The notes beneath the pieces were generated by a model. That model was not told the origin of the DNA. It saw nothing but the letters and a program-made list of their open reading frames with translations, and did no database searches. Position numbers and translations under genes: made by a program. A DNA stretch of 64,000 nucleotides. Source: Dethiosulfovibrio peptidovorans DSM 11002 (GTDB lineage: Bacteria > Synergistota > Synergistia > Synergistales > Dethiosulfovibrionaceae). Below are positions 1-64,000 of the stretch, in pieces. How positions within the stretch are numbered: position 1 is the stretch's first letter; the number at the start of each line of letters is the position of its first letter. The DNA is taken from NCBI RefSeq assembly GCF_000172975.1, contig NZ_ABTR02000001.1, positions 1,340,501 through 1,404,500 of the forward strand, given 5' to 3'.

Positions 1-343
1 TTCTGGTGACACCTTCCAGAGTTCCGCTGGAGGGAGAGGCCCTTATGAAGGCTCTGGTTCCCCTGGTCAGTTTTTCCATCCTGGTCTTGTCTCCCAGTAT
101 GCTACCGCCAGAGACGCCGCTGCTGGGGTCCACGGCAAGCACCGCCATCTTGTATCCTCTCTCACAGAGTGAGTAGCCAAGGGCCTCTATGAAGGTGCTC
201 TTCCCGACTCCGGGAACCCCTGTTATCCCTACTCTGACGGCGTTTCCAGTATTCGGTAATATCCTCTGGACGAGCTCCTGGGCAGGGCCGAAGTGTCTGG
301 GGACGTTGCTCTCTATAAGGGTTATCCCTCTGGAGAGAATCAT
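1..343 (-). CDS. meaB: MeaB/ArgK-type P-loop GTPase, N-terminal part (runs off left edge)
   Basis: MeaB proteins are GTPase chaperones that load and protect adenosylcobalamin in acyl-CoA mutases such as methylmalonyl-CoA mutase. The reading shows the Walker A loop GVPGVGKST, the LAVDPSS strand, the [12 protein letters not shown] segment and [15 protein letters not shown], all in family order; the rest lies outside the window. Codons between the amber stop at 371-373 and the first ATG (ERGILEGDR) already look like the family's N-terminal helix, so the gene seems to have lost its own start. The best remaining start is ATG at 341-343, with AAGGGGA just upstream, which shortens the N-terminus by roughly 15-20 residues. 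Upstream is a mutase remnant in the same frame. The identity is secure; whether the shortened protein works is not known. Confidence 0.88.
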
Positions 344-370
344 CCTGTCCCCTTCGAGGATGCCCCTCTC

Positions 371-628
371 CTATGCCCAGAAAAACGAGAGCCTCGGGGC
401 GAAGTTGTCCACGTCCAGTCCCGCATCTATGCCGGTGCGGATGTATTCCAGGCCGTCGGCCGAGGAGTAGCCCAGTTCTATGTCGGCTGTGGCGCCTGCC
501 TCCTGCATCTGATAGCCCGATATACTTATGCTGTTGAACTTGGGCATATGCCGGGATGTGTAGGAGAATATGTCCCCTATGATCCTCATAGATGCGTCAG
601 GGGGGTATATGTAGATGTTTCGGACCAT
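371..628 (-). pseudogene. Remnant of methylmalonyl-CoA mutase large subunit
   Basis: An 85-codon frame carries a very well conserved internal stretch of the B12-dependent acyl-CoA mutase catalytic subunit: [45 protein letters not shown] and APRLSFFWA. In complete mutases of roughly 500-700 residues this lies inside the TIM barrel, so both the first part and everything after SFFWA are missing. Right after SFFWA comes TAG, followed in the same frame by meaB-like codons. Upstream of its ATG the mutase sequence stops at a promoter-like stretch. The simplest reading is a deletion that removed most of a mutase gene next to meaB. The fragment cannot form an enzyme. Family assignment is by motif and is strong. 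Confidence 0.85.
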
Positions 629-639
629 TAGTATCTCGT

Positions 640-667
640 ATTATTCCAGCGTCCCGACCGATGTCAA
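640..667 (-). promoter_or_regulatory. Sigma-70-type promoter reading into the mutase remnant and meaB
   Basis: On the minus strand TTGACA (662-667) is followed after 16 bases by AATAAT (640-645). The start site would fall only a few bases before the ATG of the mutase remnant at 628. If active, it would transcribe the remnant as an untranslatable or short leader for meaB. This is prediction from consensus only. Confidence 0.4.
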
Positions 668-880
668 GCTATATCGATCACGAGCTGTTCGTCGTCCCGT
701 TCGGGAGGTGGTCGTTTTTTGACTTTTTGTATAATAGAGACATCGTCTGGAGATCTCTCCCTTGGTTAGCGTTTTAGAGCGGGATGAGGGGGGGAAGATT
801 CCGTCAATTGTCGGTCCGAGAGATAAATTTATGTTATTATATAAATTTACAGCGGTAAGGCCCTTGCATGGGTCAGGCGT

Positions 881-900
881 TCTCCCCGATATTGGGGAGA
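881..900 (+). promoter_or_regulatory. Short hairpin with T-run before the betaine-binding protein gene
   Basis: TCTCCCC and GGGGAGA form a 7-bp stem around a 6-base loop, followed by CTTTTT. It lies about 22 bases before the ATG at 923 and ahead of the ribosome site GAGGAG. It could be a weak attenuator or an operator. The rest of the 629-922 gap is AT-rich and shows nothing else I can name. Confidence 0.35.
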
Positions 901-922
901 CTTTTTCGAGAGGAGTCGATGT

Positions 923-1915
923 ATGAGAAAGAGTACGAAGTTTTTCAGTGTAATTTTGACGTTGGGGGTTATTCTCTCCTCCGTGGCGGCCTCGGCTGGG
1001 TCTAAGATAGTCTTTGCCGATTTCAGCTGGGAAAGCGCCCAGTTCCACAACAGGGTGGCCGGTTACATACTGGAGCACGGATTCGACCGCGAGGTAGCCT
1101 ATTCGCTTACCGAGGAGATGCCCGGTTTCCTGGGACTGGAGAGAGGCGATCTTCAGCTTGCCATGGAGACGTGGGTGGATAACTCCATAGCCATCTGGGA
1201 TAAGATAACGAAGAAGGGGAAGGTCCTGGAGATGGGGAAAAATTACCCCAACGCTCCTCAGGGCTGGTATGTCCCCACGTTCATCATAGAGGGAGATCCC
1301 GAGAGAGGGATAGAGCCTCTCGCCCCGGATCTTAGATCGGTTACGGATCTTCCTAAGTACTGGAAGATCTTTCAGGATCCGGAGAACAAGGATAAAGGCC
1401 GTTTCCTGAACGGGCCCACCGGTTGGCCGATCAGCATCAAGAACGTCGACAGGCTGAAAGCGTACGGACTCGACGATACATACGTTAACTTTTACGCCGG
1501 TTCCGGTGCGGCTCTGGCCGTCGGTATAGCCAGTGCCTACGAAAAGGGAAGGCCGGTTCTGGCCTATTATTGGGAGCCTACCCCTCTGCTCGGAAAATAC
1601 GACATGACCAAGCTGGAGGAGCCGCCCTACGATCCGAAGGTATGGAAGGAAACTGGTATGTGCGCCTTCCCCGCCTGTAGAGTCCTCAAAACCGGAAACC
1701 GTGCATTTCTGGAATCCGAGCCGGAGATCAGGGATTTCGTAGAGAGGTACGAGACCTCCTTAGAGCTGACCAGCGAAGCTCTCGCCGTCATGGATACCGA
1801 GGGGATGAGCGGTCCCCAGGCGGCGGAGTGGTTCCTGAAAGAGCATCCCGAGGTGTGGTCGTCCTGGGTAGACGAAGAAGTGAGGGCGAAGGTATCCAAG
1901 GCCTTAGGCCTTTAA
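923..1915 (+). CDS. Glycine betaine/choline/carnitine-type ABC substrate-binding protein (OpuAC family)
   Basis: This is an exported solute-binding protein of the OpuAC class, which captures quaternary ammonium compounds outside the inner membrane. Residues 1-25 form a signal peptide (charged MRKSTK, hydrophobic core, cleavage near ASAG). The mature part begins with IVFADFSWESAQFHN, typical of the family, and has aromatic residues at the usual ligand-cage regions (METWVDN, GWYVP, PTGWP, YYWEPTP). The length of 330 residues is normal. No permease or ATPase lies nearby, so it must work with a transporter encoded elsewhere. The next gene, 19 bases downstream, is a choline/carnitine acyltransferase homologue, which makes a carnitine-like ligand attractive, though this is inferred from context only. 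A GAGGAG ribosome site precedes the ATG. Confidence 0.85.
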   Translation: MRKSTKFFSVILTLGVILSSVAASAGSKIVFADFSWESAQFHNRVAGYILEHGFDREVAYSLTEEMPGFLGLERGDLQLAMETWVDNSIAIWDKITKKGKVLEMGKNYPNAPQGWYVPTFIIEGDPERGIEPLAPDLRSVTDLPKYWKIFQDPENKDKGRFLNGPTGWPISIKNVDRLKAYGLDDTYVNFYAGSGAALAVGIASAYEKGRPVLAYYWEPTPLLGKYDMTKLEEPPYDPKVWKETGMCAFPACRVLKTGNRAFLESEPEIRDFVERYETSLELTSEALAVMDTEGMSGPQAAEWFLKEHPEVWSSWVDEEVRAKVSKALGL

Positions 1916-1934
1916 TTAAGGGGAGGTGATCGTC

Positions 1935-3680
1935 TTGTCCGGTTCGGCTATGGAAGGTTCGTCTCGACGTCTGCCTTTCGACGATCCTTACGGCAGCGCG
2001 GAAAAATTGGTTTCATGGGCGGAACCACTGCTTTCTACGGAGGAGTTGGATCTTTCAAGAAGGGCGGTCATGGACTTCTGCGCCGGGCCGGCCTCCCTTT
2101 TGCAGCGGGAGCTGAATCGTCTCAGAAATGACGACGACGAAATATTGGAGCTTCTGCCCTATTGGAGAGGATGGTACCTAGAGCAGAGGGAGCCTCTGCC
2201 GGTACACGTCAATCCATTTTACCTGTTTGACGGAGATGAGATCACCGAGGACGATCCTCTCCGTATCGCCGCCCGTCTCTCCTTGGCTGCGGCCTCCTTT
2301 TGTTCCCGTATAGATCTGGGGGATATCCCTCCGGACGAGTTCAGAGGGGAGCCTCTCTGTATGGATCGTTACGACACTTTGTTCCGGTCCTCCAGGGGAG
2401 CCTTTTCCGGTAAGGACAGGGTGATGGTCGGAGATCCTGAAAGCCTTGCCGGTCGATCCGCTCTCATATCGGTGAGAGGACGACTTTTCCTGGTCGAGCT
2501 TATATCTCCGGAGGGGGAGCTTAGGGATTTCGACGATCTCGTCGACGTTCTGAATTCCCTTTGGCTAGATTATAAAGAGGATGAGCTTCCCATAGGACTG
2601 ATGACCTGTCCCGACAGAGATGGAGCCGCGAGGATCAGGAGGGAGCTCTGCATGGACGAGGAAAACGTCCGTGCCCTTGCCTCCTTGGAGGGGGCTTTGT
2701 TCGCCCTCTGTTTGGACGGCGACTGCGGCCCGGAGCTCTACGACGGAGCCAAGCATTTTCTCTTCGACGGAGGGAGGAACCGATGGTTCGAGAAGTCCTT
2801 CCAGATAGTAGTGACATCTGACGGACACTGCGGGTTGAACTTCGAGCATTCGGGCAGGGATGGAACCTACGTCGGTAGGCTGGTTCGAGAGATCCTGACC
2901 GGTTGCGGTGCGGCCGGAACCGGTCGGTCCGATATGTCCGATCCTTCGGAGCTGATTTTCTTCCGTTCTCCCAGACTGGTCGATCTTTTGGAGAAGGCCC
3001 GGAAGGACTGTGAGGAACTGGGAAACTCGATAGTCCAGCGTCCTTTCGTCTTCGATCTTTTCGGACGGGATAGGATAAAGAGCGGCGGAGTCAGTCCAGA
3101 TGCATTCGTACAGATCGCCATGCTCCTGGCCCAGAAAGAGATATGGGACGAGTGGCAGAGCGTCTACGAATCGGTTCAGCTGCGTCGTTTCAAGGGCGGT
3201 AGGACCGAGGGGACCCGGCCTCTGACCACAGAGTCCGCGGCTTTCGTCGACGCCTTTCTGTCGGGGAAGTCCTGCTGCGATACGCTGAAGTCCCTTCTAC
3301 AGAAGGCGGGAGAAGCCCACAGGGACAGAATAGCTCAGTGCATGGACGGCAAGGGGCCGGAGGGGCATCTATCCCTTCTGAGAAGGATATGGAGGGAGAG
3401 AGGCGAGGATCTGAACATCCTTAAAGAGCCGGAGCTCTATAGCTCTCCCGCCTGGCGAAGGCTGACCAGAAACGTCATATCCTCCAGCACCACCAAGGGC
3501 GACGGGTTGAGGCTGGCTGGCTACGGACCGGCGGAGCCCGGAGGACTCAGTTCCAGATACCTTTCCAGACGGGGGGAGCTTATCTTCCACGTGGCTTCCT
3601 GGAAGAGCGACGGAGACCTGGCCGATAGATACGTGGCTTCACTGAAAAAAGCCCTCTCCGAGATGGAAAAGATACTCTAG
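1935..3680 (+). CDS. Choline/carnitine O-acyltransferase family protein
   Basis: The family moves acyl groups between CoA and choline or carnitine and is best known from eukaryotes. Landmarks appear in the right order: KHFLFDGGRNRWFEKSFQ, then GLNFEHSGRDGT with the candidate catalytic His near residue 305, GGRTEGTRPLTTESAAFVDA, KAGEAHRD, a Ser/Thr-rich SSSTTKGDGL segment, GYGPAEP and a C-terminal FHVASWKSDGD strand. About 580 residues matches the family's full core, with no mitochondrial-type targeting extension, so it is probably cytoplasmic. The TTG at 1935 follows GGGAGGTGAT at good spacing; ATG at 1950 and GTG at 1926 are alternatives. It follows a betaine-type binding protein and probably shares its transcript. 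Family membership is clear to me; the substrate (carnitine, choline or another amine alcohol) cannot be read from the sequence. Confidence 0.85.
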   Translation: MSGSAMEGSSRRLPFDDPYGSAEKLVSWAEPLLSTEELDLSRRAVMDFCAGPASLLQRELNRLRNDDDEILELLPYWRGWYLEQREPLPVHVNPFYLFDGDEITEDDPLRIAARLSLAAASFCSRIDLGDIPPDEFRGEPLCMDRYDTLFRSSRGAFSGKDRVMVGDPESLAGRSALISVRGRLFLVELISPEGELRDFDDLVDVLNSLWLDYKEDELPIGLMTCPDRDGAARIRRELCMDEENVRALASLEGALFALCLDGDCGPELYDGAKHFLFDGGRNRWFEKSFQIVVTSDGHCGLNFEHSGRDGTYVGRLVREILTGCGAAGTGRSDMSDPSELIFFRSPRLVDLLEKARKDCEELGNSIVQRPFVFDLFGRDRIKSGGVSPDAFVQIAMLLAQKEIWDEWQSVYESVQLRRFKGGRTEGTRPLTTESAAFVDAFLSGKSCCDTLKSLLQKAGEAHRDRIAQCMDGKGPEGHLSLLRRIWRERGEDLNILKEPELYSSPAWRRLTRNVISSSTTKGDGLRLAGYGPAEPGGLSSRYLSRRGELIFHVASWKSDGDLADRYVASLKKALSEMEKIL

Positions 3681-3707
3681 GGTTTCTTTCCTAGGAGCCC
3701 CGGACGA

Positions 3708-3753
3708 AAGCCGTAAGGCGCGAGACCCCTAGGGATCTCGCGCCTTACGGCTT
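3708..3753. terminator. Bidirectional terminator, 18-bp stem
   Basis: AAGCCGTAAGGCGCGAGA pairs perfectly with its complement across a 10-base loop. It sits between two convergent genes and its right arm overlaps the TAA stop of the minus-strand gene. T-runs are short on both sides. Confidence 0.75.
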
Positions 3754-5881
3754 ATATGTCTCTATGGTTTTTCTCGTACCAGGAGGGGCCTATCCTGTGA
3801 AGGGTCTCCACTACCTGAGGGTCGAACAGCGTCCCCGAGCCCCGGTCGAAGAGCTCCAATATGTCCTTGAGATCCCAGCTTTCTTTGTAGCTCCTTCTGC
3901 TGGATAAGGCGTCGAAGGTGTCTGCCACAGCCACGATTCTTCCGGCCAGGCTTATCTCTTCCCCCTTCAGTCCCAGGGGATAGCCGCTCCCGTCTAATTT
4001 TTCGTGATGTTCCAGCAATGCCTCTTTCGCCACCTCGCTCAAGGCAACAGTAGCCATGATATCCTTGCCGATGGAGGGATGTTCCTTTATCCTTCCATAT
4101 TCTTCTTCGGTAAGTTTATCCGGTTTCTGGAGGATCGCATCCGGTATCCCTATCTTGCCTACGTCGTGCAGGGTCGCTCCCAGGTATAGCTCTTCTACGA
4201 AGTCGTCCGAAAGGCCCATCGCTATGGCCAGCTCCCTCGACAGGGATGCGACCCGGTCGGAATGCCCCCTGGTGTCCTGATCCTTGGCGTCGACCGCCGC
4301 AACGATGGCCTTTATGGCGCCCTGTATGGCCTGGCCCCTTTGTTGCTCTCTTTGCAGGGCCACCGAGAACCAGCAAGCGGTCAGGACCACCGCGACGGCG
4401 CTCCCGAGATCCTCCTCGGAGACCTTGCCGGTCCAGCCGAGTTCCACCAGCCCCTCCCATCCTGATGGTGGTTTTATGAACATATGGTACCTTTCCGAGT
4501 CTCCCGGAAGCTTCACCAGGGAGGTACCGTCGTCCTGGGATATTACCTCTCCTCTTTTCATGATTTCGGAAACGACTCGGGATGATACGTGTTTTTTTAT
4601 CAATTTTATGGAGGTCAGCTTATCTATCTCCGGCCAAACTCGATCCAGAACCGTCTCCGGCGACTTTCCGATGTCCCCGTCCTTCCAAGCACCGAAGGTT
4701 ATCGATGCCAGAAGGTTGGAATAAAGGGCTCCCATCTTGGCCGATCGAGAGAGCCCCAGCAGTCTGTATGCCACTGATATCAGATAGGACGAGAGCCCCA
4801 GGACCACAGCCGTACCGGGAGAGAGCCAAAGACCCCACAGAGAGAGCAATATAAAGGGTATTGTCGTCGTGCCGATAACCATTATAGATACTACGACCCA
4901 GCTCCATATCGGAGGAGCCAAAAGTCCGATCGCTCCGCAACAGAGTATGGATATAAAGCTCAGCAAGGTTTCATAGGTTCTGGGCCCCGACCGGATGCAG
5001 CCAGGGTCAAGAAGGGTCGCTATAGAGAGAGCCATGAAGGAGGCACCGGGAATCGGCCTCACCGCCCCTTGGCTATAGAGGGAGACAGTGTCCTGTATTC
5101 CCAGGCCGGCGGCATTTACTCCTACGACGACCAAGGCGTCCTCGAAGGCGTCTTTGGGTACCCTGCCGGCCAGGACGTCCGAGTATTCGTAGACAGGTAT
5201 CTCCTCCAGGGGACGATGGGTTAGCCATATGCCTCCTTCGTCGTTCATGGGAAAGGCCCGATCTCCGAGCATAAGAGTCGGCCGCTCCATCTCTTCCGAT
5301 ATGGTCAGCGCTCCTCCTTCGTGGGTGAGAGCCGCTGCCAGAGGAAGTGACGGCTGTTTCCCCTCTCCGACGGTCCACAGAGGGACAACGAACCTATACA
5401 GTCCGTCTACGTCGGGGACCACATTGGCGATTCCGAAGGATTTCGCCGATAGAACCAGGTCTTTGTATGGTAGCACCGGTTTTACCGTTCCGTTCTGTTC
5501 GGTCAGATGGTAGGCTACGACGCAGTTGCTCTGTTCCTCGACTTTTTCTGCCAGGAAGCGATCTTGCCAGGAGACCGATTTTTCCGGGAATATCATGTCC
5601 AGCACTACGGTGCGGGCATCGTGCAGCTGGGTTAGAAGTCTTCCGTGTACCGACCTGGGCCAAGGCCACCCTCCGAGCTCCATGAAGGAAGGCTCCTGTG
5701 CCAGGACCAGGATGATCTTGTCTCTCATCTCGGGGGCGGCGAGAGAGTCGGCGTAACGGTCCATGAGGAGCCGATCCAATCGGACGAATATGTCCAGGGG
5801 GTATATCGCCAGTACCGTTCCTAGGGCCGTCACCATGAGGAGGAGCAGGCCTCTGCGTCGAAAGTATCTGGAATGTCTCAT
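3752..5881 (-). CDS. CHASE2 sensor with HD-GYP c-di-GMP phosphodiesterase domain
   Basis: A membrane signalling enzyme likely to hydrolyse cyclic di-GMP in response to an external signal. Residues 11-30 are a first membrane segment. A CHASE2-like extracytoplasmic domain follows to about residue 290, with DKIILVLAQE, WPWPRSVHGRLL and VVLDMIFPE. Three closely spaced membrane segments at about 305-375 are typical after CHASE2. The HD-GYP domain carries HDVGKIGIPD near 573 and HHEKLDGSGYP near 626, followed by ADTFDALSSRRSYK, so the metal and GYP motifs are intact. The start overlaps the stop of the preceding gene in an ATGA arrangement, which indicates translational coupling; that partner is an exported protein and may be part of the sensing. 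Confidence 0.9.
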   Translation of the reverse strand: MRHSRYFRRRGLLLLMVTALGTVLAIYPLDIFVRLDRLLMDRYADSLAAPEMRDKIILVLAQEPSFMELGGWPWPRSVHGRLLTQLHDARTVVLDMIFPEKSVSWQDRFLAEKVEEQSNCVVAYHLTEQNGTVKPVLPYKDLVLSAKSFGIANVVPDVDGLYRFVVPLWTVGEGKQPSLPLAAALTHEGGALTISEEMERPTLMLGDRAFPMNDEGGIWLTHRPLEEIPVYEYSDVLAGRVPKDAFEDALVVVGVNAAGLGIQDTVSLYSQGAVRPIPGASFMALSIATLLDPGCIRSGPRTYETLLSFISILCCGAIGLLAPPIWSWVVVSIMVIGTTTIPFILLSLWGLWLSPGTAVVLGLSSYLISVAYRLLGLSRSAKMGALYSNLLASITFGAWKDGDIGKSPETVLDRVWPEIDKLTSIKLIKKHVSSRVVSEIMKRGEVISQDDGTSLVKLPGDSERYHMFIKPPSGWEGLVELGWTGKVSEEDLGSAVAVVLTACWFSVALQREQQRGQAIQGAIKAIVAAVDAKDQDTRGHSDRVASLSRELAIAMGLSDDFVEELYLGATLHDVGKIGIPDAILQKPDKLTEEEYGRIKEHPSIGKDIMATVALSEVAKEALLEHHEKLDGSGYPLGLKGEEISLAGRIVAVADTFDALSSRRSYKESWDLKDILELFDRGSGTLFDPQVVETLHRIGPSWYEKNHRDI

Positions 5882-6768
5882 CTATCACCCTGTCGGGTTG
5901 GGACCTGTCGGGCCATTCTTATATTTATAACGTTTCCTCTGACCGCCGCGACTTTCGATATTACCGTTACGTTGCAGGGTATCCTGAAATCGAAGCCGTT
6001 GGCCTCTATGACGGAGGCGGCCTCGTCCGATATTGTCACGGTTCCGTCCTGGGCGACCGATATGTCGTCGGATATGACCAGAGGTTTCCCCTCTGCGGCC
6101 CAGGCGGGGGAGATCCCCCAGGATATACCCCTTGAAGAGAGCTCGCCCTTTTCAAGGGAGAACGCGCCTCTCTCGACGAAGGTCTCTTTGTCCATGAATG
6201 GAGCTCCATATACCTGTTTTCCCGATCTTGACACCACTGTGAGTATCATGGATGGTTTAAAGGGACGATCCCCAAAGTTCAGCACCAGACGGTTGAACCC
6301 GTTCCCCTCGTAGGTAGGGACCTCCTTGTTTTTAAGGTTGGGAACTTTCGAGGCCACCGCTCCTCGGAGGTCTTTCATCGGTAGATGTCCTACAACGGTG
6401 TAGATCTGTCCGTCCCAGGAACCTCTCTCTATGGAGACTCCCTTTATGGTTCCCTCTACGGAGGTCCTTACCTCGTCGTAGGTCATGAAATCCTTTATTG
6501 TGGTCGTGGATTGGATGGATATGCCGTTTACGAACTCCAGAAGGTTTCTCCTGAGGTCTAAAATGGCGGCCCTTTGTGCCAGCAACTTTGCCCTGCCGGG
6601 CGACTCTACCCAGTCCGGAGCGACTCCCTGCCCGGTCGCGGCGATCCTGTCCTCGGACCACAGTATCAGAGGATCCACGAGATCCGATCCCTCGATGGAT
6701 CTAAACGACGCTGCCAAAGCGACTATCGCAGCCAGGAAGGCGAAAAACGGTTTAGGCGATCTTCTCAT
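5878..6768 (-). CDS. Exported protein with an LPP20-like region, coupled to the CHASE2/HD-GYP gene
   Basis: About 296 residues with an N-terminal signal peptide or anchor (MRRSPKPFFAFLAAIVALAA). The next 110 residues contain PGRAKLLAQRAAILDLRRNL, a strand with VNGISIQSTTT, and VSIERGSWDGQIYTVVGH. This pattern of an Ala-rich helix followed by a small alpha/beta domain is seen in LPP20/FlgT-like surface proteins. The C-terminal half is unrecognised and may be a second domain. The ATG at 6766-6768 follows AAAAGGAGG. The stop overlaps the start of the CHASE2/HD-GYP gene by four bases, so the two are co-translated, and I infer a role at the cell surface linked to that sensor. The LPP20 resemblance is tentative. 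Confidence 0.55.
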   Translation of the reverse strand: MRRSPKPFFAFLAAIVALAASFRSIEGSDLVDPLILWSEDRIAATGQGVAPDWVESPGRAKLLAQRAAILDLRRNLLEFVNGISIQSTTTIKDFMTYDEVRTSVEGTIKGVSIERGSWDGQIYTVVGHLPMKDLRGAVASKVPNLKNKEVPTYEGNGFNRLVLNFGDRPFKPSMILTVVSRSGKQVYGAPFMDKETFVERGAFSLEKGELSSRGISWGISPAWAAEGKPLVISDDISVAQDGTVTISDEAASVIEANGFDFRIPCNVTVISKVAAVRGNVINIRMARQVPTRQGDR

Positions 6769-6885
6769 GGCGAAACCTCCTTTTCCCATATAATACTGTA
6801 ATCCTAGGCTAGTAAACAAGGAGAGCGGCCTAGCGAGGTCAACTCGGATAGTGCATAATGTCGCTATATTTTGGGGGTTTTTACG

Positions 6886-8118
6886 ATGGCAATATATATA
6901 GCATCCATAGACGTTCTAGAGCCCGGTATGGTGGTGGGACGGCCTATCTTCGGAGCCGGAGGGATCCCTCTGGTCACCCAGGGGATTCCTCTCTCGAGGG
7001 CTTTGATAAACGCCATACGCAGGCAGAAGATAGAGCAGATATACATAAAAGACGACTCCGATGGGCCGTCCGAGACTCCGCAAGGACTTTTATCCCACGA
7101 ACTGGAGAGGGAGGGCAGACGAAAGGTCGAGGCCATCTTCTCGAAAGCGGTGGAGAAAATGTCCATTTCCGTGAAGGATATCGAGGTCTTGTCCGATTTG
7201 CTCTCTTCCGTTATGGCGGAGCTCTCAAGAGGCGGTTCTCTGACCATGGGCAGCCTAAAGGCAGTGGCTGACATGGACAAGGTGACCTTCGACCACTGTT
7301 GGTCCGTGGCTGTGTTGTCCCTTGCCCTGTACAGGGAGGCCATAGAGGACGGCTGGCTTCCCTTGGGGACCTTCCAGGACGGTATAAATATGGGACTGGG
7401 AGCGGTTCTACACGACATAGGAAAACTGAAGGTTCCGCTGGAGATACTCAATAAACCGGGCATGCTGAACGAGAAGGAGTGGGAGGAGATGAGGCTCCAT
7501 CCCTGGCATGGACTGGAGCTCGTAAGGAACCAGCCGAACGTGATGCCCATGGCGAGGGGGATCATAATCCACCATCATCAAAGGTTGGACGGCAAGGGGT
7601 ACGGTCCTAGAAGCAGTGAGAATATCCTGTCCGGCGATAAAATCCCCAAAATAGTCCGTCTCGCCTCCGTGGCCGACGTGTACGACGCCATAGCAACCGA
7701 CCGCCCCTATCGTCCGGGTTATCTTCCCTGGGAGGTCCTTCGGACGATGAGGAAGTCGCTGGGCGACGCACTGGACGCCAAGGCCTTCTCTCTTCTGGAG
7801 AGGATGGTGGTCCCTTTCCCTATAGGGTGTTTCGTCCTTCTCAAGAGGGGGGAGGTCTGCATGGTCACCCGCTCTGATGGCCCGTGGGGAAGGGTATTGG
7901 CACTGATGACTCCCTTAAAGGGACGGGCTTTAGGGGATATCTTCAGTTTTGGAGCCGAGGACGTGCTTTTGGGTGGTACCACCCTCCAGGGGTTGGCCTG
8001 GAGGGTTAGGCGGGAGTTCTTCTCTGTTTTGGGAAAGGATGACAAAAGGCTTGATCCGTCAGGATGGTCGGTCTTGTCCGACTGGAAAGATCGACTCCTC
8101 AAGGCATTCGGTCGGTGA
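6886..8118 (+). CDS. HD-GYP domain protein (probable c-di-GMP phosphodiesterase)
   Basis: About 410 residues with no membrane segment, so probably cytoplasmic. Residues 1-60 look like the short N-terminal domain common in such proteins (LEPGMVVGRPIFG, GIPLSRALINAIRRQ). A helical stretch follows, then the HD-GYP domain: HCWSVAVLSLAL, HDIGKLKVPLEILNKPG near 176, HHHQRLDGKGYGP near 230 and DVYDAIATDRPYR. All metal and GYP residues are present. The last 100 residues add a beta-rich tail of unknown role. The ATG at 6886 is preceded by GGGGG at 6873-6877. It is divergent from the other HD-GYP locus, so two c-di-GMP phosphodiesterase genes share one upstream region. The 3' end overlaps the convergent M20D gene by 20 bases. 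Confidence 0.88.
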   Translation: MAIYIASIDVLEPGMVVGRPIFGAGGIPLVTQGIPLSRALINAIRRQKIEQIYIKDDSDGPSETPQGLLSHELEREGRRKVEAIFSKAVEKMSISVKDIEVLSDLLSSVMAELSRGGSLTMGSLKAVADMDKVTFDHCWSVAVLSLALYREAIEDGWLPLGTFQDGINMGLGAVLHDIGKLKVPLEILNKPGMLNEKEWEEMRLHPWHGLELVRNQPNVMPMARGIIIHHHQRLDGKGYGPRSSENILSGDKIPKIVRLASVADVYDAIATDRPYRPGYLPWEVLRTMRKSLGDALDAKAFSLLERMVVPFPIGCFVLLKRGEVCMVTRSDGPWGRVLALMTPLKGRALGDIFSFGAEDVLLGGTTLQGLAWRVRREFFSVLGKDDKRLDPSGWSVLSDWKDRLLKAFGR

Positions 8119-9292
8119 GTCCTTCTTTCAGCAGGGTTGCCGCGGATTTAGCGAGGATAGCCGCTCCTATCGGAAGGGCCGATTCGTCCAGATCGAAATA
8201 AGGGCTGTGCAGCGGGGCCGATATCCCTTTGCCTCCGTTGCCTACTCCCAGCATGAAATAGCAGGAAGGGCAGAGTTCGGCGAAATAGGCGAAGTCGTCG
8301 ACCCCCATGGAGGGATTGTCCATAGGGATCACCGAGCCGTCGCCAAGTATTGATCGTGCCGACAGGGAGACGGCGGAACAGACCCTCCTGTCGTTTATCA
8401 GAGGAGGATATCCCTGCACAAAGGTTATATCCGCCTCGCCTCCCATGGCTTGGGGGAGTTCTACCGCCATCTTGGCTGTTTCTTCCCTCAATTTTTTTCT
8501 GAGGTCTCTGTCCACAGTCCTTATTATTCCCTCAAGCCGGACCTCTGAGGCCACCACGTTCCTGCCGTTGCCCCCGTGGATGGACCCCACGGTCAACACC
8601 GCCGACTCCACCGGGTCGGTCCTTCTGCTGACTATCTGCTGTAACGCCGTGACGGTCTGACAGGCTATGGCCACGGCGTCTACTCCGCGGTGGGGTTCCG
8701 CTCCGTGGCATCCCTCTCCTCTTATCGCCAGGTCGAACATATCCGATGCCGCCATGGTCTTGCCCGGGTTTATCCCCACCGTTCCGACCTTCAGGTTGGG
8801 GTTCACGTGAAGTCCGAGGGCCGCCAGTGGCCTTCCCGAGTCCAGCAGTCCGTCGTCGATCATGGGCTTGGCCCCTCCGGATGTCTCCTCCGCCGGTTGA
8901 AAGACCAGCAGTATATCTCCCTCTAGGGAGCCCTTAGCCGAGTTCAGTAGTTTCGCCGCTCCTAGCAGACAGGCGGTGTGTCCGTCGTGTCCGCAGGCGT
9001 GCATGACCCCCGGGATCTCCGACGAGTAAGGTCGACCGGTCAGCTCCTTCACCGGAAGGCCGTCCATGTCCGCTCTGAGAAGAACGGTAGGTCCCTTGGA
9101 GTTCCCCTCTATTCTTCCGGCTATTCCGGTTCCCGCGTGTCTTCTGAACGGTATCCCCATCTTCTCGAGCTCTCTCTCCACCAGCAGAGCTGTCTCCTCC
9201 AGGTCGAAATCCAGCCCCGGTCTGAGGTGTATCTCTCGGCGGAGATCGGTGAGCCACCCGCTCAGTTCTCTGGCCTGAATCATGGTATCCAT
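8099..9292 (-). CDS. M20D amidohydrolase, candidate N-acetyl-diaminopimelate deacetylase
   Basis: A metal-dependent amidohydrolase of the hippurate hydrolase/N-acyl-amino-acid deacylase type. Motifs include VLLRADMDGLPV, HACGHDGHTACLLG with the metal-binding Cys and His, FQPAEETSGGA with the catalytic Glu pair, and a dimerisation domain around GEGCHGAEPHRGVDA. At 397 residues it is full length and cytoplasmic. It diverges from a dapA-dapB-dapH-lysC-aminotransferase operon that uses the acetylated lysine route and lacks its deacetylase; the characterised Bacillus deacetylase belongs to this same subfamily. The role as DapL is therefore a good inference but not provable here, since many M20D enzymes act on other acyl amino acids. 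The ATG at 9292 is preceded by AAAGGATGAG. Confidence 0.8.
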   Translation of the reverse strand: MDTMIQARELSGWLTDLRREIHLRPGLDFDLEETALLVERELEKMGIPFRRHAGTGIAGRIEGNSKGPTVLLRADMDGLPVKELTGRPYSSEIPGVMHACGHDGHTACLLGAAKLLNSAKGSLEGDILLVFQPAEETSGGAKPMIDDGLLDSGRPLAALGLHVNPNLKVGTVGINPGKTMAASDMFDLAIRGEGCHGAEPHRGVDAVAIACQTVTALQQIVSRRTDPVESAVLTVGSIHGGNGRNVVASEVRLEGIIRTVDRDLRKKLREETAKMAVELPQAMGGEADITFVQGYPPLINDRRVCSAVSLSARSILGDGSVIPMDNPSMGVDDFAYFAELCPSCYFMLGVGNGGKGISAPLHSPYFDLDESALPIGAAILAKSAATLLKEGLTDRMP

Positions 9293-9310
9293 TTATCTCA
9301 TCCTTTCCAC

Positions 9311-9339
9311 TTGACTTCATATATACAGGCGTATATAAT
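9311..9339 (+). promoter_or_regulatory. Sigma-70 promoter of the lysine operon leader
   Basis: TTGACT (9311-9316) and TATAAT (9334-9339) are separated by exactly 17 bases. Transcription would start near 9346, about 470 bases before dapA, which fits a long regulatory leader. Confidence 0.75.
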
Positions 9340-9345
9340 TCTCGG

Positions 9346-9611
9346 AAATCTCCGGATATCGGAGTTACACAAGCATACCGTCAAAGGCGATGAACCGGAA
9401 GCCCCTGTGACGTATGACGTTTCGCCAGAGAGAGGTCTCCATCGGCTGGAAGAGACCTGAGACGTCGTTTCGGGGGGTAAGGTCCGGTGAGCCGAGGCCG
9501 AAAGGCGATCTTTGCGGAGGTCGTCGTAGTAAGCTCTCCGGGAGGCTCCCGTCACAGGGCCGTAAGCGGGGCGTCGGAAGATGCTCAACCAGGGTGGTAC
9601 CGCGGGTTTTC
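9346..9611 (+). promoter_or_regulatory. T-box leader: stem I and first antiterminator, probably tRNA-Lys responsive
   Basis: T-box leaders bind an uncharged tRNA and let transcription continue when its amino acid is scarce. The universal antiterminator sequence AGGGTGGTACCGCGG is at 9591-9605. Upstream, ACCGGA (about 9394) pairs with TCCGGT (about 9483), and GCCCC with GGGG, forming a stem I with CCAGAGAGAGG and GGCTGGAAG in its upper part. The loop on the 3' side reads GGTAAGG, in which AAG at 9479-9481 would be a lysine specifier. Lysine is also what the downstream genes make. The T-box itself is certain; the specifier choice is my inference from a hand-drawn fold. Confidence 0.85.
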
Positions 9612-9645
9612 GGCCCGTCCCTCGACGAGGGACGGGCCTTGTCTT
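9612..9645 (+). terminator. First T-box terminator
   Basis: GGCCCGTCCCTCG pairs perfectly with its complement around a single-base turn (9612-9638), followed by TTGTCTTT. It directly follows the first T-box sequence and would compete with that antiterminator. Confidence 0.8.
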
Positions 9646-9696
9646 TAGGACAGGCCTTCGCGAGATCTATCCGGTGAAACTTCCGGTCGTCCAATC

Positions 9697-9748
9697 AGGG
9701 TGGTACCGCGGGCTCAAGCTCGTCCCTATGTAGGGGGCGAGCTTTTTT
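9697..9748 (+). promoter_or_regulatory. Second T-box antiterminator and terminator unit
   Basis: A second AGGGTGGTACCGCG lies at 9697-9710, followed by a terminator stem of about 13 bp (9716-9743) ending in six Ts. Only about 55 bases separate it from the first terminator, too few for another stem I, although a small hairpin with CCGG arms (9671-9686) could act as stem III. The leader therefore carries one specifier domain and two decision units in series. Confidence 0.85.
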
Positions 9749-9815
9749 CGTAGAATAGGGATATCATTTACTGGGATCCCGGAGGGTCCCGAAATTCGAG
9801 AGGAGGAATGGAGAG

Positions 9816-10694
9816 ATGTTCAGAGGAACCGGAACGGCTTTGGTAACCCCCTTTGCCGAGGGGCGTTTCGACGAGGAGTCCTTTCGTCGTTTCATAGAGT
9901 TTCAGATAGAGGGCGGCGTGGAGGCCCTGATCGTCCTCGGCACGACCGGGGAGGCTCCCTCGGTCTCCGAGGAGGAGCGGACGGAGATAATTTCCTGTGC
10001 CGTCGCTACTGCGGCAGGCAGGGTTCCTGTGATAGTGGGAACCGGCAGCAACTCGACGAATCATGCGGTGTCGTCCAGCTTGATGGCTCAGGAGCTGGGA
10101 GCGAATGGGGTCTTGGTCGTCACCCCCTATTACAACAAGCCCACACAGGAGGGGCTCTATCGTCATTTCCGGGAGGTGGCCAAGGCCATATCCATACCGA
10201 TGGTGATATACAACGTCCCGGGACGCACGGGATGCAACATCCATCCCGATACGGTCCTGAGGTTGGCTGATCTGGAAAACGTCGCAGGGATCAAGGAGGC
10301 CAGCGGTGACATGGCCCAGGTGGACGATCTCATACGGAGGGTCAAGAAGGTCCGTCCGGAGTTCAAGGTCTACTCGGGCAACGACGACCAGGCCTTCCAC
10401 CTGGTCTGCAGCGGAGGGGACGGAGTGATCTCCGTTCTGTCCAACGTGGTTCCACGGGAAACCTCGACCATGATCAGATCCGCCCTGGACGAGGATCTGC
10501 CTGCGGCCAGAAAGGCCCATATGAAACTCTTCCCCATGATGAAGGGGCTTTTCGTGGAGACCAATCCCATACCGGTCAAGTGCGCGGTGGCCCGTCTCGG
10601 CTATTGTTCTCAGGAGATTCGTCTGCCTCTGGTCCCCCTGTCGGAGAAAGCCAAAGACGGTCTAGATTGCCTGATGGACGAGCTGGGGCTCTGA
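9816..10694 (+). CDS. dapA: 4-hydroxy-tetrahydrodipicolinate synthase
   Basis: Condenses pyruvate with aspartate semialdehyde in the first committed step to diaminopimelate and lysine. The 292-residue TIM barrel starts FRGTGTALVTPF and holds VLGTTGEAPS, YYNKPTQEGLY, the active-site Tyr in VIYNVPGRTGCN near 132, and the Schiff-base Lys in AGIKEASGD near 160. The C-terminal RLPLVPLSE is also typical. The ATG follows GAGGAGGA. It is the first gene after the tandem T-box terminators and leads a tight five-gene operon. Confidence 0.97.
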   Translation: MFRGTGTALVTPFAEGRFDEESFRRFIEFQIEGGVEALIVLGTTGEAPSVSEEERTEIISCAVATAAGRVPVIVGTGSNSTNHAVSSSLMAQELGANGVLVVTPYYNKPTQEGLYRHFREVAKAISIPMVIYNVPGRTGCNIHPDTVLRLADLENVAGIKEASGDMAQVDDLIRRVKKVRPEFKVYSGNDDQAFHLVCSGGDGVISVLSNVVPRETSTMIRSALDEDLPAARKAHMKLFPMMKGLFVETNPIPVKCAVARLGYCSQEIRLPLVPLSEKAKDGLDCLMDELGL

Positions 10695-10695
10695 T

Positions 10696-11346
10696 ATGAA
10701 GTACGGAATAACCGGGGTCTCCGGCCGAATGGGTCGGGAGCTGCTGGAGGTATTTGGTCCGGACGACTGTGTAGCCACAGTGTCCCTGGAGGACGAGGCC
10801 GTTCTCGATCGGCCGGAGGTGATGGTCGACTTCTCTCGTCCCGAGGCGCTGGAGAGGACTCTGGGTATATGCAGGGAGTATCGGTCGGCTCTGGTCCTCG
10901 GTACCACGGCACTGGAGCAAAGACATTTCGAGGCATTGGCGGACCTGGCTAGGACCGTACCGGTGGTCCAGGGATACAATTTTTCCATGGGCATAGGGCT
11001 CTTGAAGATGGTTCTTAGGGATTATTCCACCGCCCTCGATGACTGGGATGTCGAGATATGCGAGACCCACCACGTCCACAAGGTGGATGCCCCTTCAGGT
11101 ACCGCCATCTTACTTAAGGACGCTGTCGGCAGGGATTGTCCCACACACTCGCTCCGGATCGGCGGAGTTCCAGGGGATCACTCCGTATCCTTCGCCAACG
11201 AGGGGGAGGTGTTGTCCTTCGGACACAGGGCCTTATCCAGAAAGGTCTTCGCCATGGGAGCCTACAGGGCGGCTCGTTTCTCCTTGGATAGCGAGCCGGG
11301 ACTTTACGATTTCGAGGAGGTAGTTCGATGCGCACTGAAGAGGTGA
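10696..11346 (+). CDS. dapB: 4-hydroxy-tetrahydrodipicolinate reductase (short form)
   Basis: Reduces the DapA product with NAD(P)H. The nucleotide-binding loop [16 protein letters not shown] opens the protein, and the catalytic signature [15 protein letters not shown] is intact near residues 119-133. At 216 residues it is shorter than the usual 240-270, with a compact segment between the first strands; short versions of about this size occur in thermophiles such as Thermotoga. It begins one base after dapA stops and its last 19 bases overlap dapH, so translation is coupled. Confidence 0.95.
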
Positions 11347-12026
11347 TCCGACACATAAAAGAGTCGGTCAAGAAAACGCCGGTCAGGGTTTTTATCTCCG
11401 GTAGGCTGGATGAGTTGAACTGGGGCGACCTCCGTTTCGTAGGAGGTTCCGAGTTCGGCGTCGTCAAGGGAGACAGGGCCGAGGTGATGACCTTTTTGGA
11501 GGGCAACTCGGACAGTATCGACGATTTCGAGATCGAGGTCGAGGCCAGAAACTCGGCCGTTCCGATGGCGGATCTCACCAAATACGAGGCCAGAATAGAG
11601 CCCGGAGCGATCATCCGCGATATGGTGGAGATAGGCAGGGGGGCCGTCGTCATGATGGGGGCGGTCATAAACATCGGAGCGGTGATAGGAGAGGGCACTA
11701 TGATAGACATGAACGCCGTGCTTGGAGGTCGGGCCACGGTGGGGAAGAACTGTCATATCGGTGCCGGAGCGGTCCTGGCCGGCGTCATTGAGCCCCCCAG
11801 CGCCCTGCCTGTGGTGGTGGAGGACGACGTCCTGGTGGGAGCCAACGCTGTCATATTCGAGGGAGTGAGAGTCGGAGCCCGTTCTGTGGTGGCCGCCGGA
11901 GCCATAGTCACCAAGGACGTTCCTCCTGGAGTAGTGGTGGCCGGTATTCCGGCCAGGGTGGTAAAGGACGTGGACGCCCAGACCACAGATAAAACCCGCA
12001 TAGTGGCGGACCTGAGGGAACTTTAG
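11328..12026 (+). CDS. dapH: Tetrahydrodipicolinate N-acetyltransferase
   Basis: Transfers acetyl from acetyl-CoA to tetrahydrodipicolinate and so commits the operon to the acetylated DAP branch. The first 80 residues form the small DapH N-terminal domain ([23 protein letters not shown]). The rest is a left-handed beta-helix of hexapeptide repeats ([50 protein letters not shown]) with a protruding loop [19 protein letters not shown] typical of DapH rather than succinyl-type DapD. It overlaps dapB by 19 bases and is two bases from lysC. Confidence 0.95.
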
Positions 12027-12028
12027 TC

Positions 12029-13249
12029 ATGGCCTTGGTGGTCCAGAAATACGGAGGTTCGTCGGTCGCCACTGCGGGGCACATAAAGGCAGTCGCCCGA
12101 AAGATAGTCGACAGGGTGGCCCGAGGGGATAGGCTGGCCGTGGTGGTCTCCGCCATGGGAGATACCACCGACGACCTGATCTCCCTGGCGGAGCAGGTTA
12201 GTTCGTCGCCGAGCCCCAGGGAGATGGACATGCTTCTGTCGACGGGGGAGCAGGCCTCTGCCGCCCTGCTGGCGATGGCCCTGCACGACATGAAGGTCTC
12301 CGCCCTGTCTCTCAATGCCTTTCAGCTCGGCATAGAGACTACCGGACGGTTTCGCGACGCCCGCATCGTTGATCTGGACCTGTCAAGGCTCAGGCATCGC
12401 CTCGAGGACGTTCAGGTGGTGGTCATCACCGGATTTCAGGGCATATCGCCCGACGGAGATGTTACCACACTGGGCAGGGGAGGCTCGGACACCTCGGCCA
12501 TAGCCGTTGCGGCCAAGCTGGGGGTCCCCTGCGAGATATACAGCGACGTAGCAGGTATATATGCCTGCGATCCCAGGGTCGTTCCGGAGGCCAAGAAGCT
12601 GGACTACGTGGTCTACGACGAGATGCTCGAGATGGCCGCCTTGGGAGCCAGGGTCCTCCATTCCAGAGGGGTGGAGATAGCGAAGAAATACAAGGTGGAC
12701 CTATACTGTGGCTCCACATTTTCCGACGAGGAGGGGACGAGAATAGTGAATACGCTTCCGGAGTGGCTGGAACAACCTGTGGTAACCGGTATCGCCGTCG
12801 ATATGGATCAGATGAAGGTCACCCTGGAGGGGCTGCCCGACGGGGTAGACCTTCTAACGAGGCTCTTCGGGTGTCTCGCCGCCGACGGAGTCAACGTGGA
12901 CATGATATCCACCGTCTCCGCCGGTGAGAGAACCTCCATAACCTTCTCCGTTGTGTCGGGGCATATATGTCAGGTCCGTGATTCCGTGAGGGAGAGCCTG
13001 GAGGGCATCGACGGTTGGTCCCTGTCGGACGACTCCACCGTCGCCAAGGTGTCGGCTGTGGGAGTCGGAATGAAGACCAGCTCCGGCGTGGCGGCCCGTT
13101 TCTTCTCCGCTCTGGACGGAGCGGAGGTCTCGGTTCTGGGGACCACCACGTCGGAGATCAAGATATCGGTTCTAGTTCCGAGGGATCAGGCCGGCGATGC
13201 CGCCAAAGCCCTGGTGGCGGAGTTCGACCGTAGGGAGGAACAACCTTGA
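12029..13249 (+). CDS. lysC: Aspartate kinase
   Basis: Phosphorylates aspartate, the entry step to lysine, methionine and threonine. The kinase domain starts ALVVQKYGGSSVA and has VVSAMGDTTDDL, TGFQGISPDGDVTTLGRGGSDTSA and EIYSDVAGIYACDPR. Two ACT domains at about residues 260-400 (DQMKVTLEGLPD; VSAVGVGMKTSSGVAA) suggest allosteric feedback, usually by lysine and/or threonine. At 406 residues it is standard length. Placement inside a lysine-sensing operon suggests this isozyme is dedicated to lysine. Its TGA shares one base with the ATG of the next gene. Confidence 0.96.
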   Translation: MALVVQKYGGSSVATAGHIKAVARKIVDRVARGDRLAVVVSAMGDTTDDLISLAEQVSSSPSPREMDMLLSTGEQASAALLAMALHDMKVSALSLNAFQLGIETTGRFRDARIVDLDLSRLRHRLEDVQVVVITGFQGISPDGDVTTLGRGGSDTSAIAVAAKLGVPCEIYSDVAGIYACDPRVVPEAKKLDYVVYDEMLEMAALGARVLHSRGVEIAKKYKVDLYCGSTFSDEEGTRIVNTLPEWLEQPVVTGIAVDMDQMKVTLEGLPDGVDLLTRLFGCLAADGVNVDMISTVSAGERTSITFSVVSGHICQVRDSVRESLEGIDGWSLSDDSTVAKVSAVGVGMKTSSGVAARFFSALDGAEVSVLGTTTSEIKISVLVPRDQAGDAAKALVAEFDRREEQP

Positions 13250-14346
13250 TGCTGGCACCTCTCTACAGCCCCCTCCCGATCACGGTGGAACGTGCCGAGG
13301 GGGTCAGGATCTTCACCGACAGGGGGGAGTTTCTGGACTGTTACTCCGGCATAGGAGTCATGGCCATGGGCCATTCCTACGGACCGACCTTGAAGGCCAT
13401 CGAGGCCAAGGCAGGCCGACATCTTCACCTGGGAAATTACTTTCTTGATCCCGACGCCCTTCCCATGGCCGAGGCCGCTCTGGCACTGGACGGAAGAGAC
13501 GGACAGGTCGCATTTTCCAACTCGGGGGCGGAGGCCATCGAGGCGGCTATCAAGGCTGTTAAAGCTCTCAGGCCGGGCAAGATAATCTCCTTCAAGGGGA
13601 ACTTCCACGGCAGGACCTGCGGTTCTCTGTCCATCACCTGGGGTCCGGGCATAAGAAAGCCCTTCGAGCCGCTGCTTTCCGACGGTATATTTTTACCTCT
13701 AAGCGGCGAATGCCTTAAGCTCTTCTGCGAGGCCAACGAGGTGGCGGCGGTCTTTCTGGAGACCGTGCAGGGCAACAGCGGAATTCTTCCCTGCTCGGAG
13801 GACCTGGCCGAAACTATACGGTCCCTTCATGAGGAAGGTCGGTTCCTCTTGGTGGCCGACGAGATCCAATCCGGCCTGGGGCGAACCGGAAAGGGCTACG
13901 GTTACCAGCATTATGGTCTGAAGCCAGATCTGGTCACCTTGGGGAAAGGGCTGGGAGGGGGGCTGCCTCTGGGAGCCCTCATGGCTTTCGGATGTGCTCC
14001 CTTCGCCCAGGGGGAACACGGCTCCACCTTTGCACCCAACCCTCTATCCCTGGCGGCGGGGCTTCCTGTCCTGCGGGTCATGACCGACGATTTTCTGTCG
14101 GAGGTGACCCGTAAGGGGCGGCTTCTGTCCGAGGGGCTGAGAGGGCTTCCCTGGGTCGAGTCGGTCAGAGGTTTGGGGCTCATGATAGGTGCCGTTACGG
14201 AAGACGCCGGTGCCGTTCGCCAGGCGGCCTTTGATCGAGGGGCACTGCTCAACGTAGCCGGAGGAGCCATACGTTTCCTGCCGGCCCTGAACGTGACGGA
14301 CGACGAGATAGAGGCGATGTTGGATAAGCTCAATTTCTCCATCTGA
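13249..14346 (+). CDS. Class III aminotransferase, probable N-acetyl-diaminopimelate aminotransferase
   Basis: A PLP-dependent aminotransferase of the acetylornithine/ArgD type, about 365 residues. Visible marks are SNSGAEAIEAAIKAVK, NFHGRTCGSLS, VADEIQSGLGRTGK and the PLP-binding Lys in TLGKGLGGGLPLGA. Family members act on acetylornithine, succinyl- or acetyl-DAP. As the last gene of a dapA-dapB-dapH-lysC operon, it most likely supplies the amino transfer of the acetylated DAP pathway. Bacillus uses an unrelated class I enzyme for that step, so this assignment is by context. ATG at 13249 overlaps the lysC stop by one base; TTG at 13246 is possible. The 3' end overlaps the convergent permease gene by 17 bases. 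Confidence 0.85.
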   Translation: MLAPLYSPLPITVERAEGVRIFTDRGEFLDCYSGIGVMAMGHSYGPTLKAIEAKAGRHLHLGNYFLDPDALPMAEAALALDGRDGQVAFSNSGAEAIEAAIKAVKALRPGKIISFKGNFHGRTCGSLSITWGPGIRKPFEPLLSDGIFLPLSGECLKLFCEANEVAAVFLETVQGNSGILPCSEDLAETIRSLHEEGRFLLVADEIQSGLGRTGKGYGYQHYGLKPDLVTLGKGLGGGLPLGALMAFGCAPFAQGEHGSTFAPNPLSLAAGLPVLRVMTDDFLSEVTRKGRLLSEGLRGLPWVESVRGLGLMIGAVTEDAGAVRQAAFDRGALLNVAGGAIRFLPALNVTDDEIEAMLDKLNFSI

Positions 14347-15943
14347 CTCGAAAGAACCGGTCTATCAGCTTCGAAACGGAGAAGACGATGGTAACCAGCA
14401 CCACCGACAGGGCCGCCGCCTGGCCGAACATAAGTTCGGTGATGCATTCCAGTATCCTCACCGTTAAGAGGTTCCATCTGACCGAGACCAGAAATATCAT
14501 GGCGCTTATCGCCGTCATGGATATCACGAACAGGGATTTCATCCCTCCCGATATGGCTGGGGCTATAAGAGGGACGGTTATCTTTCTGAACACGGTGAAC
14601 CTCGAAGCACCTAGGTTCATGGCGGCCTCCTCCAGGGAACGGTCCATCTGGCTCAGAGACGCTATCGTGAGCCTCATAGCCGCGGCGCCGTAGCGGAAAA
14701 CGCACAGGGCCACCAGTATGGTCATTGTTCCGGTCAAGACGATCGGGCCTGAGTTGAAGGCTATCACGTAGGCTATCCCGACGGCTGTGCCGGGCAATAT
14801 GGAGTTCAGAAGGGAGACCGCCTCCATGGTTCGTCTGAGAGGGGTCTCCCTTTTAGTTACCAGATAGCCCGCCGTGACCGATACGACCGTGCCGATCACT
14901 GTGGCGGTGGTGGCCAGCAGAATAGTGTCCTTTATGGAGCCCAGCCCCGAGGACAGGGCGTAACCGTAATGTTCCAGCGTAAAGGTGTTGTCCAGCCCCC
15001 ACGCCCGGACCAACGACGCCGTCAGTATGGTGCCGTATACGATCAGCAGGAACGACGATATGGATGCCACGACGGCGAGAATCCACTTCTCCCACCTTTC
15101 GACCGGTCTTGGAGGGCGGCCCCTTCCTCCTTTCCCTGAAATGGTGGTGAAGTCTCTATTGTCGGTCCACCTTCTCTGGATCAGATAAACCCCTATAGCG
15201 GGTATTATCAGAAAGAGAGAGAGGGCCGCTCCTCCCTGGAGGTCGTACATGCCTGTTATCCTGAGATAGGCCTGGGTGGTCAGGACGGGGAAGTCGTGAC
15301 CTCCCATCACCATAGGCGACGCGAAATCGGCCAAAGAGGCCCCGAAGAGCAGCAGGAACGAGTTGGCCAGACCAGGAATTGCAAGAGGAAGGGTCACCTT
15401 TCGGAAGGCCTGGAGCCTGGTGGCCCCCAGGGTCATGGCCGATTCCTCCAGTTCTCCGTCTAGCCCCTCGAGGACCGCCGACAGTGCCAGATAGGCCAGA
15501 GGGAAATAGGTCATGATCTCTGCGAGCCAGGTTCCCCAGAACCCGTAGAGGTTCAGGTCGGGCATGCCTATCAGGTTCGGTATGGTTCCCCCCGGTCCCA
15601 GCAGTATCGACAGGGATATCCCGGTCATGAAGGGCGGGGAGACCAGTGGCAACACGACTACGCTGTCGACGGTTCTTCCTAGCCAACGGGGAATCGGTAT
15701 CCCCGAGGAGGAGAGTGCGAAGGCGAAGCCTATTGCCGTTCCCGCCGTAGCCACAGCCGTTGCCAGTACCGCTGTGTTCCTCATGGCGGCGAGGCTGTAA
15801 CCGTCGGTAATAACGTTCAGCAGGGGGGCCGGCGAGAATTCTCCGCTATTGGTGGTCGCTACTACGAAGAGACGGCCCAGGGGATAAAGCACGAATATCC
15901 CCAAGGCCGCCCATAAAGCTAGCGAAGCACCTCTTCTACCCAT
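14330..15943 (-). CDS. ABC transporter permease, ferric/phosphonate-type fused double unit
   Basis: A 537-residue inner membrane protein with two homologous permease halves, each with a coupling-helix motif (EESAMTLGATRLQAFRKVTLP and EEAAMNLGASRFTVFRKITVP). About twelve membrane segments are visible. This fused layout is that of FbpB/AfuB and of 2-aminoethylphosphonate permeases. It overlaps the upstream binding-protein gene by 25 bases, so they form one unit, but no ATPase gene follows: the next gene is the convergent aminotransferase. A homologous complete set lies at 26-29.7 kb, whose ATPase may serve both. The substrate is unknown. Confidence 0.9.
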   Translation of the reverse strand: MGRRGASLALWAALGIFVLYPLGRLFVVATTNSGEFSPAPLLNVITDGYSLAAMRNTAVLATAVATAGTAIGFAFALSSSGIPIPRWLGRTVDSVVVLPLVSPPFMTGISLSILLGPGGTIPNLIGMPDLNLYGFWGTWLAEIMTYFPLAYLALSAVLEGLDGELEESAMTLGATRLQAFRKVTLPLAIPGLANSFLLLFGASLADFASPMVMGGHDFPVLTTQAYLRITGMYDLQGGAALSLFLIIPAIGVYLIQRRWTDNRDFTTISGKGGRGRPPRPVERWEKWILAVVASISSFLLIVYGTILTASLVRAWGLDNTFTLEHYGYALSSGLGSIKDTILLATTATVIGTVVSVTAGYLVTKRETPLRRTMEAVSLLNSILPGTAVGIAYVIAFNSGPIVLTGTMTILVALCVFRYGAAAMRLTIASLSQMDRSLEEAAMNLGASRFTVFRKITVPLIAPAISGGMKSLFVISMTAISAMIFLVSVRWNLLTVRILECITELMFGQAAALSVVLVTIVFSVSKLIDRFFRVRWRN

Positions 15944-16920
15944 CTCTCGACCAGCCTGTCCCTGTTATCTCCCGCCCATTCGACGTCCAGAGGCAGGATT
16001 TTTATCGACTTGATATCCAGCTCCGGCGTTGCGGGAGGAACGTCGGGATTGGTAGGTATGAGGTTGATGCCGTTCTCCCTGTAGAGGCGCTGCATTCTCT
16101 CTTCCGAGGCCCAGTCGAGAAAGACTTTAGCCAGATCGGGTCGCGACGCTCCCTTCACGAGGGCCATAGCCTCTATCCCTGCTACCACCCCTTCTTCCGG
16201 ATAGCTGACCACGACGGGGTAGCCCTTCTGTTTCATCTCAAGGGCGTCCACCAGGAAGAATATTCCTCCGGCGGCCTGACCTCGAGCGATCGGCAGGGCT
16301 CCTCCGGATCCGCTCTTCGTGTAGACCTGTACGCTCTCATTGAGTTTCGTTTGGTAGGAGTAGGCTTCGTCCTCTCCCATTGCCTGAACCAGGCTGAGTA
16401 TCCTGTACATGGCCGTTCCGGAGGTCCTGGCGTCGGCCATCTGCAGTTTCTTCCCGTAGCGGTCGTCCAGGAGGTCATTCCAGGATTTCGGTGGAGTCAT
16501 GCCTTTATCCTGTAGAAACTTTTGGTTCGTCATGAAACATATGGGATCCAGAGCCACCCCCGTCCAGTAACCTTCCTTGTCCCTGAACTCTGGGGGAATC
16601 TTCTCCGCCTTTTTCGGGAGATAGGGATCGAACAGTCCCTTAGCCATTCCGTCCACGAAAGCCTCCGCCATGTTGCCGAAAACCACGTCCACCTGGGGGT
16701 TGGCTTTCTCTGCCTCCATTCTCGCCTGGAGCTCCCCCGAGGAGAACCTCATCCATTCGACCTTTATTCCGGTGTCCGACGTAAATGCGTCGAAGATCGC
16801 CTTTGCATATCGTTCGGACCATATAGTATAGGCCCTCAGGCTTTCTTGGGATGCAGTTGCGGAGGAGGCAGAGAGAGCCAGGGCGATGATCCCGATCGCC
16901 ACTGCTAGAGTCTTTTTCAT
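15919..16920 (-). CDS. ABC substrate-binding protein, ferric/phosphonate type
   Basis: An exported binding protein of about 333 residues. The signal peptide MKKTLAVAIGIIALALSASSATAS follows AAAGGATG and fixes the start at 16920 rather than the longer upstream frame. The mature part has AYTIWSERYAKAIFDAFTSDTGIKVEW, MRFSSGELQARMEAEK and VDVVFGNMAEAF, typical of the Fe3+/thiamine/phosphonate group. The adjacent tyrosine pair used by ferric-binding FbpA is not evident near the C-terminus (RENGINLIPTNPDVPP), so I would not call it an iron protein. It is a paralogue of the protein at 28643-29659: both share EFRDKEGYWTGVALD-like and SSGE segments. Confidence 0.85.
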   Translation of the reverse strand: MKKTLAVAIGIIALALSASSATASQESLRAYTIWSERYAKAIFDAFTSDTGIKVEWMRFSSGELQARMEAEKANPQVDVVFGNMAEAFVDGMAKGLFDPYLPKKAEKIPPEFRDKEGYWTGVALDPICFMTNQKFLQDKGMTPPKSWNDLLDDRYGKKLQMADARTSGTAMYRILSLVQAMGEDEAYSYQTKLNESVQVYTKSGSGGALPIARGQAAGGIFFLVDALEMKQKGYPVVVSYPEEGVVAGIEAMALVKGASRPDLAKVFLDWASEERMQRLYRENGINLIPTNPDVPPATPELDIKSIKILPLDVEWAGDNRDRLVERWVEEVLR

Positions 16921-17096
16921 AGTCGTCATCCTTTCTGGATTTTTACCCTCGATTGACTTTGTCTGGATTGTAGTCCTTTTGGTTCTCAGGCTCCATAGCC
17001 AGATAGGCCTGAAATCCCTGCTCAAGTGGCACAGGTCTCGGCCGGTTACGGTACAATAGGAAACGTATATATCTAACTATGAAAGGGGAGTCCCCC

Positions 17097-18524
17097 TTGG
17101 TTCAAGAGGTAGTGCTTTCCGCTCTCGTGGAGCGATGGAAAAAGGAGGAAGGAATAAGGACCCTTTGTTCCGATTACGGTAAAGACATAGGGGCATACAA
17201 AAAATATCAGGAATCCTCGGAGAGAGAGGCCCGAGTGAAGGCCAGAAAGCTATGGAACTCCATGTCCGATCGCTATTGGCAGATCTTCAGGGAGATACTT
17301 ATCGCCATGATCAAGACACTTCCGGTGTCTCTTTCTTTTTCCTCTAAGGAGAGGCTCTTCCTGGACTGCGGTTTTCTCTCCCCCGGCGTGACCCCGTTCA
17401 ACGAGGATCTGCCAAGTTGGCTGGACCAGGAGATACCGGACGATATGTTCCGTTATTTTTCCTTCACGGATCTTTGGATCGAGAAATACGCCTTACTCTA
17501 CAACAGAGATAAAAGAAGCGGTGTCGGAAGGTTCGGTGACAAGTTTCAACGATATCAGGCCCAGCTTTCCGGGGCTCTTAAGAGGGCGGCCTTTTCTCTG
17601 AGGGCCATGTTGCCTCAGATTCCCGAATGTCCCAAGGAAAAGGCGGACGAACTGGTCGACAGGTTGGAGAAGAACCTGGAACCTTTTCTTGAACGTCATA
17701 TGAGGACCCGTTATTTCAGAGAGCTGGAGAAAAAGGAATACAACGAGGTCGTGGATGGGGCTAATTCTTTCTTCTATGCCAGGAAGGAAATAGAGTCGAT
17801 CCTCACGAGGGCCGTCCGATCGGTGGAGGGATTCGAGGATAGCCAGAGGCGCAAGCTCAAAGGGCTTCTGGACGACGTCGTTTTCTTGGGATCGGTGACC
17901 ATACACATAAGAAACGAGATGGACCGTTGGGATAAAGCGGTTGAGAGAGGTTCCGCTAAGTTCGGAACGGAATCGGACGGAGATCGTTTGGTCCAGATGG
18001 AAGAGGCTTTGAAGGTTAAAAGGGAGATAGCGGCTCAGATGGCCGGAATGGCCCGAACCGACACGTCGCCTCTGTGTCAACAGTCCCATCAACCTCCTCT
18101 GACCTTTGAGGCCGTGTCGGAGATATTGAACCGTCTAGTACCTCTGGACAACGACATGCTAAGGGTTCCCAGGGTACGGATGTATGGAATTCCCCGGGTG
18201 GTAATAGTTCCCGGTCAGGGATACGGAACGTACGATTGGACGGACAATACCTTCATGCTGCCTCTATTCCCCAGCTACAGTGCAGAGAGGGCTGTAGCCT
18301 ATTCCCTGGCGACCTTCAGGTGGGATGCCGACGAGGACAGGGAGTTCAAGAACACCTACGAGCTTCTCAAGGAGAATCGTGGCAAGTCCATAAAAGGGTT
18401 GGCTTCGTCTTTTTCCAACGATTACTATCTATGGCTCACCAAGGAGAGGTTCGGCTTCAGGGTTCTACCCAGAGAGGTCAGAGATTGGTTCAAGACGAAG
18501 TTCGACTCCGAGGGAGTTCGTTAG
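17097..18524 (+). CDS. Unrecognised soluble protein of about 475 residues
   Basis: I do not recognise this protein. It has no signal peptide or membrane segment and is rich in charged helices. An N-terminal Lys/Glu-rich stretch (ERWKKEEGIRTL) is followed by two long helical regions (LKRAAFSLRAMLPQI and ELVDRLEKNLEPFLERHMRTRYFRELEKKEYNEV) that may be coiled coils. A more globular last third contains VPRVRMYGIPRVVIVPGQGYGTYDWTDN and ends in aromatic-rich NDYYLWLTKERFGFRVLP. TTG at 17097 follows AAAGGGGAG at good spacing; ATG at 17079 has no ribosome site. It stands alone between a divergent transporter gene and the remB-gyrB pair, with coding statistics like its neighbours, so it is probably a real, lineage-restricted gene. 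Confidence 0.75.
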   Translation: MVQEVVLSALVERWKKEEGIRTLCSDYGKDIGAYKKYQESSEREARVKARKLWNSMSDRYWQIFREILIAMIKTLPVSLSFSSKERLFLDCGFLSPGVTPFNEDLPSWLDQEIPDDMFRYFSFTDLWIEKYALLYNRDKRSGVGRFGDKFQRYQAQLSGALKRAAFSLRAMLPQIPECPKEKADELVDRLEKNLEPFLERHMRTRYFRELEKKEYNEVVDGANSFFYARKEIESILTRAVRSVEGFEDSQRRKLKGLLDDVVFLGSVTIHIRNEMDRWDKAVERGSAKFGTESDGDRLVQMEEALKVKREIAAQMAGMARTDTSPLCQQSHQPPLTFEAVSEILNRLVPLDNDMLRVPRVRMYGIPRVVIVPGQGYGTYDWTDNTFMLPLFPSYSAERAVAYSLATFRWDADEDREFKNTYELLKENRGKSIKGLASSFSNDYYLWLTKERFGFRVLPREVRDWFKTKFDSEGVR

Positions 18525-18597
18525 CCCTGTTACTATATATTCCTCTGTTGAGTTATAATATATCGGTTGAGGACAGTGTTCCCGAAAGGGGGATGCT

Positions 18598-18789
18598 ATG
18601 TTTTTGATGTTGGAATCCCAAGACGTCCTGTCACTCGAGACGGTAGTGGCTCTCGTCAAGGACGGAGATGGGACATGTATATATCGCGACGATGGGACCG
18701 TGGAGCATTCGGTTTTCAGACCGGATACTCTGGCACGGCGCTGTTTTCCGAGGCGAACCGATCTGGTTTCCCGAAAGGAAGGAGAATGA
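18598..18789 (+). CDS. Small RemB/YaaB-like (DUF370-related) protein upstream of gyrB
   Basis: A 63-residue frame with AAAGGGGGA before its ATG and a stop five bases before the gyrB start. It begins MFLMLESQDVLSLETVVALV, resembling the MYIHLGDDFVVSTRDIVGIF opening of Bacillus RemB (YaaB), and has EHSVFRPDTLARR where RemB has its YYSPLSSSTLKKR end. RemB lies directly upstream of gyrB in Bacillus too and is a small DNA-binding regulator of matrix genes. The central part is shorter here, and residues after about 50 are not conserved. Position and end similarity support the call, but the identity is moderate. Confidence 0.6.
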   Translation: MFLMLESQDVLSLETVVALVKDGDGTCIYRDDGTVEHSVFRPDTLARRCFPRRTDLVSRKEGE

Positions 18790-18793
18790 ATAT

Positions 18794-20707
18794 ATGACGG
18801 CAACTTCGGCCCAGTCTCAATATACGGCACAGAGCATACAGATTCTCGAGGGCTTGGAAGCGGTACGCAAGCGCCCGGGGATGTACATAGGAGACACCGC
18901 GACCCGGGGACTTCATCACTGCGTCTACGAGGTCGTCGACAACGCCGTTGACGAGGCTCTGGCCGGTTACTGTTCCGAGATAAAGGTGACCATACATACC
19001 GACGGAAGCGTGTCCGTGTCGGATAACGGCAGAGGCATCCCCGTCGATCCCCACCCCTCCAACGGACGTCCCGCCTGCGAGGTCGTTTTGACCGTTCTGC
19101 ACGCCGGAGGCAAGTTCAACAACGATACCTACAAGGTTTCCGGCGGGCTGCACGGAGTCGGCGTATCGGTGGTGAACGCCCTTTCGTCCTGGCTGGAGCT
19201 GGATATATGCAGGAACGGCAAAACCTGGGGACAGAGGTTCGAGAAGGGCATTCCCGTGACCGACCTGGAGGGTGGTTACGAGACGGATAAAAGCGGAACG
19301 ACCGTCCACTTCATGCCCGACGACGAGATCTTCGAGGAGGTCTGCTTTTCCGCCGAGATCCTGGGGAACCGGCTCAGGGAGATGGCGTTCCTGATTCCTG
19401 GACTGAAGATAACCCTGATCGACGACAGAGAGGAAAAGGAGTGGACCTTCCACTACGAGGGAGGACTGGCGTCCTTCGTGGAATACCTCAACCGCGACAA
19501 GAGTTCTCTCTTCCCTAAGCCCATAGTGGTGTCGGGAGAGAGGGATTCCATCTTCGTCGAGGTGGGACTTCAGTACAACGACGGATATCACGAGAGGCTG
19601 TTTTCCTTCGCCAACCTTATCCACACCATGGAGGGCGGAACCCACGTCATAGGGCTGCGTTCTGCCATCACGAGGGCTATAAACGAGAGCGCCAGGAGGA
19701 ATAAGGTCCTCAAAGACAAGGACGCCAACCTGTCAGGAGAGGACCTCAAGGAAGGTCTAACCTGCGTAATATCGGTTAAGCTCGGCGACCCCCAGTTCGA
19801 GGGGCAGACGAAGACCAAGCTCGGCAACAGCGAGGTCAAGGGGATAGTGGATTCCATCGTCTACGAGGGGCTTTTGGTGGCCCTGGATGAGGACCCCTCC
19901 GTCCTTAAGCCCGTGGTTGACAAGGCGGTCAAGGCCCGTCAGGCTAGGGAGGCTGCCAAGAAAGCCAGAGAGCTCGTTCGCAAGACAGCCATGACCGGTC
20001 TGAACCTGCCGGGAAAGCTGGCGGACTGTTCGGGCCGTATCCCGGAAAATTGCGAGGTCTACATAGTCGAGGGAGACAGTGCCGGAGGAAGCGCCAAGCA
20101 GGGCAGGGACAGGGCCTTTCAGGCCATCCTTCCCCTGAGGGGAAAGATCCTCAACGTGGAGAAGGCCCGCCTGGATCGGATTCTCAGCAGCAAGGAGATA
20201 AGGACCATCATACAGGCCCTCGGCTGTGGAATAGGGGAGGACTTCGACACAACGAAGCTCAGGTATCACAAGATAATAATCATGACCGATGCCGACGTCG
20301 ACGGAGCTCACATCAGCACCTTGCTCCTGACCTTCTTCTATCGCTACATGAAGGAGCTTGTAGAGGGAGGATACATATACCTCGCCCAGCCGCCTCTCTA
20401 CAGGGTTCAGATCGGCAGACATTCGGAGTATATCTTCAGCGACAAGGACCTTCGTACGTTCATGAACAGCCATAAGGACACGGGAAAGAAGATAGGGGTT
20501 CAGAGGTATAAGGGGCTGGGAGAGATGAACCCGGAGCAGCTTTGGGAGACCACCATGGATCCTGAAAACAGGGTCATGAAGAGGATAGAGGTGGACGATG
20601 CCCTGGCCGCGGACGAGTACTTCAGCATACTTATGGGCGACAAGGTCGAGCCCAGAAGGGAATTTATTCAGGCTCATTCCCATGAGGTCCAAAATCTGGA
20701 CGTGTAG
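18794..20707 (+). CDS. gyrB: DNA gyrase subunit B
   Basis: ATPase subunit of the type II topoisomerase that introduces negative supercoils. At 637 residues it is the usual length of the short (Gram-positive-like) form, without the insert seen in enterobacteria. The GHKL ATPase domain has EVVDNAVDEALAGY, VSDNGRGIPVD and GGLHGVGVSVVNALS. The transducer domain follows, then the TOPRIM motifs YIVEGDSAGGSAKQGRDR and DADVDGAHI, and the C-terminal KGLGEMNPEQLWETTM. ATG at 18794 follows GGAAGGAGA, which rules out the longer upstream frame. gyrA is not in the window. Confidence 0.98.
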   Translation: MTATSAQSQYTAQSIQILEGLEAVRKRPGMYIGDTATRGLHHCVYEVVDNAVDEALAGYCSEIKVTIHTDGSVSVSDNGRGIPVDPHPSNGRPACEVVLTVLHAGGKFNNDTYKVSGGLHGVGVSVVNALSSWLELDICRNGKTWGQRFEKGIPVTDLEGGYETDKSGTTVHFMPDDEIFEEVCFSAEILGNRLREMAFLIPGLKITLIDDREEKEWTFHYEGGLASFVEYLNRDKSSLFPKPIVVSGERDSIFVEVGLQYNDGYHERLFSFANLIHTMEGGTHVIGLRSAITRAINESARRNKVLKDKDANLSGEDLKEGLTCVISVKLGDPQFEGQTKTKLGNSEVKGIVDSIVYEGLLVALDEDPSVLKPVVDKAVKARQAREAAKKARELVRKTAMTGLNLPGKLADCSGRIPENCEVYIVEGDSAGGSAKQGRDRAFQAILPLRGKILNVEKARLDRILSSKEIRTIIQALGCGIGEDFDTTKLRYHKIIIMTDADVDGAHISTLLLTFFYRYMKELVEGGYIYLAQPPLYRVQIGRHSEYIFSDKDLRTFMNSHKDTGKKIGVQRYKGLGEMNPEQLWETTMDPENRVMKRIEVDDALAADEYFSILMGDKVEPRREFIQAHSHEVQNLDV

Positions 20708-20738
20708 CGTTGTCTTAACGATCGGATAAAGATAAAAA

Positions 20739-20777
20739 AGGTGGGGACATCCGGCTAAAGATGTCCCCACCTCGTTT
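20739..20777. terminator. Bidirectional terminator between gyrB and the CheY-like gene
   Basis: AGGTGGGGACAT pairs with its exact complement around a 10-base loop (20739-20772), with TTTTT on the right and AAAAAA on the left, so it serves both convergent genes. Confidence 0.85.
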
Positions 20778-20778
20778 T

Positions 20779-21141
20779 TCAGCTTCCCATGGCCTGTTCT
20801 ATCGCCTTCCAGACCGCGTCTTCCTTGAAGGGCTTCACGATGAAGTCCTTCGCTCCCGCCCTTACCGCCTCTATTACCATTTCCTTCTGTCCCATGGCGC
20901 TTACCATCACTATCTTCGCCTTCGGATCGAATCCTATGATGCCCTTTACCGCCTCTATGCCGTTCATATGAGGCATGGTTATGTCCATAGTGACCACGTC
21001 GGGAGAATGTTTTTTGTACATCTCCAAGGCCGTTTTCCCGTTGTCCGCTTCGGCCACCACTTCATGTCCCATCTTGGTGAGCATGTTGGATAACATCATA
21101 CGCATGAAAGCGGCGTCGTCCACCACCATAATTCTAGACAT
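20779..21141 (-). CDS. Single-domain response regulator (CheY-like)
   Basis: A stand-alone receiver domain of 120 residues. It starts SRIMVVDDAAFMRMML with the acidic pair, has the phospho-acceptor Asp in VVTMDITMPHMNGIEAV, the switch Ser in MVSAMGQKEM and the conserved Lys in AKDFIVKPF. This is the CheY pattern from chemotaxis, where the phosphorylated protein binds the flagellar switch. ATG at 21141 follows GGAGGGAGACCG. No kinase is adjacent, but a chemoreceptor and a triple CheW protein lie at 55-62 kb. It could equally serve another histidine kinase. Confidence 0.9.
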   Translation of the reverse strand: MSRIMVVDDAAFMRMMLSNMLTKMGHEVVAEADNGKTALEMYKKHSPDVVTMDITMPHMNGIEAVKGIIGFDPKAKIVMVSAMGQKEMVIEAVRAGAKDFIVKPFKEDAVWKAIEQAMGS

Positions 21142-21297
21142 CGGTCTCCCTCCTCTCGGGTCCACTCTATTTTTTAAGTATATCAGTCCTGTCGCCATCG
21201 GTCATGACGCAGTTGACTCATTTATCCGTGACCTATATACTATTCGCTTGGATCATAATCAAAGTAAATAAATAATATTACCGATAGGGGTGATCCT

Positions 21298-22059
21298 TTG
21301 CTAACCATAGGTGTCGATATAGGTTCGGTGGGAACCAAGGCAGTTCTGTTCGACGGAGACATAGTGGACCGGCATCTGGAGCCCACCGGTTGGAATCCCT
21401 CAGAGGCGGGGCATAGGGCCATGGAGTCCCTGTTGAAAAGGAACTCGTTGTCGCCAGGCAGGATCGACCGGGTGGTCTCCACCGGATACGGCAGAAAGTC
21501 CTTCGTGGAGGTGGATAAGGCGGTCACGGAGATAACCTGCCATGCCAGAGGGGCCCACTTCATGGACCCGGAGATCCGTACCGTTCTGGATATAGGAGGT
21601 CAGGACAGCAAGGTGATACTCCTGGACGATCAAGGCAGGGTTTTGGACTTCATGATGAACGATAAATGCGCCGCCGGTACCGGCCGTTTTCTTCAGGTAA
21701 TGGCGACCTTGCTGGAGTATCCCATAGAGGAGTTCGGAGCGGTGGATCCAGATGGAGAGATGCAGAAGATCTCCAGTATGTGCACCGTCTTCGCCGAATC
21801 CGAGGTCGTCAGCCATTTGGCCAAAGGAATCAGTAAGAATGCGGTGGCCTTGGGGTTGCTCGAGTCGGTGGCAGTCAGGGCCTCCTCCATGTTGGGGCGT
21901 ATGGGGGTAAAGCCCGTCGTGGGCTTTACCGGCGGGGTTTCCCGCTGTCCTTCCCTGGTCTCTCTTCTGGAGGGGCAGCTGAACTGCGACGTTAGAACTT
22001 ACGGAGACTCTCATTACGCCGGAGCTCTTGGCTCCGCCTTGATAGCCTCCGAACTGTGA
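21298..22059 (+). CDS. BadF/BcrA-type ATPase, reductase/activator of the double-cubane-cluster protein (YjiL/HgdC-like)
   Basis: An ASKHA-fold ATPase that uses ATP to push low-potential electrons into a partner enzyme. It shows GVDIGSVGTKAVLFDG, DIGGQDSKVILLDD, the cluster Cys in NDKCAAGTGRFLQ and a second in SSMCTVFAESEV, which in dimers hold a shared [4Fe-4S] cluster. At 253 residues it is the single-domain type. TTG at 21298 is preceded by AGGGGTGATC. It is directly upstream of a YjiM-like partner, and the two overlap slightly if the earliest start of the partner is used. The pair could also be a 2-hydroxyacyl-CoA dehydratase activator set, but the usual second dehydratase subunit is absent. 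Confidence 0.88.
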   Translation: MLTIGVDIGSVGTKAVLFDGDIVDRHLEPTGWNPSEAGHRAMESLLKRNSLSPGRIDRVVSTGYGRKSFVEVDKAVTEITCHARGAHFMDPEIRTVLDIGGQDSKVILLDDQGRVLDFMMNDKCAAGTGRFLQVMATLLEYPIEEFGAVDPDGEMQKISSMCTVFAESEVVSHLAKGISKNAVALGLLESVAVRASSMLGRMGVKPVVGFTGGVSRCPSLVSLLEGQLNCDVRTYGDSHYAGALGSALIASEL

Positions 22060-22073
22060 GGAGGATGAAGTCT

Positions 22074-23216
22074 GTGTCGAGGATAGACGAACTGCTGGCC
22101 GATGTGGAGGCTCATTTAAAAGACGGGGTCCTTCAGGTGAAGGAGGCGTCCGAGAAGGGACGTCCTATCGTCGGAACCTACTGTACCTTCGCTCCCTGGG
22201 AGCTTATCACCGCGGCAGGGGCCATTCCGGCCACACTGTGCGCCAGAGGGGAGGACCCGATAACCGCGGCGGAGGAGCATCTGCCCAGGAATCTCTGCCC
22301 TCTGATAAAATCGAGTTACGGCTACGCCCTGACCGATAAATGTCCCTACTTTCATTTCTGCGATATGGTAATAGCGGAGAGTACATGTGACGGCAAGAAG
22401 AAGATGTACGAGCTTATGTCGAGGATGAAGCCCCTCCATCTGATGATGTTGCCTCAGACCGCCGAGGGAGACGTGGCCCGTTCCGCATGGCGGTCCGAAT
22501 TGGATCGTCTGAAGGCTCGTCTAGAGGATGCCTTTTCCGTAACTATAGACGACGAGGCGATCTCCAAACGGATCGCTCTTAGAAACAGGGAGCGTATGGC
22601 CCTGAACTCCCTTTGGGAACTGTCCAGGCTGGATCCCCCCGCCATAACCGGCAGGGAGCAGTTCCTCATCTCCGAATACTGTGAGTTCCATTTCCACAAG
22701 GAAGAGCTGGTTCCCTGGTTGGGCAACCTGGTATATCAGATCCGAGAGGCCTACGACCAAGGGGAGAGGCGGGTTGGCAAGGACGCCCCGAGGATATTGA
22801 TAACGGGCTGTCCTCTGGGAGGGGCTCAGAAGGTTATCCACGCCATAGAGGATGCTGGAGCAGTGGTGGTCTGTTACGAGAACTGTGGAGGCGTCAAGGA
22901 GTTGGGTTTCCTGGTGGACGAGGACAGGCCTCCTATGGAGGCTCTGACGGATAAATATCTCAACGTAGGCTGCTCCGTAATGACCCCCAATACTTCCCGG
23001 ATGGATAACCTGAAAAACCTCATCGAAAGCTACAATGTTGATGGAGTGGTGGAGGTGGTCCTTCAGGCCTGCCACACCTATGCCGTGGAGACCTACGAGG
23101 TCAGAGAGCTGGTCCGTTCAACCGGACGGCCCTATATGTCCGTAGAGACCGATTATTCCAAGAGCGACATAGGCCAGCTCGCCACCAGGATAGGCGCCTT
23201 TTTGGAGATGCTGTGA
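22074..23216 (+). CDS. Double-cubane-cluster protein (YjiM/HgdB-like 2-hydroxyacyl-CoA dehydratase family)
   Basis: About 380 residues of the 2-hydroxyacyl-CoA dehydratase D-component superfamily. Cys-containing motifs are GTYCTFAPWEL, HLPRNLCPLIKSSYGYAL, TDKCPYFHFCDMV, AESTCDGKKKMYE, TGCPLGG, YENCGG and QACHTYAVE. The single-subunit layout next to one BadF-type ATPase is that of E. coli YjiML and of the double-cubane-cluster protein of Carboxydothermus, which carries an [8Fe-9S] cluster and reduces small molecules. It lacks the second subunit expected for a true dehydratase. Physiological substrates of this group are unknown. GTG at 22074 has GAGGAGG nine bases upstream; GTG at 22056 would overlap the preceding stop. 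Confidence 0.85.
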   Translation: MSRIDELLADVEAHLKDGVLQVKEASEKGRPIVGTYCTFAPWELITAAGAIPATLCARGEDPITAAEEHLPRNLCPLIKSSYGYALTDKCPYFHFCDMVIAESTCDGKKKMYELMSRMKPLHLMMLPQTAEGDVARSAWRSELDRLKARLEDAFSVTIDDEAISKRIALRNRERMALNSLWELSRLDPPAITGREQFLISEYCEFHFHKEELVPWLGNLVYQIREAYDQGERRVGKDAPRILITGCPLGGAQKVIHAIEDAGAVVVCYENCGGVKELGFLVDEDRPPMEALTDKYLNVGCSVMTPNTSRMDNLKNLIESYNVDGVVEVVLQACHTYAVETYEVRELVRSTGRPYMSVETDYSKSDIGQLATRIGAFLEML

Positions 23217-23259
23217 TTTTTTAGGATCGATTTCTTTATCGATGGAGAGGAGAGATATC

Positions 23260-24252
23260 ATGAGAGTTTTGTCCAAGCTGATCGCGATGCTGTGTCTTGT
23301 TGCCGTTATGACCGCCGGAGTGTCTTCGGCCGGCACCGCCCGCAGCGGAGAGGGAATGAAGATCTGGTTCGATACCGGTGGTCCCGTGGGAGGTCCTTAC
23401 AATACCACGGTGGCCAAGGGAGCCAAGCAGGCGGCAGTCGATCTCGGTTGTGAGCTTACGCTGGTGTACTCGGACTGGAATCCGGAGAAGATGCTGGAGA
23501 ACTTCAAAAACGGCATGGCCATGGATCCCGACGGCATGGTGATCTACGGTTCCCCGGGGGACGACGCCTACGAGCCTTTGGTCAAGGAAGCCTTCGACAG
23601 AGGGATAATCGTAACCGCCATCGATACCGAGCTGCCCCGTCTTCAGCCGATGTTCCAGTCCAAGGGTTTCGGCTACATAGGGCCCGACGGATGGAAGCAG
23701 GGTGAGGATCTCGCTAAGGAGGTTCTCCGGAGGGGTGACTTCAAGGAAGGTGATCGGGCTTTCGTGTGGGGGCTCAAGAGGCTCAAAAACAGGGGACGCA
23801 GGGCCAGGGCCATAATAAAGACCTTGGAGGACGCCGGCATGGTTGTCGATTATCTGGAGATCTCCCCCGAGGTGGACAAGGACACCGCCCTGGGGACGCC
23901 GATAGTTACGGGCTATCTGTCCAGCCATCCGGACTGCAAGCTCATGATCATGGACCACGGGGCTTTGACCTCTCAGGTTGGAAACTTTCTCAGGGCCTCG
24001 GGGGTGAAACCAGGGGAGATGTTTACCGCCGGTTTCAGCCTCTCCCCTGCTACGGCTTCCGCCATAGAGGAGGGCTACCTGACCTTGGTATCGGAACATC
24101 AGCCATATCTGCTGGGGTATTTGTCGGTGCTTCAGATAGTCCAGACCAAGAGGTATGGTTTCGGAGGATTGGTAATAGACACAGGCGGCGGTTTCGTGTC
24201 CTCCGAGAACGTGGATGTCATAGCGCCTCTGGCGGCTAAGGGTATTCGCTGA
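23260..24252 (+). CDS. Periplasmic binding protein of a ribose/fructose-type sugar ABC importer
   Basis: An exported type I periplasmic binding protein of about 330 residues. The start at 23260 gives a clean signal peptide (MRVLSKLIAMLCLVAVMTAG) and follows GGAGAGGAGAG. The mature part has GGPVGGPYNTTVAKGAKQAAVDLGCEL, PDGMVIYGSPGDDAYEPLV and TAIDTELPRLQP, matching the ribose/autoinducer-2/fructose class. It leads an operon with an ATPase and a permease of the matching type. The ligand is probably a sugar or sugar-like molecule but cannot be named. Confidence 0.9.
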   Translation: MRVLSKLIAMLCLVAVMTAGVSSAGTARSGEGMKIWFDTGGPVGGPYNTTVAKGAKQAAVDLGCELTLVYSDWNPEKMLENFKNGMAMDPDGMVIYGSPGDDAYEPLVKEAFDRGIIVTAIDTELPRLQPMFQSKGFGYIGPDGWKQGEDLAKEVLRRGDFKEGDRAFVWGLKRLKNRGRRARAIIKTLEDAGMVVDYLEISPEVDKDTALGTPIVTGYLSSHPDCKLMIMDHGALTSQVGNFLRASGVKPGEMFTAGFSLSPATASAIEEGYLTLVSEHQPYLLGYLSVLQIVQTKRYGFGGLVIDTGGGFVSSENVDVIAPLAAKGIR

Positions 24253-24278
24253 TATCCTGATATAAGGAACGTAACCGA

Positions 24279-24310
24279 ACGGGGACGAGAGCGTTGGCTT
24301 CCGTCCCCGT
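24279..24310 (+). terminator. Intercistronic hairpin after the binding-protein gene
   Basis: ACGGGGACG and CGTCCCCGT form a 9-bp stem with a 14-base loop and no T-run. Such hairpins behind binding-protein genes often protect the upstream mRNA or dampen the downstream genes, so that the binding protein is made in excess. Confidence 0.55.
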
Positions 24311-24337
24311 CGCGATCGTCATGAAGGCGGTGAGGAT

Positions 24338-25096
24338 TTGGATAAGCTGGTGGAGATGAAGGGGATCGTCAAGTTTTTCGGTCACGTCGAGGCCCTCAGA
24401 GGGGTGGATTTCTCCCTGAAAAGAGGGGAGATAGTAGCCCTATTGGGGGACAACGGCGCCGGGAAATCGACCTTGATAAAGGTGCTCTCCGGGGTCCATC
24501 GTCCCGATCGCGGAACCATGTCCGTCTCGGGGGAGGATATCGATCTGGATCGTTACGGCGTAGCTCGTGCCCGTTCGTTGGGCATAGAGACGGTCTATCA
24601 AGAGAGATCATTGGGAGAGAAGCAGCCCCTTTGGCGCAACGTTTTCATGGGAAGACATCTGACGAACCGGTGGGGGGTTATCGACGTGTCCCGAGAGAAA
24701 AGGGATACCATGGATCTTCTCTCGTCTGTCCTGGGCCTTAGAGGGGTGGGGCTTGACCCAGACGCCAGCGTCGGGACCCTCTCCGGAGGGGAGAGGCAGG
24801 GCCTTGCTATAGGGCGGGCCATGTACTTCGGGGCGGAGATAATAGTGTTGGACGAGCCTACTACGGCTCTTTCTCTCGGGGAGGTCTCCAAGGTGCTCTC
24901 CTTCATACGTTCCATAAAGGAGGACGGGCGATCTTGCGTCGTCGTAAGCCACGATCTGGGGCACGTGGCACAGGTCGCGGATCGATTCGTCCTCATGGAT
25001 AGAGGGCGGGTAGAGTCCTCCTATCCGAGGGACGAGGTGACGGTGGACGAACTGATGAAGGCCATGCTCCATCTGGTGAACGGGGAGGCCTCGTGA
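24338..25096 (+). CDS. Sugar ABC transporter ATP-binding protein (single-domain, FrcA-like)
   Basis: A 252-residue ABC ATPase. Walker A is GDNGAGKSTLIKVL, the signature is LSGGERQGLAIGRAMYFGAE, and Walker B is IIVLDEPTTALS; the switch His is in VVSHDLGHV. Most ribose-type importers use a double-length ATPase, whereas the single-domain form is that of fructose FrcA systems, where it dimerises. TTG at 24338 follows GGTGAGG. Its stop overlaps the start of the permease gene. Confidence 0.93.
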   Translation: MDKLVEMKGIVKFFGHVEALRGVDFSLKRGEIVALLGDNGAGKSTLIKVLSGVHRPDRGTMSVSGEDIDLDRYGVARARSLGIETVYQERSLGEKQPLWRNVFMGRHLTNRWGVIDVSREKRDTMDLLSSVLGLRGVGLDPDASVGTLSGGERQGLAIGRAMYFGAEIIVLDEPTTALSLGEVSKVLSFIRSIKEDGRSCVVVSHDLGHVAQVADRFVLMDRGRVESSYPRDEVTVDELMKAMLHLVNGEAS

Positions 25097-26058
25097 TGGG
25101 AGCTGTCCTGAAACGCTATCGACTTCAGATCCTGGTGTCCCTCGCTTTCGCGGGGTTGTTGCTCGCCTTTACCATCGCCAGCCCCAGGACCTTTACCGGT
25201 ATGAGGATATACCGGTCCTTCATGTCCACCATTCCGGTTACCGCCGTCCTCGCCATGGGTATGACCCTTCTCGTGGTGGACGGGGACATGGACCTGAGTT
25301 TCCCCTCTGTGGCCGCGGCGTCGGCCTATCTCTTCGCCGAGGTCTTCGTTCGGACCGGGTCTTCCTGGTTTGCCTTCGGAGCCGCGATTCTCTCGGGGGC
25401 TTTCATCGGTTGGACCAACGGTCTCGTTGTGGTTCGAATAGGGGTGCCGTCCATAATCGCCACCATCGGTACCCAGTTTTTTTGGCGTGGCCTCGTCCTG
25501 CTTCTGTCCGACGGGGTCGCGGTGAGCCTGGCTTCCATAAGGGGCAACGGCCTACACTCTCTTTTGGTCGGGAGACTGGGCGGCGAGATCCCGGCCCAGT
25601 TTCTGTGGTGTCTGGCGATAGCCCTGGGTCTGGCCTTGCTTCTAAACCGGCATAGTTTCGGCGACTCACTGCTCTTCGTCGGAGACAACCGCCGTGCCGC
25701 CGCCATGATGGGCATACCGGTGGAGCGGGTTAGAATACTGGCGTTCGTTCTGATGGGAGTATTGTCCGCTTTCGCCGGGATGTTGTCCACCTTGGAGTTG
25801 GCCAACTGGTGGCCGACCCAGGGCGAGGGATACATGCTGTTGGTCTTCGCGTCGGTCTTCGTGGGCGGTACGTCGGCCTATGGAGGAGAGGGCACCATAT
25901 ACGGTTCGTTGATAGGGGCCGCCATGATAGGCATCATAGAGGCTGGCATAGTGAGTGCCGGGCTGGCCGGGTTCTGGACCAGGCTTATATACGGACTGAT
26001 CATAGTGGTGTCGGTCTCGATCTACACCTTGATGGCCAAAAGAGGAGGGACAAGCTAG
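25096..26058 (+). CDS. Sugar ABC transporter permease (RbsC/FrcC-like)
   Basis: About 320 residues and 8-10 membrane segments of the branched-chain/ribose permease family: VLAMGMTLLVVDGDMDLSF, the motif GALIGWTNGLVVV-like at AFIGWTNGLVVVRIGVPSIIATIGT, GDNRRAAAMMGIPVERVR, and FVGGTSAYGGEGTIYGSLIGA near the end. It is the partner of the two preceding genes. ATG at 25096 shares a base with the ATPase stop; GTG at 25093 is an alternative. The 3' end overlaps the convergent ABC ATPase gene by four bases. Confidence 0.92.
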   Translation: MGAVLKRYRLQILVSLAFAGLLLAFTIASPRTFTGMRIYRSFMSTIPVTAVLAMGMTLLVVDGDMDLSFPSVAAASAYLFAEVFVRTGSSWFAFGAAILSGAFIGWTNGLVVVRIGVPSIIATIGTQFFWRGLVLLLSDGVAVSLASIRGNGLHSLLVGRLGGEIPAQFLWCLAIALGLALLLNRHSFGDSLLFVGDNRRAAAMMGIPVERVRILAFVLMGVLSAFAGMLSTLELANWWPTQGEGYMLLVFASVFVGGTSAYGGEGTIYGSLIGAAMIGIIEAGIVSAGLAGFWTRLIYGLIIVVSVSIYTLMAKRGGTS

Positions 26059-26081
26059 TCCAGATAGACCAGCTTGTCCCT
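26046..26081. terminator. Hairpin across the ends of two convergent transporter genes
   Basis: AGGGACAAGCT pairs with its complement around a 14-base loop, with a small extra GTC/GAC stem inside. It overlaps both stop codons and has no strong T-run, so its terminator role is likely but not certain. Confidence 0.55.
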
Positions 26082-27014
26082 GTTCAGCTTTAGATGCACC
26101 GGATTTCCCTCGTCCCATCGCGGGTCGTCTCTGCTGAGAACGTCGGCCTCCATCGTCGATTGTCCGACCCTTACGGAGTAGGTGGTCATGGCACCCTTGA
26201 ACTGTCGGCCGATAATCGTTCCGGTGAAGTCTCCTCCGTCCCAGGAGAGGGATACGTCCTCCGGATGAATGGCCGCTCTGCGGCCGTCGCCCATATCCAC
26301 GAAATTGCTCCTTCCGATGAAATCCGCCACGAAAGAGGTATCGGGATGGCTGTATATCTCGTAGGGTGTGCCGGTCTGGGCCACGATTCCCTTTTCCATG
26401 ACGGCGATCCTGTCCGAGAGGGCCAGTGCCTCCTCCTGGTCGTGGGTGACGTATATGGCCGTTATTGCCATGTCCCTTTGAATCCTTCTGATCTCCGATC
26501 TCATCCTGATCCTCAGCTTGGCGTCTAGGTTGCTGAGAGGCTCGTCCATCAGCAACACCTTGGGACGGATCACCAGCGCTCTGGCCAGTGCCACACGCTG
26601 TTGCTCTCCTCCGCTCAGCTGATGTATCGTCTTTTCCTGCGACGTGGTAAGTCCGACCCTCTCGAGCATCTCCTCCGCCGTCCTCAGCGCCGCTTTTTTC
26701 TTTATTCCTCGAAATTTCAATCCGTAAGCCACGTTCTGGAGCACCGTCATGTGTGGGAAGAGGGCGTAGCTCTGAAAGACCGTGGCGGTCGGCCTCTTCT
26801 CCGGGGGAAGCTCCGTGATGTCCTCTCTGTCCAGGGTGATAGCGCCCTCATCTGGGCTTACAAAGCCTCCTACCATCTTGAGAGTGGTGGTCTTGCCGCA
26901 TCCGCTAGGTCCCACCAGGGAAACCATCTCGCCTTCCTCTATGTCGATGGAAAGCCCGTTCACCGCTGGAACTTCATCGAATATTTTTTTAAGATTGTTT
27001 AGCTGAAGATACAT
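26055..27014 (-). CDS. ABC transporter ATP-binding protein (ferric/spermidine/phosphonate type)
   Basis: A 319-residue ATPase with Walker A VGPSGCGKTTTLKMV, a Q-loop at VFQSYALFPHMTV, signature LSGGEQQRVALARAL, Walker B VLLMDEPLSNLD and switch His in VTHDQEEALALSDR. A C-terminal TOBE-like domain of about 80 residues (IHPEDVSLSW, VRVGQSTMEADVLS) follows. It is the last gene of the SBP-permease-ATPase operon, overlapping the permease by 26 bases. It may also energise the incomplete paralogous set at 14.3-16.9 kb. Confidence 0.93.
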   Translation of the reverse strand: MYLQLNNLKKIFDEVPAVNGLSIDIEEGEMVSLVGPSGCGKTTTLKMVGGFVSPDEGAITLDREDITELPPEKRPTATVFQSYALFPHMTVLQNVAYGLKFRGIKKKAALRTAEEMLERVGLTTSQEKTIHQLSGGEQQRVALARALVIRPKVLLMDEPLSNLDAKLRIRMRSEIRRIQRDMAITAIYVTHDQEEALALSDRIAVMEKGIVAQTGTPYEIYSHPDTSFVADFIGRSNFVDMGDGRRAAIHPEDVSLSWDGGDFTGTIIGRQFKGAMTTYSVRVGQSTMEADVLSRDDPRWDEGNPVHLKLNRDKLVYLD

Positions 27015-28683
27015 TTTGGACCTCCCGTTTCTTCCCTCCGAGGACCAATCGGGAGAATATCAAATTTACAGTCATAGTCACAACCACTATGACGGAGGCC
27101 ATGGCGGAACTCGCCCCTATGTCGCCGCTCTGTATGGCCTCGAACATCTCCGCGGTCATCACCTTCGTGTAGGGGGTTATCAGGAATATTATTCCCCCTA
27201 CGGTGGTCATGGTGAAGGTAAAGGTATTTATGAAGCTTACAGCGAAGGCCGGTGCCATCAGGGGAATCGTCACGTCCCTGAGAGCTGTCAGTGGGCCTCC
27301 TCCCTGATCCCTTACCGCGTCCTCCAGTTCGGGGTTGATCTGTCCCATGACGGATATCCCGCTTTTTATACCTATGGAGAGCTGTCTGTAGACGCAGTTC
27401 GTGACTATCAGAAATCCCGAGGCCAGTACCGCCTCTGGCATCCAGTTGAAGGCCAGGAGATAGGCTATGCCGAAAAACGGTCCCGGCAGAATGAAGGGCA
27501 GATCCGCCACGAAGTCTATCATCCTGGCCAGAGGACCTTCGGAACGTCCAAGGTATCTGGCCATGAGTACCCCCATGAGCCCCGCCGCCGTCGCCGCCGT
27601 AAAGGCGTACTTAAGGCTCCTGAACAAGCTGCCCATTTTGGCTATCTTCAGGGCTTCCATATGTCTGTAGGTGGGGGAGAAGTCCACTCCCCAGGTCTTC
27701 ACGAAGGCACCGCAGAAGATGGCTCCGTATTTGGCGATCTCGAAGGCGACGTAGCTCCAGACCACTAGGTATATGACCGTTCCCAGTGCCCTTGGAAGGC
27801 CGAATTTGGACGATGCTCCGCCTCCGGGTTTCACCGAGAAGAGAGATTTGTTTCCCATAAGCCTTCTGTATATCACGAAGGCTACGAGGGCGGGCAGAAG
27901 CAGCAGAGCGGATATGGCTGCGGCCTTGGGAAGGTCGTAGGATCCCACTGCCGTGGTGTAGGCGTGAGTGGCGAGGACATTGTAGTTCCCTCCTATGAAT
28001 ATAGGGGTTCCAAAATCGGACAGAGATTTTATGAATACTATCAGTCCCGCCGTAACTATGCCCGGTCTGGCCAGGGGGAGGGTGATCTTCGTCAGGGTAG
28101 CTCCTTTTCCGGCTCCGAGGTCCAGCGACGCCGTCTCCAGGTCCTTGTCCATCCCCTTGAGCACCGCCATTATGAGGAAGGCGGCGATGGAGGCCAATCC
28201 CACCGACTCCATCAATATTATGCCGTGAGGACCGTAGGGGTTCCAGTGAAGTCCCAGCAGTTTCCACGATATCAGCCCTCTCCTGCCGAACAGCATGATG
28301 TAGGACAGAGAGGACATGAATGGCGGCGATATCAGGGTCATCATGAGCACCGCCAGAACGACTCTCTTGCCGCGATAGTCCGTGTGGGTGACGTAGAGGG
28401 CGCAGCATAGTCCGATTGCCAGGGCGAACAACGTGGTCCAGAACCCTATGAACAGGCTGTTTTCGATCAGGCCGTAGTTTTTTACGATGAGGTCTTCATA
28501 GCAGGCGAGGCTGAAGCTGCCGTCGGGATAAAGGCTCTCCCTTAGGATTGCGATTGTAGGCCACAGTACGAATGCCAACACCCCGACGGAGAGAAGGACG
28601 AACGGCAAAAGAGGGGCATCTTGAGATGCCCCTCTTGCGTGTCTACTCGGCTTTCTCACCGAATTCCTTCTGCCATCTGCCAA
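26989..28683 (-). CDS. ABC transporter permease, fused double unit
   Basis: A 564-residue membrane protein with two permease halves and coupling motifs ETASLDLGAGKGATLTKITLP and EDAVRDQGGGPLTALRDVTIP. The second is more divergent. About twelve membrane segments are visible, beginning PFVLLSVGVLAFVLWPTI. TTG at 28683 follows GGGAGGAG and is the likely start, so the first 40 bases overlap the end of the binding-protein gene. It is a paralogue of the permease at 14330-15943. Confidence 0.9.
   Translation of the reverse strand: MADGRRNSVRKPSRHARGASQDAPLLPFVLLSVGVLAFVLWPTIAILRESLYPDGSFSLACYEDLIVKNYGLIENSLFIGFWTTLFALAIGLCCALYVTHTDYRGKRVVLAVLMMTLISPPFMSSLSYIMLFGRRGLISWKLLGLHWNPYGPHGIILMESVGLASIAAFLIMAVLKGMDKDLETASLDLGAGKGATLTKITLPLARPGIVTAGLIVFIKSLSDFGTPIFIGGNYNVLATHAYTTAVGSYDLPKAAAISALLLLPALVAFVIYRRLMGNKSLFSVKPGGGASSKFGLPRALGTVIYLVVWSYVAFEIAKYGAIFCGAFVKTWGVDFSPTYRHMEALKIAKMGSLFRSLKYAFTAATAAGLMGVLMARYLGRSEGPLARMIDFVADLPFILPGPFFGIAYLLAFNWMPEAVLASGFLIVTNCVYRQLSIGIKSGISVMGQINPELEDAVRDQGGGPLTALRDVTIPLMAPAFAVSFINTFTFTMTTVGGIIFLITPYTKVMTAEMFEAIQSGDIGASSAMASVIVVVTMTVNLIFSRLVLGGKKREVQNVSSAKQS
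28609..28636 (-). terminator. Terminator-like hairpin inside the start of the permease gene
   Basis: On the minus strand AAGAGGGGCATC pairs perfectly with GATGCCCCTCTT around TCAA and is followed by TTTTG. It lies just after the binding-protein stop codon but within the first 25 codons of the permease, so it must be read through for the permease and ATPase to be made. A role in lowering downstream expression is likely. Confidence 0.6.
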
Positions 28684-29659
28684 GTATCTCCTCCCGTTTT
28701 TCTCCGGATTTTATCGGATCCACCAGGATTATCTTGGCGTTTTTCAGTCCCCTGAGATACTCCGGTACCTCCGCGTCCGGCCTGGTCCCGACCTTTGCGG
28801 TGTTTGCCATCTGGACCTCCTGGCCCCTCTTGGATAGACACCAGTCGACGAAGGCCTTAGCTGCCTCCATGTTCTTTGCGCCCTTCATTATGGCGATAGG
28901 CGCTAGCGACCCAGGGGTGCCTTCCTTGGGAAAGATGGAGATCACCGGATGACCCTGAGCTATCAGTTTGACTCCCACGTCATAGGGGTCTATGCCGACT
29001 GCCACCTCGCCCATGGCCGCCTTGTTCGGCGGAGCGGAGCCTCTCTTTGTGTAGAACGGGATGTTGGCGTCGATGTTTCGGATGACCTCCCAGCCTTTTT
29101 CCTCTCCGAATATCTCGAGGATCTCGAAGATAACCGAGTAGTTGGTGCCGGATATGGTCGGGTTGCTCATCATCACCTCGCCCTTGTACTCCGGTTTGCC
29201 CAGGTCGATCCAGCTTTTAGGGGCGGAAAGTCCCTTTTCCCTCAATATATCCTTGTTGACGATGAAGTCCACCGCCACCATGGACAGTCCGGTCCAGAAT
29301 CCGTCGGGATCCCTGTATTTCTCGGGGATCTTCTCCGCCTCGGGAGAGACGTAGCTTTCCAGGAATCCCTCCTGGCCCGCGACCATGAAGCTGTCGACTC
29401 CGCCTCCGAACCAGGCGTCCGCCAGGTTTTTGCCCTTGGAAGCCCTGAGCCTGGTGAGTACCTCTCCGGAGGACATCTCCAGATAGTTGACCTTGATCCC
29501 CGTGTCCTTGGTAAACTCGGCGAAGGTTTCGTCTATGCCGGTGGCGGCGGCGAAAATGCTGATGCTCTGCCCCTTCAGGGGTTTATCCGTCTGTGCGAAC
29601 GAGATAGAGGCCATCGCCAAGACCGCCGATAAAGCTATTAAAATCGTCGTCTTTCTCAT
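28643..29659 (-). CDS. ABC substrate-binding protein, ferric/phosphonate type
   Basis: An exported 338-residue binding protein with signal peptide MRKTTILIALSAVLAMASIS and cleavage near SFAQ. The mature protein shows SISIFAAATGIDETFAEFTKDTG, LEMSSGEVLTRLRASKG, DAWFGGGVDSFMVA and PDGFWTGLSMVAVDFIVN. As in the paralogue at 16 kb, there is no obvious ferric-binding tyrosine pair; the corresponding region reads ANTAKVGTRPDAEVPEY. It leads a complete operon with permease and ATPase. The ligand could be a phosphonate, a thiamine-like molecule or a metal complex. Confidence 0.88.
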   Translation of the reverse strand: MRKTTILIALSAVLAMASISFAQTDKPLKGQSISIFAAATGIDETFAEFTKDTGIKVNYLEMSSGEVLTRLRASKGKNLADAWFGGGVDSFMVAGQEGFLESYVSPEAEKIPEKYRDPDGFWTGLSMVAVDFIVNKDILREKGLSAPKSWIDLGKPEYKGEVMMSNPTISGTNYSVIFEILEIFGEEKGWEVIRNIDANIPFYTKRGSAPPNKAAMGEVAVGIDPYDVGVKLIAQGHPVISIFPKEGTPGSLAPIAIMKGAKNMEAAKAFVDWCLSKRGQEVQMANTAKVGTRPDAEVPEYLRGLKNAKIILVDPIKSGEKREEILGRWQKEFGEKAE

Positions 29660-29730
29660 TTTTTTTCCTCCTCCGTTATGCCTTGAATCTATAAAAAGGA
29701 TTATCTATAAGAATGTACGAGCTGTCAACA

Positions 29731-30507
29731 TCATCGGCAGGTCTGCGATGGCAGCATGGACCCCTTCAGGGATCCCAGGATTTCTGCGGCGGTGGAATCC
29801 TCCGGCAGGCGGTCCAGAATCCACTCTAGGTCTCCTCTGTCCCTTAGGAGCTCTACCGATTGAGGGTGAGCCATGTCCTTGATCCAGCAGAGCTGAAACA
29901 GCAGCACGTCCGACAGAGTCCTTAACTGGTCGTAGCGGGCTTTGCCGTGACCTCTCAATTCGTCCAGTACCGCTGGGGTGAACCGCCCCTCCGGTCCTAT
30001 CCCTGGGTATATGGAGTCGGTCTCCCCTCTTTTGATGTGCTCTCGGACCACCCGGAAGATGTCTATCCTGTCGCTGTCTTTTATTAGTTTCAGAAGTTCC
30101 ATCTCTTTCTCTGTGCGTCCTACCGGAAGATCCTTCTTGTTGTGTTCTCTCGTCGTGAAGGCGATAAGCTCCAGTTCGATAGGGTCGATAATGTCCCCGG
30201 GGAAATCCTCTCTGAGAACCCTCTCTCCTCTGTCTCCGTGATCCAGAGACCTGAAGTCGTAGAAGGTGCCGTAGTCCAGATACTGAGGGAATCGGCCTAG
30301 GTCGTGGAGGAGCCCGGCCGCAACCGCCAGGTGTCTGGTCGATTCATCCCATCTGAGTTCGTCCGCCAGTAGTCCGGCATTTTCCGCGACCCTGTGGCTG
30401 TGCCTTTCCTTCAAATCCAGTTGATGAAGTCTTCCGCAGGTGCTGTAGAAAGAGGCCACGTAGTTGTCGAACCAGCGGCGTATTTCGTCGATTTCTTTCA
30501 ACCTCAA
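29731..30507 (-). CDS. HD-domain phosphohydrolase
   Basis: About 258 residues, soluble. HSHRVAENAGLLADEL and AAGLLHDLGRFPQYLDYGTF give the first His and the HD pair, FRSLDHGDRGERVLRED adds another conserved His/Asp, and FTTREHNK and KLIKDSDRIDIFRVV complete a metal-dependent HD fold. No GYP signature is present, so it is not an HD-GYP enzyme. It resembles uncharacterised HDIG hydrolases acting on phosphate esters or nucleotides. TTG at 30507 has GGAGAG six bases upstream and is preferred to ATG at 30531. It is divergent from deoC. Confidence 0.8.
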   Translation of the reverse strand: MRLKEIDEIRRWFDNYVASFYSTCGRLHQLDLKERHSHRVAENAGLLADELRWDESTRHLAVAAGLLHDLGRFPQYLDYGTFYDFRSLDHGDRGERVLREDFPGDIIDPIELELIAFTTREHNKKDLPVGRTEKEMELLKLIKDSDRIDIFRVVREHIKRGETDSIYPGIGPEGRFTPAVLDELRGHGKARYDQLRTLSDVLLFQLCWIKDMAHPQSVELLRDRGDLEWILDRLPEDSTAAEILGSLKGSMLPSQTCR

Positions 30508-30625
30508 AATTATCTCTCCTTCCCGATTCATGAGCCATTATACTCTCCATAACGGTACCCTCGTCCCTGTTTCCTTTTTGGAGGAAGGGATATTATGTAT
30601 CCGATGATAAAAGGAGGTCGATGTC

Positions 30626-31303
30626 TTGGATTTGTTGCGGGATCTTTGCAGAACGATAGATAACACCCTTCTCCGTCAGGATGTGTCGGTGGTCGAGGTA
30701 GAGGAGTTCGTCTCCCGGTCGGTGGAGGCCCGTTTCCGTACGGTGGTGGTCCCTCCTTGGATGGTAGCCCATGCCGTCTCCATGACGGAGAATAGTGAAA
30801 CAGGGGTATCCGTCGTAATCGGTTTTCCCCTGGGGTATCATCCCCTTGGGGTGAAGTTGACCGAGATAGATCATTATATGGAAATGGGGGCGGGGGTTAC
30901 CGATTTCGACGTGGTGCTGAACCTGTCTGCCTTGAAATCCGGCATGTGGGACTACGTGGAAAACGAGATAAAAGGTCTGTCCGATAGGCTTTCGGACAGG
31001 GTCTTCAAGCTTATAATAGAGACACCTCTTCTATCCGAAGACGAGATACGTAAAATCGGCCGTATCTGCGCCGGCGTCGACGGGCTGGACTACGTCAAGA
31101 CCTCTTCCGGTTTTTGCGGAAGCCCCACCACGGAGGACCAGGTCAGGATTTTAGCGGAGACCATGATGGGCGAGAAGAGGATAAAGGTCTCCGGAGGTGT
31201 GAGATCTATGGCCGACCTGGAGAGGTTCGTAGTGGTAGGAGGAGATGTCTTCGGAACCAGTTCGGGACTCTCCATAATCAGGGAGACCTGCCCGGTTTTG
31301 TAA
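30626..31303 (+). CDS. deoC: Deoxyribose-phosphate aldolase (DeoC family)
   Basis: Cleaves 2-deoxyribose-5-phosphate to acetaldehyde and glyceraldehyde-3-phosphate. The 225-residue barrel has IDNTLLRQDVS, VVVPPWMV, VVIGFPLGYHPLGVKLTE, DFDVVLNLSALKSG, the Schiff-base Lys in YVKTSSGF, the second catalytic Lys in KVSGGVRS and GTSSGLSII at the end. The Cys-rich FCGSPTTEDQ loop is slightly divergent. TTG at 30626 follows AAGGAGGT. No other nucleoside-salvage gene is adjacent. Confidence 0.9.
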   Translation: MDLLRDLCRTIDNTLLRQDVSVVEVEEFVSRSVEARFRTVVVPPWMVAHAVSMTENSETGVSVVIGFPLGYHPLGVKLTEIDHYMEMGAGVTDFDVVLNLSALKSGMWDYVENEIKGLSDRLSDRVFKLIIETPLLSEDEIRKIGRICAGVDGLDYVKTSSGFCGSPTTEDQVRILAETMMGEKRIKVSGGVRSMADLERFVVVGGDVFGTSSGLSIIRETCPVL

Positions 31304-31385
31304 ACAAGTGTTATCCCGACCAAGTCGGATATCCCCTATAATCGAATTCGGTGAATTTTATCGAAATATTTTAGGAGGTAGAGAC

Positions 31386-32792
31386 GTGGAACGACTTAGA
31401 CAGAGTATCGATGCCATGAAGGACGATATCGTCGCGGCCATCAGGGAAAACGTAGCGGTCAAAAGCGTGGAAGGTCCCGCCGAGCCGGGAGCTCCCTTCG
31501 GTCCCGGACCTAAAGCGGCGATGGATAACTTCGTTCAGATAGCCAGTCGCCTCGGTTTCGAAACCGGTGTATTCGAGGATATGGTCGGTTGGGCCGAGTT
31601 CGGAGATCCCGATGCCGATATGGTGGCCATCCTCGGTCACGTCGACGTGGTTCCCGAGGGAGACGGCTGGAGCTGTGATCCCTACGAGGGCAAAATAGAG
31701 GACGGCAAACTCTACGGTCGAGGAGTCATGGACGATAAGGGTCCGGTGATCTGCGCTCTCTATGCTTTAAAGGCCATAAAAGATCTCGAGATTCCCCTCA
31801 AGAAACGGATTAGGATCCTGGTCGGAACAAACGAGGAAAGTGGCAGCAAGGCCGTAGCCCGTTACGTAGAGGCAGGACAGGATCTCCCCGTCGCGGGCTT
31901 TACCCCCGATGCGGAGTACCCTCTGATAAACGGAGAAAAAGGTATCGTCATAGCCAGACTCTCTGCCCCCTTCAAGGCGGAAGGAGACATCCAGGTGGTT
32001 TCCTTCGACGGAGGCGTAGCGCCTAACTCGGTGCCTTCGGTGGCCAAGGCGGAGATTCTCGTGAAGGCCGATATGGTCGAAAGGGTCAAGTACACCGTAT
32101 CGAACTGGCATGGCCCGGAGAGGGCAAAACTGTCTTTGGAGGATAAGGGAGAGGGCCGTTTCCTGCTGTCCATGGAGGGAGTTCCTGCCCACGGTAGTCT
32201 TCCGGAGCAGGGAGTCAACGCAGTGGCCTGGCTGGTAAAGGTCCTGCTCACACTTGGTGTTACCGGCGAGCAGGGGCGTACCTTGGCCGCCTTGGATCGC
32301 TACGTGGGAATCGACTGTCACGGAGAGAACCTGGGAGTCTGCGTCTACGACGACGTATCCAGATACACCTCTGTCTGCTGGGGCACCATGAAGACCGAGG
32401 GAGACAGGGTAGTCTTCAGCCTGAACCCGAGGTTCCCCGTGAGCTATCGCACCGAGGACATGGTAAAGACCCTCGAGAAGACCTTCTCCGATGCTGGATT
32501 CGAGATCCTGTCCATGAGAAAGGACGAGCCTCTCTATATGCCGGAGGACTCCGAACTGGTGGTCAATCTGATGGAGGTCTATCGTAGGGAGACCGGTCGG
32601 ATGGACGACAAACCTATGTCCATCGGAGGAGGAACCTACGCCAAAGCCATGCCGAACGTATTGGCCTTCGGTCCGATCCTTCCGGGCGAGCCGTCCAACA
32701 TACATGAGGCTGACGAGTGCTGGAGTATCGAGAATATGATGACCAGTACCAAGATAATGGCGGCCGCCATAGTCTCTTTGGCCGAGGACTAG
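31386..32792 (+). CDS. PepV-like M20 dipeptidase
   Basis: A zinc dipeptidase of about 468 residues. The metal motifs are ILGHVDVVPEGDGWSCDPYEG, YGRGVMDDKGPVICALYALK and VGTNEESGSK, and the substrate His lies in EGVPAHGSLPEQGVNA. The C-terminal GGGTYAKAMPNVLAFGPILPGEPSNIHEADE is characteristic of PepV. GTG at 31386 follows AGGAGGTAGAGAC; the longer frame from 31308 has no ribosome site. Ten bases downstream is an RraA-like gene, probably in the same transcript. The role is intracellular peptide degradation. Confidence 0.92.
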   Translation: MERLRQSIDAMKDDIVAAIRENVAVKSVEGPAEPGAPFGPGPKAAMDNFVQIASRLGFETGVFEDMVGWAEFGDPDADMVAILGHVDVVPEGDGWSCDPYEGKIEDGKLYGRGVMDDKGPVICALYALKAIKDLEIPLKKRIRILVGTNEESGSKAVARYVEAGQDLPVAGFTPDAEYPLINGEKGIVIARLSAPFKAEGDIQVVSFDGGVAPNSVPSVAKAEILVKADMVERVKYTVSNWHGPERAKLSLEDKGEGRFLLSMEGVPAHGSLPEQGVNAVAWLVKVLLTLGVTGEQGRTLAALDRYVGIDCHGENLGVCVYDDVSRYTSVCWGTMKTEGDRVVFSLNPRFPVSYRTEDMVKTLEKTFSDAGFEILSMRKDEPLYMPEDSELVVNLMEVYRRETGRMDDKPMSIGGGTYAKAMPNVLAFGPILPGEPSNIHEADECWSIENMMTSTKIMAAAIVSLAED

Positions 32793-32802
32793 AGGTGTCG
32801 TA

Positions 32803-33477
32803 ATGACTGATTCCGAGCTGTTCGGGATCATGAGGGAAGAGCTTTTCACCGCTCTTTGCGGAGACGTCATGGACGCCATGGGCCGTACATGTCAGTTTCT
32901 GCCTCCCTGGATCCGTCCCTTGAAGGAGGGAATGGTGATAGTCGGCCGAGCCATGCCAGTCTTGGAGGCCGATTGTTATGGAACCAGGGTGGGTCATAAA
33001 GACAGAGACGAGCCTTTCGGACTGATCTTCGAGGCTCTGGACAGTCTCGAGGAGGGAGAGGTATATATCTGTACCGGATCGTCTCCTTCCTACGCCCTCT
33101 GGGGCGGTTTGATGACCATGAGAGCCAGCTATCTCAAGGCTGCAGGTGCCGTGGTGGACGGATATAGTAGGGATACCTCCCAGGTATTGGAGCAGTGCCT
33201 GCCGGTCTTCTCGAGAGGAAGCTACGCCCAGGATCAGGGGCAGAGAGGTCGTGCTGTGGATTATCGCTGTCCCATCCGTTTTACCAACGGTGTGGTGGTA
33301 GAGCCCGGCGACCTGGTGTTCGGCGACGACGGAGGAGTGGTCATAATACCGAGGTCCGTCGAGAACGAGGTCCTGGAGAGGGCCCTGGAGAAATCCAGAG
33401 GCGAGGACCTTGTGGCCAGGGAGATCTTCGAAGGCATGTCCACAGTGGAAGCCTTCAAAAAATACGGCATAATGTGA
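32803..33477 (+). CDS. RraA-like family protein (HMG/oxaloacetate aldolase or RraA fold)
   Basis: A 224-residue protein with GDVMDAMGRTCQFLPPWIRPL, VIVGRAMPVLEAD, ALWGGLMTMRASYLKAAGAVVDGYSRDT, PIRFTNGVVVEPGDLVFGDDGGVVIIP. The G-(x)-DGxxRD-like segment, here VVDGYSRDT, and the DGVVVIP strand define the RraA/menaquinone-methyltransferase-like fold. Members include 4-hydroxy-4-methyl-2-oxoglutarate aldolases and the RNase E inhibitor RraA. With no RNase E context and a dipeptidase upstream, an aldolase or related metabolic role is more likely than RNA regulation. The exact reaction is unknown. Confidence 0.8.
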   Translation: MTDSELFGIMREELFTALCGDVMDAMGRTCQFLPPWIRPLKEGMVIVGRAMPVLEADCYGTRVGHKDRDEPFGLIFEALDSLEEGEVYICTGSSPSYALWGGLMTMRASYLKAAGAVVDGYSRDTSQVLEQCLPVFSRGSYAQDQGQRGRAVDYRCPIRFTNGVVVEPGDLVFGDDGGVVIIPRSVENEVLERALEKSRGEDLVAREIFEGMSTVEAFKKYGIM

Positions 33478-33492
33478 ACTTGCGGTATAAAG

Positions 33493-33537
33493 ACAGAGTG
33501 GAGGCTGCCCTTTGGGGTCGCCTCCACTCTGTTCTTT
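33493..33537 (+). terminator. Terminator after the RraA-like gene
   Basis: ACAGAGTGGAGGC pairs exactly with GCCTCCACTCTGT (33493-33532) around a 14-base loop and is followed by TCTTTTAG. Confidence 0.8.
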
Positions 33538-33570
33538 TAGTATTAGATTTTAGTCGGGAGGACGAATTTA

Positions 33571-34149
33571 GTGAACGATATCTTTCGATGTCCATGGTGC
33601 GGGGAAGATCCACTCTACGTCGCTTATCACGACAGTGAATGGGGTGTCCCTCTGAGGGATGACTGGGCGCTTTTCGAGCTTCTCTGTCTCGAGGGAGCGC
33701 AGGCCGGTCTCAGCTGGATAACGGTTCTCAGAAAAAGGGAGGCGTACCGCAGGGTTTTCGATCGATTTGATCCTGGGACGGTGGCCCGCTACGACCAGCG
33801 ACGGATAGAAGAGATCCTGACCGATCGAGGAATAATAAGAAACAGGCTAAAGGTCCGATCGGTCGTGAAAAACGCCAGAGCTTTTCTGGATTTACAGGAA
33901 AGAGAGGGAAGTTTCTCCCAATATCTATGGGGTTTCGTCGAAGGGAAGCCTATTCAAAATCGATGGCGGTCTCTCTCTCAGGTCCCGGCGGAGTCGGAGC
34001 TGTCCAGGAGGATCTCCAAAGATATGAAGAAGAGGGGATTCCAATTCGTAGGTCCGGTCATAATCTACTCTCTGATCCAATCGGCAGGCTTGGTCAACGA
34101 TCACCTGGTGGATTGTTTTCGATATGATGAATGCTTCAAGATGCAATAA
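33571..34149 (+). CDS. tag: DNA-3-methyladenine glycosylase I
   Basis: Base-excision repair enzyme removing 3-methyladenine. It starts RCPWCGEDPLYVAYHDSEWGVPL, with the zinc-binding Cys and His of Tag, continues LFELLCLEGAQAGLSWITVLRKREAYR, and ends with GPVIIYSLIQSAGLVNDHLVDCFR, containing the other zinc ligands. At 192 residues it is full length. GTG at 33571 follows GGGAGGAC. It is monocistronic, between a terminator and an AT-rich gap. Confidence 0.96.
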   Translation: MNDIFRCPWCGEDPLYVAYHDSEWGVPLRDDWALFELLCLEGAQAGLSWITVLRKREAYRRVFDRFDPGTVARYDQRRIEEILTDRGIIRNRLKVRSVVKNARAFLDLQEREGSFSQYLWGFVEGKPIQNRWRSLSQVPAESELSRRISKDMKKRGFQFVGPVIIYSLIQSAGLVNDHLVDCFRYDECFKMQ

Positions 34150-34253
34150 ACCGTATATTCTTTATTTTTAGTCTTTTTTTATTGCTTTATGAGCTATGAT
34201 ACACTTCTTGTGTGAGTAGTCTGACTAAATTTCTATCATAAGGAGGCGTTATC

Positions 34254-35594
34254 GTGAAGGATGAATCGTCCAGGGGCGAATGGAGCAGTAAGATAGGTTT
34301 TGTTCTTGCCGCCGCAGGTTCCGCCATAGGGTTGGGAAGTATCTGGAGGTTTCCCTATATCGCGGGACAATCGGGAGGAGCCGCTTTCGTGGCGGTCTAT
34401 CTCGTCCTTGTTTTTTCGATCGGGATCTCCCTGATGATGGCGGAGATAGTCATAGGCAAAAAGGGAAAGCTGAACGCCGTAGGTTCCTTCGGGAAACTGG
34501 GCGGACGGAGGTGGTCGCTGGTCGGTTGGGGAGGCGTCGTGGCGGCTTTCGTCATATTATCCTACTACGGTGTCATAGGAGGATGGACCATCGCCTATAT
34601 CTTCAAGTCCTTTTTCGGGCTTATGGAGGTCACCGGTGCCGGCGAGGTAGCTAGGGTTTTCGAGGATTTCATATCCAGCGGGACTCAGATGGTCTTTTTC
34701 CAGTGTCTCTTTATGGGGGCGACCGTGTTCGTCGTTTTCCGAGGGGTCAGTGGAGGTATCGAGAGGCTCTGTACCTTCTGTATGCCAGCCTTGTTCGTCC
34801 TGATGCTGCTTTTGATAGGGAGGTCGGTTACTCTGCCGGGAGCCATGGAGGGTGTCGCCTTTTTCTTAAAGCCCGACTTCAGCAAGGTCACCGGAGAGGT
34901 CTTCCTTTCAGCTCTCGGGCAGGCTTTTTTTTCGCTCTCTCTCGGTATCGGGGCCATGATAATCTACGGCAGTTACCTTCCTGAGGATTCGGATATACCC
35001 AAGTCCAGTCTTCAGATCTGCCTTCTCACCTTTTTGATCTCCCTGATGGCCGGTCTGATAATATTTCCCTCACTCTTCGCCTTCGGGATGGAACCAGGGG
35101 CCGGGGCCGGACTTACCTTCATAACCTTGCCGGTGGTCTTCTCCAGGATGCCCGGAGGAGTGCTTTGGTCGGCGTTGTTCTTCGTCTTGTTTTTCTTCGC
35201 GGCCCTGACATCGTCGGTATCCCTTCTCGAGGTGGCTGTGTCCTATCTCATCGACAGTCTAGGTTGGGCTAGGCGGAGGGCGACGATCTTCTTGGGGTGT
35301 CTCATAACTTTGGTCGGAATCCCTTCCGCCCTGTCTCAGGGGGCGGTGAGGATAAATGTTTTCGGACTTTCTTTTTTGGACGCAGCCGATTTTTTCGCCT
35401 CCAATCTGATAATGCCGATCGTCGGCTTTCTCATCTCCGTTTTTCTCGGTTGGGTCGTCCCCTCAGTCGCGGAAGAAGGCATCACCAACGAAGGTGCCAG
35501 GCCGTTTAGGGGAAAGAAGGTCTGGCTTTTCATCCTCCGTTTCGTGGCTCCGATATGTATCCTGGTCATCTTCGTGGCCGGGCTTAAATGGTAG
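34254..35594 (+). CDS. Sodium-dependent transporter of the NSS (LeuT) family
   Basis: A 446-residue inner membrane symporter with 11 or 12 segments. The first is the signature AAAGSAIGLGSIWRFPYIAGQSGGAAF, which forms the sodium and substrate site. GGWTIAYIFKS and SLSLGIGAMIIYGSYLPED are further family marks. Bacterial members import amino acids, often tryptophan, tyrosine or branched-chain types. GTG at 34254 follows AAGGAGG. An amino-acid-binding protein gene starts 18 bases downstream, an unusual pairing because NSS carriers do not use binding proteins. Confidence 0.92.
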   Translation: MKDESSRGEWSSKIGFVLAAAGSAIGLGSIWRFPYIAGQSGGAAFVAVYLVLVFSIGISLMMAEIVIGKKGKLNAVGSFGKLGGRRWSLVGWGGVVAAFVILSYYGVIGGWTIAYIFKSFFGLMEVTGAGEVARVFEDFISSGTQMVFFQCLFMGATVFVVFRGVSGGIERLCTFCMPALFVLMLLLIGRSVTLPGAMEGVAFFLKPDFSKVTGEVFLSALGQAFFSLSLGIGAMIIYGSYLPEDSDIPKSSLQICLLTFLISLMAGLIIFPSLFAFGMEPGAGAGLTFITLPVVFSRMPGGVLWSALFFVLFFFAALTSSVSLLEVAVSYLIDSLGWARRRATIFLGCLITLVGIPSALSQGAVRINVFGLSFLDAADFFASNLIMPIVGFLISVFLGWVVPSVAEEGITNEGARPFRGKKVWLFILRFVAPICILVIFVAGLKW

Positions 35595-35612
35595 TAGGGA
35601 GGGATATCGGCG

Positions 35613-36386
35613 ATGTTCAATATGTTCAAAACGAGTGCTTCTGTGAGGTTTATATCCTCGGTTTTCTTGACGGTTTTTCTCTCCGCCTCCTGCGCTTGGG
35701 CCGGAGACAGACTGGACGATATAGTAAAACGGGGCGAGATGGTTGTGGCTGTCGGCGATTTCGAGAACGAGCCGTTTTTCTTCGTCGAGGATGGCGATCT
35801 CGTCGGTTTTGACGTCGATCTGGGCAGGATGATAGCAAAGGAGATCGGAGTGGACGTCCGCTTCGTCAGGGTTCCATGGGACGGTCTTATAGCTCTGGCC
35901 TGGTACAGCCGTTATCCTTGGAGTCGTTACGATATGGCGATCGCCAGCATAACCATAAGGCAGAGTCGAACCAGAGCCTGCGATTTCTCGGACTGGTATT
36001 TTTACACGGGACAGAAGCTTTTGGTCAGAGAGGAAGACGGTTACGAGACCCCTCTCGATCTGGAGGGAAAGACTATCGCGGTGATGGCCGGTTCCACCGG
36101 GTATGAGACGGCCAAGAGGGATCTGGCAGCCCAGACTGTGGTTATGGATAGTCCTCAGGAGACCGTGGATGCCCTGAGGGCTGGGAGGGTTGATGGTGCT
36201 CTCTCCGATGCCACCATAGTTATCGCTGCGGCTGAGAGGTACGACGGTCTGGTGGCTCTCGAGGGTATGGTTACCACCGAGAGATATGGAGTGGTGCTTC
36301 CCAAGGGGGAGGAAGATCTGAGGAAGGTGGTCGACTCCGTGGTGGTTGAGGCCCGGAGGATCCTCTACGATAAATGGTTTCGTTGA
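35613..36386 (+). CDS. Extracytoplasmic amino-acid-binding protein (family 3)
   Basis: A 257-residue exported protein of the polar amino acid binding class. The signal segment is RFISSVFLTVFLSASCAWA. The mature part reads GEMVVAVGDFENEPFFFVEDGDLVGFDVDLGRMIAKEIGV, DMAIASITIRQSRTRACDFSDWYF and LDLEGKTIAVMAGSTGYETA, all expected. No ABC permease or ATPase is nearby. It probably shares a transcript with the NSS transporter gene and is followed by a strong terminator. It may serve a remote ABC importer, or a sensor. Confidence 0.88.
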   Translation: MFNMFKTSASVRFISSVFLTVFLSASCAWAGDRLDDIVKRGEMVVAVGDFENEPFFFVEDGDLVGFDVDLGRMIAKEIGVDVRFVRVPWDGLIALAWYSRYPWSRYDMAIASITIRQSRTRACDFSDWYFYTGQKLLVREEDGYETPLDLEGKTIAVMAGSTGYETAKRDLAAQTVVMDSPQETVDALRAGRVDGALSDATIVIAAAERYDGLVALEGMVTTERYGVVLPKGEEDLRKVVDSVVVEARRILYDKWFR

Positions 36387-36405
36387 GGGACGTCGGGGCT
36401 CTCCT

Positions 36406-36442
36406 GTACGAAAGGGGCGACATCCTGTCGCCCCTTTCGTAC
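36406..36442 (+). terminator. Strong hairpin after the amino-acid-binding protein gene
   Basis: GTACGAAAGGGGCGACA pairs perfectly with its complement around a 3-base loop. There is no T-run. Its left part (GTACGAAA) recurs in the repeat at 38153-38385, so it may be part of that element rather than an ordinary terminator. Confidence 0.65.
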
Positions 36443-36535
36443 CACACGACGGCAGCTAGAAAATACGGGCTCGAACGGACTCTGCCGAAACGATCTCTCC
36501 GAGGAGGGGCCTAGAGATTTTTCAAAACTACAATG
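36443..36535 (+). repeat. Copy C (partial) of a MITE-like intergenic repeat
   Basis: Shares with the copies at 38153-38385 and 44243-44482 an ordered set of blocks: CACGACGGCAGCT, TACGGGCTCGAACGG, CCGAAACGATCTCTCCGAGGA, then a TTTTT tract near the end. Only the right half is clear; the left end is replaced by, or merged with, the hairpin at 36406-36442. It lies in the 220-base gap before the low-GC FMN protein gene. Confidence 0.65.
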
Positions 36536-36605
36536 TCAGGAGCAAATATTTTGTTTTTTTGCAGTATTATAGAAGGTGGTATAGCGTATTTTCAGGAGGT
36601 CGTCG

Positions 36606-38138
36606 TTGGGAGTTTTTATAGGGGGTATTATGATGTCCTTTTCACCTAGTTTGAGTTCCGGTTTTACGGCAGCGAGGAATAGAAGTAAGTTTATCTCTCC
36701 TCAATCTGGAATGTGTTCTTTATGTACGGAGGAATGTGCAGGAACTTGTGAGATCGCTCAGGCCGCGGTTTTAGGAAAGTTGTCTGTCTATCCGACGACT
36801 ACAGGTTCCAATCAAATAGCGTCGGAAAAAGATTACCCTGTCGATTTTTCTCATTTTAATATAAACGGTCGGGCCTTCGGTGCGGTAGGGCTAGATCCAG
36901 ATTGTGGGGACGCTGAGATATTCAAGGTTAACTTGGCTTCCGAATATGGCTATGACTATAAAATAAATCTTGAGTTGCCTATCGTTCTGCCCGCACTGGT
37001 TAAAATGAACTGGATGGATTACTTTGCCGGAGCTGCTATGTCAGGCGTTACCTGTATGGTAGGGGAAGATGCTAGAAATAAGGATTCCAGGCTTGAAATA
37101 GAGAAGGGTAAGATCACCTCGTTCCCCATGCTCAAGGAAATTCACGATAGTTTTTATAAATATTATAGGGGTTTCGGTCAGATGGTGCTTCAGTGTAACG
37201 TAGACGACCATCTTATGGGAGTTCCCGAGATAGCTCTCGATAAATACGGTTTTGAGGCCCTGGAGTTTAAGTTTGGACAGGGTGCAAAGGGGACTCAGCC
37301 GGTTAATAGGCTTAAGGACTACGACGAGGCTGTGAGAAAAGTCGAGTGTGGGAGCCTTGTCATGCCAGACCCATTTGATCCTGAAATACTGGCTCTTAGA
37401 GAAAAGGGTTGCTGTCCTAATTTCTACACATATGGCAGGCTCCCAATGTGGACCGAAGAGTCCATGGCAAAGAGAATTTCCGAGCTTCGTGCCATGGGTA
37501 TGAGGAACGTTTACTTTAAGATGGCTGGCTTCGATCTTCCAGATATAGAACGGGTTATCAACATGGCCATTGAAAACAGAGTAGACATGATAACCTTTGA
37601 CGGTGCTGGTGGCGGATCGGGTTACAGCCCTTCAAAGATGATGAATGAATGGTCTCTACCGACGATTCTACTCGAAAAAGTTGTCGTTGATATCTGCTCA
37701 AAACTGGAAAAACAGGGCAAGATCCTTCCTGCCATGGTAATGACCGGTGGTTTTGCCAGTGAAGATCAGCTTTTCAAGTCCCTTGCGTTTGGCGATGGAT
37801 TTATAGACGGCATCGGTGTCTGTCGTGCCTCTATGGCAGCTGCCATGACTGGAAAGAAAGTTGGAGATGATATAAAGGCGGGCAATACGCCGGAGCTTTT
37901 CAAAAAGTTCGGTAACACCGTTAACGAGGTGTTCCATGATCTGGCGGACCTGAGGGCAATATACGGAAAGGAAGCGGATAGTTTTTCCACAGGAGCCGTT
38001 GGGGTTTTCTCCTATCTCAACAAGCTAGGTTGCGGTTTGAGACATTTTGCAGCCTTAAATCGCAAGTTTGATCTTAAATATCTGGATAGAAGCGACCTGA
38101 TCCCTCTCACGTACTATGCAAGCGATCTAATGGATTAG
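36606..38138 (+). CDS. FMN-binding glutamate-synthase-domain protein with N-terminal cysteine cluster
   Basis: About 510 residues related to the central FMN domain of glutamate synthase (GltB2). The N-terminus carries CSLCTEECAGTCEIAQAAV, a CxxCxxxCxxxC cluster likely to bind Fe-S. The barrel contains VLQCNVDDHLMGVPEIALDKYG, FKFGQGAKGTQP, DMITFDGAGGGSGYSP where glutamate synthases have ISGxDGGTGASP, and VMTGGFASEDQLFKSLAFGDGFIDGIGVCRA, the FMN phosphate site. It has no glutaminase domain, so it is not a complete glutamate synthase, and its reaction is unknown. TTG at 36606 follows AGGAGG; ATG at 36630 follows GGGGGT. Base composition is clearly lower in GC than its neighbours, and related repeats flank it on both sides, which suggests transfer. 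Confidence 0.8.
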   Translation: MGVFIGGIMMSFSPSLSSGFTAARNRSKFISPQSGMCSLCTEECAGTCEIAQAAVLGKLSVYPTTTGSNQIASEKDYPVDFSHFNINGRAFGAVGLDPDCGDAEIFKVNLASEYGYDYKINLELPIVLPALVKMNWMDYFAGAAMSGVTCMVGEDARNKDSRLEIEKGKITSFPMLKEIHDSFYKYYRGFGQMVLQCNVDDHLMGVPEIALDKYGFEALEFKFGQGAKGTQPVNRLKDYDEAVRKVECGSLVMPDPFDPEILALREKGCCPNFYTYGRLPMWTEESMAKRISELRAMGMRNVYFKMAGFDLPDIERVINMAIENRVDMITFDGAGGGSGYSPSKMMNEWSLPTILLEKVVVDICSKLEKQGKILPAMVMTGGFASEDQLFKSLAFGDGFIDGIGVCRASMAAAMTGKKVGDDIKAGNTPELFKKFGNTVNEVFHDLADLRAIYGKEADSFSTGAVGVFSYLNKLGCGLRHFAALNRKFDLKYLDRSDLIPLTYYASDLMD

Positions 38139-38152
38139 ATTTGTCTCTAGGT

Positions 38153-38385
38153 AACTTCTAAAAAACGCGAGTCCTCGGATAGGTCGTTTCGATAAAACCC
38201 GTTCGAGCTCCCGTCGTTTAGTACTAACGGAGTGACAGGACGTCGCCTTAAACCTGGGGGGCACAAGGGCGTGCCCCCCAAGGCGGTCCCGTACGAAACG
38301 GGCAGGTCGAATTAGACGTTCGGGCGAGACATGGTAGAGGCGAAAAGACCTCTCTGAGGAGGCTCGGATGTGAGTTATTGAGGAT
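38153..38385 (-). repeat. Copy A of the MITE-like intergenic repeat (minus orientation)
   Basis: Read on the minus strand this 230-base stretch follows copy B (44243-44482) block by block: TGTCTCGCCCGAACGT, TCGACCTGCCCGTTT, GGCGACGTCCTGTC, ACGACGGGAGCTCGAACGG, CGAAACGACCTATCCGAGGA, ending in GCGTTTTTTAGAAG. It fills the gap between the FMN protein gene and the convergent envelope-protein gene. No open frame is conserved between the copies. Confidence 0.7.
38244..38285. terminator. GC-rich hairpin inside repeat copy A
   Basis: TGGGGGGCAC pairs with GTGCCCCCCA (38255-38280), extended by CGCCTT with AAGGCG across a bulge. It lies between convergent genes and could terminate both, though no T-run follows. 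Confidence 0.55.
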
Positions 38386-38388
38386 AAC

Positions 38389-40239
38389 CTAACGGTCTCC
38401 CGATATGTTCCTGACTTTCTCTTCGCCGGAGATATCCGGTGATAGGACTATATCGGGAGATAGTGCGTCCTCCGATATAGCATCTCCCGGTCTCTTCGGC
38501 AGGGAGTCCTTCGAGATCGGTTTTTCCAATAGGGGAACGGGTGGAGCGGTGATGGTCTCCTCGGAGGAATCTTCTCGCTCTGCTGGCTCTTTCCTCATGG
38601 ATCTGTCTCCGATACGGTAATAGACCAGCTCATATCGGCCGGTCTCCGGTCTATAGAAGGGGAAGGCCTTACCCAAGGCCAACCTTATGTCTCTGCCGAT
38701 CCCATCGTCCGGAGGGATCAGCTCCCACTCGGAGGACACCTCGAAGAGCCGGTGGTTTATCTGGGCGTACAGTTTTTTCGGAAGTTCCGGGCCGTTAGGG
38801 ATGCTGTATGTCTCGACGAGACGGTTCTTCTCGTCTACAGTTCCCTCCGGCAGGACCGCTATGGCGGTTGGTGAAAGAGACGTATTCCATCCCCTCTCGT
38901 CCCTCGACCACGAGACGTCTACATCCATGGAGCAGGGGTAGGAGAGCCAACCCGATGGTATCTCCATCCTGATGCAGCTTTCGTCGCTTTTCGCTATGGA
39001 CAGGGTTAATTTGGACATCTCTCCGTCCAGCCACTCTCTGCACTTTTTCTGGTCACAGTAGGAGGCCAGCATGAGAATGTCTCCTGGAAGAACCCTGTAG
39101 TCCTCGATGAAATCCGCCATTACATCGGAGAAACCCCTTATGTCCTTGCTGTCCATAAGTATCCTTCCGAGAACGGCGCTGCAGAGGGAGACCTGTCTTC
39201 CGTTGTCGATGTTTCTGTAGAGATCCTCTCGGGCCTGGGGTATCATCCCCATCTCGCCCTCCAGGATGGAGGCGAAGAGATAGAACTGCCAATCGGTGGA
39301 CGAGCAGTTAGCTCTCACAAGCTCCAGGTTTTTAAGCCTCTGGACCCTTTCTCTGGCATGAAGGAGGTAAAGTCTCTCGATCGCCGTCATGGCCAGAAGT
39401 GGGTCCTTTTTGAATAGGTCTCTGTATGTCTGGTGATACCGGTTGAAACAGTTCAGTCCGTAGTTGTCGTGGACTCTTCCTGCCTCTATCTCCGCCATTC
39501 CCGAGTAGAACCAGAAGGGGGGGAAGGCCTCGAAGGCTGGCTGGTCTTTGAGGAGTCTTCTGAGCTGTCTTGCCATGAGATCTGGATCGTACTCGTCTAT
39601 CACCGCGACGAATCGATCCATCTCCTTCTCCATGATCCTCTCTTCCTCGCCTATCTGGTACTTTCCGAAGAGTTCCCAAGAGACCCTGAGCATCTCCTTT
39701 CGCAGCTCCGTCAGTTTTCTGAGCTGCCCCTCCGTAAGCTTTATCTTTCCACGCAATATAGCGGCGTATTCGTCCCGGTTTTTGCGATAGTCGTACCATG
39801 GGGCTCCTAGACGGGGTATCTGTTGCCTTATAGAGTCCAGGATGTCTTCGGATCCGGATAGGTTCCCGTAGATCCGTTCCCTGGTCTTGGCGGAGAAGGC
39901 GGCTTTGACCTGTTCGTCGAGCCTGTCTGTCTTCGTCCTGTCGACCAGCTTTCCTAGAGCTTCTATCACCTCTATCAACTGTTCGTCTTTGATGACCGCT
40001 AGATCCAAATTTCCCGCCAGTATCTCGTATTGTCGGGCCAGTACGAGGGCGTCCTCGGTCTGTATAGCCTCGGATAGTCCGAAATCTATGTAGTTCAGAA
40101 ACTGGAATACCCTCAGCGCGTCGGCGTGCTCCTTGTTCCAGGGGAGGACGATCGCCTCCGCTTTCGGCTGAAAGGTGCAGGTCGTCCCCAGTATCGCCAA
40201 CGAGATGGCGACGATGAAACCGATAGCTCCCTTTCTCAT
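38389..40239 (-). CDS. Large exported protein of unknown function
   Basis: I do not recognise this 616-residue protein. It starts with a signal peptide (MRKGAIGFIVAISLAILGTTCTF); the Cys might be lipid-modified but the lipobox is poor. The body is helical with many Leu/Glu/Arg repeats (LTEGQLRKLTELRKEMLRVSW; DLMARQLRRLLKDQPAFEAF), and its middle resembles irregular tetratricopeptide-like helices (FYLFASILEGEMGMIPQARED). The last 170 residues are beta-rich (CIRMEIPSGWLSYPCSMDVDVSW) and end in a low-complexity, acidic, Ser/Pro-rich tail (SEDALSPDIVLSPDIS). ATG at 40239 follows AGGAGGTG. It is downstream of, and probably cotranscribed with, the small membrane-anchored coiled-coil gene at 40289-40798, so both may act in the envelope. 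Confidence 0.75.
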   Translation of the reverse strand: MRKGAIGFIVAISLAILGTTCTFQPKAEAIVLPWNKEHADALRVFQFLNYIDFGLSEAIQTEDALVLARQYEILAGNLDLAVIKDEQLIEVIEALGKLVDRTKTDRLDEQVKAAFSAKTRERIYGNLSGSEDILDSIRQQIPRLGAPWYDYRKNRDEYAAILRGKIKLTEGQLRKLTELRKEMLRVSWELFGKYQIGEEERIMEKEMDRFVAVIDEYDPDLMARQLRRLLKDQPAFEAFPPFWFYSGMAEIEAGRVHDNYGLNCFNRYHQTYRDLFKKDPLLAMTAIERLYLLHARERVQRLKNLELVRANCSSTDWQFYLFASILEGEMGMIPQAREDLYRNIDNGRQVSLCSAVLGRILMDSKDIRGFSDVMADFIEDYRVLPGDILMLASYCDQKKCREWLDGEMSKLTLSIAKSDESCIRMEIPSGWLSYPCSMDVDVSWSRDERGWNTSLSPTAIAVLPEGTVDEKNRLVETYSIPNGPELPKKLYAQINHRLFEVSSEWELIPPDDGIGRDIRLALGKAFPFYRPETGRYELVYYRIGDRSMRKEPAEREDSSEETITAPPVPLLEKPISKDSLPKRPGDAISEDALSPDIVLSPDISGEEKVRNISGDR

Positions 40240-40288
40240 GGTAGCACCTCCTGATTCCAAAAAAGGAGGGGACGGATCCCCTCCCCGT

Positions 40289-40798
40289 CTATTCCACCTC
40301 TTCGCTTCGTTCCGTGTCGGTCTCCGTCACGGTATCGTCGCTTTCGGTCTTGGCCGATAGAGACGGGTGGAAGACTTTTTTCATCAGAGGTATTAACCCC
40401 GATTCCGCCTTGGCGACCTCCTGTTCGGCCTCCTTTATCACGCTCTCCCAGGCGGTGGCGAATCCCGGGGTCCTGGCGTACATCAGGTGGACCGCCTTGT
40501 CGTAGACGTAGAGGGTCTTAAGCTCGGCTCTCTTCGGCTTTTGGGAGAGGGTGGCCAGGGTCATCTCCATGTTGGCCAGTTTCTTCTTCATCTCCTCGTT
40601 TTCCCTGATGTACTGGGCGTTGTTCTGAGCCGAGGTGGATATCTGGGCGTTTAGACCGTCCTTGAGTTTGTTGACTTCCTTGTTGAGTTTTCCGTTTTTC
40701 ACTATCCCCTGTAGCCAGGCGATGGCGGCCACGGCCAGGCCCAACACCAAGCCCTGCACGAAGGGGTTGTTTACCAGTAGATCGGTTAAGCTTTGCAT
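40289..40798 (-). CDS. Small membrane-anchored coiled-coil protein
   Basis: A 169-residue protein with one N-terminal membrane segment (GLVLGLAVAAIAWLQGIV) followed by a charged coiled coil (GKLNKEVNKLKDGLNAQIS; RENEEMKKKLANMEMTLATL), a short globular part (TLYVYDKAVHLMYARTPGFATAW) and an acidic, Thr-rich tail. I do not recognise the family. The start at 40798 follows AGGAGGA. It lies 49 bases upstream of the large exported protein gene and is likely its partner; the layout recalls scaffold or tethering proteins. Confidence 0.7.
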   Translation of the reverse strand: MQSLTDLLVNNPFVQGLVLGLAVAAIAWLQGIVKNGKLNKEVNKLKDGLNAQISTSAQNNAQYIRENEEMKKKLANMEMTLATLSQKPKRAELKTLYVYDKAVHLMYARTPGFATAWESVIKEAEQEVAKAESGLIPLMKKVFHPSLSAKTESDDTVTETDTERSEEVE

Positions 40799-41006
40799 AG
40801 AAAATCCTCCTCGAACTGATTTCCACGGCTCAAGCCGTATACCGACTCATTATACTTTCCCTGTCGGGCTCTGTCATGAGATTGGGTGTATTTATTTTTA
40901 GCAATATATTGACAGAGGTGGTATTATGAAAATGAACGGTTAAGCCTCAGCCGTTTCGTAATATGCTTAGGTATCGAGGCTATCATATCAGGAGGTGTTT
41001 TGGCGA

Positions 41007-42644
41007 ATGAAGAAAATATGTGCTTTGTTGGCTCTCGGTGTCGTCCTGGCTTTCTGTCTTTCCGGGGTCTCCCTGGCGGCGGAGAAGCCCGTTTATGGCG
41101 GGACTCTGGTATGGCGTCTGGTCAACGATCCTCCCAAGATGGATCCGGCTTTTTCAACCGATACTACGTCCAGTCGTGCCCTCAACATGGTTTGTCAGGG
41201 GCTCGTAGGGTACCATCCCGACGGAGAAGGAGTCCTTCCGGAGATAGCGGAAAGCTGGGATGTCAACGACGACGCCACGGTGTGGACTTTCCATCTCCGC
41301 AAGGGAGTCAAGTTCCACAAAACCTGCGAGGGGCAGCCCACCGCCAACGGCGGCAGGGAGGTCACAGCTCATGACTTCAAGTATTCCCTTGAGCGTCTCG
41401 TGAAGGAGAACTCCCCCAGGGCTTATTTCGTCGAGCAGATAAAGGGCTATCAGGATTTCACCGATGGCAAGGCGGACGAATGGGTCGGCATAGAGGCCGT
41501 AGACGACTATACCCTTCGTTTTACCCTCGACTATTCCTTCGCTCCCTTCCTGTCCATACTTGCCTATAACTCATTCACCGTCGTCCCCAAGGAGGACGCC
41601 GAGAAGTGGGGCAAGGACTTCAACTTCCACCTCGTAGGATCCGGTCCCTTCATGCTGGAGAAGTGGGATCACGACAACGAGGTCGTCCTGGTCAGAAACC
41701 CCGATTATTGGAAGAAGGACGCCGAAGGCAACAGCCTTCCCTATCTGGATAAGATCGTCTACAGGGTCATTCCCGACAACAGCGTGGCCTATCTGGAGTT
41801 CAAGAAGGGCAATATCGACATCCTCCAGGACGTCCCAGACGAGTTCTACGAGGAGATCAAGGGCTCTTACTCCGAGAGCGGTCAGTTCCAGGAGAGGGCT
41901 CACATGGGAACCTACTACTACGGTTTCAACAACGCCGAGGAGCCCTTCAAGAGCAACAAGAAGCTTCGTCAGGCTCTCAACTACGCCGTCAACCGTGAGG
42001 GGATCAGCGAGCTGGTCATCAACGGACGTTACGGCCCCGCCAAGGGAATACTGCCTCCCGGAATGCCCGGTTACAACCCGAACATAAAGGGCTACGAGTA
42101 CAACCCGGAGAAGGCCAAGCAGCTTCTCAAGGAAGCCGGATATCCCGACGGTATAGAACTTACCCTCATGTATAACAACAACCCCAGACATAGATCCATC
42201 GCCGAGGCTATACAGGCTCAGGTGTCGGAGCTGGGGATAAAGCTGAACCTGAAGGTTCAGGACTGGGGAACCCATCTGGACGCCTGTTCCAGAGGCGAGT
42301 TCGAGATGTTCAGGATGGCCTGGGTCGTCGACTATCCCGACCCGGACAACTTCCTTTTCGTGCTGCTCGACTCCTCAAACATAGGCTCCAAGGGTAACTA
42401 CTCCCGCTACAGCAACCCCCAGGTGGACGAGTGGCTCAGGGCCGCCCGTTCCGAGACGAACTGGGATAAGAGGGTCGAGCTTTACCAGAAGGCGGAACAG
42501 CAGATAGTGGACGACGCCCCGTGGATCTTCCTCTTCCACTACACCACCAGCCTGGTACACGGCGCCGACGTCGAGAACGTCTACCTTCCGGCCATGGGAG
42601 ACTATACCACCGATCTCACCGAGGTATGGATGGAGAAGAAGTAA
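41007..42644 (+). CDS. Oligopeptide/dipeptide ABC substrate-binding protein (OppA/DppA family)
   Basis: An exported 545-residue binding protein. The signal peptide is MKKICALLALGVVLAFCLSG, from ATG at 41007 with GGAGGT upstream; GTG at 40995 is in the ribosome site. Family marks are RLVNDPPKMDPAFSTDTTSS, AESWDVNDDATVWTFHLRKGVKF, DFKYSLERLV and LRQALNYAVNREGI. It has no permease or ATPase genes beside it and is followed by a terminator and leucyl aminopeptidase. A clear paralogue lies at 44616-46250. The role is capture of peptides for a shared transporter. Confidence 0.93.
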   Translation: MKKICALLALGVVLAFCLSGVSLAAEKPVYGGTLVWRLVNDPPKMDPAFSTDTTSSRALNMVCQGLVGYHPDGEGVLPEIAESWDVNDDATVWTFHLRKGVKFHKTCEGQPTANGGREVTAHDFKYSLERLVKENSPRAYFVEQIKGYQDFTDGKADEWVGIEAVDDYTLRFTLDYSFAPFLSILAYNSFTVVPKEDAEKWGKDFNFHLVGSGPFMLEKWDHDNEVVLVRNPDYWKKDAEGNSLPYLDKIVYRVIPDNSVAYLEFKKGNIDILQDVPDEFYEEIKGSYSESGQFQERAHMGTYYYGFNNAEEPFKSNKKLRQALNYAVNREGISELVINGRYGPAKGILPPGMPGYNPNIKGYEYNPEKAKQLLKEAGYPDGIELTLMYNNNPRHRSIAEAIQAQVSELGIKLNLKVQDWGTHLDACSRGEFEMFRMAWVVDYPDPDNFLFVLLDSSNIGSKGNYSRYSNPQVDEWLRAARSETNWDKRVELYQKAEQQIVDDAPWIFLFHYTTSLVHGADVENVYLPAMGDYTTDLTEVWMEKK

Positions 42645-42667
42645 CCCAATCTTCGATCGGGAAAACG

Positions 42668-42708
42668 GAGAGGTCCTCCTTCAGGGGGGCCTCTCTTTTG
42701 GTTTTTTG
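42668..42708 (+). terminator. Terminator after the oligopeptide-binding protein gene
   Basis: GAGAGGTCCTCC pairs with GGGGGGCCTCTC with small mismatches around TTCA, followed by TTTTGGTTTTTT. Confidence 0.7.
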
Positions 42709-42751
42709 GTGCTATACTCGTTAATGGATACATTTTTCGGAGGTGATATCG

Positions 42752-44182
42752 ATGGATATAGCGGTTTTCAGTGGTGAACTCCCCGCCGTGAGGGCGGTGG
42801 CGGTTTTGTGTTTTGACGATGGAATCTCGGAGGACGTGCTGGATGGAGCTCCGACCAGGGCGATGGCCCATTTCGAAGGCAAGGGTAAAAAGGGCGAGTT
42901 CCTTCGTTATCCCTTGGAGGGAGAGGTAAGGGATCTCTTCCTCGTCGGTCTGGGGAAGAGGGACGAATGCGGTCTTGGGAACTACAGAAACGCAGTGTCC
43001 GATGCCGTGAGGAAGGTTGGGGCCATGGGAATCTCCGAGTTGGCCTTCGTCCTTCCGGTGACTCCCGACGAGGCGATCAGCTCCGCCGTGGCGGAAGGAG
43101 CCGTTTTGGGGAACTATCGTTTCGACCGTTTTCGTTCTCCCAAGGAAGAGGAGCGTTCCGTATCGGTCGATACCCTGTATCTCAAGGATGGACAGAGATC
43201 TGGACTCGACAGGGGGATCGTCCTAGGCGAGGCTCAGGCTGCCTCGAGAGATCTGGCAAATCGCCCCGGAAACGACGTGATCCCGGAGACGATGGCCGAC
43301 GAGGCCGTGAGAATCGCGAAAAAACACGGTATGGAGTGCGATGTCTGGGACGAAGACCGCATCCAGGAGGAAAGGATGTCGGCTCTGTGGCACGTCGGGA
43401 AAGGGTCGGAGAACAAGCCTCGCTTTATCCACATGGTCTATCGTCCCGCAGGAAAGCCTCGTCGAAAGGTGGCCTTGGTGGGCAAGGGAATAACCTTCGA
43501 CAGCGGTGGCCTCTGCATAAAAGGGCGGACCGGCATCAGGACGATGAAATGCGACAAGACCGGAGGTTGCAACGTCCTGGCGATAATGGAGGCGGTGGGC
43601 CGGCTTAAGCCGGACATCGAGGTCCACGGAATAGTGGGAGCGGCGGAGAACATGCCCGATGGGGCCTCCTACCGCCCGGACGATATAGTGAGGGCCAGAA
43701 ACGGTAAGACTATCGAGATAGTCAACACCGACGCCGAGGGCAGGGTAACCTTGGCGGACAGTCTATCTTTCGCCTCCGAGCTGGAGGTTGATGCGATAAT
43801 CGACATGGCGACCCTCACCGGTGCCGCCGTGACTGCCCTCGGGAACTATACTGCAGGTCTAATATGCGACTTCGACGACCTGAGCCGTCAGGTGATGTCG
43901 GCATCCGAGAGGGCTGGGGAGAGGTTCCACCGTTTCGCAATGGACGACGAGAAGCTAAGGGAGCAGATCGATTCTCCCGTCGCGGATGTCCTTAACTCCG
44001 GCGGTCCCGGTGGCGGCATGATAACGGCTGGCATGTTCCTCAGGGAGTTTGTGAGCCCCGAGATACCCTGGGCCCACATGGACATAGCCGGGGTGGACTT
44101 CTACGAGAAAGCCTTCGATTGCTACGGCAAGGGAGCCACCGCCTTCGGGGTCAGAACCTGTCTGGAGTTTCTCTTGAGTTAA
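42752..44182 (+). CDS. pepA: Leucyl aminopeptidase (M17)
   Basis: A cytosolic two-zinc aminopeptidase of about 476 residues that removes N-terminal residues from peptides. The catalytic domain has LVGKGITFDSGGLCIKGRTG, MKCDKTGGCNVLAIMEAV, AENMPDGASYRPDDIV and the signature NTDAEGRVTLADSL, followed by IDMATLTGAAVTALG. The N-terminal domain is more variable, as usual. ATG at 42752 follows GGAGGTGAT. Its position between two peptide-binding protein genes fits a peptide-fermenting lifestyle. The MITE-like copy B lies directly downstream. Confidence 0.95.
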   Translation: MDIAVFSGELPAVRAVAVLCFDDGISEDVLDGAPTRAMAHFEGKGKKGEFLRYPLEGEVRDLFLVGLGKRDECGLGNYRNAVSDAVRKVGAMGISELAFVLPVTPDEAISSAVAEGAVLGNYRFDRFRSPKEEERSVSVDTLYLKDGQRSGLDRGIVLGEAQAASRDLANRPGNDVIPETMADEAVRIAKKHGMECDVWDEDRIQEERMSALWHVGKGSENKPRFIHMVYRPAGKPRRKVALVGKGITFDSGGLCIKGRTGIRTMKCDKTGGCNVLAIMEAVGRLKPDIEVHGIVGAAENMPDGASYRPDDIVRARNGKTIEIVNTDAEGRVTLADSLSFASELEVDAIIDMATLTGAAVTALGNYTAGLICDFDDLSRQVMSASERAGERFHRFAMDDEKLREQIDSPVADVLNSGGPGGGMITAGMFLREFVSPEIPWAHMDIAGVDFYEKAFDCYGKGATAFGVRTCLEFLLS

Positions 44183-44242
44183 AAGAGTAAGTTAAAGAGA
44201 GCTCCTCTATCTTTCGGAAGTTCGTAGGCTCTTTTTGGGATG

Positions 44243-44482
44243 CCTCTAAAAACTCAATTTTCGAGTATTCTCGGAGAGGTGATCTCACTTGTCTTTGTCT
44301 CGTCCGAGCGTATTTTGACCTGCCTGTTTTGAACAGACCATCTCGGAGGGGTCGGTTCTGTGCCCTCGCGGCTTGGAGAGACGTTCTGTCGTCCCATTTG
44401 TAATACACGACGGCAACTCGTAAATACGGGCTCGAGCGGTCTTCGCCGAAACGACCTCTCCGAGAAGTAACGTTTTTAAATA
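44243..44482 (+). repeat. Copy B of the MITE-like intergenic repeat (most complete)
   Basis: About 240 bases with inverted ends: TCTAAAAAC near 44245 opposes GTTTTTAAA near 44472, and TCTCGGAGAGGT (44269-44280) is the exact complement of ACCTCTCCGAGA (44454-44465). Between them are the blocks shared with copies A and C (TCTCGTCCGAGCGT, GACCTGCC, ACACGACGGCAACTCG, ACGGGCTCGAGCGG, CCGAAACGACC). No protein is encoded. It takes up most of the 433-base gap before the second peptide-binding protein gene. Confidence 0.75.
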
Positions 44483-44560
44483 TGCCCCAAAGACTGTCTT
44501 TCGAAAACTTTATATGATCGGAAAAATACGACGCTAGCTCCTTGGATTTACTTAGTAGAT

Positions 44561-44583
44561 GTGATAACGTGTCCAATTATCAC
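44561..44583 (+). promoter_or_regulatory. Inverted repeat upstream of the second peptide-binding protein gene
   Basis: GTGATAA and TTATCAC are exact complements separated by nine bases, 33 bases before the ATG at 44616. The size suits a dimeric repressor site or a small mRNA hairpin. No partner regulator can be named. Confidence 0.35.
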
Positions 44584-44615
44584 CATATTTTTTCACCAGG
44601 GAGGTATTTTATACC

Positions 44616-46250
44616 ATGAAGAGAATTGTCGTTTTGGTTGTTTTAGCCTGCGCCCTTGTGTTCATCTTTGATTCTGTATCGGTTGCTGAGACTGTCGATA
44701 GGTACGGAGGAACCCTAAAATGGAGGATAGTTGCCGATCCGCCTAGGCCCGATCCAGCTCAAGCTACCGACACGACCTCGACCATGGTCATATTCAAGTA
44801 CGCTGAGGGGCTGGTCAAGACCGATCCAGACACCATGGAAATCCTTCCTAGCTTGGCAGAGAGCTGGGAAGTCAATGACGACGCAACGCGGTGGACTTTT
44901 CACCTTCGCAAGGGAGTTCATTTTCAAAAAGAGGCCGGTGGAGAACCCACGTTAAACGGCGGCAGGGAGATGGTGGCCTCTGACGTCAAGTACTCTTTCG
45001 AACGTCATTTAAAGATGAATTCTCCCAGAATGACCAGACTTGAGTCCATACTTGGTTATCAGGATTTCCTTGACGGCAAATCGGATAGCTGGGAAGGTAT
45101 AGATGTTCTGGACGACCATACGGTGAAATTCACCCTGTCCAAGCCTTTCGTGCCGTTTCTCATAAACCTGACTCAGGCCTATTTCGTCATAGTCCCAAGG
45201 GAGGACTGCGAAAAGTGGGGAAAGGATTTCGTCTTTCATCCCGTAGGGACAGGTCCCTTTGCCTTCAAAAGCTGGGTCCATGATAGCAAATACATCATGA
45301 AGCGAAACCCCGATTACTGGCGTAAGGATGAAGAAGGAGGGAGTCTACCCTATTTAGATGGAGTCGAATACGTCGTAATTCCGGATAATGCCATAGCCTA
45401 TATGGAGTTCAAAAAGGCTAATTTGGATGTCTTGCCAGATATACCGGATGCCTTTTACGAAAAAGTCAAGGGGAACTACAAACCCAAGGGGCTTATGGTT
45501 GAAAAGCCTTGGACCGGAGTGTATTACTATGGGTTCAACCTCATGAGGCCTCCTTTTGGAGATAATCCTACCCTTAGAAGAGCCTTGAATTACGCCATAG
45601 ACAGAGAAGCTCTTAACGATCTTGTTATAAACGGTCGTTACGTGCCATCCGATGGTGTAACCCCTCCTGGGTTCTTTCCGTACGAAAAGCCTATAAAAGG
45701 TTATAGCTACGATCCTAAAAAAGCAAAGGCGCTTCTTGCCGAGGCAGGTTATGCCGATGGATTCAAGACCGTTCTCCAGATCAACAATGATCAGAGACAC
45801 AGATCGTTGGGAGAGGCTATTCAGGCTCAGATGAGAGATATCGGAGTGGATATGAGCATAAGGGTAGTAGATTGGGGAGTCCATCTGGATACTCTGGCCA
45901 GAGGTGAATTCGAGATATTCCGACTTGGTTGGATTGCGTCACCGGATCCGGACAGTTTCCTCTACGACCTTCTTCATTCTTCCAATTGTGGTGGAAAGGG
46001 CAATAGAGCACGCTACAAGAACGATAAGGTGGACGACCTTCTGGAGAGGGCCAGGGCCGAGACCGATCCTAAGGCCAGGATGGCCCTCTACAACGAGGCA
46101 GAGCAGATCATAGTCGACGACGCTCCGTGGCTTTTCCTGTTCAACTACACGTCCAGCATGGCCTGGAACGACAGTGTAAAAGGGCTAGTCCTCCACAGTG
46201 CTGGACCCGATACTTGCGATCTCTCGGTCGTATGGAAGAGCTCTAAGTAA
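44616..46250 (+). CDS. Oligopeptide/dipeptide ABC substrate-binding protein, second copy
   Basis: A 544-residue paralogue of the protein at 41007-42644, with the same order of motifs: RIVADPPRPDPAQATDTTST, AESWEVNDDATRWTFHLRKGVHF, VKYSFERHLKMNSPRM, LRRALNYAIDREALNDLVINGRYVPSDG. The signal peptide is KRIVVLVVLACALVFIFDSVSV. ATG at 44616 follows GGGAGG. The DNA is more AT-rich than the first copy and uses more A/T-ending codons, especially in the first two thirds. It may have come in by transfer, or have been exchanged. It precedes an amidohydrolase gene after a terminator and probably supplies the catabolic genes downstream. Confidence 0.92.
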   Translation: MKRIVVLVVLACALVFIFDSVSVAETVDRYGGTLKWRIVADPPRPDPAQATDTTSTMVIFKYAEGLVKTDPDTMEILPSLAESWEVNDDATRWTFHLRKGVHFQKEAGGEPTLNGGREMVASDVKYSFERHLKMNSPRMTRLESILGYQDFLDGKSDSWEGIDVLDDHTVKFTLSKPFVPFLINLTQAYFVIVPREDCEKWGKDFVFHPVGTGPFAFKSWVHDSKYIMKRNPDYWRKDEEGGSLPYLDGVEYVVIPDNAIAYMEFKKANLDVLPDIPDAFYEKVKGNYKPKGLMVEKPWTGVYYYGFNLMRPPFGDNPTLRRALNYAIDREALNDLVINGRYVPSDGVTPPGFFPYEKPIKGYSYDPKKAKALLAEAGYADGFKTVLQINNDQRHRSLGEAIQAQMRDIGVDMSIRVVDWGVHLDTLARGEFEIFRLGWIASPDPDSFLYDLLHSSNCGGKGNRARYKNDKVDDLLERARAETDPKARMALYNEAEQIIVDDAPWLFLFNYTSSMAWNDSVKGLVLHSAGPDTCDLSVVWKSSK

Positions 46251-46276
46251 TCAGTTGTCCGTTTTACAATAAATCA

Positions 46277-46318
46277 AAAGGACAGGGCCGGTGATCTTCT
46301 CCGGTCCTGTCCTTTAGT
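46277..46318 (+). terminator. Terminator after the second peptide-binding protein gene
   Basis: AAAGGACAGG and CCTGTCCTTT frame an inner GGCCGG/CCGG stem (46277-46315). The ribosome site of the amidohydrolase gene begins right after it. Confidence 0.75.
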
Positions 46319-46339
46319 GTGAAAGGTGGTTTTTATATT

Positions 46340-47494
46340 ATGAAGGCTATAGTCAACGCAACGGTTATAACGGTCTCTGGGGAGGACCTCGTCGGATCCA
46401 CGGTTATCCTTAAGGACGGAAAGATCCAATCGGTGGGAGCTACGGAGATCCCGTATGGGACCGAGATCATTGACGGAATGGGGAAGTTTCTCTCACCTGG
46501 ACTGATCGACGCTCATACCCATCTTGGTGTTTCCACCGAGGGCTCCCCTGCGGAGTTCTACGATCACAACGATCGTTCTTCATCGGTTCTGCCTGAACTC
46601 AGGATAGTGGACTCGCTATACCCTGGAGATCCCGGTTTCGAGGAGGCCAGGATGGGGGGTGTGACCACGGTTCAGAGCCTTCCTGGAAGTGCCGACGTGG
46701 TCGGTGGAACGGGGGCCGTCATAAAGACGGTCGGAAACGTCGTGGATCGGATGATCGTAGTTGCTCCCTCCTCTATGAAGGCCGCGTTAGGCGAGAACCC
46801 CATAAGGACCTTCCAGGGAAAAAACGGCCTCCCCTCCACCAGGATGGGATGCGCTGCATGCCTGAGGAAGGCACTGGCTGACGCTCAGTCCTACATTTTG
46901 GACAGGTCTGATAAGGAGGCTGACAGCAAGCCGTTCAAGAGGGACCTGGCCATGGAGCAGATGGCTCTAGTTATAGAGGGCAAGATCCCTTTAAGCGTAC
47001 ACGCCCACAGGGCCGACGACATCTGCACCGCCATAAGGGTGGCGGAGGAGTTTAAGGTTCCCTACACGATCGAACACTGCACTGAGGGCCATTTAATAAA
47101 GGACTTCTTGGCTGAGAAATCTGTGAAGGCCGCAATTGGGCCGCTGAACACGTCCCGAAGGAAGATGGAGCTGGCCAACAGAAGTTGGGAGCTCCCTATC
47201 ACTCTGGAGAAGCAGGGGGTGCATTTCTGTATTATCACCGATCATCCTGTGATACCGATATCCGACTTGATCCTTGAGACATCCCTGGCGGTCAGGGCCG
47301 GGCTGGGGATTAAGACCGCCATGAGGGCCATCACCTTAAGCGCCGCGGAGCATCTAGGCATAGACCACATGGTTGGGTCCATTGAGGAGGGCAAAGACGG
47401 CGATCTGGTGCTCTGGAGCGGCCATCCTCTGGAGTTTAACTCCAAGGTGGAGATGACCTTTATAGACGGAAAAACCGTATATAGTCGAGAGTGA
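46340..47494 (+). CDS. Amidohydrolase-superfamily enzyme (imidazolonepropionase/dipeptidase-like)
   Basis: A metal-dependent hydrolase of about 384 residues. The N-terminal beta sandwich (AIVNATVITVSGEDLVGSTVILKDGKI) leads into GKFLSPGLIDAHTHLGVS with the HxH metal pair. Further His residues lie in PLSVHAHRADD and YTIEHCTEGH, and the catalytic Asp in IITDHPVIP. MGGVTTVQSLPGSADVVGGTG and a C-terminal GSIEEGKDGDLVLWSGHPLE are also typical. Related proteins hydrolyse cyclic amides or N-acyl compounds; the substrate cannot be read. ATG at 46340 follows AAAGGTGG with a long spacer. Context (peptide-binding protein, M20 deacylase, PucR regulator) suggests breakdown of an imported amide or modified peptide. 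Confidence 0.85.
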   Translation: MKAIVNATVITVSGEDLVGSTVILKDGKIQSVGATEIPYGTEIIDGMGKFLSPGLIDAHTHLGVSTEGSPAEFYDHNDRSSSVLPELRIVDSLYPGDPGFEEARMGGVTTVQSLPGSADVVGGTGAVIKTVGNVVDRMIVVAPSSMKAALGENPIRTFQGKNGLPSTRMGCAACLRKALADAQSYILDRSDKEADSKPFKRDLAMEQMALVIEGKIPLSVHAHRADDICTAIRVAEEFKVPYTIEHCTEGHLIKDFLAEKSVKAAIGPLNTSRRKMELANRSWELPITLEKQGVHFCIITDHPVIPISDLILETSLAVRAGLGIKTAMRAITLSAAEHLGIDHMVGSIEEGKDGDLVLWSGHPLEFNSKVEMTFIDGKTVYSRE

Positions 47495-47539
47495 TAAGGA
47501 GAGGCGGTCCTTAAGGACCGCCTCTCCTTATCACTCTTT
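47490..47539. terminator. Perfect 46-base palindrome between convergent genes
   Basis: AGTGATAAGGAGAGGCGGTC and its exact complement, with the central CTTAAG, form a 23-bp stem spanning 47490-47535, then CTTTT. It overlaps the TGA of the amidohydrolase gene and ends ten bases before the M20 stop, so it serves both directions. Confidence 0.85.
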
Positions 47540-47544
47540 TCCCG

Positions 47545-48738
47545 TTAGCTCAGTTGTTCCGCAGCCCAGAGGGCTATCAGCTTTGTCGCCTCAACGATAG
47601 AGGCCGTGTCCGACCTCTCGTTGGGCTGATGTGCCATTGTTGGATCCCCTGGTCCGAAAATGACAACCGGAAGGCCGCAGTGGGGCCCGAAAATGGATGC
47701 GTCGGTGTAGAACGCCACCGCCTTTTTTACGGGGGATACGGACAGAAGCTGCTCCACCTGGTTTGCAAGGGATTCTACCGCAGGGTCCCCTTTGTCTATC
47801 TCGTATGGAGCGCGGTCGTTCAGCACTTTGATCGAGATATCAAGCCCTGGCCTGTCTCGCATCAGCTGATTCGCCCAATCGCTCATCTCCTTCAGAAGCT
47901 CCTGATGGTCCTGTCCTGGGATGGTCCTTATGTCCACGCTGGCTGTGGCCAGATCCGGTATCACGTTGGTTCCTACACCTCCCGACATCAGGTTTACGCT
48001 GGCCGTAGAGGGACCGAGGTCCTGGTGAGGCTGACTCTGGAACTCGACCCATCTGGATCTGAGCTTCCACATAAAATCGCACAATCCCTCCAGGGCGTTT
48101 ACCCCGCACTGTGGCATCGATCCGTGGGCGGTCTTTCCCTTCGCCGTTACTGTGATCCAGAAACAGCCCTTCTCCGCGGTGTAGATCTCCAGGTTGGTGG
48201 GCTCTGCGATGAGGACCGTCCCTATATCCTTTACCGAGTCCGATGAGGCTATGGCTCTGGCTCCCATGCTTACAGTCTCCTCGCTGGAGGACAGTGCCAG
48301 CGTAAGGGGCCCCTTCAGTGCCATTCCCGATGCAGCGAGGGCGGCGGTCGCGTATGTCATCGCTGCGTCTCCAGCCTTCATGTCGGAGGCTCCTCTGCCG
48401 TAGATGTAGCCTCCTTCCACCTTGCCTGAGAAAGGATCCCTGTCCCATGTGATCTCGCCTGGCGGAACCGTGTCTAGATGGCCGTTTAACATGATCCCTG
48501 GAACGTCCTTGGCTTTGCCCACCGTTGCTACCACGCTCCGATAGTTATCGCCGTGGTCCAATATCTCGCACTCCAGCCCTAGCGACCTGATCTCCCTTGC
48601 CGCCACGTCGGCCACCTCCCTCTCGTCTCCAGGAGGGTTTACCGAGTTGGCCTTTATCAGCCGTGACGTGAAATCAAGGATCTTGTTGGTATTGCTGTCC
48701 ACGAAGTCTATTATGGATCGCCTGATATCGTCTCTCAT
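47545..48738 (-). CDS. M20 family deacylase/peptidase (ArgE/DapE type)
   Basis: A 397-residue zinc hydrolase. Motifs are IMLNGHLDTVPPGEITWDRDPFSG, YGRGASDMKAGDAAM, LSSSEETVSMGA with the catalytic Glu, and the substrate-binding KGKTAHGSMPQCGVNA. The C-terminal AFYTDASIFGPHCGLPVVIFGPGD completes the fold. ArgE/DapE-like members remove acyl groups from amino acids. It is the last gene of a minus-strand operon with two membrane proteins (spacings of 28 and 12 bases), which suggests that it cleaves what they import. A fourth M20 type in this window, distinct from those at 8.1 and 31.4 kb. Confidence 0.9.
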   Translation of the reverse strand: MRDDIRRSIIDFVDSNTNKILDFTSRLIKANSVNPPGDEREVADVAAREIRSLGLECEILDHGDNYRSVVATVGKAKDVPGIMLNGHLDTVPPGEITWDRDPFSGKVEGGYIYGRGASDMKAGDAAMTYATAALAASGMALKGPLTLALSSSEETVSMGARAIASSDSVKDIGTVLIAEPTNLEIYTAEKGCFWITVTAKGKTAHGSMPQCGVNALEGLCDFMWKLRSRWVEFQSQPHQDLGPSTASVNLMSGGVGTNVIPDLATASVDIRTIPGQDHQELLKEMSDWANQLMRDRPGLDISIKVLNDRAPYEIDKGDPAVESLANQVEQLLSVSPVKKAVAFYTDASIFGPHCGLPVVIFGPGDPTMAHQPNERSDTASIVEATKLIALWAAEQLS

Positions 48739-48766
48739 GGTGATGCTCCTTTCGGTCTTTCGCGCT

Positions 48767-49441
48767 CTAGATCAGCTTCTTAACGTACAGGAGCCTCCCT
48801 ATGGCTATGGTCCCGAATATTGACATTACTATAACCACCCATGTTTGGGTAAAAAACCCTATTCCGCTCCAATATAGCCCTAGAGGTATGGCTATTCCCG
48901 GTATTGCCAGTACCGGATATTTTAGGGCGAACTGACCGAAAACCGCCCCGAATATGGCCGCCACGGTGTATTTCTTGAAGGCCAGGGCTATGGCAGGAGG
49001 GAACGCCGCAAGCAGAGCAGTACCAGCCAACGCCGCTAATGTAACGAAAAACAGGTTTGTCACCACCGATCCGGTAAGCCCCAACGTGGAGATTATCTCA
49101 GCCTCTGGAGTTCCGGGCTCTACACCAACCACGTCCTGGGCCACGGCGGAGCATGGTACTCTCAGGTTTCCTATATTGCCGGTCAGGAAAGATATATAGG
49201 TCCCAGTCAGTCCCAGTATCGGAAAGTATGACACTGGTTCTACTATGTAAAATGCACCGAACATGGAGATTATCATAGCCCAGCTTTTCATGGCTACGGT
49301 CATCGAGGGAAAGGCTCCATGGACCAGATAGAGGTAAACGCACGGTAAAAATGTGAGGGCCGCTGTTAGCAAAACGGTGAAACGGCCTATCCTGATGGCC
49401 GGTGCCCTCCAAAGGGAGTCAAATACGTTTTTATTGCTCAT
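48767..49441 (-). CDS. Multispanning membrane protein, partner of the DUF5058-like protein
   Basis: A 224-residue protein with about six membrane segments (FTVLLTAALTFLPCVYLYLV; WAMIISMFGAFYIVEPVSYF; VVTNLFFVTLAALAGTALLA; YPVLAIPGIAIPLGLYW; WVVIVMSIFGTIAIGRLLYV). A polar loop in the middle (NLRVPCSAVAQDVVGVEPGTPEAEIISTLG) may reach into the cytoplasm. I do not recognise the family. It starts 12 bases after the stop of the DUF5058-like gene and ends 28 bases before the M20 gene. Together the two membrane proteins look like a heteromeric carrier or channel. Confidence 0.75.
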   Translation of the reverse strand: MSNKNVFDSLWRAPAIRIGRFTVLLTAALTFLPCVYLYLVHGAFPSMTVAMKSWAMIISMFGAFYIVEPVSYFPILGLTGTYISFLTGNIGNLRVPCSAVAQDVVGVEPGTPEAEIISTLGLTGSVVTNLFFVTLAALAGTALLAAFPPAIALAFKKYTVAAIFGAVFGQFALKYPVLAIPGIAIPLGLYWSGIGFFTQTWVVIVMSIFGTIAIGRLLYVKKLI

Positions 49442-49453
49442 TTTCCTTGCCTC

Positions 49454-50191
49454 CTATACCATGACCACGGCAAAGGCCATTCCTATCAGCATAGCTATGC
49501 CGAGGGTGTATTCTTTTAGCCAGGTGTGCTTCTCGGCGACCTTGAGCAGGATCATCATGGAGATCAGGCCTCCTACGGCGGCGTAGAGGGGGCCGCCCGC
49601 TCCCTCTATCTGTGCTGACGCGGATAGCTGATCTATTCCAGTCTTTATGTTGCCTGCGTTGAGAAAACCGAAGCATCCCAAAGAGGCCGCACCGGAGAGG
49701 ATCGCCAGCCATTTGGTGTCCCCTCCTCCGACTCTCTCCCTCAATGCCTCCAGTTTATGGGTGAACAACCCAACAAACAGGAGCCATCCGACCCCGTTTA
49801 TGGTCATGGTCCACCAGGATGTGGCCAGAGCTGTAAGGTCGTAGGATGACGAACCGAACTCGACCCCGTATGCCTGGGATCCTACCGTAGCCGCTGTCAG
49901 CTCGGTCGGTGCTGCTCCGATTATCGATAGCCTAAGCCAGGTTATAGGTGCTCCTACTACCGACATCATCCCGACCATTACGATGAAGACCGCTATGGAA
50001 GGACCTATGGCTGATATGCTTCCCGATCTGAGTCCTTTTACGCAGAGATCCCTCGAAAAACCGACCTGGTCAGCTGTTTTAAAGGCTAATCGAATGTATA
50101 ATAAAGATTGAATCAAAGCTATTAGCACTATAAGCACAGCTATCGCCCACACTACGCCGCTGTTGGCTATCCTTAGAACTTCCGCTGGCAA
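49454..50191 (-). CDS. DUF5058-like membrane protein
   Basis: A 245-residue protein with about seven membrane segments. The opening LRIANSGVVWAIAVLIVLIALIQSLLYIRLAFK, the segment KGLRSGSISAIGPSIAVFIVMVG and APITWLRLSIIGAAPTELTAA match what I remember of the uncharacterised family DUF5058. The signal-like conserved NSG and the WLRLSIIGAxPxE motif may line a substrate path. TTG at 50191 is preceded by AGGAGGAGGG. It is the first gene of the operon with the partner membrane protein and the M20 deacylase; a PucR-type regulator lies just upstream on the same strand. No transport function is proven for the family to my knowledge. Confidence 0.7.
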   Translation of the reverse strand: MPAEVLRIANSGVVWAIAVLIVLIALIQSLLYIRLAFKTADQVGFSRDLCVKGLRSGSISAIGPSIAVFIVMVGMMSVVGAPITWLRLSIIGAAPTELTAATVGSQAYGVEFGSSSYDLTALATSWWTMTINGVGWLLFVGLFTHKLEALRERVGGGDTKWLAILSGAASLGCFGFLNAGNIKTGIDQLSASAQIEGAGGPLYAAVGGLISMMILLKVAEKHTWLKEYTLGIAMLIGMAFAVVMV

Positions 50192-50245
50192 GATGAATCC
50201 CTCCTCCTATTTTTATCCAGATCCCCTAGAACCCTCCGGATGTCC

Positions 50246-50272
50246 ATATGATAGGGTTCAATATGATAAGGG
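50246..50272 (-). promoter_or_regulatory. Direct repeat, possible operator of the DUF5058 operon
   Basis: ATATGATAGGG (50246-50256) and ATATGATAAGGG (50261-50272) are direct repeats with a 15-base pitch, between the PucR gene terminator and the DUF5058-like gene. They may bind the neighbouring PucR-type protein. The evidence is position and repetition only. Confidence 0.4.
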
Positions 50273-50290
50273 TCATCCTATATAAAGGAC

Positions 50291-50341
50291 GAAAAAAAGC
50301 CTATATTTAGAGCTTAATTGGCTAAGCTTCAAATATAGGCT
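50291..50341 (-). terminator. Terminator of the PucR-type regulator gene
   Basis: Read on the minus strand, AGCCTATATTT pairs with AAATATAGGCT around an inner AAGCTTAG/TTAAGCT-type stem and is followed by seven Ts. It ends the regulator transcript just before the DUF5058 operon, so that operon needs its own promoter. Confidence 0.85.
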
Positions 50342-50363
50342 GGGAATATTTAGTTCCTTGGGG

Positions 50364-51980
50364 TCAATATTCCTCAAGGTCTTGGTTCATGAGGTACAGC
50401 TTTAGCGATAGAGCCAGGTTCAGCCTTTGCTCGCTGTCCTCGGGGTCAAACTCAAGGAGGTCGCATATCTTGGCGTAGCGGTATTTCAGTGTGCTGTAGT
50501 GGACGGAGAGGTCCTTGGCCGCCGCCTTCATCTGCCAGTTGTTTCTGACCATGGCTTTGAGGGTCCTTAGTAACTCCGATTTTCGCCTCTTGTCGTGGTC
50601 TATTATCGGCCCGATGTACTCCCTGTAGAAGGAATGTCCTGTGTCGGTGTCGTATAGGGATCCCAGAATCTTGTAAGCTCCCAGGTCCTTCCAGAAAGTT
50701 ACCCGGTTACCGCCTGTTGCCGCCCTGACCATCTCGAGGGCTTTTCTCGCCTCATCGTAGCTGTGGTGACACTCGAAGACGCTGTCTTTGGGACTTCCGA
50801 TCCCTATGGTCACGGTAAAGTGGGTGTCCTCCTTTATGGAGGTCTGAATATCCCTAAAAAGCGGTGTGGTCTTGGCCTTAAAGGCCGGGAACCCTTCTTC
50901 TGTGGGCAGTATGAACGAGATGGAGTCGCTCATTTCTGTATAGGGAACCGATTCGAACAGGCCATGAACGTGATTTTTGCAGATGCGGTATATCCGCTTT
51001 TTAGTGCTTTCCAGCATAGGAAGAAAATCCCTCTCCCTTGATCTCTTCTCGAACTGGTGTTTGTAGTTGTCTATGTCCATGACGACGACGCAGTGGGATC
51101 CCTGGAGGTCCCATCCGAACATCTTCGCTCTGTTCCACACCTCCCCCTCGAACCTTAGGTTATGTATGAGGATATCCTGTACGAACTCGTTACGATATCG
51201 ACTCTCCGCCTGGATCTCGGCTACGCGTCTCTGCATGTAGAGTAATATTGCTCCCTTGGCCTGGGTGATGGGTATCTCGCAGTTTCGCTCCGCTAGGTCC
51301 TCCTGTTTGCAGTCGAAAAGGAGATATCCGTATACCTTGCCGTTTAGCGATATGGAGTCTGGAGTCCCCGACGAGAGCAGGTCTCTCAGCGGGATGGAAT
51401 CGAACCTGGACCGTAACGACTGGGCTTCTCCGAAGAAGTATCTTTCCCCTGTGAGGGTGTCGACGAACCCGAAGGGTTTATGGGTGAAGTTCTGTAGGTT
51501 CTCCAGTATAGTCTTAAGATCCGCTCCGTTTACCGAGAGGTTGAAGAAGGAGTGACGGACCGTTTCTGAATAGCGTAGAAGCCTGGCCTGTCTGTTGACT
51601 ATCTCCGACAGTACCGGATGGATTATGTCGGCAAAGGCGAAGTGGTTGGGGACGTGGATCAGAGGTATCGATGAGGATTCCGCTAGCTCTATCGCTTTAG
51701 ATGGGACCTCCTTTATGTAGCGATCGGTCTTTATGCCAAGACCCGCCGCCCCTATCTCTGCCAGGCTTTTTATCAGATCCATCAAGAGCTCAGTCGAGTC
51801 CTTGAAAATATAGCCGGAACTTACGATGAGATCCCCTTCCCTGACCCATGAACAAGCGTCAGGTGCGTCCATGACGGTCACGCTTCTAACCTGTCTGGAA
51901 GCGATGTTAGCGGCTCCAGCTATAACCCTGAGCCCCTTCATGGGCGGCAGATCCAGGATTTCTTGAATTGTCATGCTCAA
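50364..51980 (-). CDS. PucR-family transcriptional regulator
   Basis: A 538-residue regulator. The N-terminal PucR sensory domain reads TIQEILDLPPMKGLRVIAGA, SVTVMDAPDACSWVREGDLIVSSGY and AAGLGIKTDRYIKEVP. A middle GGDEF-like/CdaR region follows (CVVVMDIDNYKHQF, VTIGIGSPKDSVFECHHSYDEA). The C-terminal helix-turn-helix is MVRNNWQMKAAAKDLSVHYSTLKYRYAKICDLL. Such proteins usually activate nearby catabolic or transport genes when an intermediate accumulates. It lies directly upstream of the DUF5058-partner-M20 operon. The frame opens with TTG at 51980; ATG at 51974 is equally plausible. Confidence 0.88.
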   Translation of the reverse strand: MSMTIQEILDLPPMKGLRVIAGAANIASRQVRSVTVMDAPDACSWVREGDLIVSSGYIFKDSTELLMDLIKSLAEIGAAGLGIKTDRYIKEVPSKAIELAESSSIPLIHVPNHFAFADIIHPVLSEIVNRQARLLRYSETVRHSFFNLSVNGADLKTILENLQNFTHKPFGFVDTLTGERYFFGEAQSLRSRFDSIPLRDLLSSGTPDSISLNGKVYGYLLFDCKQEDLAERNCEIPITQAKGAILLYMQRRVAEIQAESRYRNEFVQDILIHNLRFEGEVWNRAKMFGWDLQGSHCVVVMDIDNYKHQFEKRSRERDFLPMLESTKKRIYRICKNHVHGLFESVPYTEMSDSISFILPTEEGFPAFKAKTTPLFRDIQTSIKEDTHFTVTIGIGSPKDSVFECHHSYDEARKALEMVRAATGGNRVTFWKDLGAYKILGSLYDTDTGHSFYREYIGPIIDHDKRRKSELLRTLKAMVRNNWQMKAAAKDLSVHYSTLKYRYAKICDLLEFDPEDSEQRLNLALSLKLYLMNQDLEEY

Positions 51981-52002
51981 TCGAGATACGTCCCTTCTAA
52001 GA

Positions 52003-52035
52003 GAAAAGGGGAGGAAGCGATATCGCTTCCTCCCC
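52003..52035 (-). terminator. Terminator of the encapsulin operon
   Basis: GGGGAGGAAGCGAT is followed immediately by its exact complement (52008-52035), with four Ts on the minus strand. It lies 26 bases after the encapsulin stop and just before the PucR gene. Confidence 0.8.
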
Positions 52036-52060
52036 GTCGGTTATGCCGTTTTTTCCGTTA

Positions 52061-52855
52061 TTACAGTGTCAGAGGTACTATTGCCTCCGGGCCGGGAACG
52101 AAGAATGTGAAGGATTCTGTGAGGAACAGCTCCACCATTCCGTTGGAGGATCCGGAGTAGCCTATGGAGAGATCCTGTCCAAGGACCAGGTCCATGTCCC
52201 CGCCTCTCTTGGAGATGACGAAGGAACGATCCACCATGGGGGACAACACGACTTCATCCACCATGGATTCTATCCTCTTTCTGAGGGGATATCCCTTGGA
52301 GAGGGTGGCTATCCTCTTCCACAGTTCCTTTTGGGCTATGAGGACGTACGGTCCCTCTACCGAGCTGGCTTTCAGAGTCATTACGGCGTCGGCGATGGCC
52401 TGTATGGCTCCGTCGTCGTCGGAGGATACCTTTACAGCTCCGTTCTCGGAGGAGTTCTCCATTCCCAGTATGCAGCTGGAGTCCATTCCGGTGTAGATCG
52501 CCTTCTCCTCGAAGAGAGCGATCTTTCTGGCCGCCTCCTCGAGGGGACTCATGTCGGTGGTCTCGCTGCCCCTGCTGATGTCGTCCAGATCCCAGCGACT
52601 CATGGCGAAGGGAACCCTGACCTCCACCAGAGGCTGAATTCTCCTTATTCCGTGGCTTGCTCCCTCCACGAATGGAGATTCGGATACGTCCAATCTTCCC
52701 ATGGGCCAGCCGTGATAATCCCAGCCGAAGGGTCCCTTGACGTCAACGACCCTTCTGGCCGAAAGGCAGCCCTTGAGGACGTCTCTGGCCTGTTCGTCTA
52801 TAGCGTCCCAGGCTTCCTGAGTGATAGGAGCCAAAGATCTTCTCAAAAGGTCCAT
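52061..52855 (-). CDS. Encapsulin shell protein (family 1)
   Basis: Forms the HK97-fold icosahedral shell of a protein nanocompartment. The 264 residues follow the Thermotoga type throughout: MDLLRRSLAPITQEAWDAID at the N-terminus, RRVVDVKGPFGWDYHGWPMG, FEEKAIYTGMDSSCILG, VEGPYVLIAQKELWK, VSKRGGDMDLVLGQDLSIGY-like ISKRGGDMDLVLGQDLSIGY and FLTESFTFFVPGPEAIV at the end. ATG at 52855 follows GGAGGAACAGAA. The gene starts 19 bases after the encapsulated ferritin gene, which is its native cargo. Confidence 0.97.
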   Translation of the reverse strand: MDLLRRSLAPITQEAWDAIDEQARDVLKGCLSARRVVDVKGPFGWDYHGWPMGRLDVSESPFVEGASHGIRRIQPLVEVRVPFAMSRWDLDDISRGSETTDMSPLEEAARKIALFEEKAIYTGMDSSCILGMENSSENGAVKVSSDDDGAIQAIADAVMTLKASSVEGPYVLIAQKELWKRIATLSKGYPLRKRIESMVDEVVLSPMVDRSFVISKRGGDMDLVLGQDLSIGYSGSSNGMVELFLTESFTFFVPGPEAIVPLTL

Positions 52856-52874
52856 TTCTGTTCCTCCTTATTCG

Positions 52875-53228
52875 TCAGCTAAGCTTGCCGAGCCCGAGGT
52901 CCGATCCTCCGGCCGATGTTCCACTGGAATCGGCGTCCCCGCCGTCCTCCAGGGAGAGTATCTCGGCTTCGGTGAAGAGGTAATCTCTCAGTTCATCGTC
53001 CCATTTGTCCATGTTGCGGCGCAGCCACTCGATGGTCATACAGGCGTGTTCTATTTCCTCGTCTCTGTTATGGGCCATTATGGCCTTCAGTTGAGCGTCG
53101 GTGGACGTTGCCACCCTCTGGTTGTAGTAGTCAACCGCTTCCAGTTCCTCTTTCAGGCTGCTGATAGCACGAGAGATCTCTCTGGTCTTGTCGTCAAGCG
53201 CTTCATAGGGTTCGAAATACCCTGCCAT
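52875..53228 (-). CDS. Encapsulated ferritin-like protein (EncFtn) with cargo-loading tail
   Basis: A 117-residue ferroxidase that works only as a ring inside the encapsulin shell, where it oxidises Fe(II) for storage. Two helices carry the metal ligands: ISSLKEELEAVDYYNQRV with the first Glu, and HNRDEEIEHACMTIEWLRR with Glu and His spaced ExxH. After an acidic and Gly/Ser-rich linker (LEDGGDADSSGTSAGG), the protein ends SDLGLGKLS, a textbook encapsulin targeting peptide. ATG at 53228 follows GGGAGGCGG. It is the first gene of the two-gene operon. Confidence 0.95.
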   Translation of the reverse strand: MAGYFEPYEALDDKTREISRAISSLKEELEAVDYYNQRVATSTDAQLKAIMAHNRDEEIEHACMTIEWLRRNMDKWDDELRDYLFTEAEILSLEDGGDADSSGTSAGGSDLGLGKLS

Positions 53229-53305
53229 AATTCCGCCTCCCTTAGTGTGATTTTATCCTTTACTAACTATAACATCTCATCTTTTCCTGTCAAGAACGTC
53301 TATCA

Positions 53306-55489
53306 CTAGCCCAGAGCGGTTCCTGCCGCAGCGGACGCCCCGGCTTTTCTGACGAAATCCAGCTGTTCTTCCGTGTCTATTCCCGTCGCCACAGTGTCCA
53401 GGCTCAGCTTTTCGCCCAGGCCGATCATGGTTTTCAGGGCGAAATAGGACAGATCTTCCTCCATTCTGTCTATTTTCGTCATCTCCGGGTAGATTTTCAG
53501 CGATTTAAGCGGCAACTCTATCAGAATGTCGATTGGGATGTAGTGTTTGCCGAAGTTTCTTATGGCCAGAGAAATCCCGATAGAGGATAGCTCGTCCAAC
53601 AGGGAGGTCAGTCTTTCTACGTCCTTGGCCAGAAGAGCGTCGTCGATAGACAGCTCCAAAGACGACGGTTCTCTGCCCTCGTCTTTAAGCATCCCGGAGA
53701 GGCATAGTGATAGGCCGCCGTTCCAGAGATGCCAGGAAGACAGATCCATGGTCAGAGGTGTCCGGGGTTTTTCCTTCATGGCTTTTCTGAGAACCGTCAG
53801 GTCTATCTGGGTAGCTATGCCCGTATTTTCCGCCCTTTCCATGTAGGGTAGACCTTCTAGTGCGTCACATCTTGGGACTACCTTTATAGCCCTGAGTCCT
53901 CTATCTCCCTGTATGTGGAATTCCGGCAGATACTGGGGGTAGAAGGCGTCCATTTCCATTGCCTCTCGGATGTTTTTGTCGAGCTTCGTACCCTCTTCGT
54001 CGACTCCGTCCTCTTTTTCGTCGTATACCGCGATGCCTAGACCTCTTCTCTTGGCCCTGTACATGGCGGAGTCGGCGGATCGGAAGAGAGAATCGGGGGT
54101 CTCGCCGTCTTTAGGATAGAAGGCTATTCCTAAGCTGGCCGAGACCAGGAGAGAGGAGTCCTCCATGGCGAAAGGCTCTCTCAGCGAGTTCAGGATTCTC
54201 TCGCTCTGTGCCATGGTGCTCGAAAATATATCGTCTTGCCCTACCACTATTGCGGAGAATTCGTCTCCTCCTATTCGGGCGATGGAGTTTTTCTCGTCCA
54301 TGACAGATAAAAAACGACGGCTGACTTCTTTCAGTAGTAGGTCTCCCACGGAATGACCGAACCTGTCGTTTATGGCCTTGAAGCCGTTGAGGTCTATCAT
54401 TACCAGTCCCACCTGAAGTTTTTCCGATAGGGATTTATCGAGGATACCGGCTAGCTTTTCCTCCAGTGCCCTTCGGTTTTCGAGACCGGTCAGCACGTCC
54501 TCGAGAGACTCTCTCTTTCTGGTCCTGAGAAGGTTGTTGAAGGCCTTGCAAAGCGTTCCTATTTCGTCGTCTTGATAGTCGTCCAGGAGGAGAGGGGTAT
54601 CCCTGGATGCCTGTCTCTCCAGGGACTCTAGCCTCTTGAAGAATTTTCGGTCCAACCATAACAACGTGCCGGACCCCACGATAAGACTGGAGATGACCAA
54701 GGCCAATATGCACCAAAGAAGGAGGCTTTCGCCGGCGTGTATCAGATGAGACGGATGGTCGATGACCATTTTTACGGGGGTAATGCCTTTTATCTCTGGT
54801 AGGTCGACCGTCAGGTACACCCGATCCTGAAAGATGTTTTCCGGGAACGACCTCTTTGGTAGACCATCCTCCGGGATCAGCCTTACCTCCGCCGTCTCTC
54901 TCGAAGGGGTGAACCAGCTTTTATTCGGGATCGATCCCATGACCATCCATCCCGCCGACGGACCGGAACAGTCGTTCTGGAGAATAGGAGACGCCGTGAC
55001 GGCGGTTATCCCGAGTATAGGCAGTACTCCGTATCCGGATAGGCTACAGTTTTCATCTTGAATCTGATCCATGAGAATTTCTCGAATAGAATGTATTATA
55101 GGGTTGGGGATGGTTACGACGGTTGGCCGTTCTTCGCCCCTAAGAGCGCTCCAGATCGGCATACCGCGGTCGTCGAAGACGGCTATCAGGGCTAGTCCGT
55201 TGTCCCATAGAGATTCGGGGGGGATGTTTTCATCTATGTAAGAGAGATCTTCGTTACGAGCGAAGTCGTAGGTCGCGTTCCACCAGGACCAATCCTCGTT
55301 CAGACGGAGCTGGGCTCCCAGCATCTTTTCGGCGGCCGAGGTCATATGTATCGAAAGGTCCTCCAGCTGCTGTACCTCCAGTTTTCGGAAACGAGCCGTC
55401 TGGATGGTCCCGACCAGCAATGTCGCCATGAATAGCAGGGCTGTCGTGGCTATGACTATCACCGATAGAGATTGAGATCGCAATTTCAT
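53306..55489 (-). CDS. CHASE4-GGDEF protein with degenerate EAL domain
   Basis: A 727-residue membrane signalling protein. One N-terminal segment (SVIVIATTALLFMATLLVGT) precedes a CHASE4-like sensor (LNEDWSWWNATYDFARNEDLSYI) to about residue 260; a second segment (LLLWCILALVISSLIVGSGTLLW) and a short linker follow. The diguanylate cyclase domain is intact, with MIDLNGFKAINDRFGHSVGD and RIGGDEF near 410, but the product-inhibition RxxD is absent (DEKN). The last 220 residues have the EAL fold without its catalysts: GLRAIKV stands for the EAL strand, and IRNFGKHY replaces DDFGTGY. It therefore probably makes c-di-GMP, and the EAL part may bind it or a partner. Confidence 0.85.
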   Translation of the reverse strand: MKLRSQSLSVIVIATTALLFMATLLVGTIQTARFRKLEVQQLEDLSIHMTSAAEKMLGAQLRLNEDWSWWNATYDFARNEDLSYIDENIPPESLWDNGLALIAVFDDRGMPIWSALRGEERPTVVTIPNPIIHSIREILMDQIQDENCSLSGYGVLPILGITAVTASPILQNDCSGPSAGWMVMGSIPNKSWFTPSRETAEVRLIPEDGLPKRSFPENIFQDRVYLTVDLPEIKGITPVKMVIDHPSHLIHAGESLLLWCILALVISSLIVGSGTLLWLDRKFFKRLESLERQASRDTPLLLDDYQDDEIGTLCKAFNNLLRTRKRESLEDVLTGLENRRALEEKLAGILDKSLSEKLQVGLVMIDLNGFKAINDRFGHSVGDLLLKEVSRRFLSVMDEKNSIARIGGDEFSAIVVGQDDIFSSTMAQSERILNSLREPFAMEDSSLLVSASLGIAFYPKDGETPDSLFRSADSAMYRAKRRGLGIAVYDEKEDGVDEEGTKLDKNIREAMEMDAFYPQYLPEFHIQGDRGLRAIKVVPRCDALEGLPYMERAENTGIATQIDLTVLRKAMKEKPRTPLTMDLSSWHLWNGGLSLCLSGMLKDEGREPSSLELSIDDALLAKDVERLTSLLDELSSIGISLAIRNFGKHYIPIDILIELPLKSLKIYPEMTKIDRMEEDLSYFALKTMIGLGEKLSLDTVATGIDTEEQLDFVRKAGASAAAGTALG

Positions 55490-55702
55490 GAATAACAGCT
55501 CTTTTCCGAGAGATCGTGTAGGTAGCCTCCGACACTTTAAACAAAAACGGTGCCTTAGGCAAGTTTATGTTGCCTTTCTTCCCCGATTTCCCGGTGGTTT
55601 GAGCGGAAAGGCCCGGTGTAGCTATCGTAGAATGACCCATTCGGGGTGTTATCTGTAGTCTTTTTGAAAGTGGATTTGAATCTGTGGAGGGAGGTAAGTG
55701 AG

Positions 55703-57148
55703 ATGATGGCTAAAAACAGCTGTATCGAGTTCGTCCTGGACGGGCGTTATTTTGCTCTGCCGTTGGAGAACGTCAAGGAGATAATTTCCCGCCCTGAGAT
55801 TACCCCTTTGCCCATGGCGTCGAAACACGTCAGAGGGATAATCAACCTTCGAGGTGACGTTATTCCGGTCGTCGATCTGGCGATACGACTGGGAAGCAGC
55901 GAAGATAAGGTCGATCGCTCAGAGGTGCTTATACTGGTCCTGGACGGCCTTACCGCAGGGGTCATGGTGGATTCTGCGTCGCAGGTCGCCGAGTTGGATC
56001 TCGGCGACCTCTCCGAGCCGGAGGGGAATGAAGGTGCCGGATTGGACAGGAGCGCCGTCAAGGGAGTGGTCAGACACGAAGACCGTCTTGTGGTTCTTCT
56101 CGACGCGGCGGACATACTGTCGGTGGACAGGGAGATGTTGAAGCGCATAGCCGCTGAAAACCACGACGATCGCATGGACTCTCAGAGTAAATACGAAACG
56201 ATGAGAATAGTGACCTTCGATCTAGACGGGGATAATTACGGTTTCCGCCTGGAGGAGGTCAGAGAGATCCTTCGGTATCAGCCTCCGGTGTCGGTTCCCG
56301 ACGCGCCTCCTTTCGTCGAGGGGGTACTCCAGGTAAGGGGCAATATCCTTCCTGTGGTCAACCTGAGGGAAAGGCTTCGCCGAGGCGGGGAGCTGGACCA
56401 GGAGAAGGGTAAGATCCTCGTGGCGGATTACGGGGACTTCCGTCTAGGATTCGTCGCGGATGCGATAAAAGAGGTGTTGGAGGTTCCCATGTCGGAGGTC
56501 AGCGAGCCTCCTTCCGTGGTCAGAGGCGATTCGAACAGGCAGACCGTGAGCGCCATAGTCCATCACGACGATGATATCGTGACCATCTTGGATAAAGACG
56601 GTCTGGTGGATCGTGAGAGGCTGAGGGAAATGGGCTCGGAGGACGACAGGGCCTTTGCGGATAAGGAGGACGGCGGAGGCTCGGAGACACTGGTGGTCTT
56701 CAAGGTCAGCGGCCAGCCTTTCGGTCTTCCGATAACCAGGATCAAGGAGATCAATCGGGTCGGCAACCTGTCCGAGGTCCCCGGTATGCCCGATTTTGTG
56801 GAGGGGGTGTTGGACCTTCGAGGGGACGTCATACCTGTCGTGAGTCTCAGCAAGAGACTGGGCCTTAAGTCCAGCGAGGGCTCCGAGGAGGACGGCAGGA
56901 TCTTGGTGGTCGAGCTGGACGACTCCTTTCTCGGTTTCATGGTCGACGATGTCACCGGCGTGATGGAGGTTCCCCTGTCCCACATGAGCGAGCCTCCTCT
57001 TTCCATGAAGGAGCTGGGAAGGGCCAGGGATTTCGTGTCCCAGGTGGCCAGGACGGACGTAGAGGGCGAGAGGATGGTTTTGGTATTGTCCCCCGAGAGC
57101 GTTTTGTCCTCCCAGGAGGTCGTATCGGCAAGAAACTCGATTTCCTGA
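55703..57148 (+). CDS. Protein of three tandem CheW domains
   Basis: About 481 residues made almost only of three CheW modules, each starting with a strand like FVLDGRYFALPLENVKEI, FDLDGDNYGFRLEEVREI or FKVSGQPFGLPITRIKEI and each holding VRGIINLRGDVIPVVDL, VEGVLQVRGNILPVVNL or VEGVLDLRGDVIPVVSL. They lie at roughly 1-145, 165-310 and 330-475. CheW couples chemoreceptors to the CheA kinase; a triple protein could bridge several receptors or kinases in one array. No linked CheA is present, but a chemoreceptor lies 3 kb away. ATG at 55703 follows GGAGGGAGGT; the earlier frame lacks a ribosome site. Confidence 0.93.
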   Translation: MMAKNSCIEFVLDGRYFALPLENVKEIISRPEITPLPMASKHVRGIINLRGDVIPVVDLAIRLGSSEDKVDRSEVLILVLDGLTAGVMVDSASQVAELDLGDLSEPEGNEGAGLDRSAVKGVVRHEDRLVVLLDAADILSVDREMLKRIAAENHDDRMDSQSKYETMRIVTFDLDGDNYGFRLEEVREILRYQPPVSVPDAPPFVEGVLQVRGNILPVVNLRERLRRGGELDQEKGKILVADYGDFRLGFVADAIKEVLEVPMSEVSEPPSVVRGDSNRQTVSAIVHHDDDIVTILDKDGLVDRERLREMGSEDDRAFADKEDGGGSETLVVFKVSGQPFGLPITRIKEINRVGNLSEVPGMPDFVEGVLDLRGDVIPVVSLSKRLGLKSSEGSEEDGRILVVELDDSFLGFMVDDVTGVMEVPLSHMSEPPLSMKELGRARDFVSQVARTDVEGERMVLVLSPESVLSSQEVVSARNSIS

Positions 57149-57152
57149 TGCG

Positions 57153-57193
57153 ATCGGGAGAGGCGGCTTTTTGCCTCCTCTCCCGATTTTATC
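57153..57193. terminator. Bidirectional terminator between the CheW gene and birA
   Basis: ATCGGGAGAGG pairs with CCTCTCCCGAT (57153-57187), with a T-rich loop, followed by TTTTATCTTTTT on the right. The right edge meets the birA stop. Confidence 0.75.
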
Positions 57194-58163
57194 TTTTTAA
57201 AACGGATCCTAGATGTACCTCTCCGGACAGAAGTTTTTCGCTGCTTCCCCCCGGAAAATGGACCTCCAGTCTTCCCTCTTCGTCGATGTCTCCTGCCGTA
57301 GCGGTCACGGTGATTCCATCTTTCTCGAAGGATATCTCCTTGCCCTCGAGCCAGGAAAGCCTGCGGCATATCTCCAGATAGGTTTTCCCGTTTCCTTTTA
57401 GGTATCCTCGGTAGAGAGGCTCGAAACGGTTCAGTACCTCCGCGGCGATTTTTCTTCGGTCGAGAGATCTGCCCCCTTCCAACAGCAGCGATGTCGCCAC
57501 CTCGTCTACCGGTTTAGGAAAGGCTTTTACGTTTACGTTTATGCCTATTCCCATCACTATGAAGTCTATTCTGTCCAACTCGCAGGTCATCTCGGTCAGT
57601 ATGCCGCATACCTTTTTACCCGATATCAGGACGTCGTTGGGCCACTTTACCTTGGGGGCGAATCCCATAGCCTCCAGTGTCACTGCGACGGCAGCCGCCC
57701 CTATCTGGGTTATCGGCGGCGCCGTTGCCGGAGGGGTCCCCGGTCTCAGCACGATGGACATTTGAACGGCCTCGCCGGGAGAGGAGCTCCAGCTTCTGCC
57801 GCTTCTTCCTCTTCCTCCGGTCTGATGCTCCGTCGTAACGACCGTGCCGTCGACGCAGCCCGATCTTCCCTCCGCCTTGGCGGTCAGGTTCGTCGACTCC
57901 ACCTCGTGGTGGTTTATCACGTTTCTTCCTATGAAGTCGGTGTCTAGAAGAGGAACGATTTCCTCCGAGGTCAGGACATCGGGAGACGAGATTATTCTGT
58001 ATCCCTTTCTAGGCACGGACTCGACCTGGTAGCCGTCCTCTTTCAGCTGATTGACGTGCTTCCATACCGCCGTCCTGCTTACTCCCAAACTGTCGCAGAT
58101 GGACTGCCCCGAGACGAAGTCGCCTTGTCTTTTCTTGAGCATCGTCAGTATCTTTCCCTTCAT
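57189..58163 (-). CDS. birA: Bifunctional biotin-protein ligase / biotin operon repressor
   Basis: Attaches biotin to carboxylase subunits and represses biotin genes. The N-terminal winged helix (LKKRQGDFVSGQSICDSLGVSRTAVWKHVNQLKEDGY) marks the regulator form. The ligase domain has the biotinyl-AMP loop HQTGGRGRSGRSWSSSPGEAVQMSIVLRP, VKWPNDVLISGKKVCGILTEM and GIGINVNVKAFP. The C-terminal SH3-like domain (GITVTATAGDIDEEGRLEVHF) is complete. About 324 residues is the full-length type. ATG at 58163 has AAAGGG nine bases upstream. No biotin synthesis genes are in the window. Confidence 0.95.
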   Translation of the reverse strand: MKGKILTMLKKRQGDFVSGQSICDSLGVSRTAVWKHVNQLKEDGYQVESVPRKGYRIISSPDVLTSEEIVPLLDTDFIGRNVINHHEVESTNLTAKAEGRSGCVDGTVVTTEHQTGGRGRSGRSWSSSPGEAVQMSIVLRPGTPPATAPPITQIGAAAVAVTLEAMGFAPKVKWPNDVLISGKKVCGILTEMTCELDRIDFIVMGIGINVNVKAFPKPVDEVATSLLLEGGRSLDRRKIAAEVLNRFEPLYRGYLKGNGKTYLEICRRLSWLEGKEISFEKDGITVTATAGDIDEEGRLEVHFPGGSSEKLLSGEVHLGSVLKR

Positions 58164-58283
58164 GACCACCATCCCTTTCGGTTCCCATTGTACTAGTGGA
58201 TATCTTTTCGGAAAAGCCGCCTTTCCGTGCAGATAAAGGTGTCTTTTTTGTTATAATCAAGATGCCTGATTGGAGGGGTGCCT

Positions 58284-58841
58284 GTGAACAGATCTAGACG
58301 CTATGTACTTATATCTCATTGTCTTTTGAACGTAAACTCCAAGGTCGATGGCTACGGGCTATATTCCGGAGCTCTGGAACCTCTGGTCCTTCCGTTGATA
58401 AAGTCGGGGATCGGGATATTTCAGCTTCCATGTCCCGAGGCCACCTTCGCCGGAGCCAGGCGATGGGGAATGACCGTAGAACAGTACGATATCCCGGCCT
58501 ATCGCCGTCACAGTAGATCGTTGTTGGAGCACGTGGTAGATCAAGTCGAGGACGATCTTGCCAACAAAGTGTCGGTTCTCGGCGTCGTAGGGGTGGATGG
58601 AAGTCCGAGCTGCGGGGTCGACTGCACCTGTTACGGTTACACCGGAGGCATGATCGGAGGTGGCGATGCCGTCGCCCGAAGTGTGGATTCGGTAAAAATG
58701 GGGCCGGGGCGAGGGGCTTTCATGAAGGTCCTGTCGGTCATGTTGGAGGAAAGGGGTATCGTCCTTCCCTTCGCGGCGGTAGACGAGGAAAGTCTCGACG
58801 GAATCTCGTGGAAATCGATCGAAAAGCGTTTATCCGTGTAA
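58284..58841 (+). CDS. TudS-related putative desulfidase (CD3072-like)
   Basis: A 185-residue protein with Cys residues at CLLNVNSKVDGYG, FQLPCPEATFAGARRWGM and DGSPSCGVDCTCYGYTGG. This arrangement is that of the DUF523/TudS group, in which three Cys hold a [4Fe-4S] cluster that removes sulfur from thiouracil-like compounds. The CPE and SPSCG motifs fit; the CTC extension is specific to the CD3072 branch. GTG at 58284 follows GGAGGGG. A Fe-S desulfidase would suit an anaerobe, but the substrate is unknown. Confidence 0.75.
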   Translation: MNRSRRYVLISHCLLNVNSKVDGYGLYSGALEPLVLPLIKSGIGIFQLPCPEATFAGARRWGMTVEQYDIPAYRRHSRSLLEHVVDQVEDDLANKVSVLGVVGVDGSPSCGVDCTCYGYTGGMIGGGDAVARSVDSVKMGPGRGAFMKVLSVMLEERGIVLPFAAVDEESLDGISWKSIEKRLSV

Positions 58842-58861
58842 GGGGTTTCTGGATTATCGTC

Positions 58862-58906
58862 AAAAGCAAATAGGGCAGGGGAAATTCCCTGCCCTATTTG
58901 CTTTTT
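58862..58906 (+). terminator. Terminator after the TudS-related gene
   Basis: AAAAGCAAATAGGGCAGGG pairs exactly with CCCTGCCCTATTTGCTTTT around a 6-base loop, and ends in a T-run. It could work in both directions. Confidence 0.88.
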
Positions 58907-58961
58907 GATATGCTTATTTTCACGAACCTAGGTGATGTCTGTAATGGAAGGGAGTTTTTTT

Positions 58962-59987
58962 ATGAGAAGGTTTACGAAAAAGGTGATTTTGGGGGCGCTT
59001 TTGGCGGTCATATGGGCGGCTCAGGCCCCTGCTTTGGTCATAGGGACCTTCAACATCGAGTATTTCAACGTGTCGGGAAAAAAGGCATATTCGCAGGAGG
59101 ACTGTAGCTACCTGGCTCGACTCATAAAGGAGAGCGACGTGGACCTGTTGGCCCTGCAGGAGATAGAGGGCGACGCTACTATGAGGTTTTTCGTGACCAA
59201 ATTCCTGCCCGGATGGGCTTATTCGGGCAACGACACTGGAGGCAGGCAGGACCTCTATTTTCTATGGCGGAAGGACAGTGTTCGAATCTTGGACGGCCCC
59301 GTTGTTTACGGCGCCAACGGGTCCTTCCGGTTCGAGGGAAAAAGCTATCGTCTCCACGACAGGCCTCCAATGGTGGGACTCTTCCTGGATATCGAGGGAG
59401 ACAGACGGTTCCACATGGTCAACGTCCATCTAAAGAGCCAGAGTACCAGGGGCAAGGACGATCAGGACAGGGCGAAGCGTTACAACGATTTCAAGAGAGG
59501 GGCTCAGATCGACGGTATAAACGGTATAGTCGGTTCTCTCAAGGGGCCGGTCTTCATCCTAGGCGATTACAACGTGGACGATCCAAAGGGAACGAACTTT
59601 CCCCTTCTCTCCCTGCCGAAGGGGAGCTACAGCTACGACGATAGAAAGAGCCGTCTGGATTACATAGGCTACCTCGGCATAGAGAAGTCCGATTCATGGA
59701 GGCTCTTTGAGGTGGAGACGTCGATCCCCGCCAGATCTACTAAAAGAAGTCAGAGCCCCGATCACGATATGGTGCTTTTGGACCTGAACTGGGATGGAAG
59801 CCCATCCTCGAAGAAAGACATCAATGACGTGGAGAAAAGGGAACAGATCGTCTACGTGACGGAAACGGGTAAAAAGTATCATTCCAAGGGATGCTCGTAT
59901 CTGAAGGGCAAGGGAGAGCCATTGTCGTTGGATAAGGCTAAATCCCTGGGGTATTCTCCCTGTTCCCGTTGTAATCCCCCTAAATAG
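58962..59987 (+). CDS. Exported endonuclease/exonuclease/phosphatase-family protein with Cys/His C-terminal module
   Basis: About 341 residues. A signal peptide (MRRFTKKVILGALLAVIWAA) leads to an EEP fold: IGTFNIEYFNV, LLALQEIEGD with the metal Glu, DLYFLWRKDSV, HMVNVHLKSQS, FILGDYNVDDPKGTNF and SPDHDMVLLDLNW with the catalytic Asp-His. The last 50 residues form YVTETGKKYHSKGCSYLKGKG followed by GYSPCSRCNPPK, a Cys/His module found at the ends of many secreted nucleases and in Ada/ComEC-like tails. It probably cuts extracellular or periplasmic DNA, for food or biofilm release. ATG at 58962 follows GGAAGGGAG. A phosphatase role is possible. Confidence 0.83.
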   Translation: MRRFTKKVILGALLAVIWAAQAPALVIGTFNIEYFNVSGKKAYSQEDCSYLARLIKESDVDLLALQEIEGDATMRFFVTKFLPGWAYSGNDTGGRQDLYFLWRKDSVRILDGPVVYGANGSFRFEGKSYRLHDRPPMVGLFLDIEGDRRFHMVNVHLKSQSTRGKDDQDRAKRYNDFKRGAQIDGINGIVGSLKGPVFILGDYNVDDPKGTNFPLLSLPKGSYSYDDRKSRLDYIGYLGIEKSDSWRLFEVETSIPARSTKRSQSPDHDMVLLDLNWDGSPSSKKDINDVEKREQIVYVTETGKKYHSKGCSYLKGKGEPLSLDKAKSLGYSPCSRCNPPK

Positions 59988-60083
59988 TTTTTGGTTTTTT
60001 TGATGGATTCGATATATACTGATATATATAGCTTGTATGGGATTGTCTTTTTTCCGAGATAAGAGTGAAAGGGAGGGCTTTAT

Positions 60084-61775
60084 TTGTCTCGTAGTATCGT
60101 TTCCAAATTGGGGGTTCTGACGGCATTCAGTTTAATCCTGTCGATAGGGGCCCTGGCCTTCGTTGCCATCAGAGGTGTGGGGAATATGTCCCTTTCCGTC
60201 GGTTCCGTGGCTGAACGTATGTTGAACGAGGACATAGAGAACAAGAACGCCATGAGCGCCAAGGGAGCCGAGGATTACGGGAAGGCCATGTCGAGCTATC
60301 TGGCCTGGATATCCGCCGCCCCTCTGTGGAACTTCAACGAGGAGTCGCTGTCGGATTACGCTGCCGGGATGTTGGAGGTTCCCAACGTCGCCTATGCCGT
60401 GATCTACGACGACGGCGGTGCGGTGGCGGCGGGAGAGAAGCCCGAGGGGCGCGGCTTTTCCCCCTTCAAGGCAGATATCGTCCACGAGGGAGAGGTCATC
60501 GGCTCCGTGGAGGTCGGTCTCGATCTGTCCTATCTGGGAGATCTTAAAAAGGGTAGCGAGGAGACCAGAGATCACCTGATAGCCGAGTTCAACCGACAGG
60601 CCTCCGAGACTGAGAGGTCCATAAGGAACAGGACCGTAACCATATCGATAGTGTTGCTGTCCGCCGTGTTGGCATTGAACGTTTTCGTTCTTCTAAGGGT
60701 CGCCTCGCCTCTTCGGAAGATGACCGAGGTCGTCAGGGACCTCGGTGAGGGAGAGGGAGACCTCACGGTCCGGATGGACATAAAGACCTCCGACGAGGTC
60801 GGCAGGCTCTGCGGCTCGTTGAACCAGTTTATGGACAAGCTTTCGACTCTCGTGGTCGACATGATGTCCATCGCTCGAAGGCTCGGGGAGGATTCCCACG
60901 TCTTGGCGGAGAGATCGCAGAGCTCTCTCGGCACGATAGATACGGTGAAATCCTCGATGGAGGAAATTATGGGGCTCTCTCAGACCAACGCTGCCGCTGT
61001 GGAGGAGTCCAACGCCGGGGTAGAGGAGATGGCCGCCACAGCCGAGTCCGTGGCGAAGGCCTCGGAACGGGGAGTGGAAGCCTCGTCCAAGACCTATAAG
61101 TTCACCGAAGGCGTCTCGGTGCAGATGGAGCAGGTGGTGCAGGACATAAACGGTGTCAGCGTCAAATCTCAGGAGAACAGGAAAAAGATGTCCTCTCTGG
61201 AGAACGCGGTGGAGTCCATAACCGATTTCGTGGGGGCCATAACTGGTATAGCCGATCAGACCAACCTGCTGGCTCTCAACGCCGCCATCGAGGCTGCCAG
61301 GGCGGGAGACGCCGGAAAAGGTTTCGCCGTGGTCGCCGAGGAGGTTCGCAAGCTCGCCGAGGAGTCCAATTCCGCTGCTCAGGAGATATCCTCCCTGATA
61401 GAGACTCTGTCGGTCTACGCCAAGGAATCAATCCAGGGGACGGTCGAGGAGGAGGAGATCCTGGGTAAGGTGGTGGATCGGGCCGATAGGCTCAGGAACG
61501 ATCTAGCCTCCAGCATGAAGGAGATCGAGGCGGTTGATGGCGTCATGAACGAGGTCTCAGAGCTGAGCAAGGCTCAGTCTATGTCCAGCACGGAGATGGC
61601 CAACGCCGTGGACAGCATAGCTAAGGGAACCTCCGAGATAGTCGAACGTCTGGGCGATATCGGAGGGGTTACCGAGGAGGCCAAGAACGCTTTCGAATCG
61701 GTGGTTTCCCAGACAGAGGTTCTTTTGGAGGGGATGGAGCAGCTTAGAAGGCATCTGGATCAGTTCAAAGTGTGA
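60084..61775 (+). CDS. Methyl-accepting chemotaxis protein
   Basis: A 563-residue chemoreceptor. The first membrane segment is at about 10-30 ([20 protein letters not shown]). A periplasmic sensor of about 165 residues follows ([44 protein letters not shown]), resembling a single Cache-like domain. The second segment ([22 protein letters not shown]) is followed by HAMP. The signalling tip is [41 protein letters not shown]. Near the end no CheR-binding pentapeptide is seen. TTG at 60084 follows GGGAGGG. It probably feeds the array that includes the triple CheW protein. Confidence 0.95.
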
Positions 61776-61812
61776 TCCCTATGGTCCGGATGGCCGATAG
61801 GAGGTGTCTCTA

Positions 61813-62544
61813 ATGGATTTGATGGAGCTTTACCGCGAGCTGAAGGGCAGGACTTTCGTCGATCTCACCCACTCGTTTTGTCCCGGAATACCCCACTATC
61901 CCGCTCTTCACGATATGGAGAGGCGAGACCTCTATACGGTGGAAAACGACGGGTTCTGGGTGGAGAAGATGACTTTGGTGGGGCAATGGGGAACTCACGT
62001 CGATTCTCCGAGACACTTTGTCCCGGGAGGAAGGACGGTGGATCTTATCGATGTGAAGGAGATGTTCCTGCCTCTGGTCGTCCTGGACCTCTCTCGGGAT
62101 GTCTCGGAAAATCCGGACAGATGTCTCTCCAGAGAGGATATTATCGCCTGGGAGGACTCCTACGGCAGGATCCCTGAGGGGTGCTTTTTCGCCCTCAGGA
62201 CCGACTGGTCCAAACGCTGGCCCGACTGCGATGCCATGGACAACAAGGACGAGAAGGGCATTGCACATTATCCCGGGTATAGTCTGGATTCCCTCAGGTT
62301 CCTCTACGAGGAGAGGGGAGTGACTGCATCGGGACACGAGACCGCCGATACGGACTGCGGTGTCGACTCTTCCAACGGTAACATGGTCTGCGAGCATTAC
62401 GTTCTGGCCCAGGATCGCTATCAGATAGAGCTGATGGCGAATCTGGATAAGGTGCCGCCTAAAGGGGCTCTGATAGTGGCGGCTTTTCCGAAGCTTAAGG
62501 ATGGTTCGGGCTTCCCCGCCCGCTGCTTCGCCATACTTCCCTGA
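61813..62544 (+). CDS. Cyclase-family metal hydrolase (kynurenine formamidase/isatin hydrolase-like)
   Basis: About 243 residues. The family signature appears as VGQWGTHVDSPRHFVPGGRTVD, corresponding to HxGTHxDxPxHF, here with Gln-Trp in place of the first His pair. FVDLTHSFCPGIPHYP, LRTDWSKRW, YPGYSLDSLRFLYEERGVTASGHETADTD and CEHYVLAQDRYQIELMANLDKVPPKG complete the fold. Members hydrolyse formylkynurenine, isatin or related amides and lactones with Mn or Zn. ATG at 61813 has AGGAGGTG upstream. It could act in tryptophan breakdown, but no other kynurenine gene is near. Confidence 0.85.
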   Translation: MDLMELYRELKGRTFVDLTHSFCPGIPHYPALHDMERRDLYTVENDGFWVEKMTLVGQWGTHVDSPRHFVPGGRTVDLIDVKEMFLPLVVLDLSRDVSENPDRCLSREDIIAWEDSYGRIPEGCFFALRTDWSKRWPDCDAMDNKDEKGIAHYPGYSLDSLRFLYEERGVTASGHETADTDCGVDSSNGNMVCEHYVLAQDRYQIELMANLDKVPPKGALIVAAFPKLKDGSGFPARCFAILP

Positions 62545-62555
62545 TCTGTCTCCGT

Positions 62556-62597
62556 AACAATCGGAGGGAGAGCGATATCGCTCTCCCTCCGATTGTT
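62556..62597. terminator. Perfect 42-base palindrome between convergent genes
   Basis: AACAATCGGAGGGAGAGCGA and its exact complement, meeting at TATA-like centre TATC, form a 21-bp stem. It ends four bases before the stop of the S9 peptidase gene. TTT on the right and AA on the left give weak bidirectional tails. Confidence 0.8.
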
Positions 62598-62600
62598 TCT

Positions 62601-64000
62601 CTAGTCCTTGAGATATCTATCGAACCAACGGGAGATCTCCTCCAGACGAGCCAGTCTCTCCCGTGGTTTTCCCCCTCGACTTAGCTCGTGGTTTTCTCCC
62701 TTGAAGACGCATATTTTGCTGCCCACTCCGTGGCGCTTAAGGGCGGTGAACATCTGAAGCCCCTGGGACAGCTCGCACCGATAGTCCTCATCTGAGTGGA
62801 TGAATAAAGTCGGAGTTGTCGCGCGGTCCGCGTATTTCAAAGGTGAATGCCACCATAGCTTCTCGACGTCGTCCCATATGTCGGCGTCCTGCTGGTCAGG
62901 GACGAAATAGTATCCTATGTCGGAGATCCCGGCCTTGGAGATCCAGTTGGAAATGCTTCTCTGGGAGACAGCGGCCTTGAATCGGTCGGTGTGGCCTATT
63001 ATCCAGTTGGTCATATAGCCTCCGTAGGACCCTCCAGTAACCCCCATGCGGTCTTCGTCCACGAAGGGCAGTTTTTCCACCTCGTCCGTGAAGGCCATGA
63101 TGTCTTCGTAGTCCACCGTGCCGTATTTACCCCTGATATCGTCGAAGTCGTTGCCCTTGCCGTCGCTTCCCCTGGGGTTGCAGAAGGCCACCACGTAGCC
63201 TCTGGCGGCCCAGAGCTGCATCTCGTGAAAATACACCTCGCCGAATGCAGTCTTGGGGCCCCCGTGTATGTGGATTATGGCGGGATACCTCTCTCCTTCT
63301 CTGTAATCCGTGGGTTTCATGATCCATCCGTCTATGGGGCAACCCGGGTCGGAACGGCTCGCCAAGGGCTCGGGAACGGACAGTATCCTATCGGACGTCG
63401 TCCATCCGTTGAAGCCCGAGACCCTGCGCTCCTCTCCGCTCTCAACGATGTAGAGCTCCTGGAGGGCGAGCCCCTTTAATCCGATCACGGCGGCCTTCCT
63501 TCCGCTTACATGGTAATCGTCCACGGAGGAGATTTTTTCGGTCTCCTGAACGATCTTTCCCGACAGGTCCAGAGAGTGTAGATGCGACTCGATTCCGTCG
63601 GTGGAGACGAACCAGATCTTGCCGCTGTCCACGAAGAAGGCCAGGTTGAGATCGGAGGTTCCGTAACGGCAGTCGCAGCCTACGGAGTTTCTGAGTCCTC
63701 TGTCGAGTCCGGGTGTGATCTCTCTCGGAACGCCGTCTTTGAGCACATGGAAGGCGACGTTCTCGTTTATGCCGTGTCTGTCGAGTTTCGACCCCGTGAG
63801 CACCACGGATTCGTCCAGATAGTCGGCGCACTTGCAGGCGAAGGCCCCGTCGGGGATCAACTCGTCGATCTCCCCTGTTTTCAGGTCCAGCTCCCTGAGG
63901 CCGCTCCTTATGGGCCTTACGTCGGTGAAGTCCGGGCCGGTTATCAGGACCTTGGTCTTGTCTGGGGAGAGCCTGTAGCGATCCACGTCCAGCGTGTCGG
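62601..64000 (-). CDS. S9 family prolyl-oligopeptidase-like peptidase, C-terminal part (runs off right edge)
   Basis: At least 466 residues; the frame is open to the window end, so the GTG at 63986 is not a convincing start. The first 250 visible residues belong to a beta-propeller (YRLSPDKTKVLITGPDFTDV; LNLAFFVDSGKIWFVSTDG). The catalytic alpha/beta hydrolase domain then shows YPAIIHIHGGPKTAFG, the nucleophile Ser in GVTGGSYGGYMTNWIIGHT, the Asp region in PTLFIHSDEDYRC and the His in FKGENHELSRGGKPRERLARL. This is the acylaminoacyl-peptidase/dipeptidyl-peptidase branch. It cleaves short peptides, probably in the cytoplasm, though the N-terminus is not visible. Confidence 0.92.
   Translation of the reverse strand, partial: DTLDVDRYRLSPDKTKVLITGPDFTDVRPIRSGLRELDLKTGEIDELIPDGAFACKCADYLDESVVLTGSKLDRHGINENVAFHVLKDGVPREITPGLDRGLRNSVGCDCRYGTSDLNLAFFVDSGKIWFVSTDGIESHLHSLDLSGKIVQETEKISSVDDYHVSGRKAAVIGLKGLALQELYIVESGEERRVSGFNGWTTSDRILSVPEPLASRSDPGCPIDGWIMKPTDYREGERYPAIIHIHGGPKTAFGEVYFHEMQLWAARGYVVAFCNPRGSDGKGNDFDDIRGKYGTVDYEDIMAFTDEVEKLPFVDEDRMGVTGGSYGGYMTNWIIGHTDRFKAAVSQRSISNWISKAGISDIGYYFVPDQQDADIWDDVEKLWWHSPLKYADRATTPTLFIHSDEDYRCELSQGLQMFTALKRHGVGSKICVFKGENHELSRGGKPRERLARLEEISRWFDRYLKD

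Follow-up and report, generated by a model that had tools for sequence, protein, structure and literature searches.

Two small membrane proteins encoded side by side, a member of the DUF5058 family (MP1) and a protein of an unnamed family (MP2), are probably the obligate subunits of one carrier for amide-bonded amino-acid derivatives, whose imported substrate would be split by a neighboring cytoplasmic hydrolase. Judged from sequence, this would be a hitherto undescribed carrier family of a split, two-subunit type. A search of one literature library detected no paper naming DUF5058 or PF16481 and none describing the pair, in agreement with a preliminary description of this DNA, which knew of no transporter built from these two proteins.

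An operon of two membrane proteins and an M20 deacylase

The pair was identified in a 64,000-nucleotide stretch of the genome of Dethiosulfovibrio peptidovorans DSM 11002, referred to as the window. The features of the region, in window coordinates, are as follows.

42743..44182, plus strand: M17 leucyl-type aminopeptidase (PF00883, 1.4e-110), kept in the genus (L062, L063)
44616..46250, plus strand: SBP_bac_5 peptide-binding protein (PF00496, 9.8e-96)
46319..47494, plus strand: amidohydrolase (Amidohydro_1; PF01979, 1.3e-20), convergent neighbor
47491..47534, strand not assigned: stem of 20 pairs resembling a terminator, flanked by the M20 and amidohydrolase genes, which converge on it
47545..48738, minus strand: M20 deacylase of the ArgE/DapE type, 397 aa
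48767..49441, minus strand: MP2, 224 aa, a membrane protein of an unnamed family
49454..50191, minus strand: MP1, DUF5058 membrane protein, 245 aa, with a TTG start 3' of AGGAGG
50246..50275, strand not assigned: direct repeat ATATGATAGGGTTCA / ATATGATAAGGGTCA; a weak site resembling a promoter overlaps it
50298..50341, minus strand: intrinsic terminator of the PucR gene, an 18-bp hairpin followed by U7 (-21.6 kcal/mol, z = -5.75)
50364..51980, minus strand: PucR-type regulator (PucR, GGDEF_2 and HTH_30 domains), 538 aa (PF07905, 2.5e-32; PF13556, 1.4e-16)

The trio lies on the minus strand (47545-50191) in the order MP1, MP2, M20, and remeasurement gave gaps of 12 and 28 bases, confirming the tight arrangement of two membrane genes and an ArgE/DapE-type deacylase that had been reported; the three genes are presumably cotranscribed. 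MP1, previously labeled DUF5058-like, was found to be a full-length member of that family, matching PF16481 over positions 1-222 of 222 (1.8e-70; 237.5 bits versus a gathering cut-off of 28.2). No match to MP2 was detected in Pfam, NCBIfam, PHROG or PDB sequences. The Pfam family is itself unnamed, and its constant partner is without a family model. The deacylase contains M20 and M20_dimer domains (Pfam) and scored above the TIGR01910 DapE-ArgE cut-off (256.6 versus 217.6 bits) but below all of the NCBIfam equivalog cut-offs listed, including that for AcOrn deacetylase (190.5 versus 297.7 bits). Inspection by eye indicated that its metal and catalytic residues are kept, and a signal peptide was not apparent in the 397 residues. 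The closest solved structures were DapE (7uoi) and ArgE (7rsf).

The amidohydrolase and the peptide-binding protein that had been placed beside the operon were both verified by their Pfam matches. The amidohydrolase gene starts at 46319, the 46340 given previously being an alternative start, and its closest solved structure is 3ooq. It was rejected as a member of the operon, being convergent behind the strong 20-pair stem and having no counterpart in genus-mate L062. The peptide-binding protein and the M17 aminopeptidase are retained near the operon within the genus, in keeping with peptide-derived nutrients. A total of 21 M20 matches were detected in the whole 2.58-Mb genome, suggestive of a peptide- and amino-acid-using lifestyle; a further M20-family peptidase, of PepV-like length, is encoded within the window at 31308-32792 (plus strand).

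Obligate pairing of MP1 and MP2

The distribution of the two proteins was compared across genomes. Of 151 genomes sampled from the phylum, the 55 that encode MP1 are precisely those that encode MP2. A single genome holds up to five copies, and every MP2 gene was directly 3' of a same-strand MP1 gene, the exceptions being fragments (e.g., G134:C51 and G085:C115). One genus-mate (G038) had neither protein. In Clostridia, both were detected in the identical 29 of 293 genomes; the sole lone match was marginal (G255, 6e-4), while in another genome (G300) the two genes were on separate contigs, with MP2 cut by a contig end. Eleven plasmid records, from haloarchaea, Paracoccus, Vibrio and Paenarthrobacter, likewise carried both. 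A GTDB scan produced 337 MP2 relatives, and MP1 was immediately upstream in 76 of the best 80 loci, typically at a spacing of 10 to 30 bases; these 80 are the loci closest to the window, distant ones having been obtained through the genome and plasmid searches. The remaining four were explained by contig ends or by a broken or untagged MP1 frame. The expectation that the two genes would occur together across genomes, nearly always adjacent, was therefore borne out.

The two proteins have also diverged together. Divergence of MP1 was correlated with that of MP2 at r = 0.94 to 0.97, with 0.94 over 117 pairs, while the correlation of either protein with the M20 hydrolase was 0.68 to 0.71 (all loci). 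No natural fusions of MP1 and MP2 were seen. Comparison with hhalign, using shallow and deeper alignments, detected no similarity between the two sequences, and common descent of the subunits thus receives no sequence support despite their like order of helices. Such undetectable similarity would be expected if these were two independent single-subunit transporters for related substrates that are neighbors by chance. However, essentially no genome in either Bacteria or Archaea carries one alone, the proteins codiverge at r = 0.94 and single chains of six helices are small for secondary carriers, so this explanation is hardly credible. The comparisons argue instead for obligate subunits of one carrier.

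A phage origin of the pair was rejected. No relatives were detected in IMG/VR viral contigs, and the sole phage record with DUF5058 (L167; MT836200.1 in INPHARED), deposited as "Bacteriophage sp.," appears bacterial, since MP2 and an M20 gene of the ArgE/DapE type are present in it as well. The DNA in this record is probably bacterial and wrongly labeled, and PHROG 36725 may derive from it. With no viral-contig match and a full trio in the lone "phage" record, the membrane proteins were taken to be neither phage nor division proteins.

Association with exchangeable amide hydrolases

An M20 hydrolase was present within three genes of the pair in 108 of 121 loci, indicating that the association seen in the window recurs across genomes. 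The M20 gene was at position +1 in 75% of loci (88/118), at -1 in 20% and at +2 in 20%, with approximately 1% farther out, these position tags being derived from models built from members of the same loci. Independently of those models, Pfam detected an M20 domain in 55 of 59 same-strand genes directly 3' of MP2; 44 of the 55 matched the M20D amidohydrolase model and 11 matched ArgE/DapE. The other 13 of the 121 loci had no M20 gene within three genes, and in 9 of these a different amide hydrolase was encoded directly downstream: Amidohydro_3 (five loci), Amidohydro_1, an M81/MlrC-type protein, S58 (DmpA type) and glutaminase A. The five Amidohydro_3 proteins were nearest to NCBIfam PRK09061, with scores below the cut-off, and the Amidohydro_1 protein resembles Xaa-Pro dipeptidase.

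On a tree of concatenated MP1 and MP2, a quick tree with long branches, the hydrolase type switches at least approximately 18 times, and the ArgE/DapE type of the window sits among M20D-linked neighbors. No other recurring transporter family was observed among 107 neighbors. Sequence comparisons show that a hydrolase is linked to the pair and that its type has been exchanged, just as they show the pairing. Enzymes of unrelated folds beside one membrane pair are predicted by a common uptake module and not by a docking or sensor role. The proposal that the pair forms a carrier acting with a hydrolase was supported to this extent, the link recurring with M20 enzymes and extending to other amide hydrolases.

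Haloarchaeal trios were located beside glycine-cleavage-related genes in four of five plasmid-borne loci (L162, L166, L189 and L190). The adjoining genes, for glycine cleavage, serine hydroxymethyltransferase or lipoyl functions, were found in Haloterrigena, Haloarcula, Halobellus and Natronococcus and not in Halalkalicoccus; because of these neighbors, N-acylglycines are suggested as the substrate of the haloarchaeal trios. A gene of the TRIC-channel family was present upstream of the trio in three of the five loci.

The direction of transport is not fixed by sequence, and product exporters also occur in some catabolic hydrolase operons. As an alternative, the pair could expel a compound that the hydrolase forms or inactivates in the cytoplasm, whether a product, a surplus amino acid or an amide with toxic effects. 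This was considered unlikely, since the substrates of M20D, ArgE/DapE, N-acyl-D-amino-acid deacylase-like, S58 and glutaminase enzymes are external in nutrient use, the haloarchaeal copies adjoin catabolic glycine cleavage genes, and the neighborhood in the genus includes peptide-binding proteins and an aminopeptidase. Import by the pair, followed by cytoplasmic hydrolysis, remains the favored interpretation.

Predicted architecture and conserved residues

Single-chain AF2 models of moderate quality (pTM 0.63-0.70) were obtained for MP1 (pLDDT 86.6) and MP2 (pLDDT 83.9) from alignments of 66 and 77 rows, respectively. Both consist of TM1, a short helix, TM2, a break at approximately residues 88-93, another short helix and four long helices. 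A Foldseek search of the PDB with these moderate-quality single subunits gave no match for either model at E ≤ 0.001. The mean numbers of K plus R per loop were 0.65/4.42/1.53/3.73/0.91/1.33/0.09 for MP1, predicting six TM helices with both termini outside, and 3.18/0.47/1.75/0.27/1.83/0.51/2.17 for MP2, predicting six TM helices with both termini inside. The limits of the loops were drawn manually on the basis of the models, and with these borders loop L56 of MP1 is only slightly positive; the value of 1.75 for the third loop of MP2 includes the conserved R94, and the 153-160 stretch, inside the fourth helix of MP2, had a value of 0.79. This alternation of charge with opposite polarity suggests that two six-helix subunits are inserted in opposite orientations.

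Conservation was examined in 118 pairs. At the break, MP1 has invariant G80 and G92 and near-invariant W85, R87 and E97, while MP2 has conserved E68, G77, Y82, G88, N89, N92, R/K94 and P96, with a GNxxNxRxP motif at 88-96. In a four-member clade linked to Amidohydro_3 or M81 enzymes (L074, L078, L174 and L184), MP2 has E68Q, N92D and K at position 103, where D/E is usual outside this clade. These linked changes would agree with the break housing a site for a substrate or an ion, although they come from a single clade and perhaps reflect one event.

As no known transporter fold was matched and a hydrolase is almost always near the pair, it was also considered that the pair might be no carrier but a membrane sensor or anchor, by which the hydrolase is regulated or docked. 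For docking, a soluble interface would have to be conserved, yet the partner has been swapped among unrelated folds at least approximately 18 times; furthermore, the conserved residues are in or around the membrane-buried broken helix and not in loops, and the pair is without a soluble domain. A sensor or anchor is, therefore, decidedly improbable. In naming the pair a putative transporter, reliance was placed on topology and context, given that no PDB fold was matched.

Upstream region and regulation

The upstream PucR-type regulator and its own terminator, both noted previously, were confirmed by the PucR and HTH_30 domains and by the 18-bp U7 hairpin (z = -5.75). The PucR protein probably regulates the operon of the window. 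A PucR gene was, however, within four genes of the pair in only 34 of 121 loci, so that the proposed PucR link holds at this locus but not as a general feature, and a fixed association of PucR with the pair was ruled out.

The direct repeat reported between the regulator and the operon is present, with 13 of 15 bases identical at a 15-base pitch, and exceeded 398 of 400 shuffles of the same intergenic region, the other 2 being as good. It was not found in the closest relatives, however, where the best matches were 10 to 11 of 15 even when MP2 was 98% identical, and so it is not conserved in the genus. Because of this absence, a role as a conserved operator is unsupported. In the MP1 leader (50192-50290) of three genus members, the TATNATATG element and the stretch to AGGAGG are kept while the direct repeat is not; this conserved region would be a better candidate site for control elements.

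Next to the PucR gene, an encapsulin shell gene (Linocin_M18, 5.6e-79) lies directly downstream of a gene for EncFtn-like encapsulated-ferritin cargo (2e-41) at 52061-53228 (minus strand), the two constituting iron-storage nanocompartment genes. These adjoin a gene at 53306-55489 (minus strand) for a protein with GGDEF- and EAL-like segments, identified by eye, and a related GGDEF/encapsulin/PucR order is retained in a genus-mate (L063).

Comparison with known systems

The nearest precedent is DUF969/DUF979, a two-gene carrier for 5-oxoproline. It has been modeled as a heteromeric transporter of the IT superfamily to which each protein contributes a single repeat (PMC11467057). Deletion of cj0552-4 in Campylobacter abolished use of 5-oxoproline (PMC12795558). 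As with MP1/MP2, two small membrane proteins are usually co-encoded beside an amide (lactam) hydrolase, and the likeness, that of obligate co-encoded subunits, is in way of working and not in descent. The partners of MP1/MP2 differ, being M20, amidohydrolase, M81, S58 and glutaminase enzymes and not 5-oxoprolinase. Neither MP1 nor MP2 had a Pfam match to DUF969 or DUF979, and hhalign probabilities were below 5% throughout, compared with 99.9% for a control of MP1 against a divergent MP1; the same test also misses DUF969 against DUF979, leaving room for distant kinship. Kinship of the pair with DUF969/DUF979 was set aside as having no profile support.

The AbgA/AbgB amidohydrolase is of the M20D type. 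Together with AbgT, it mediates use of p-aminobenzoyl-glutamate in E. coli, an imported N-acyl amino acid being split in the cytoplasm (PMC5082436). This system resembles the one proposed here in combining a carrier with an M20D-type amidohydrolase acting in the cytoplasm, but AbgT is one large single-family protein to which MP1 and MP2 had no similarity in Pfam scans. Other pairs of small co-encoded multispanning proteins are YjiG/YjiH, which adjoin the dipeptidase IadA in E. coli, and SpmA/SpmB. These carry the nucleoside-recognition (Gate) domain, whereas MP1 and MP2 had no such match at E ≤ 0.1 to 1.

Proposed mechanism and significance

For transport itself, its direction and energy source, the antiparallel assembly and the substrate, we infer the following scheme. 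Antiparallel subunits would jointly build a pseudo-symmetric transport path, in which the broken helix after TM2 of each subunit would present conserved charged or polar residues: R87, G92 and E97 of MP1, and E68 and the GN-xx-N-x-R-x-P motif of MP2. The substrate would be a small amide-bonded amino-acid derivative, such as an N-acyl amino acid, a dipeptide or an amino-acid amide, with import driven by an ion gradient together with intracellular hydrolysis. The adjacently encoded cytoplasmic hydrolase would cleave the import, providing an amino acid for use by the cell and maintaining the inward gradient, and exchange of the hydrolase would change the substrate choice of a lineage. In the window, an ArgE/DapE-type hydrolase would act on an N-acyl amino acid or dipeptide, probably under control of PucR. 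A broader proposal, that MP1 and MP2 found a transporter superfamily with an unseen fold, an antiparallel heterodimer found in both Bacteria and Archaea and serving as a general importer of amide-bonded amino-acid nutrients, with specificity acquired along with the plugged-in hydrolase, is offered tentatively and is rather doubtful.

If the carrier interpretation is true, DUF5058 would gain a function and a partner, a constant second subunit without a model in the libraries searched. Because hydrolases from unrelated families replace one another, substrates could be predicted directly, operon by operon, and opposite orientation of the subunits, if true, would provide a further case for the origin of inverted-repeat transporters. 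As an importer of nutrients, the pair would be widespread among Synergistota and Clostridia that ferment amino acids, including those of the gut and rumen, and would be present also in haloarchaea and Proteobacteria.
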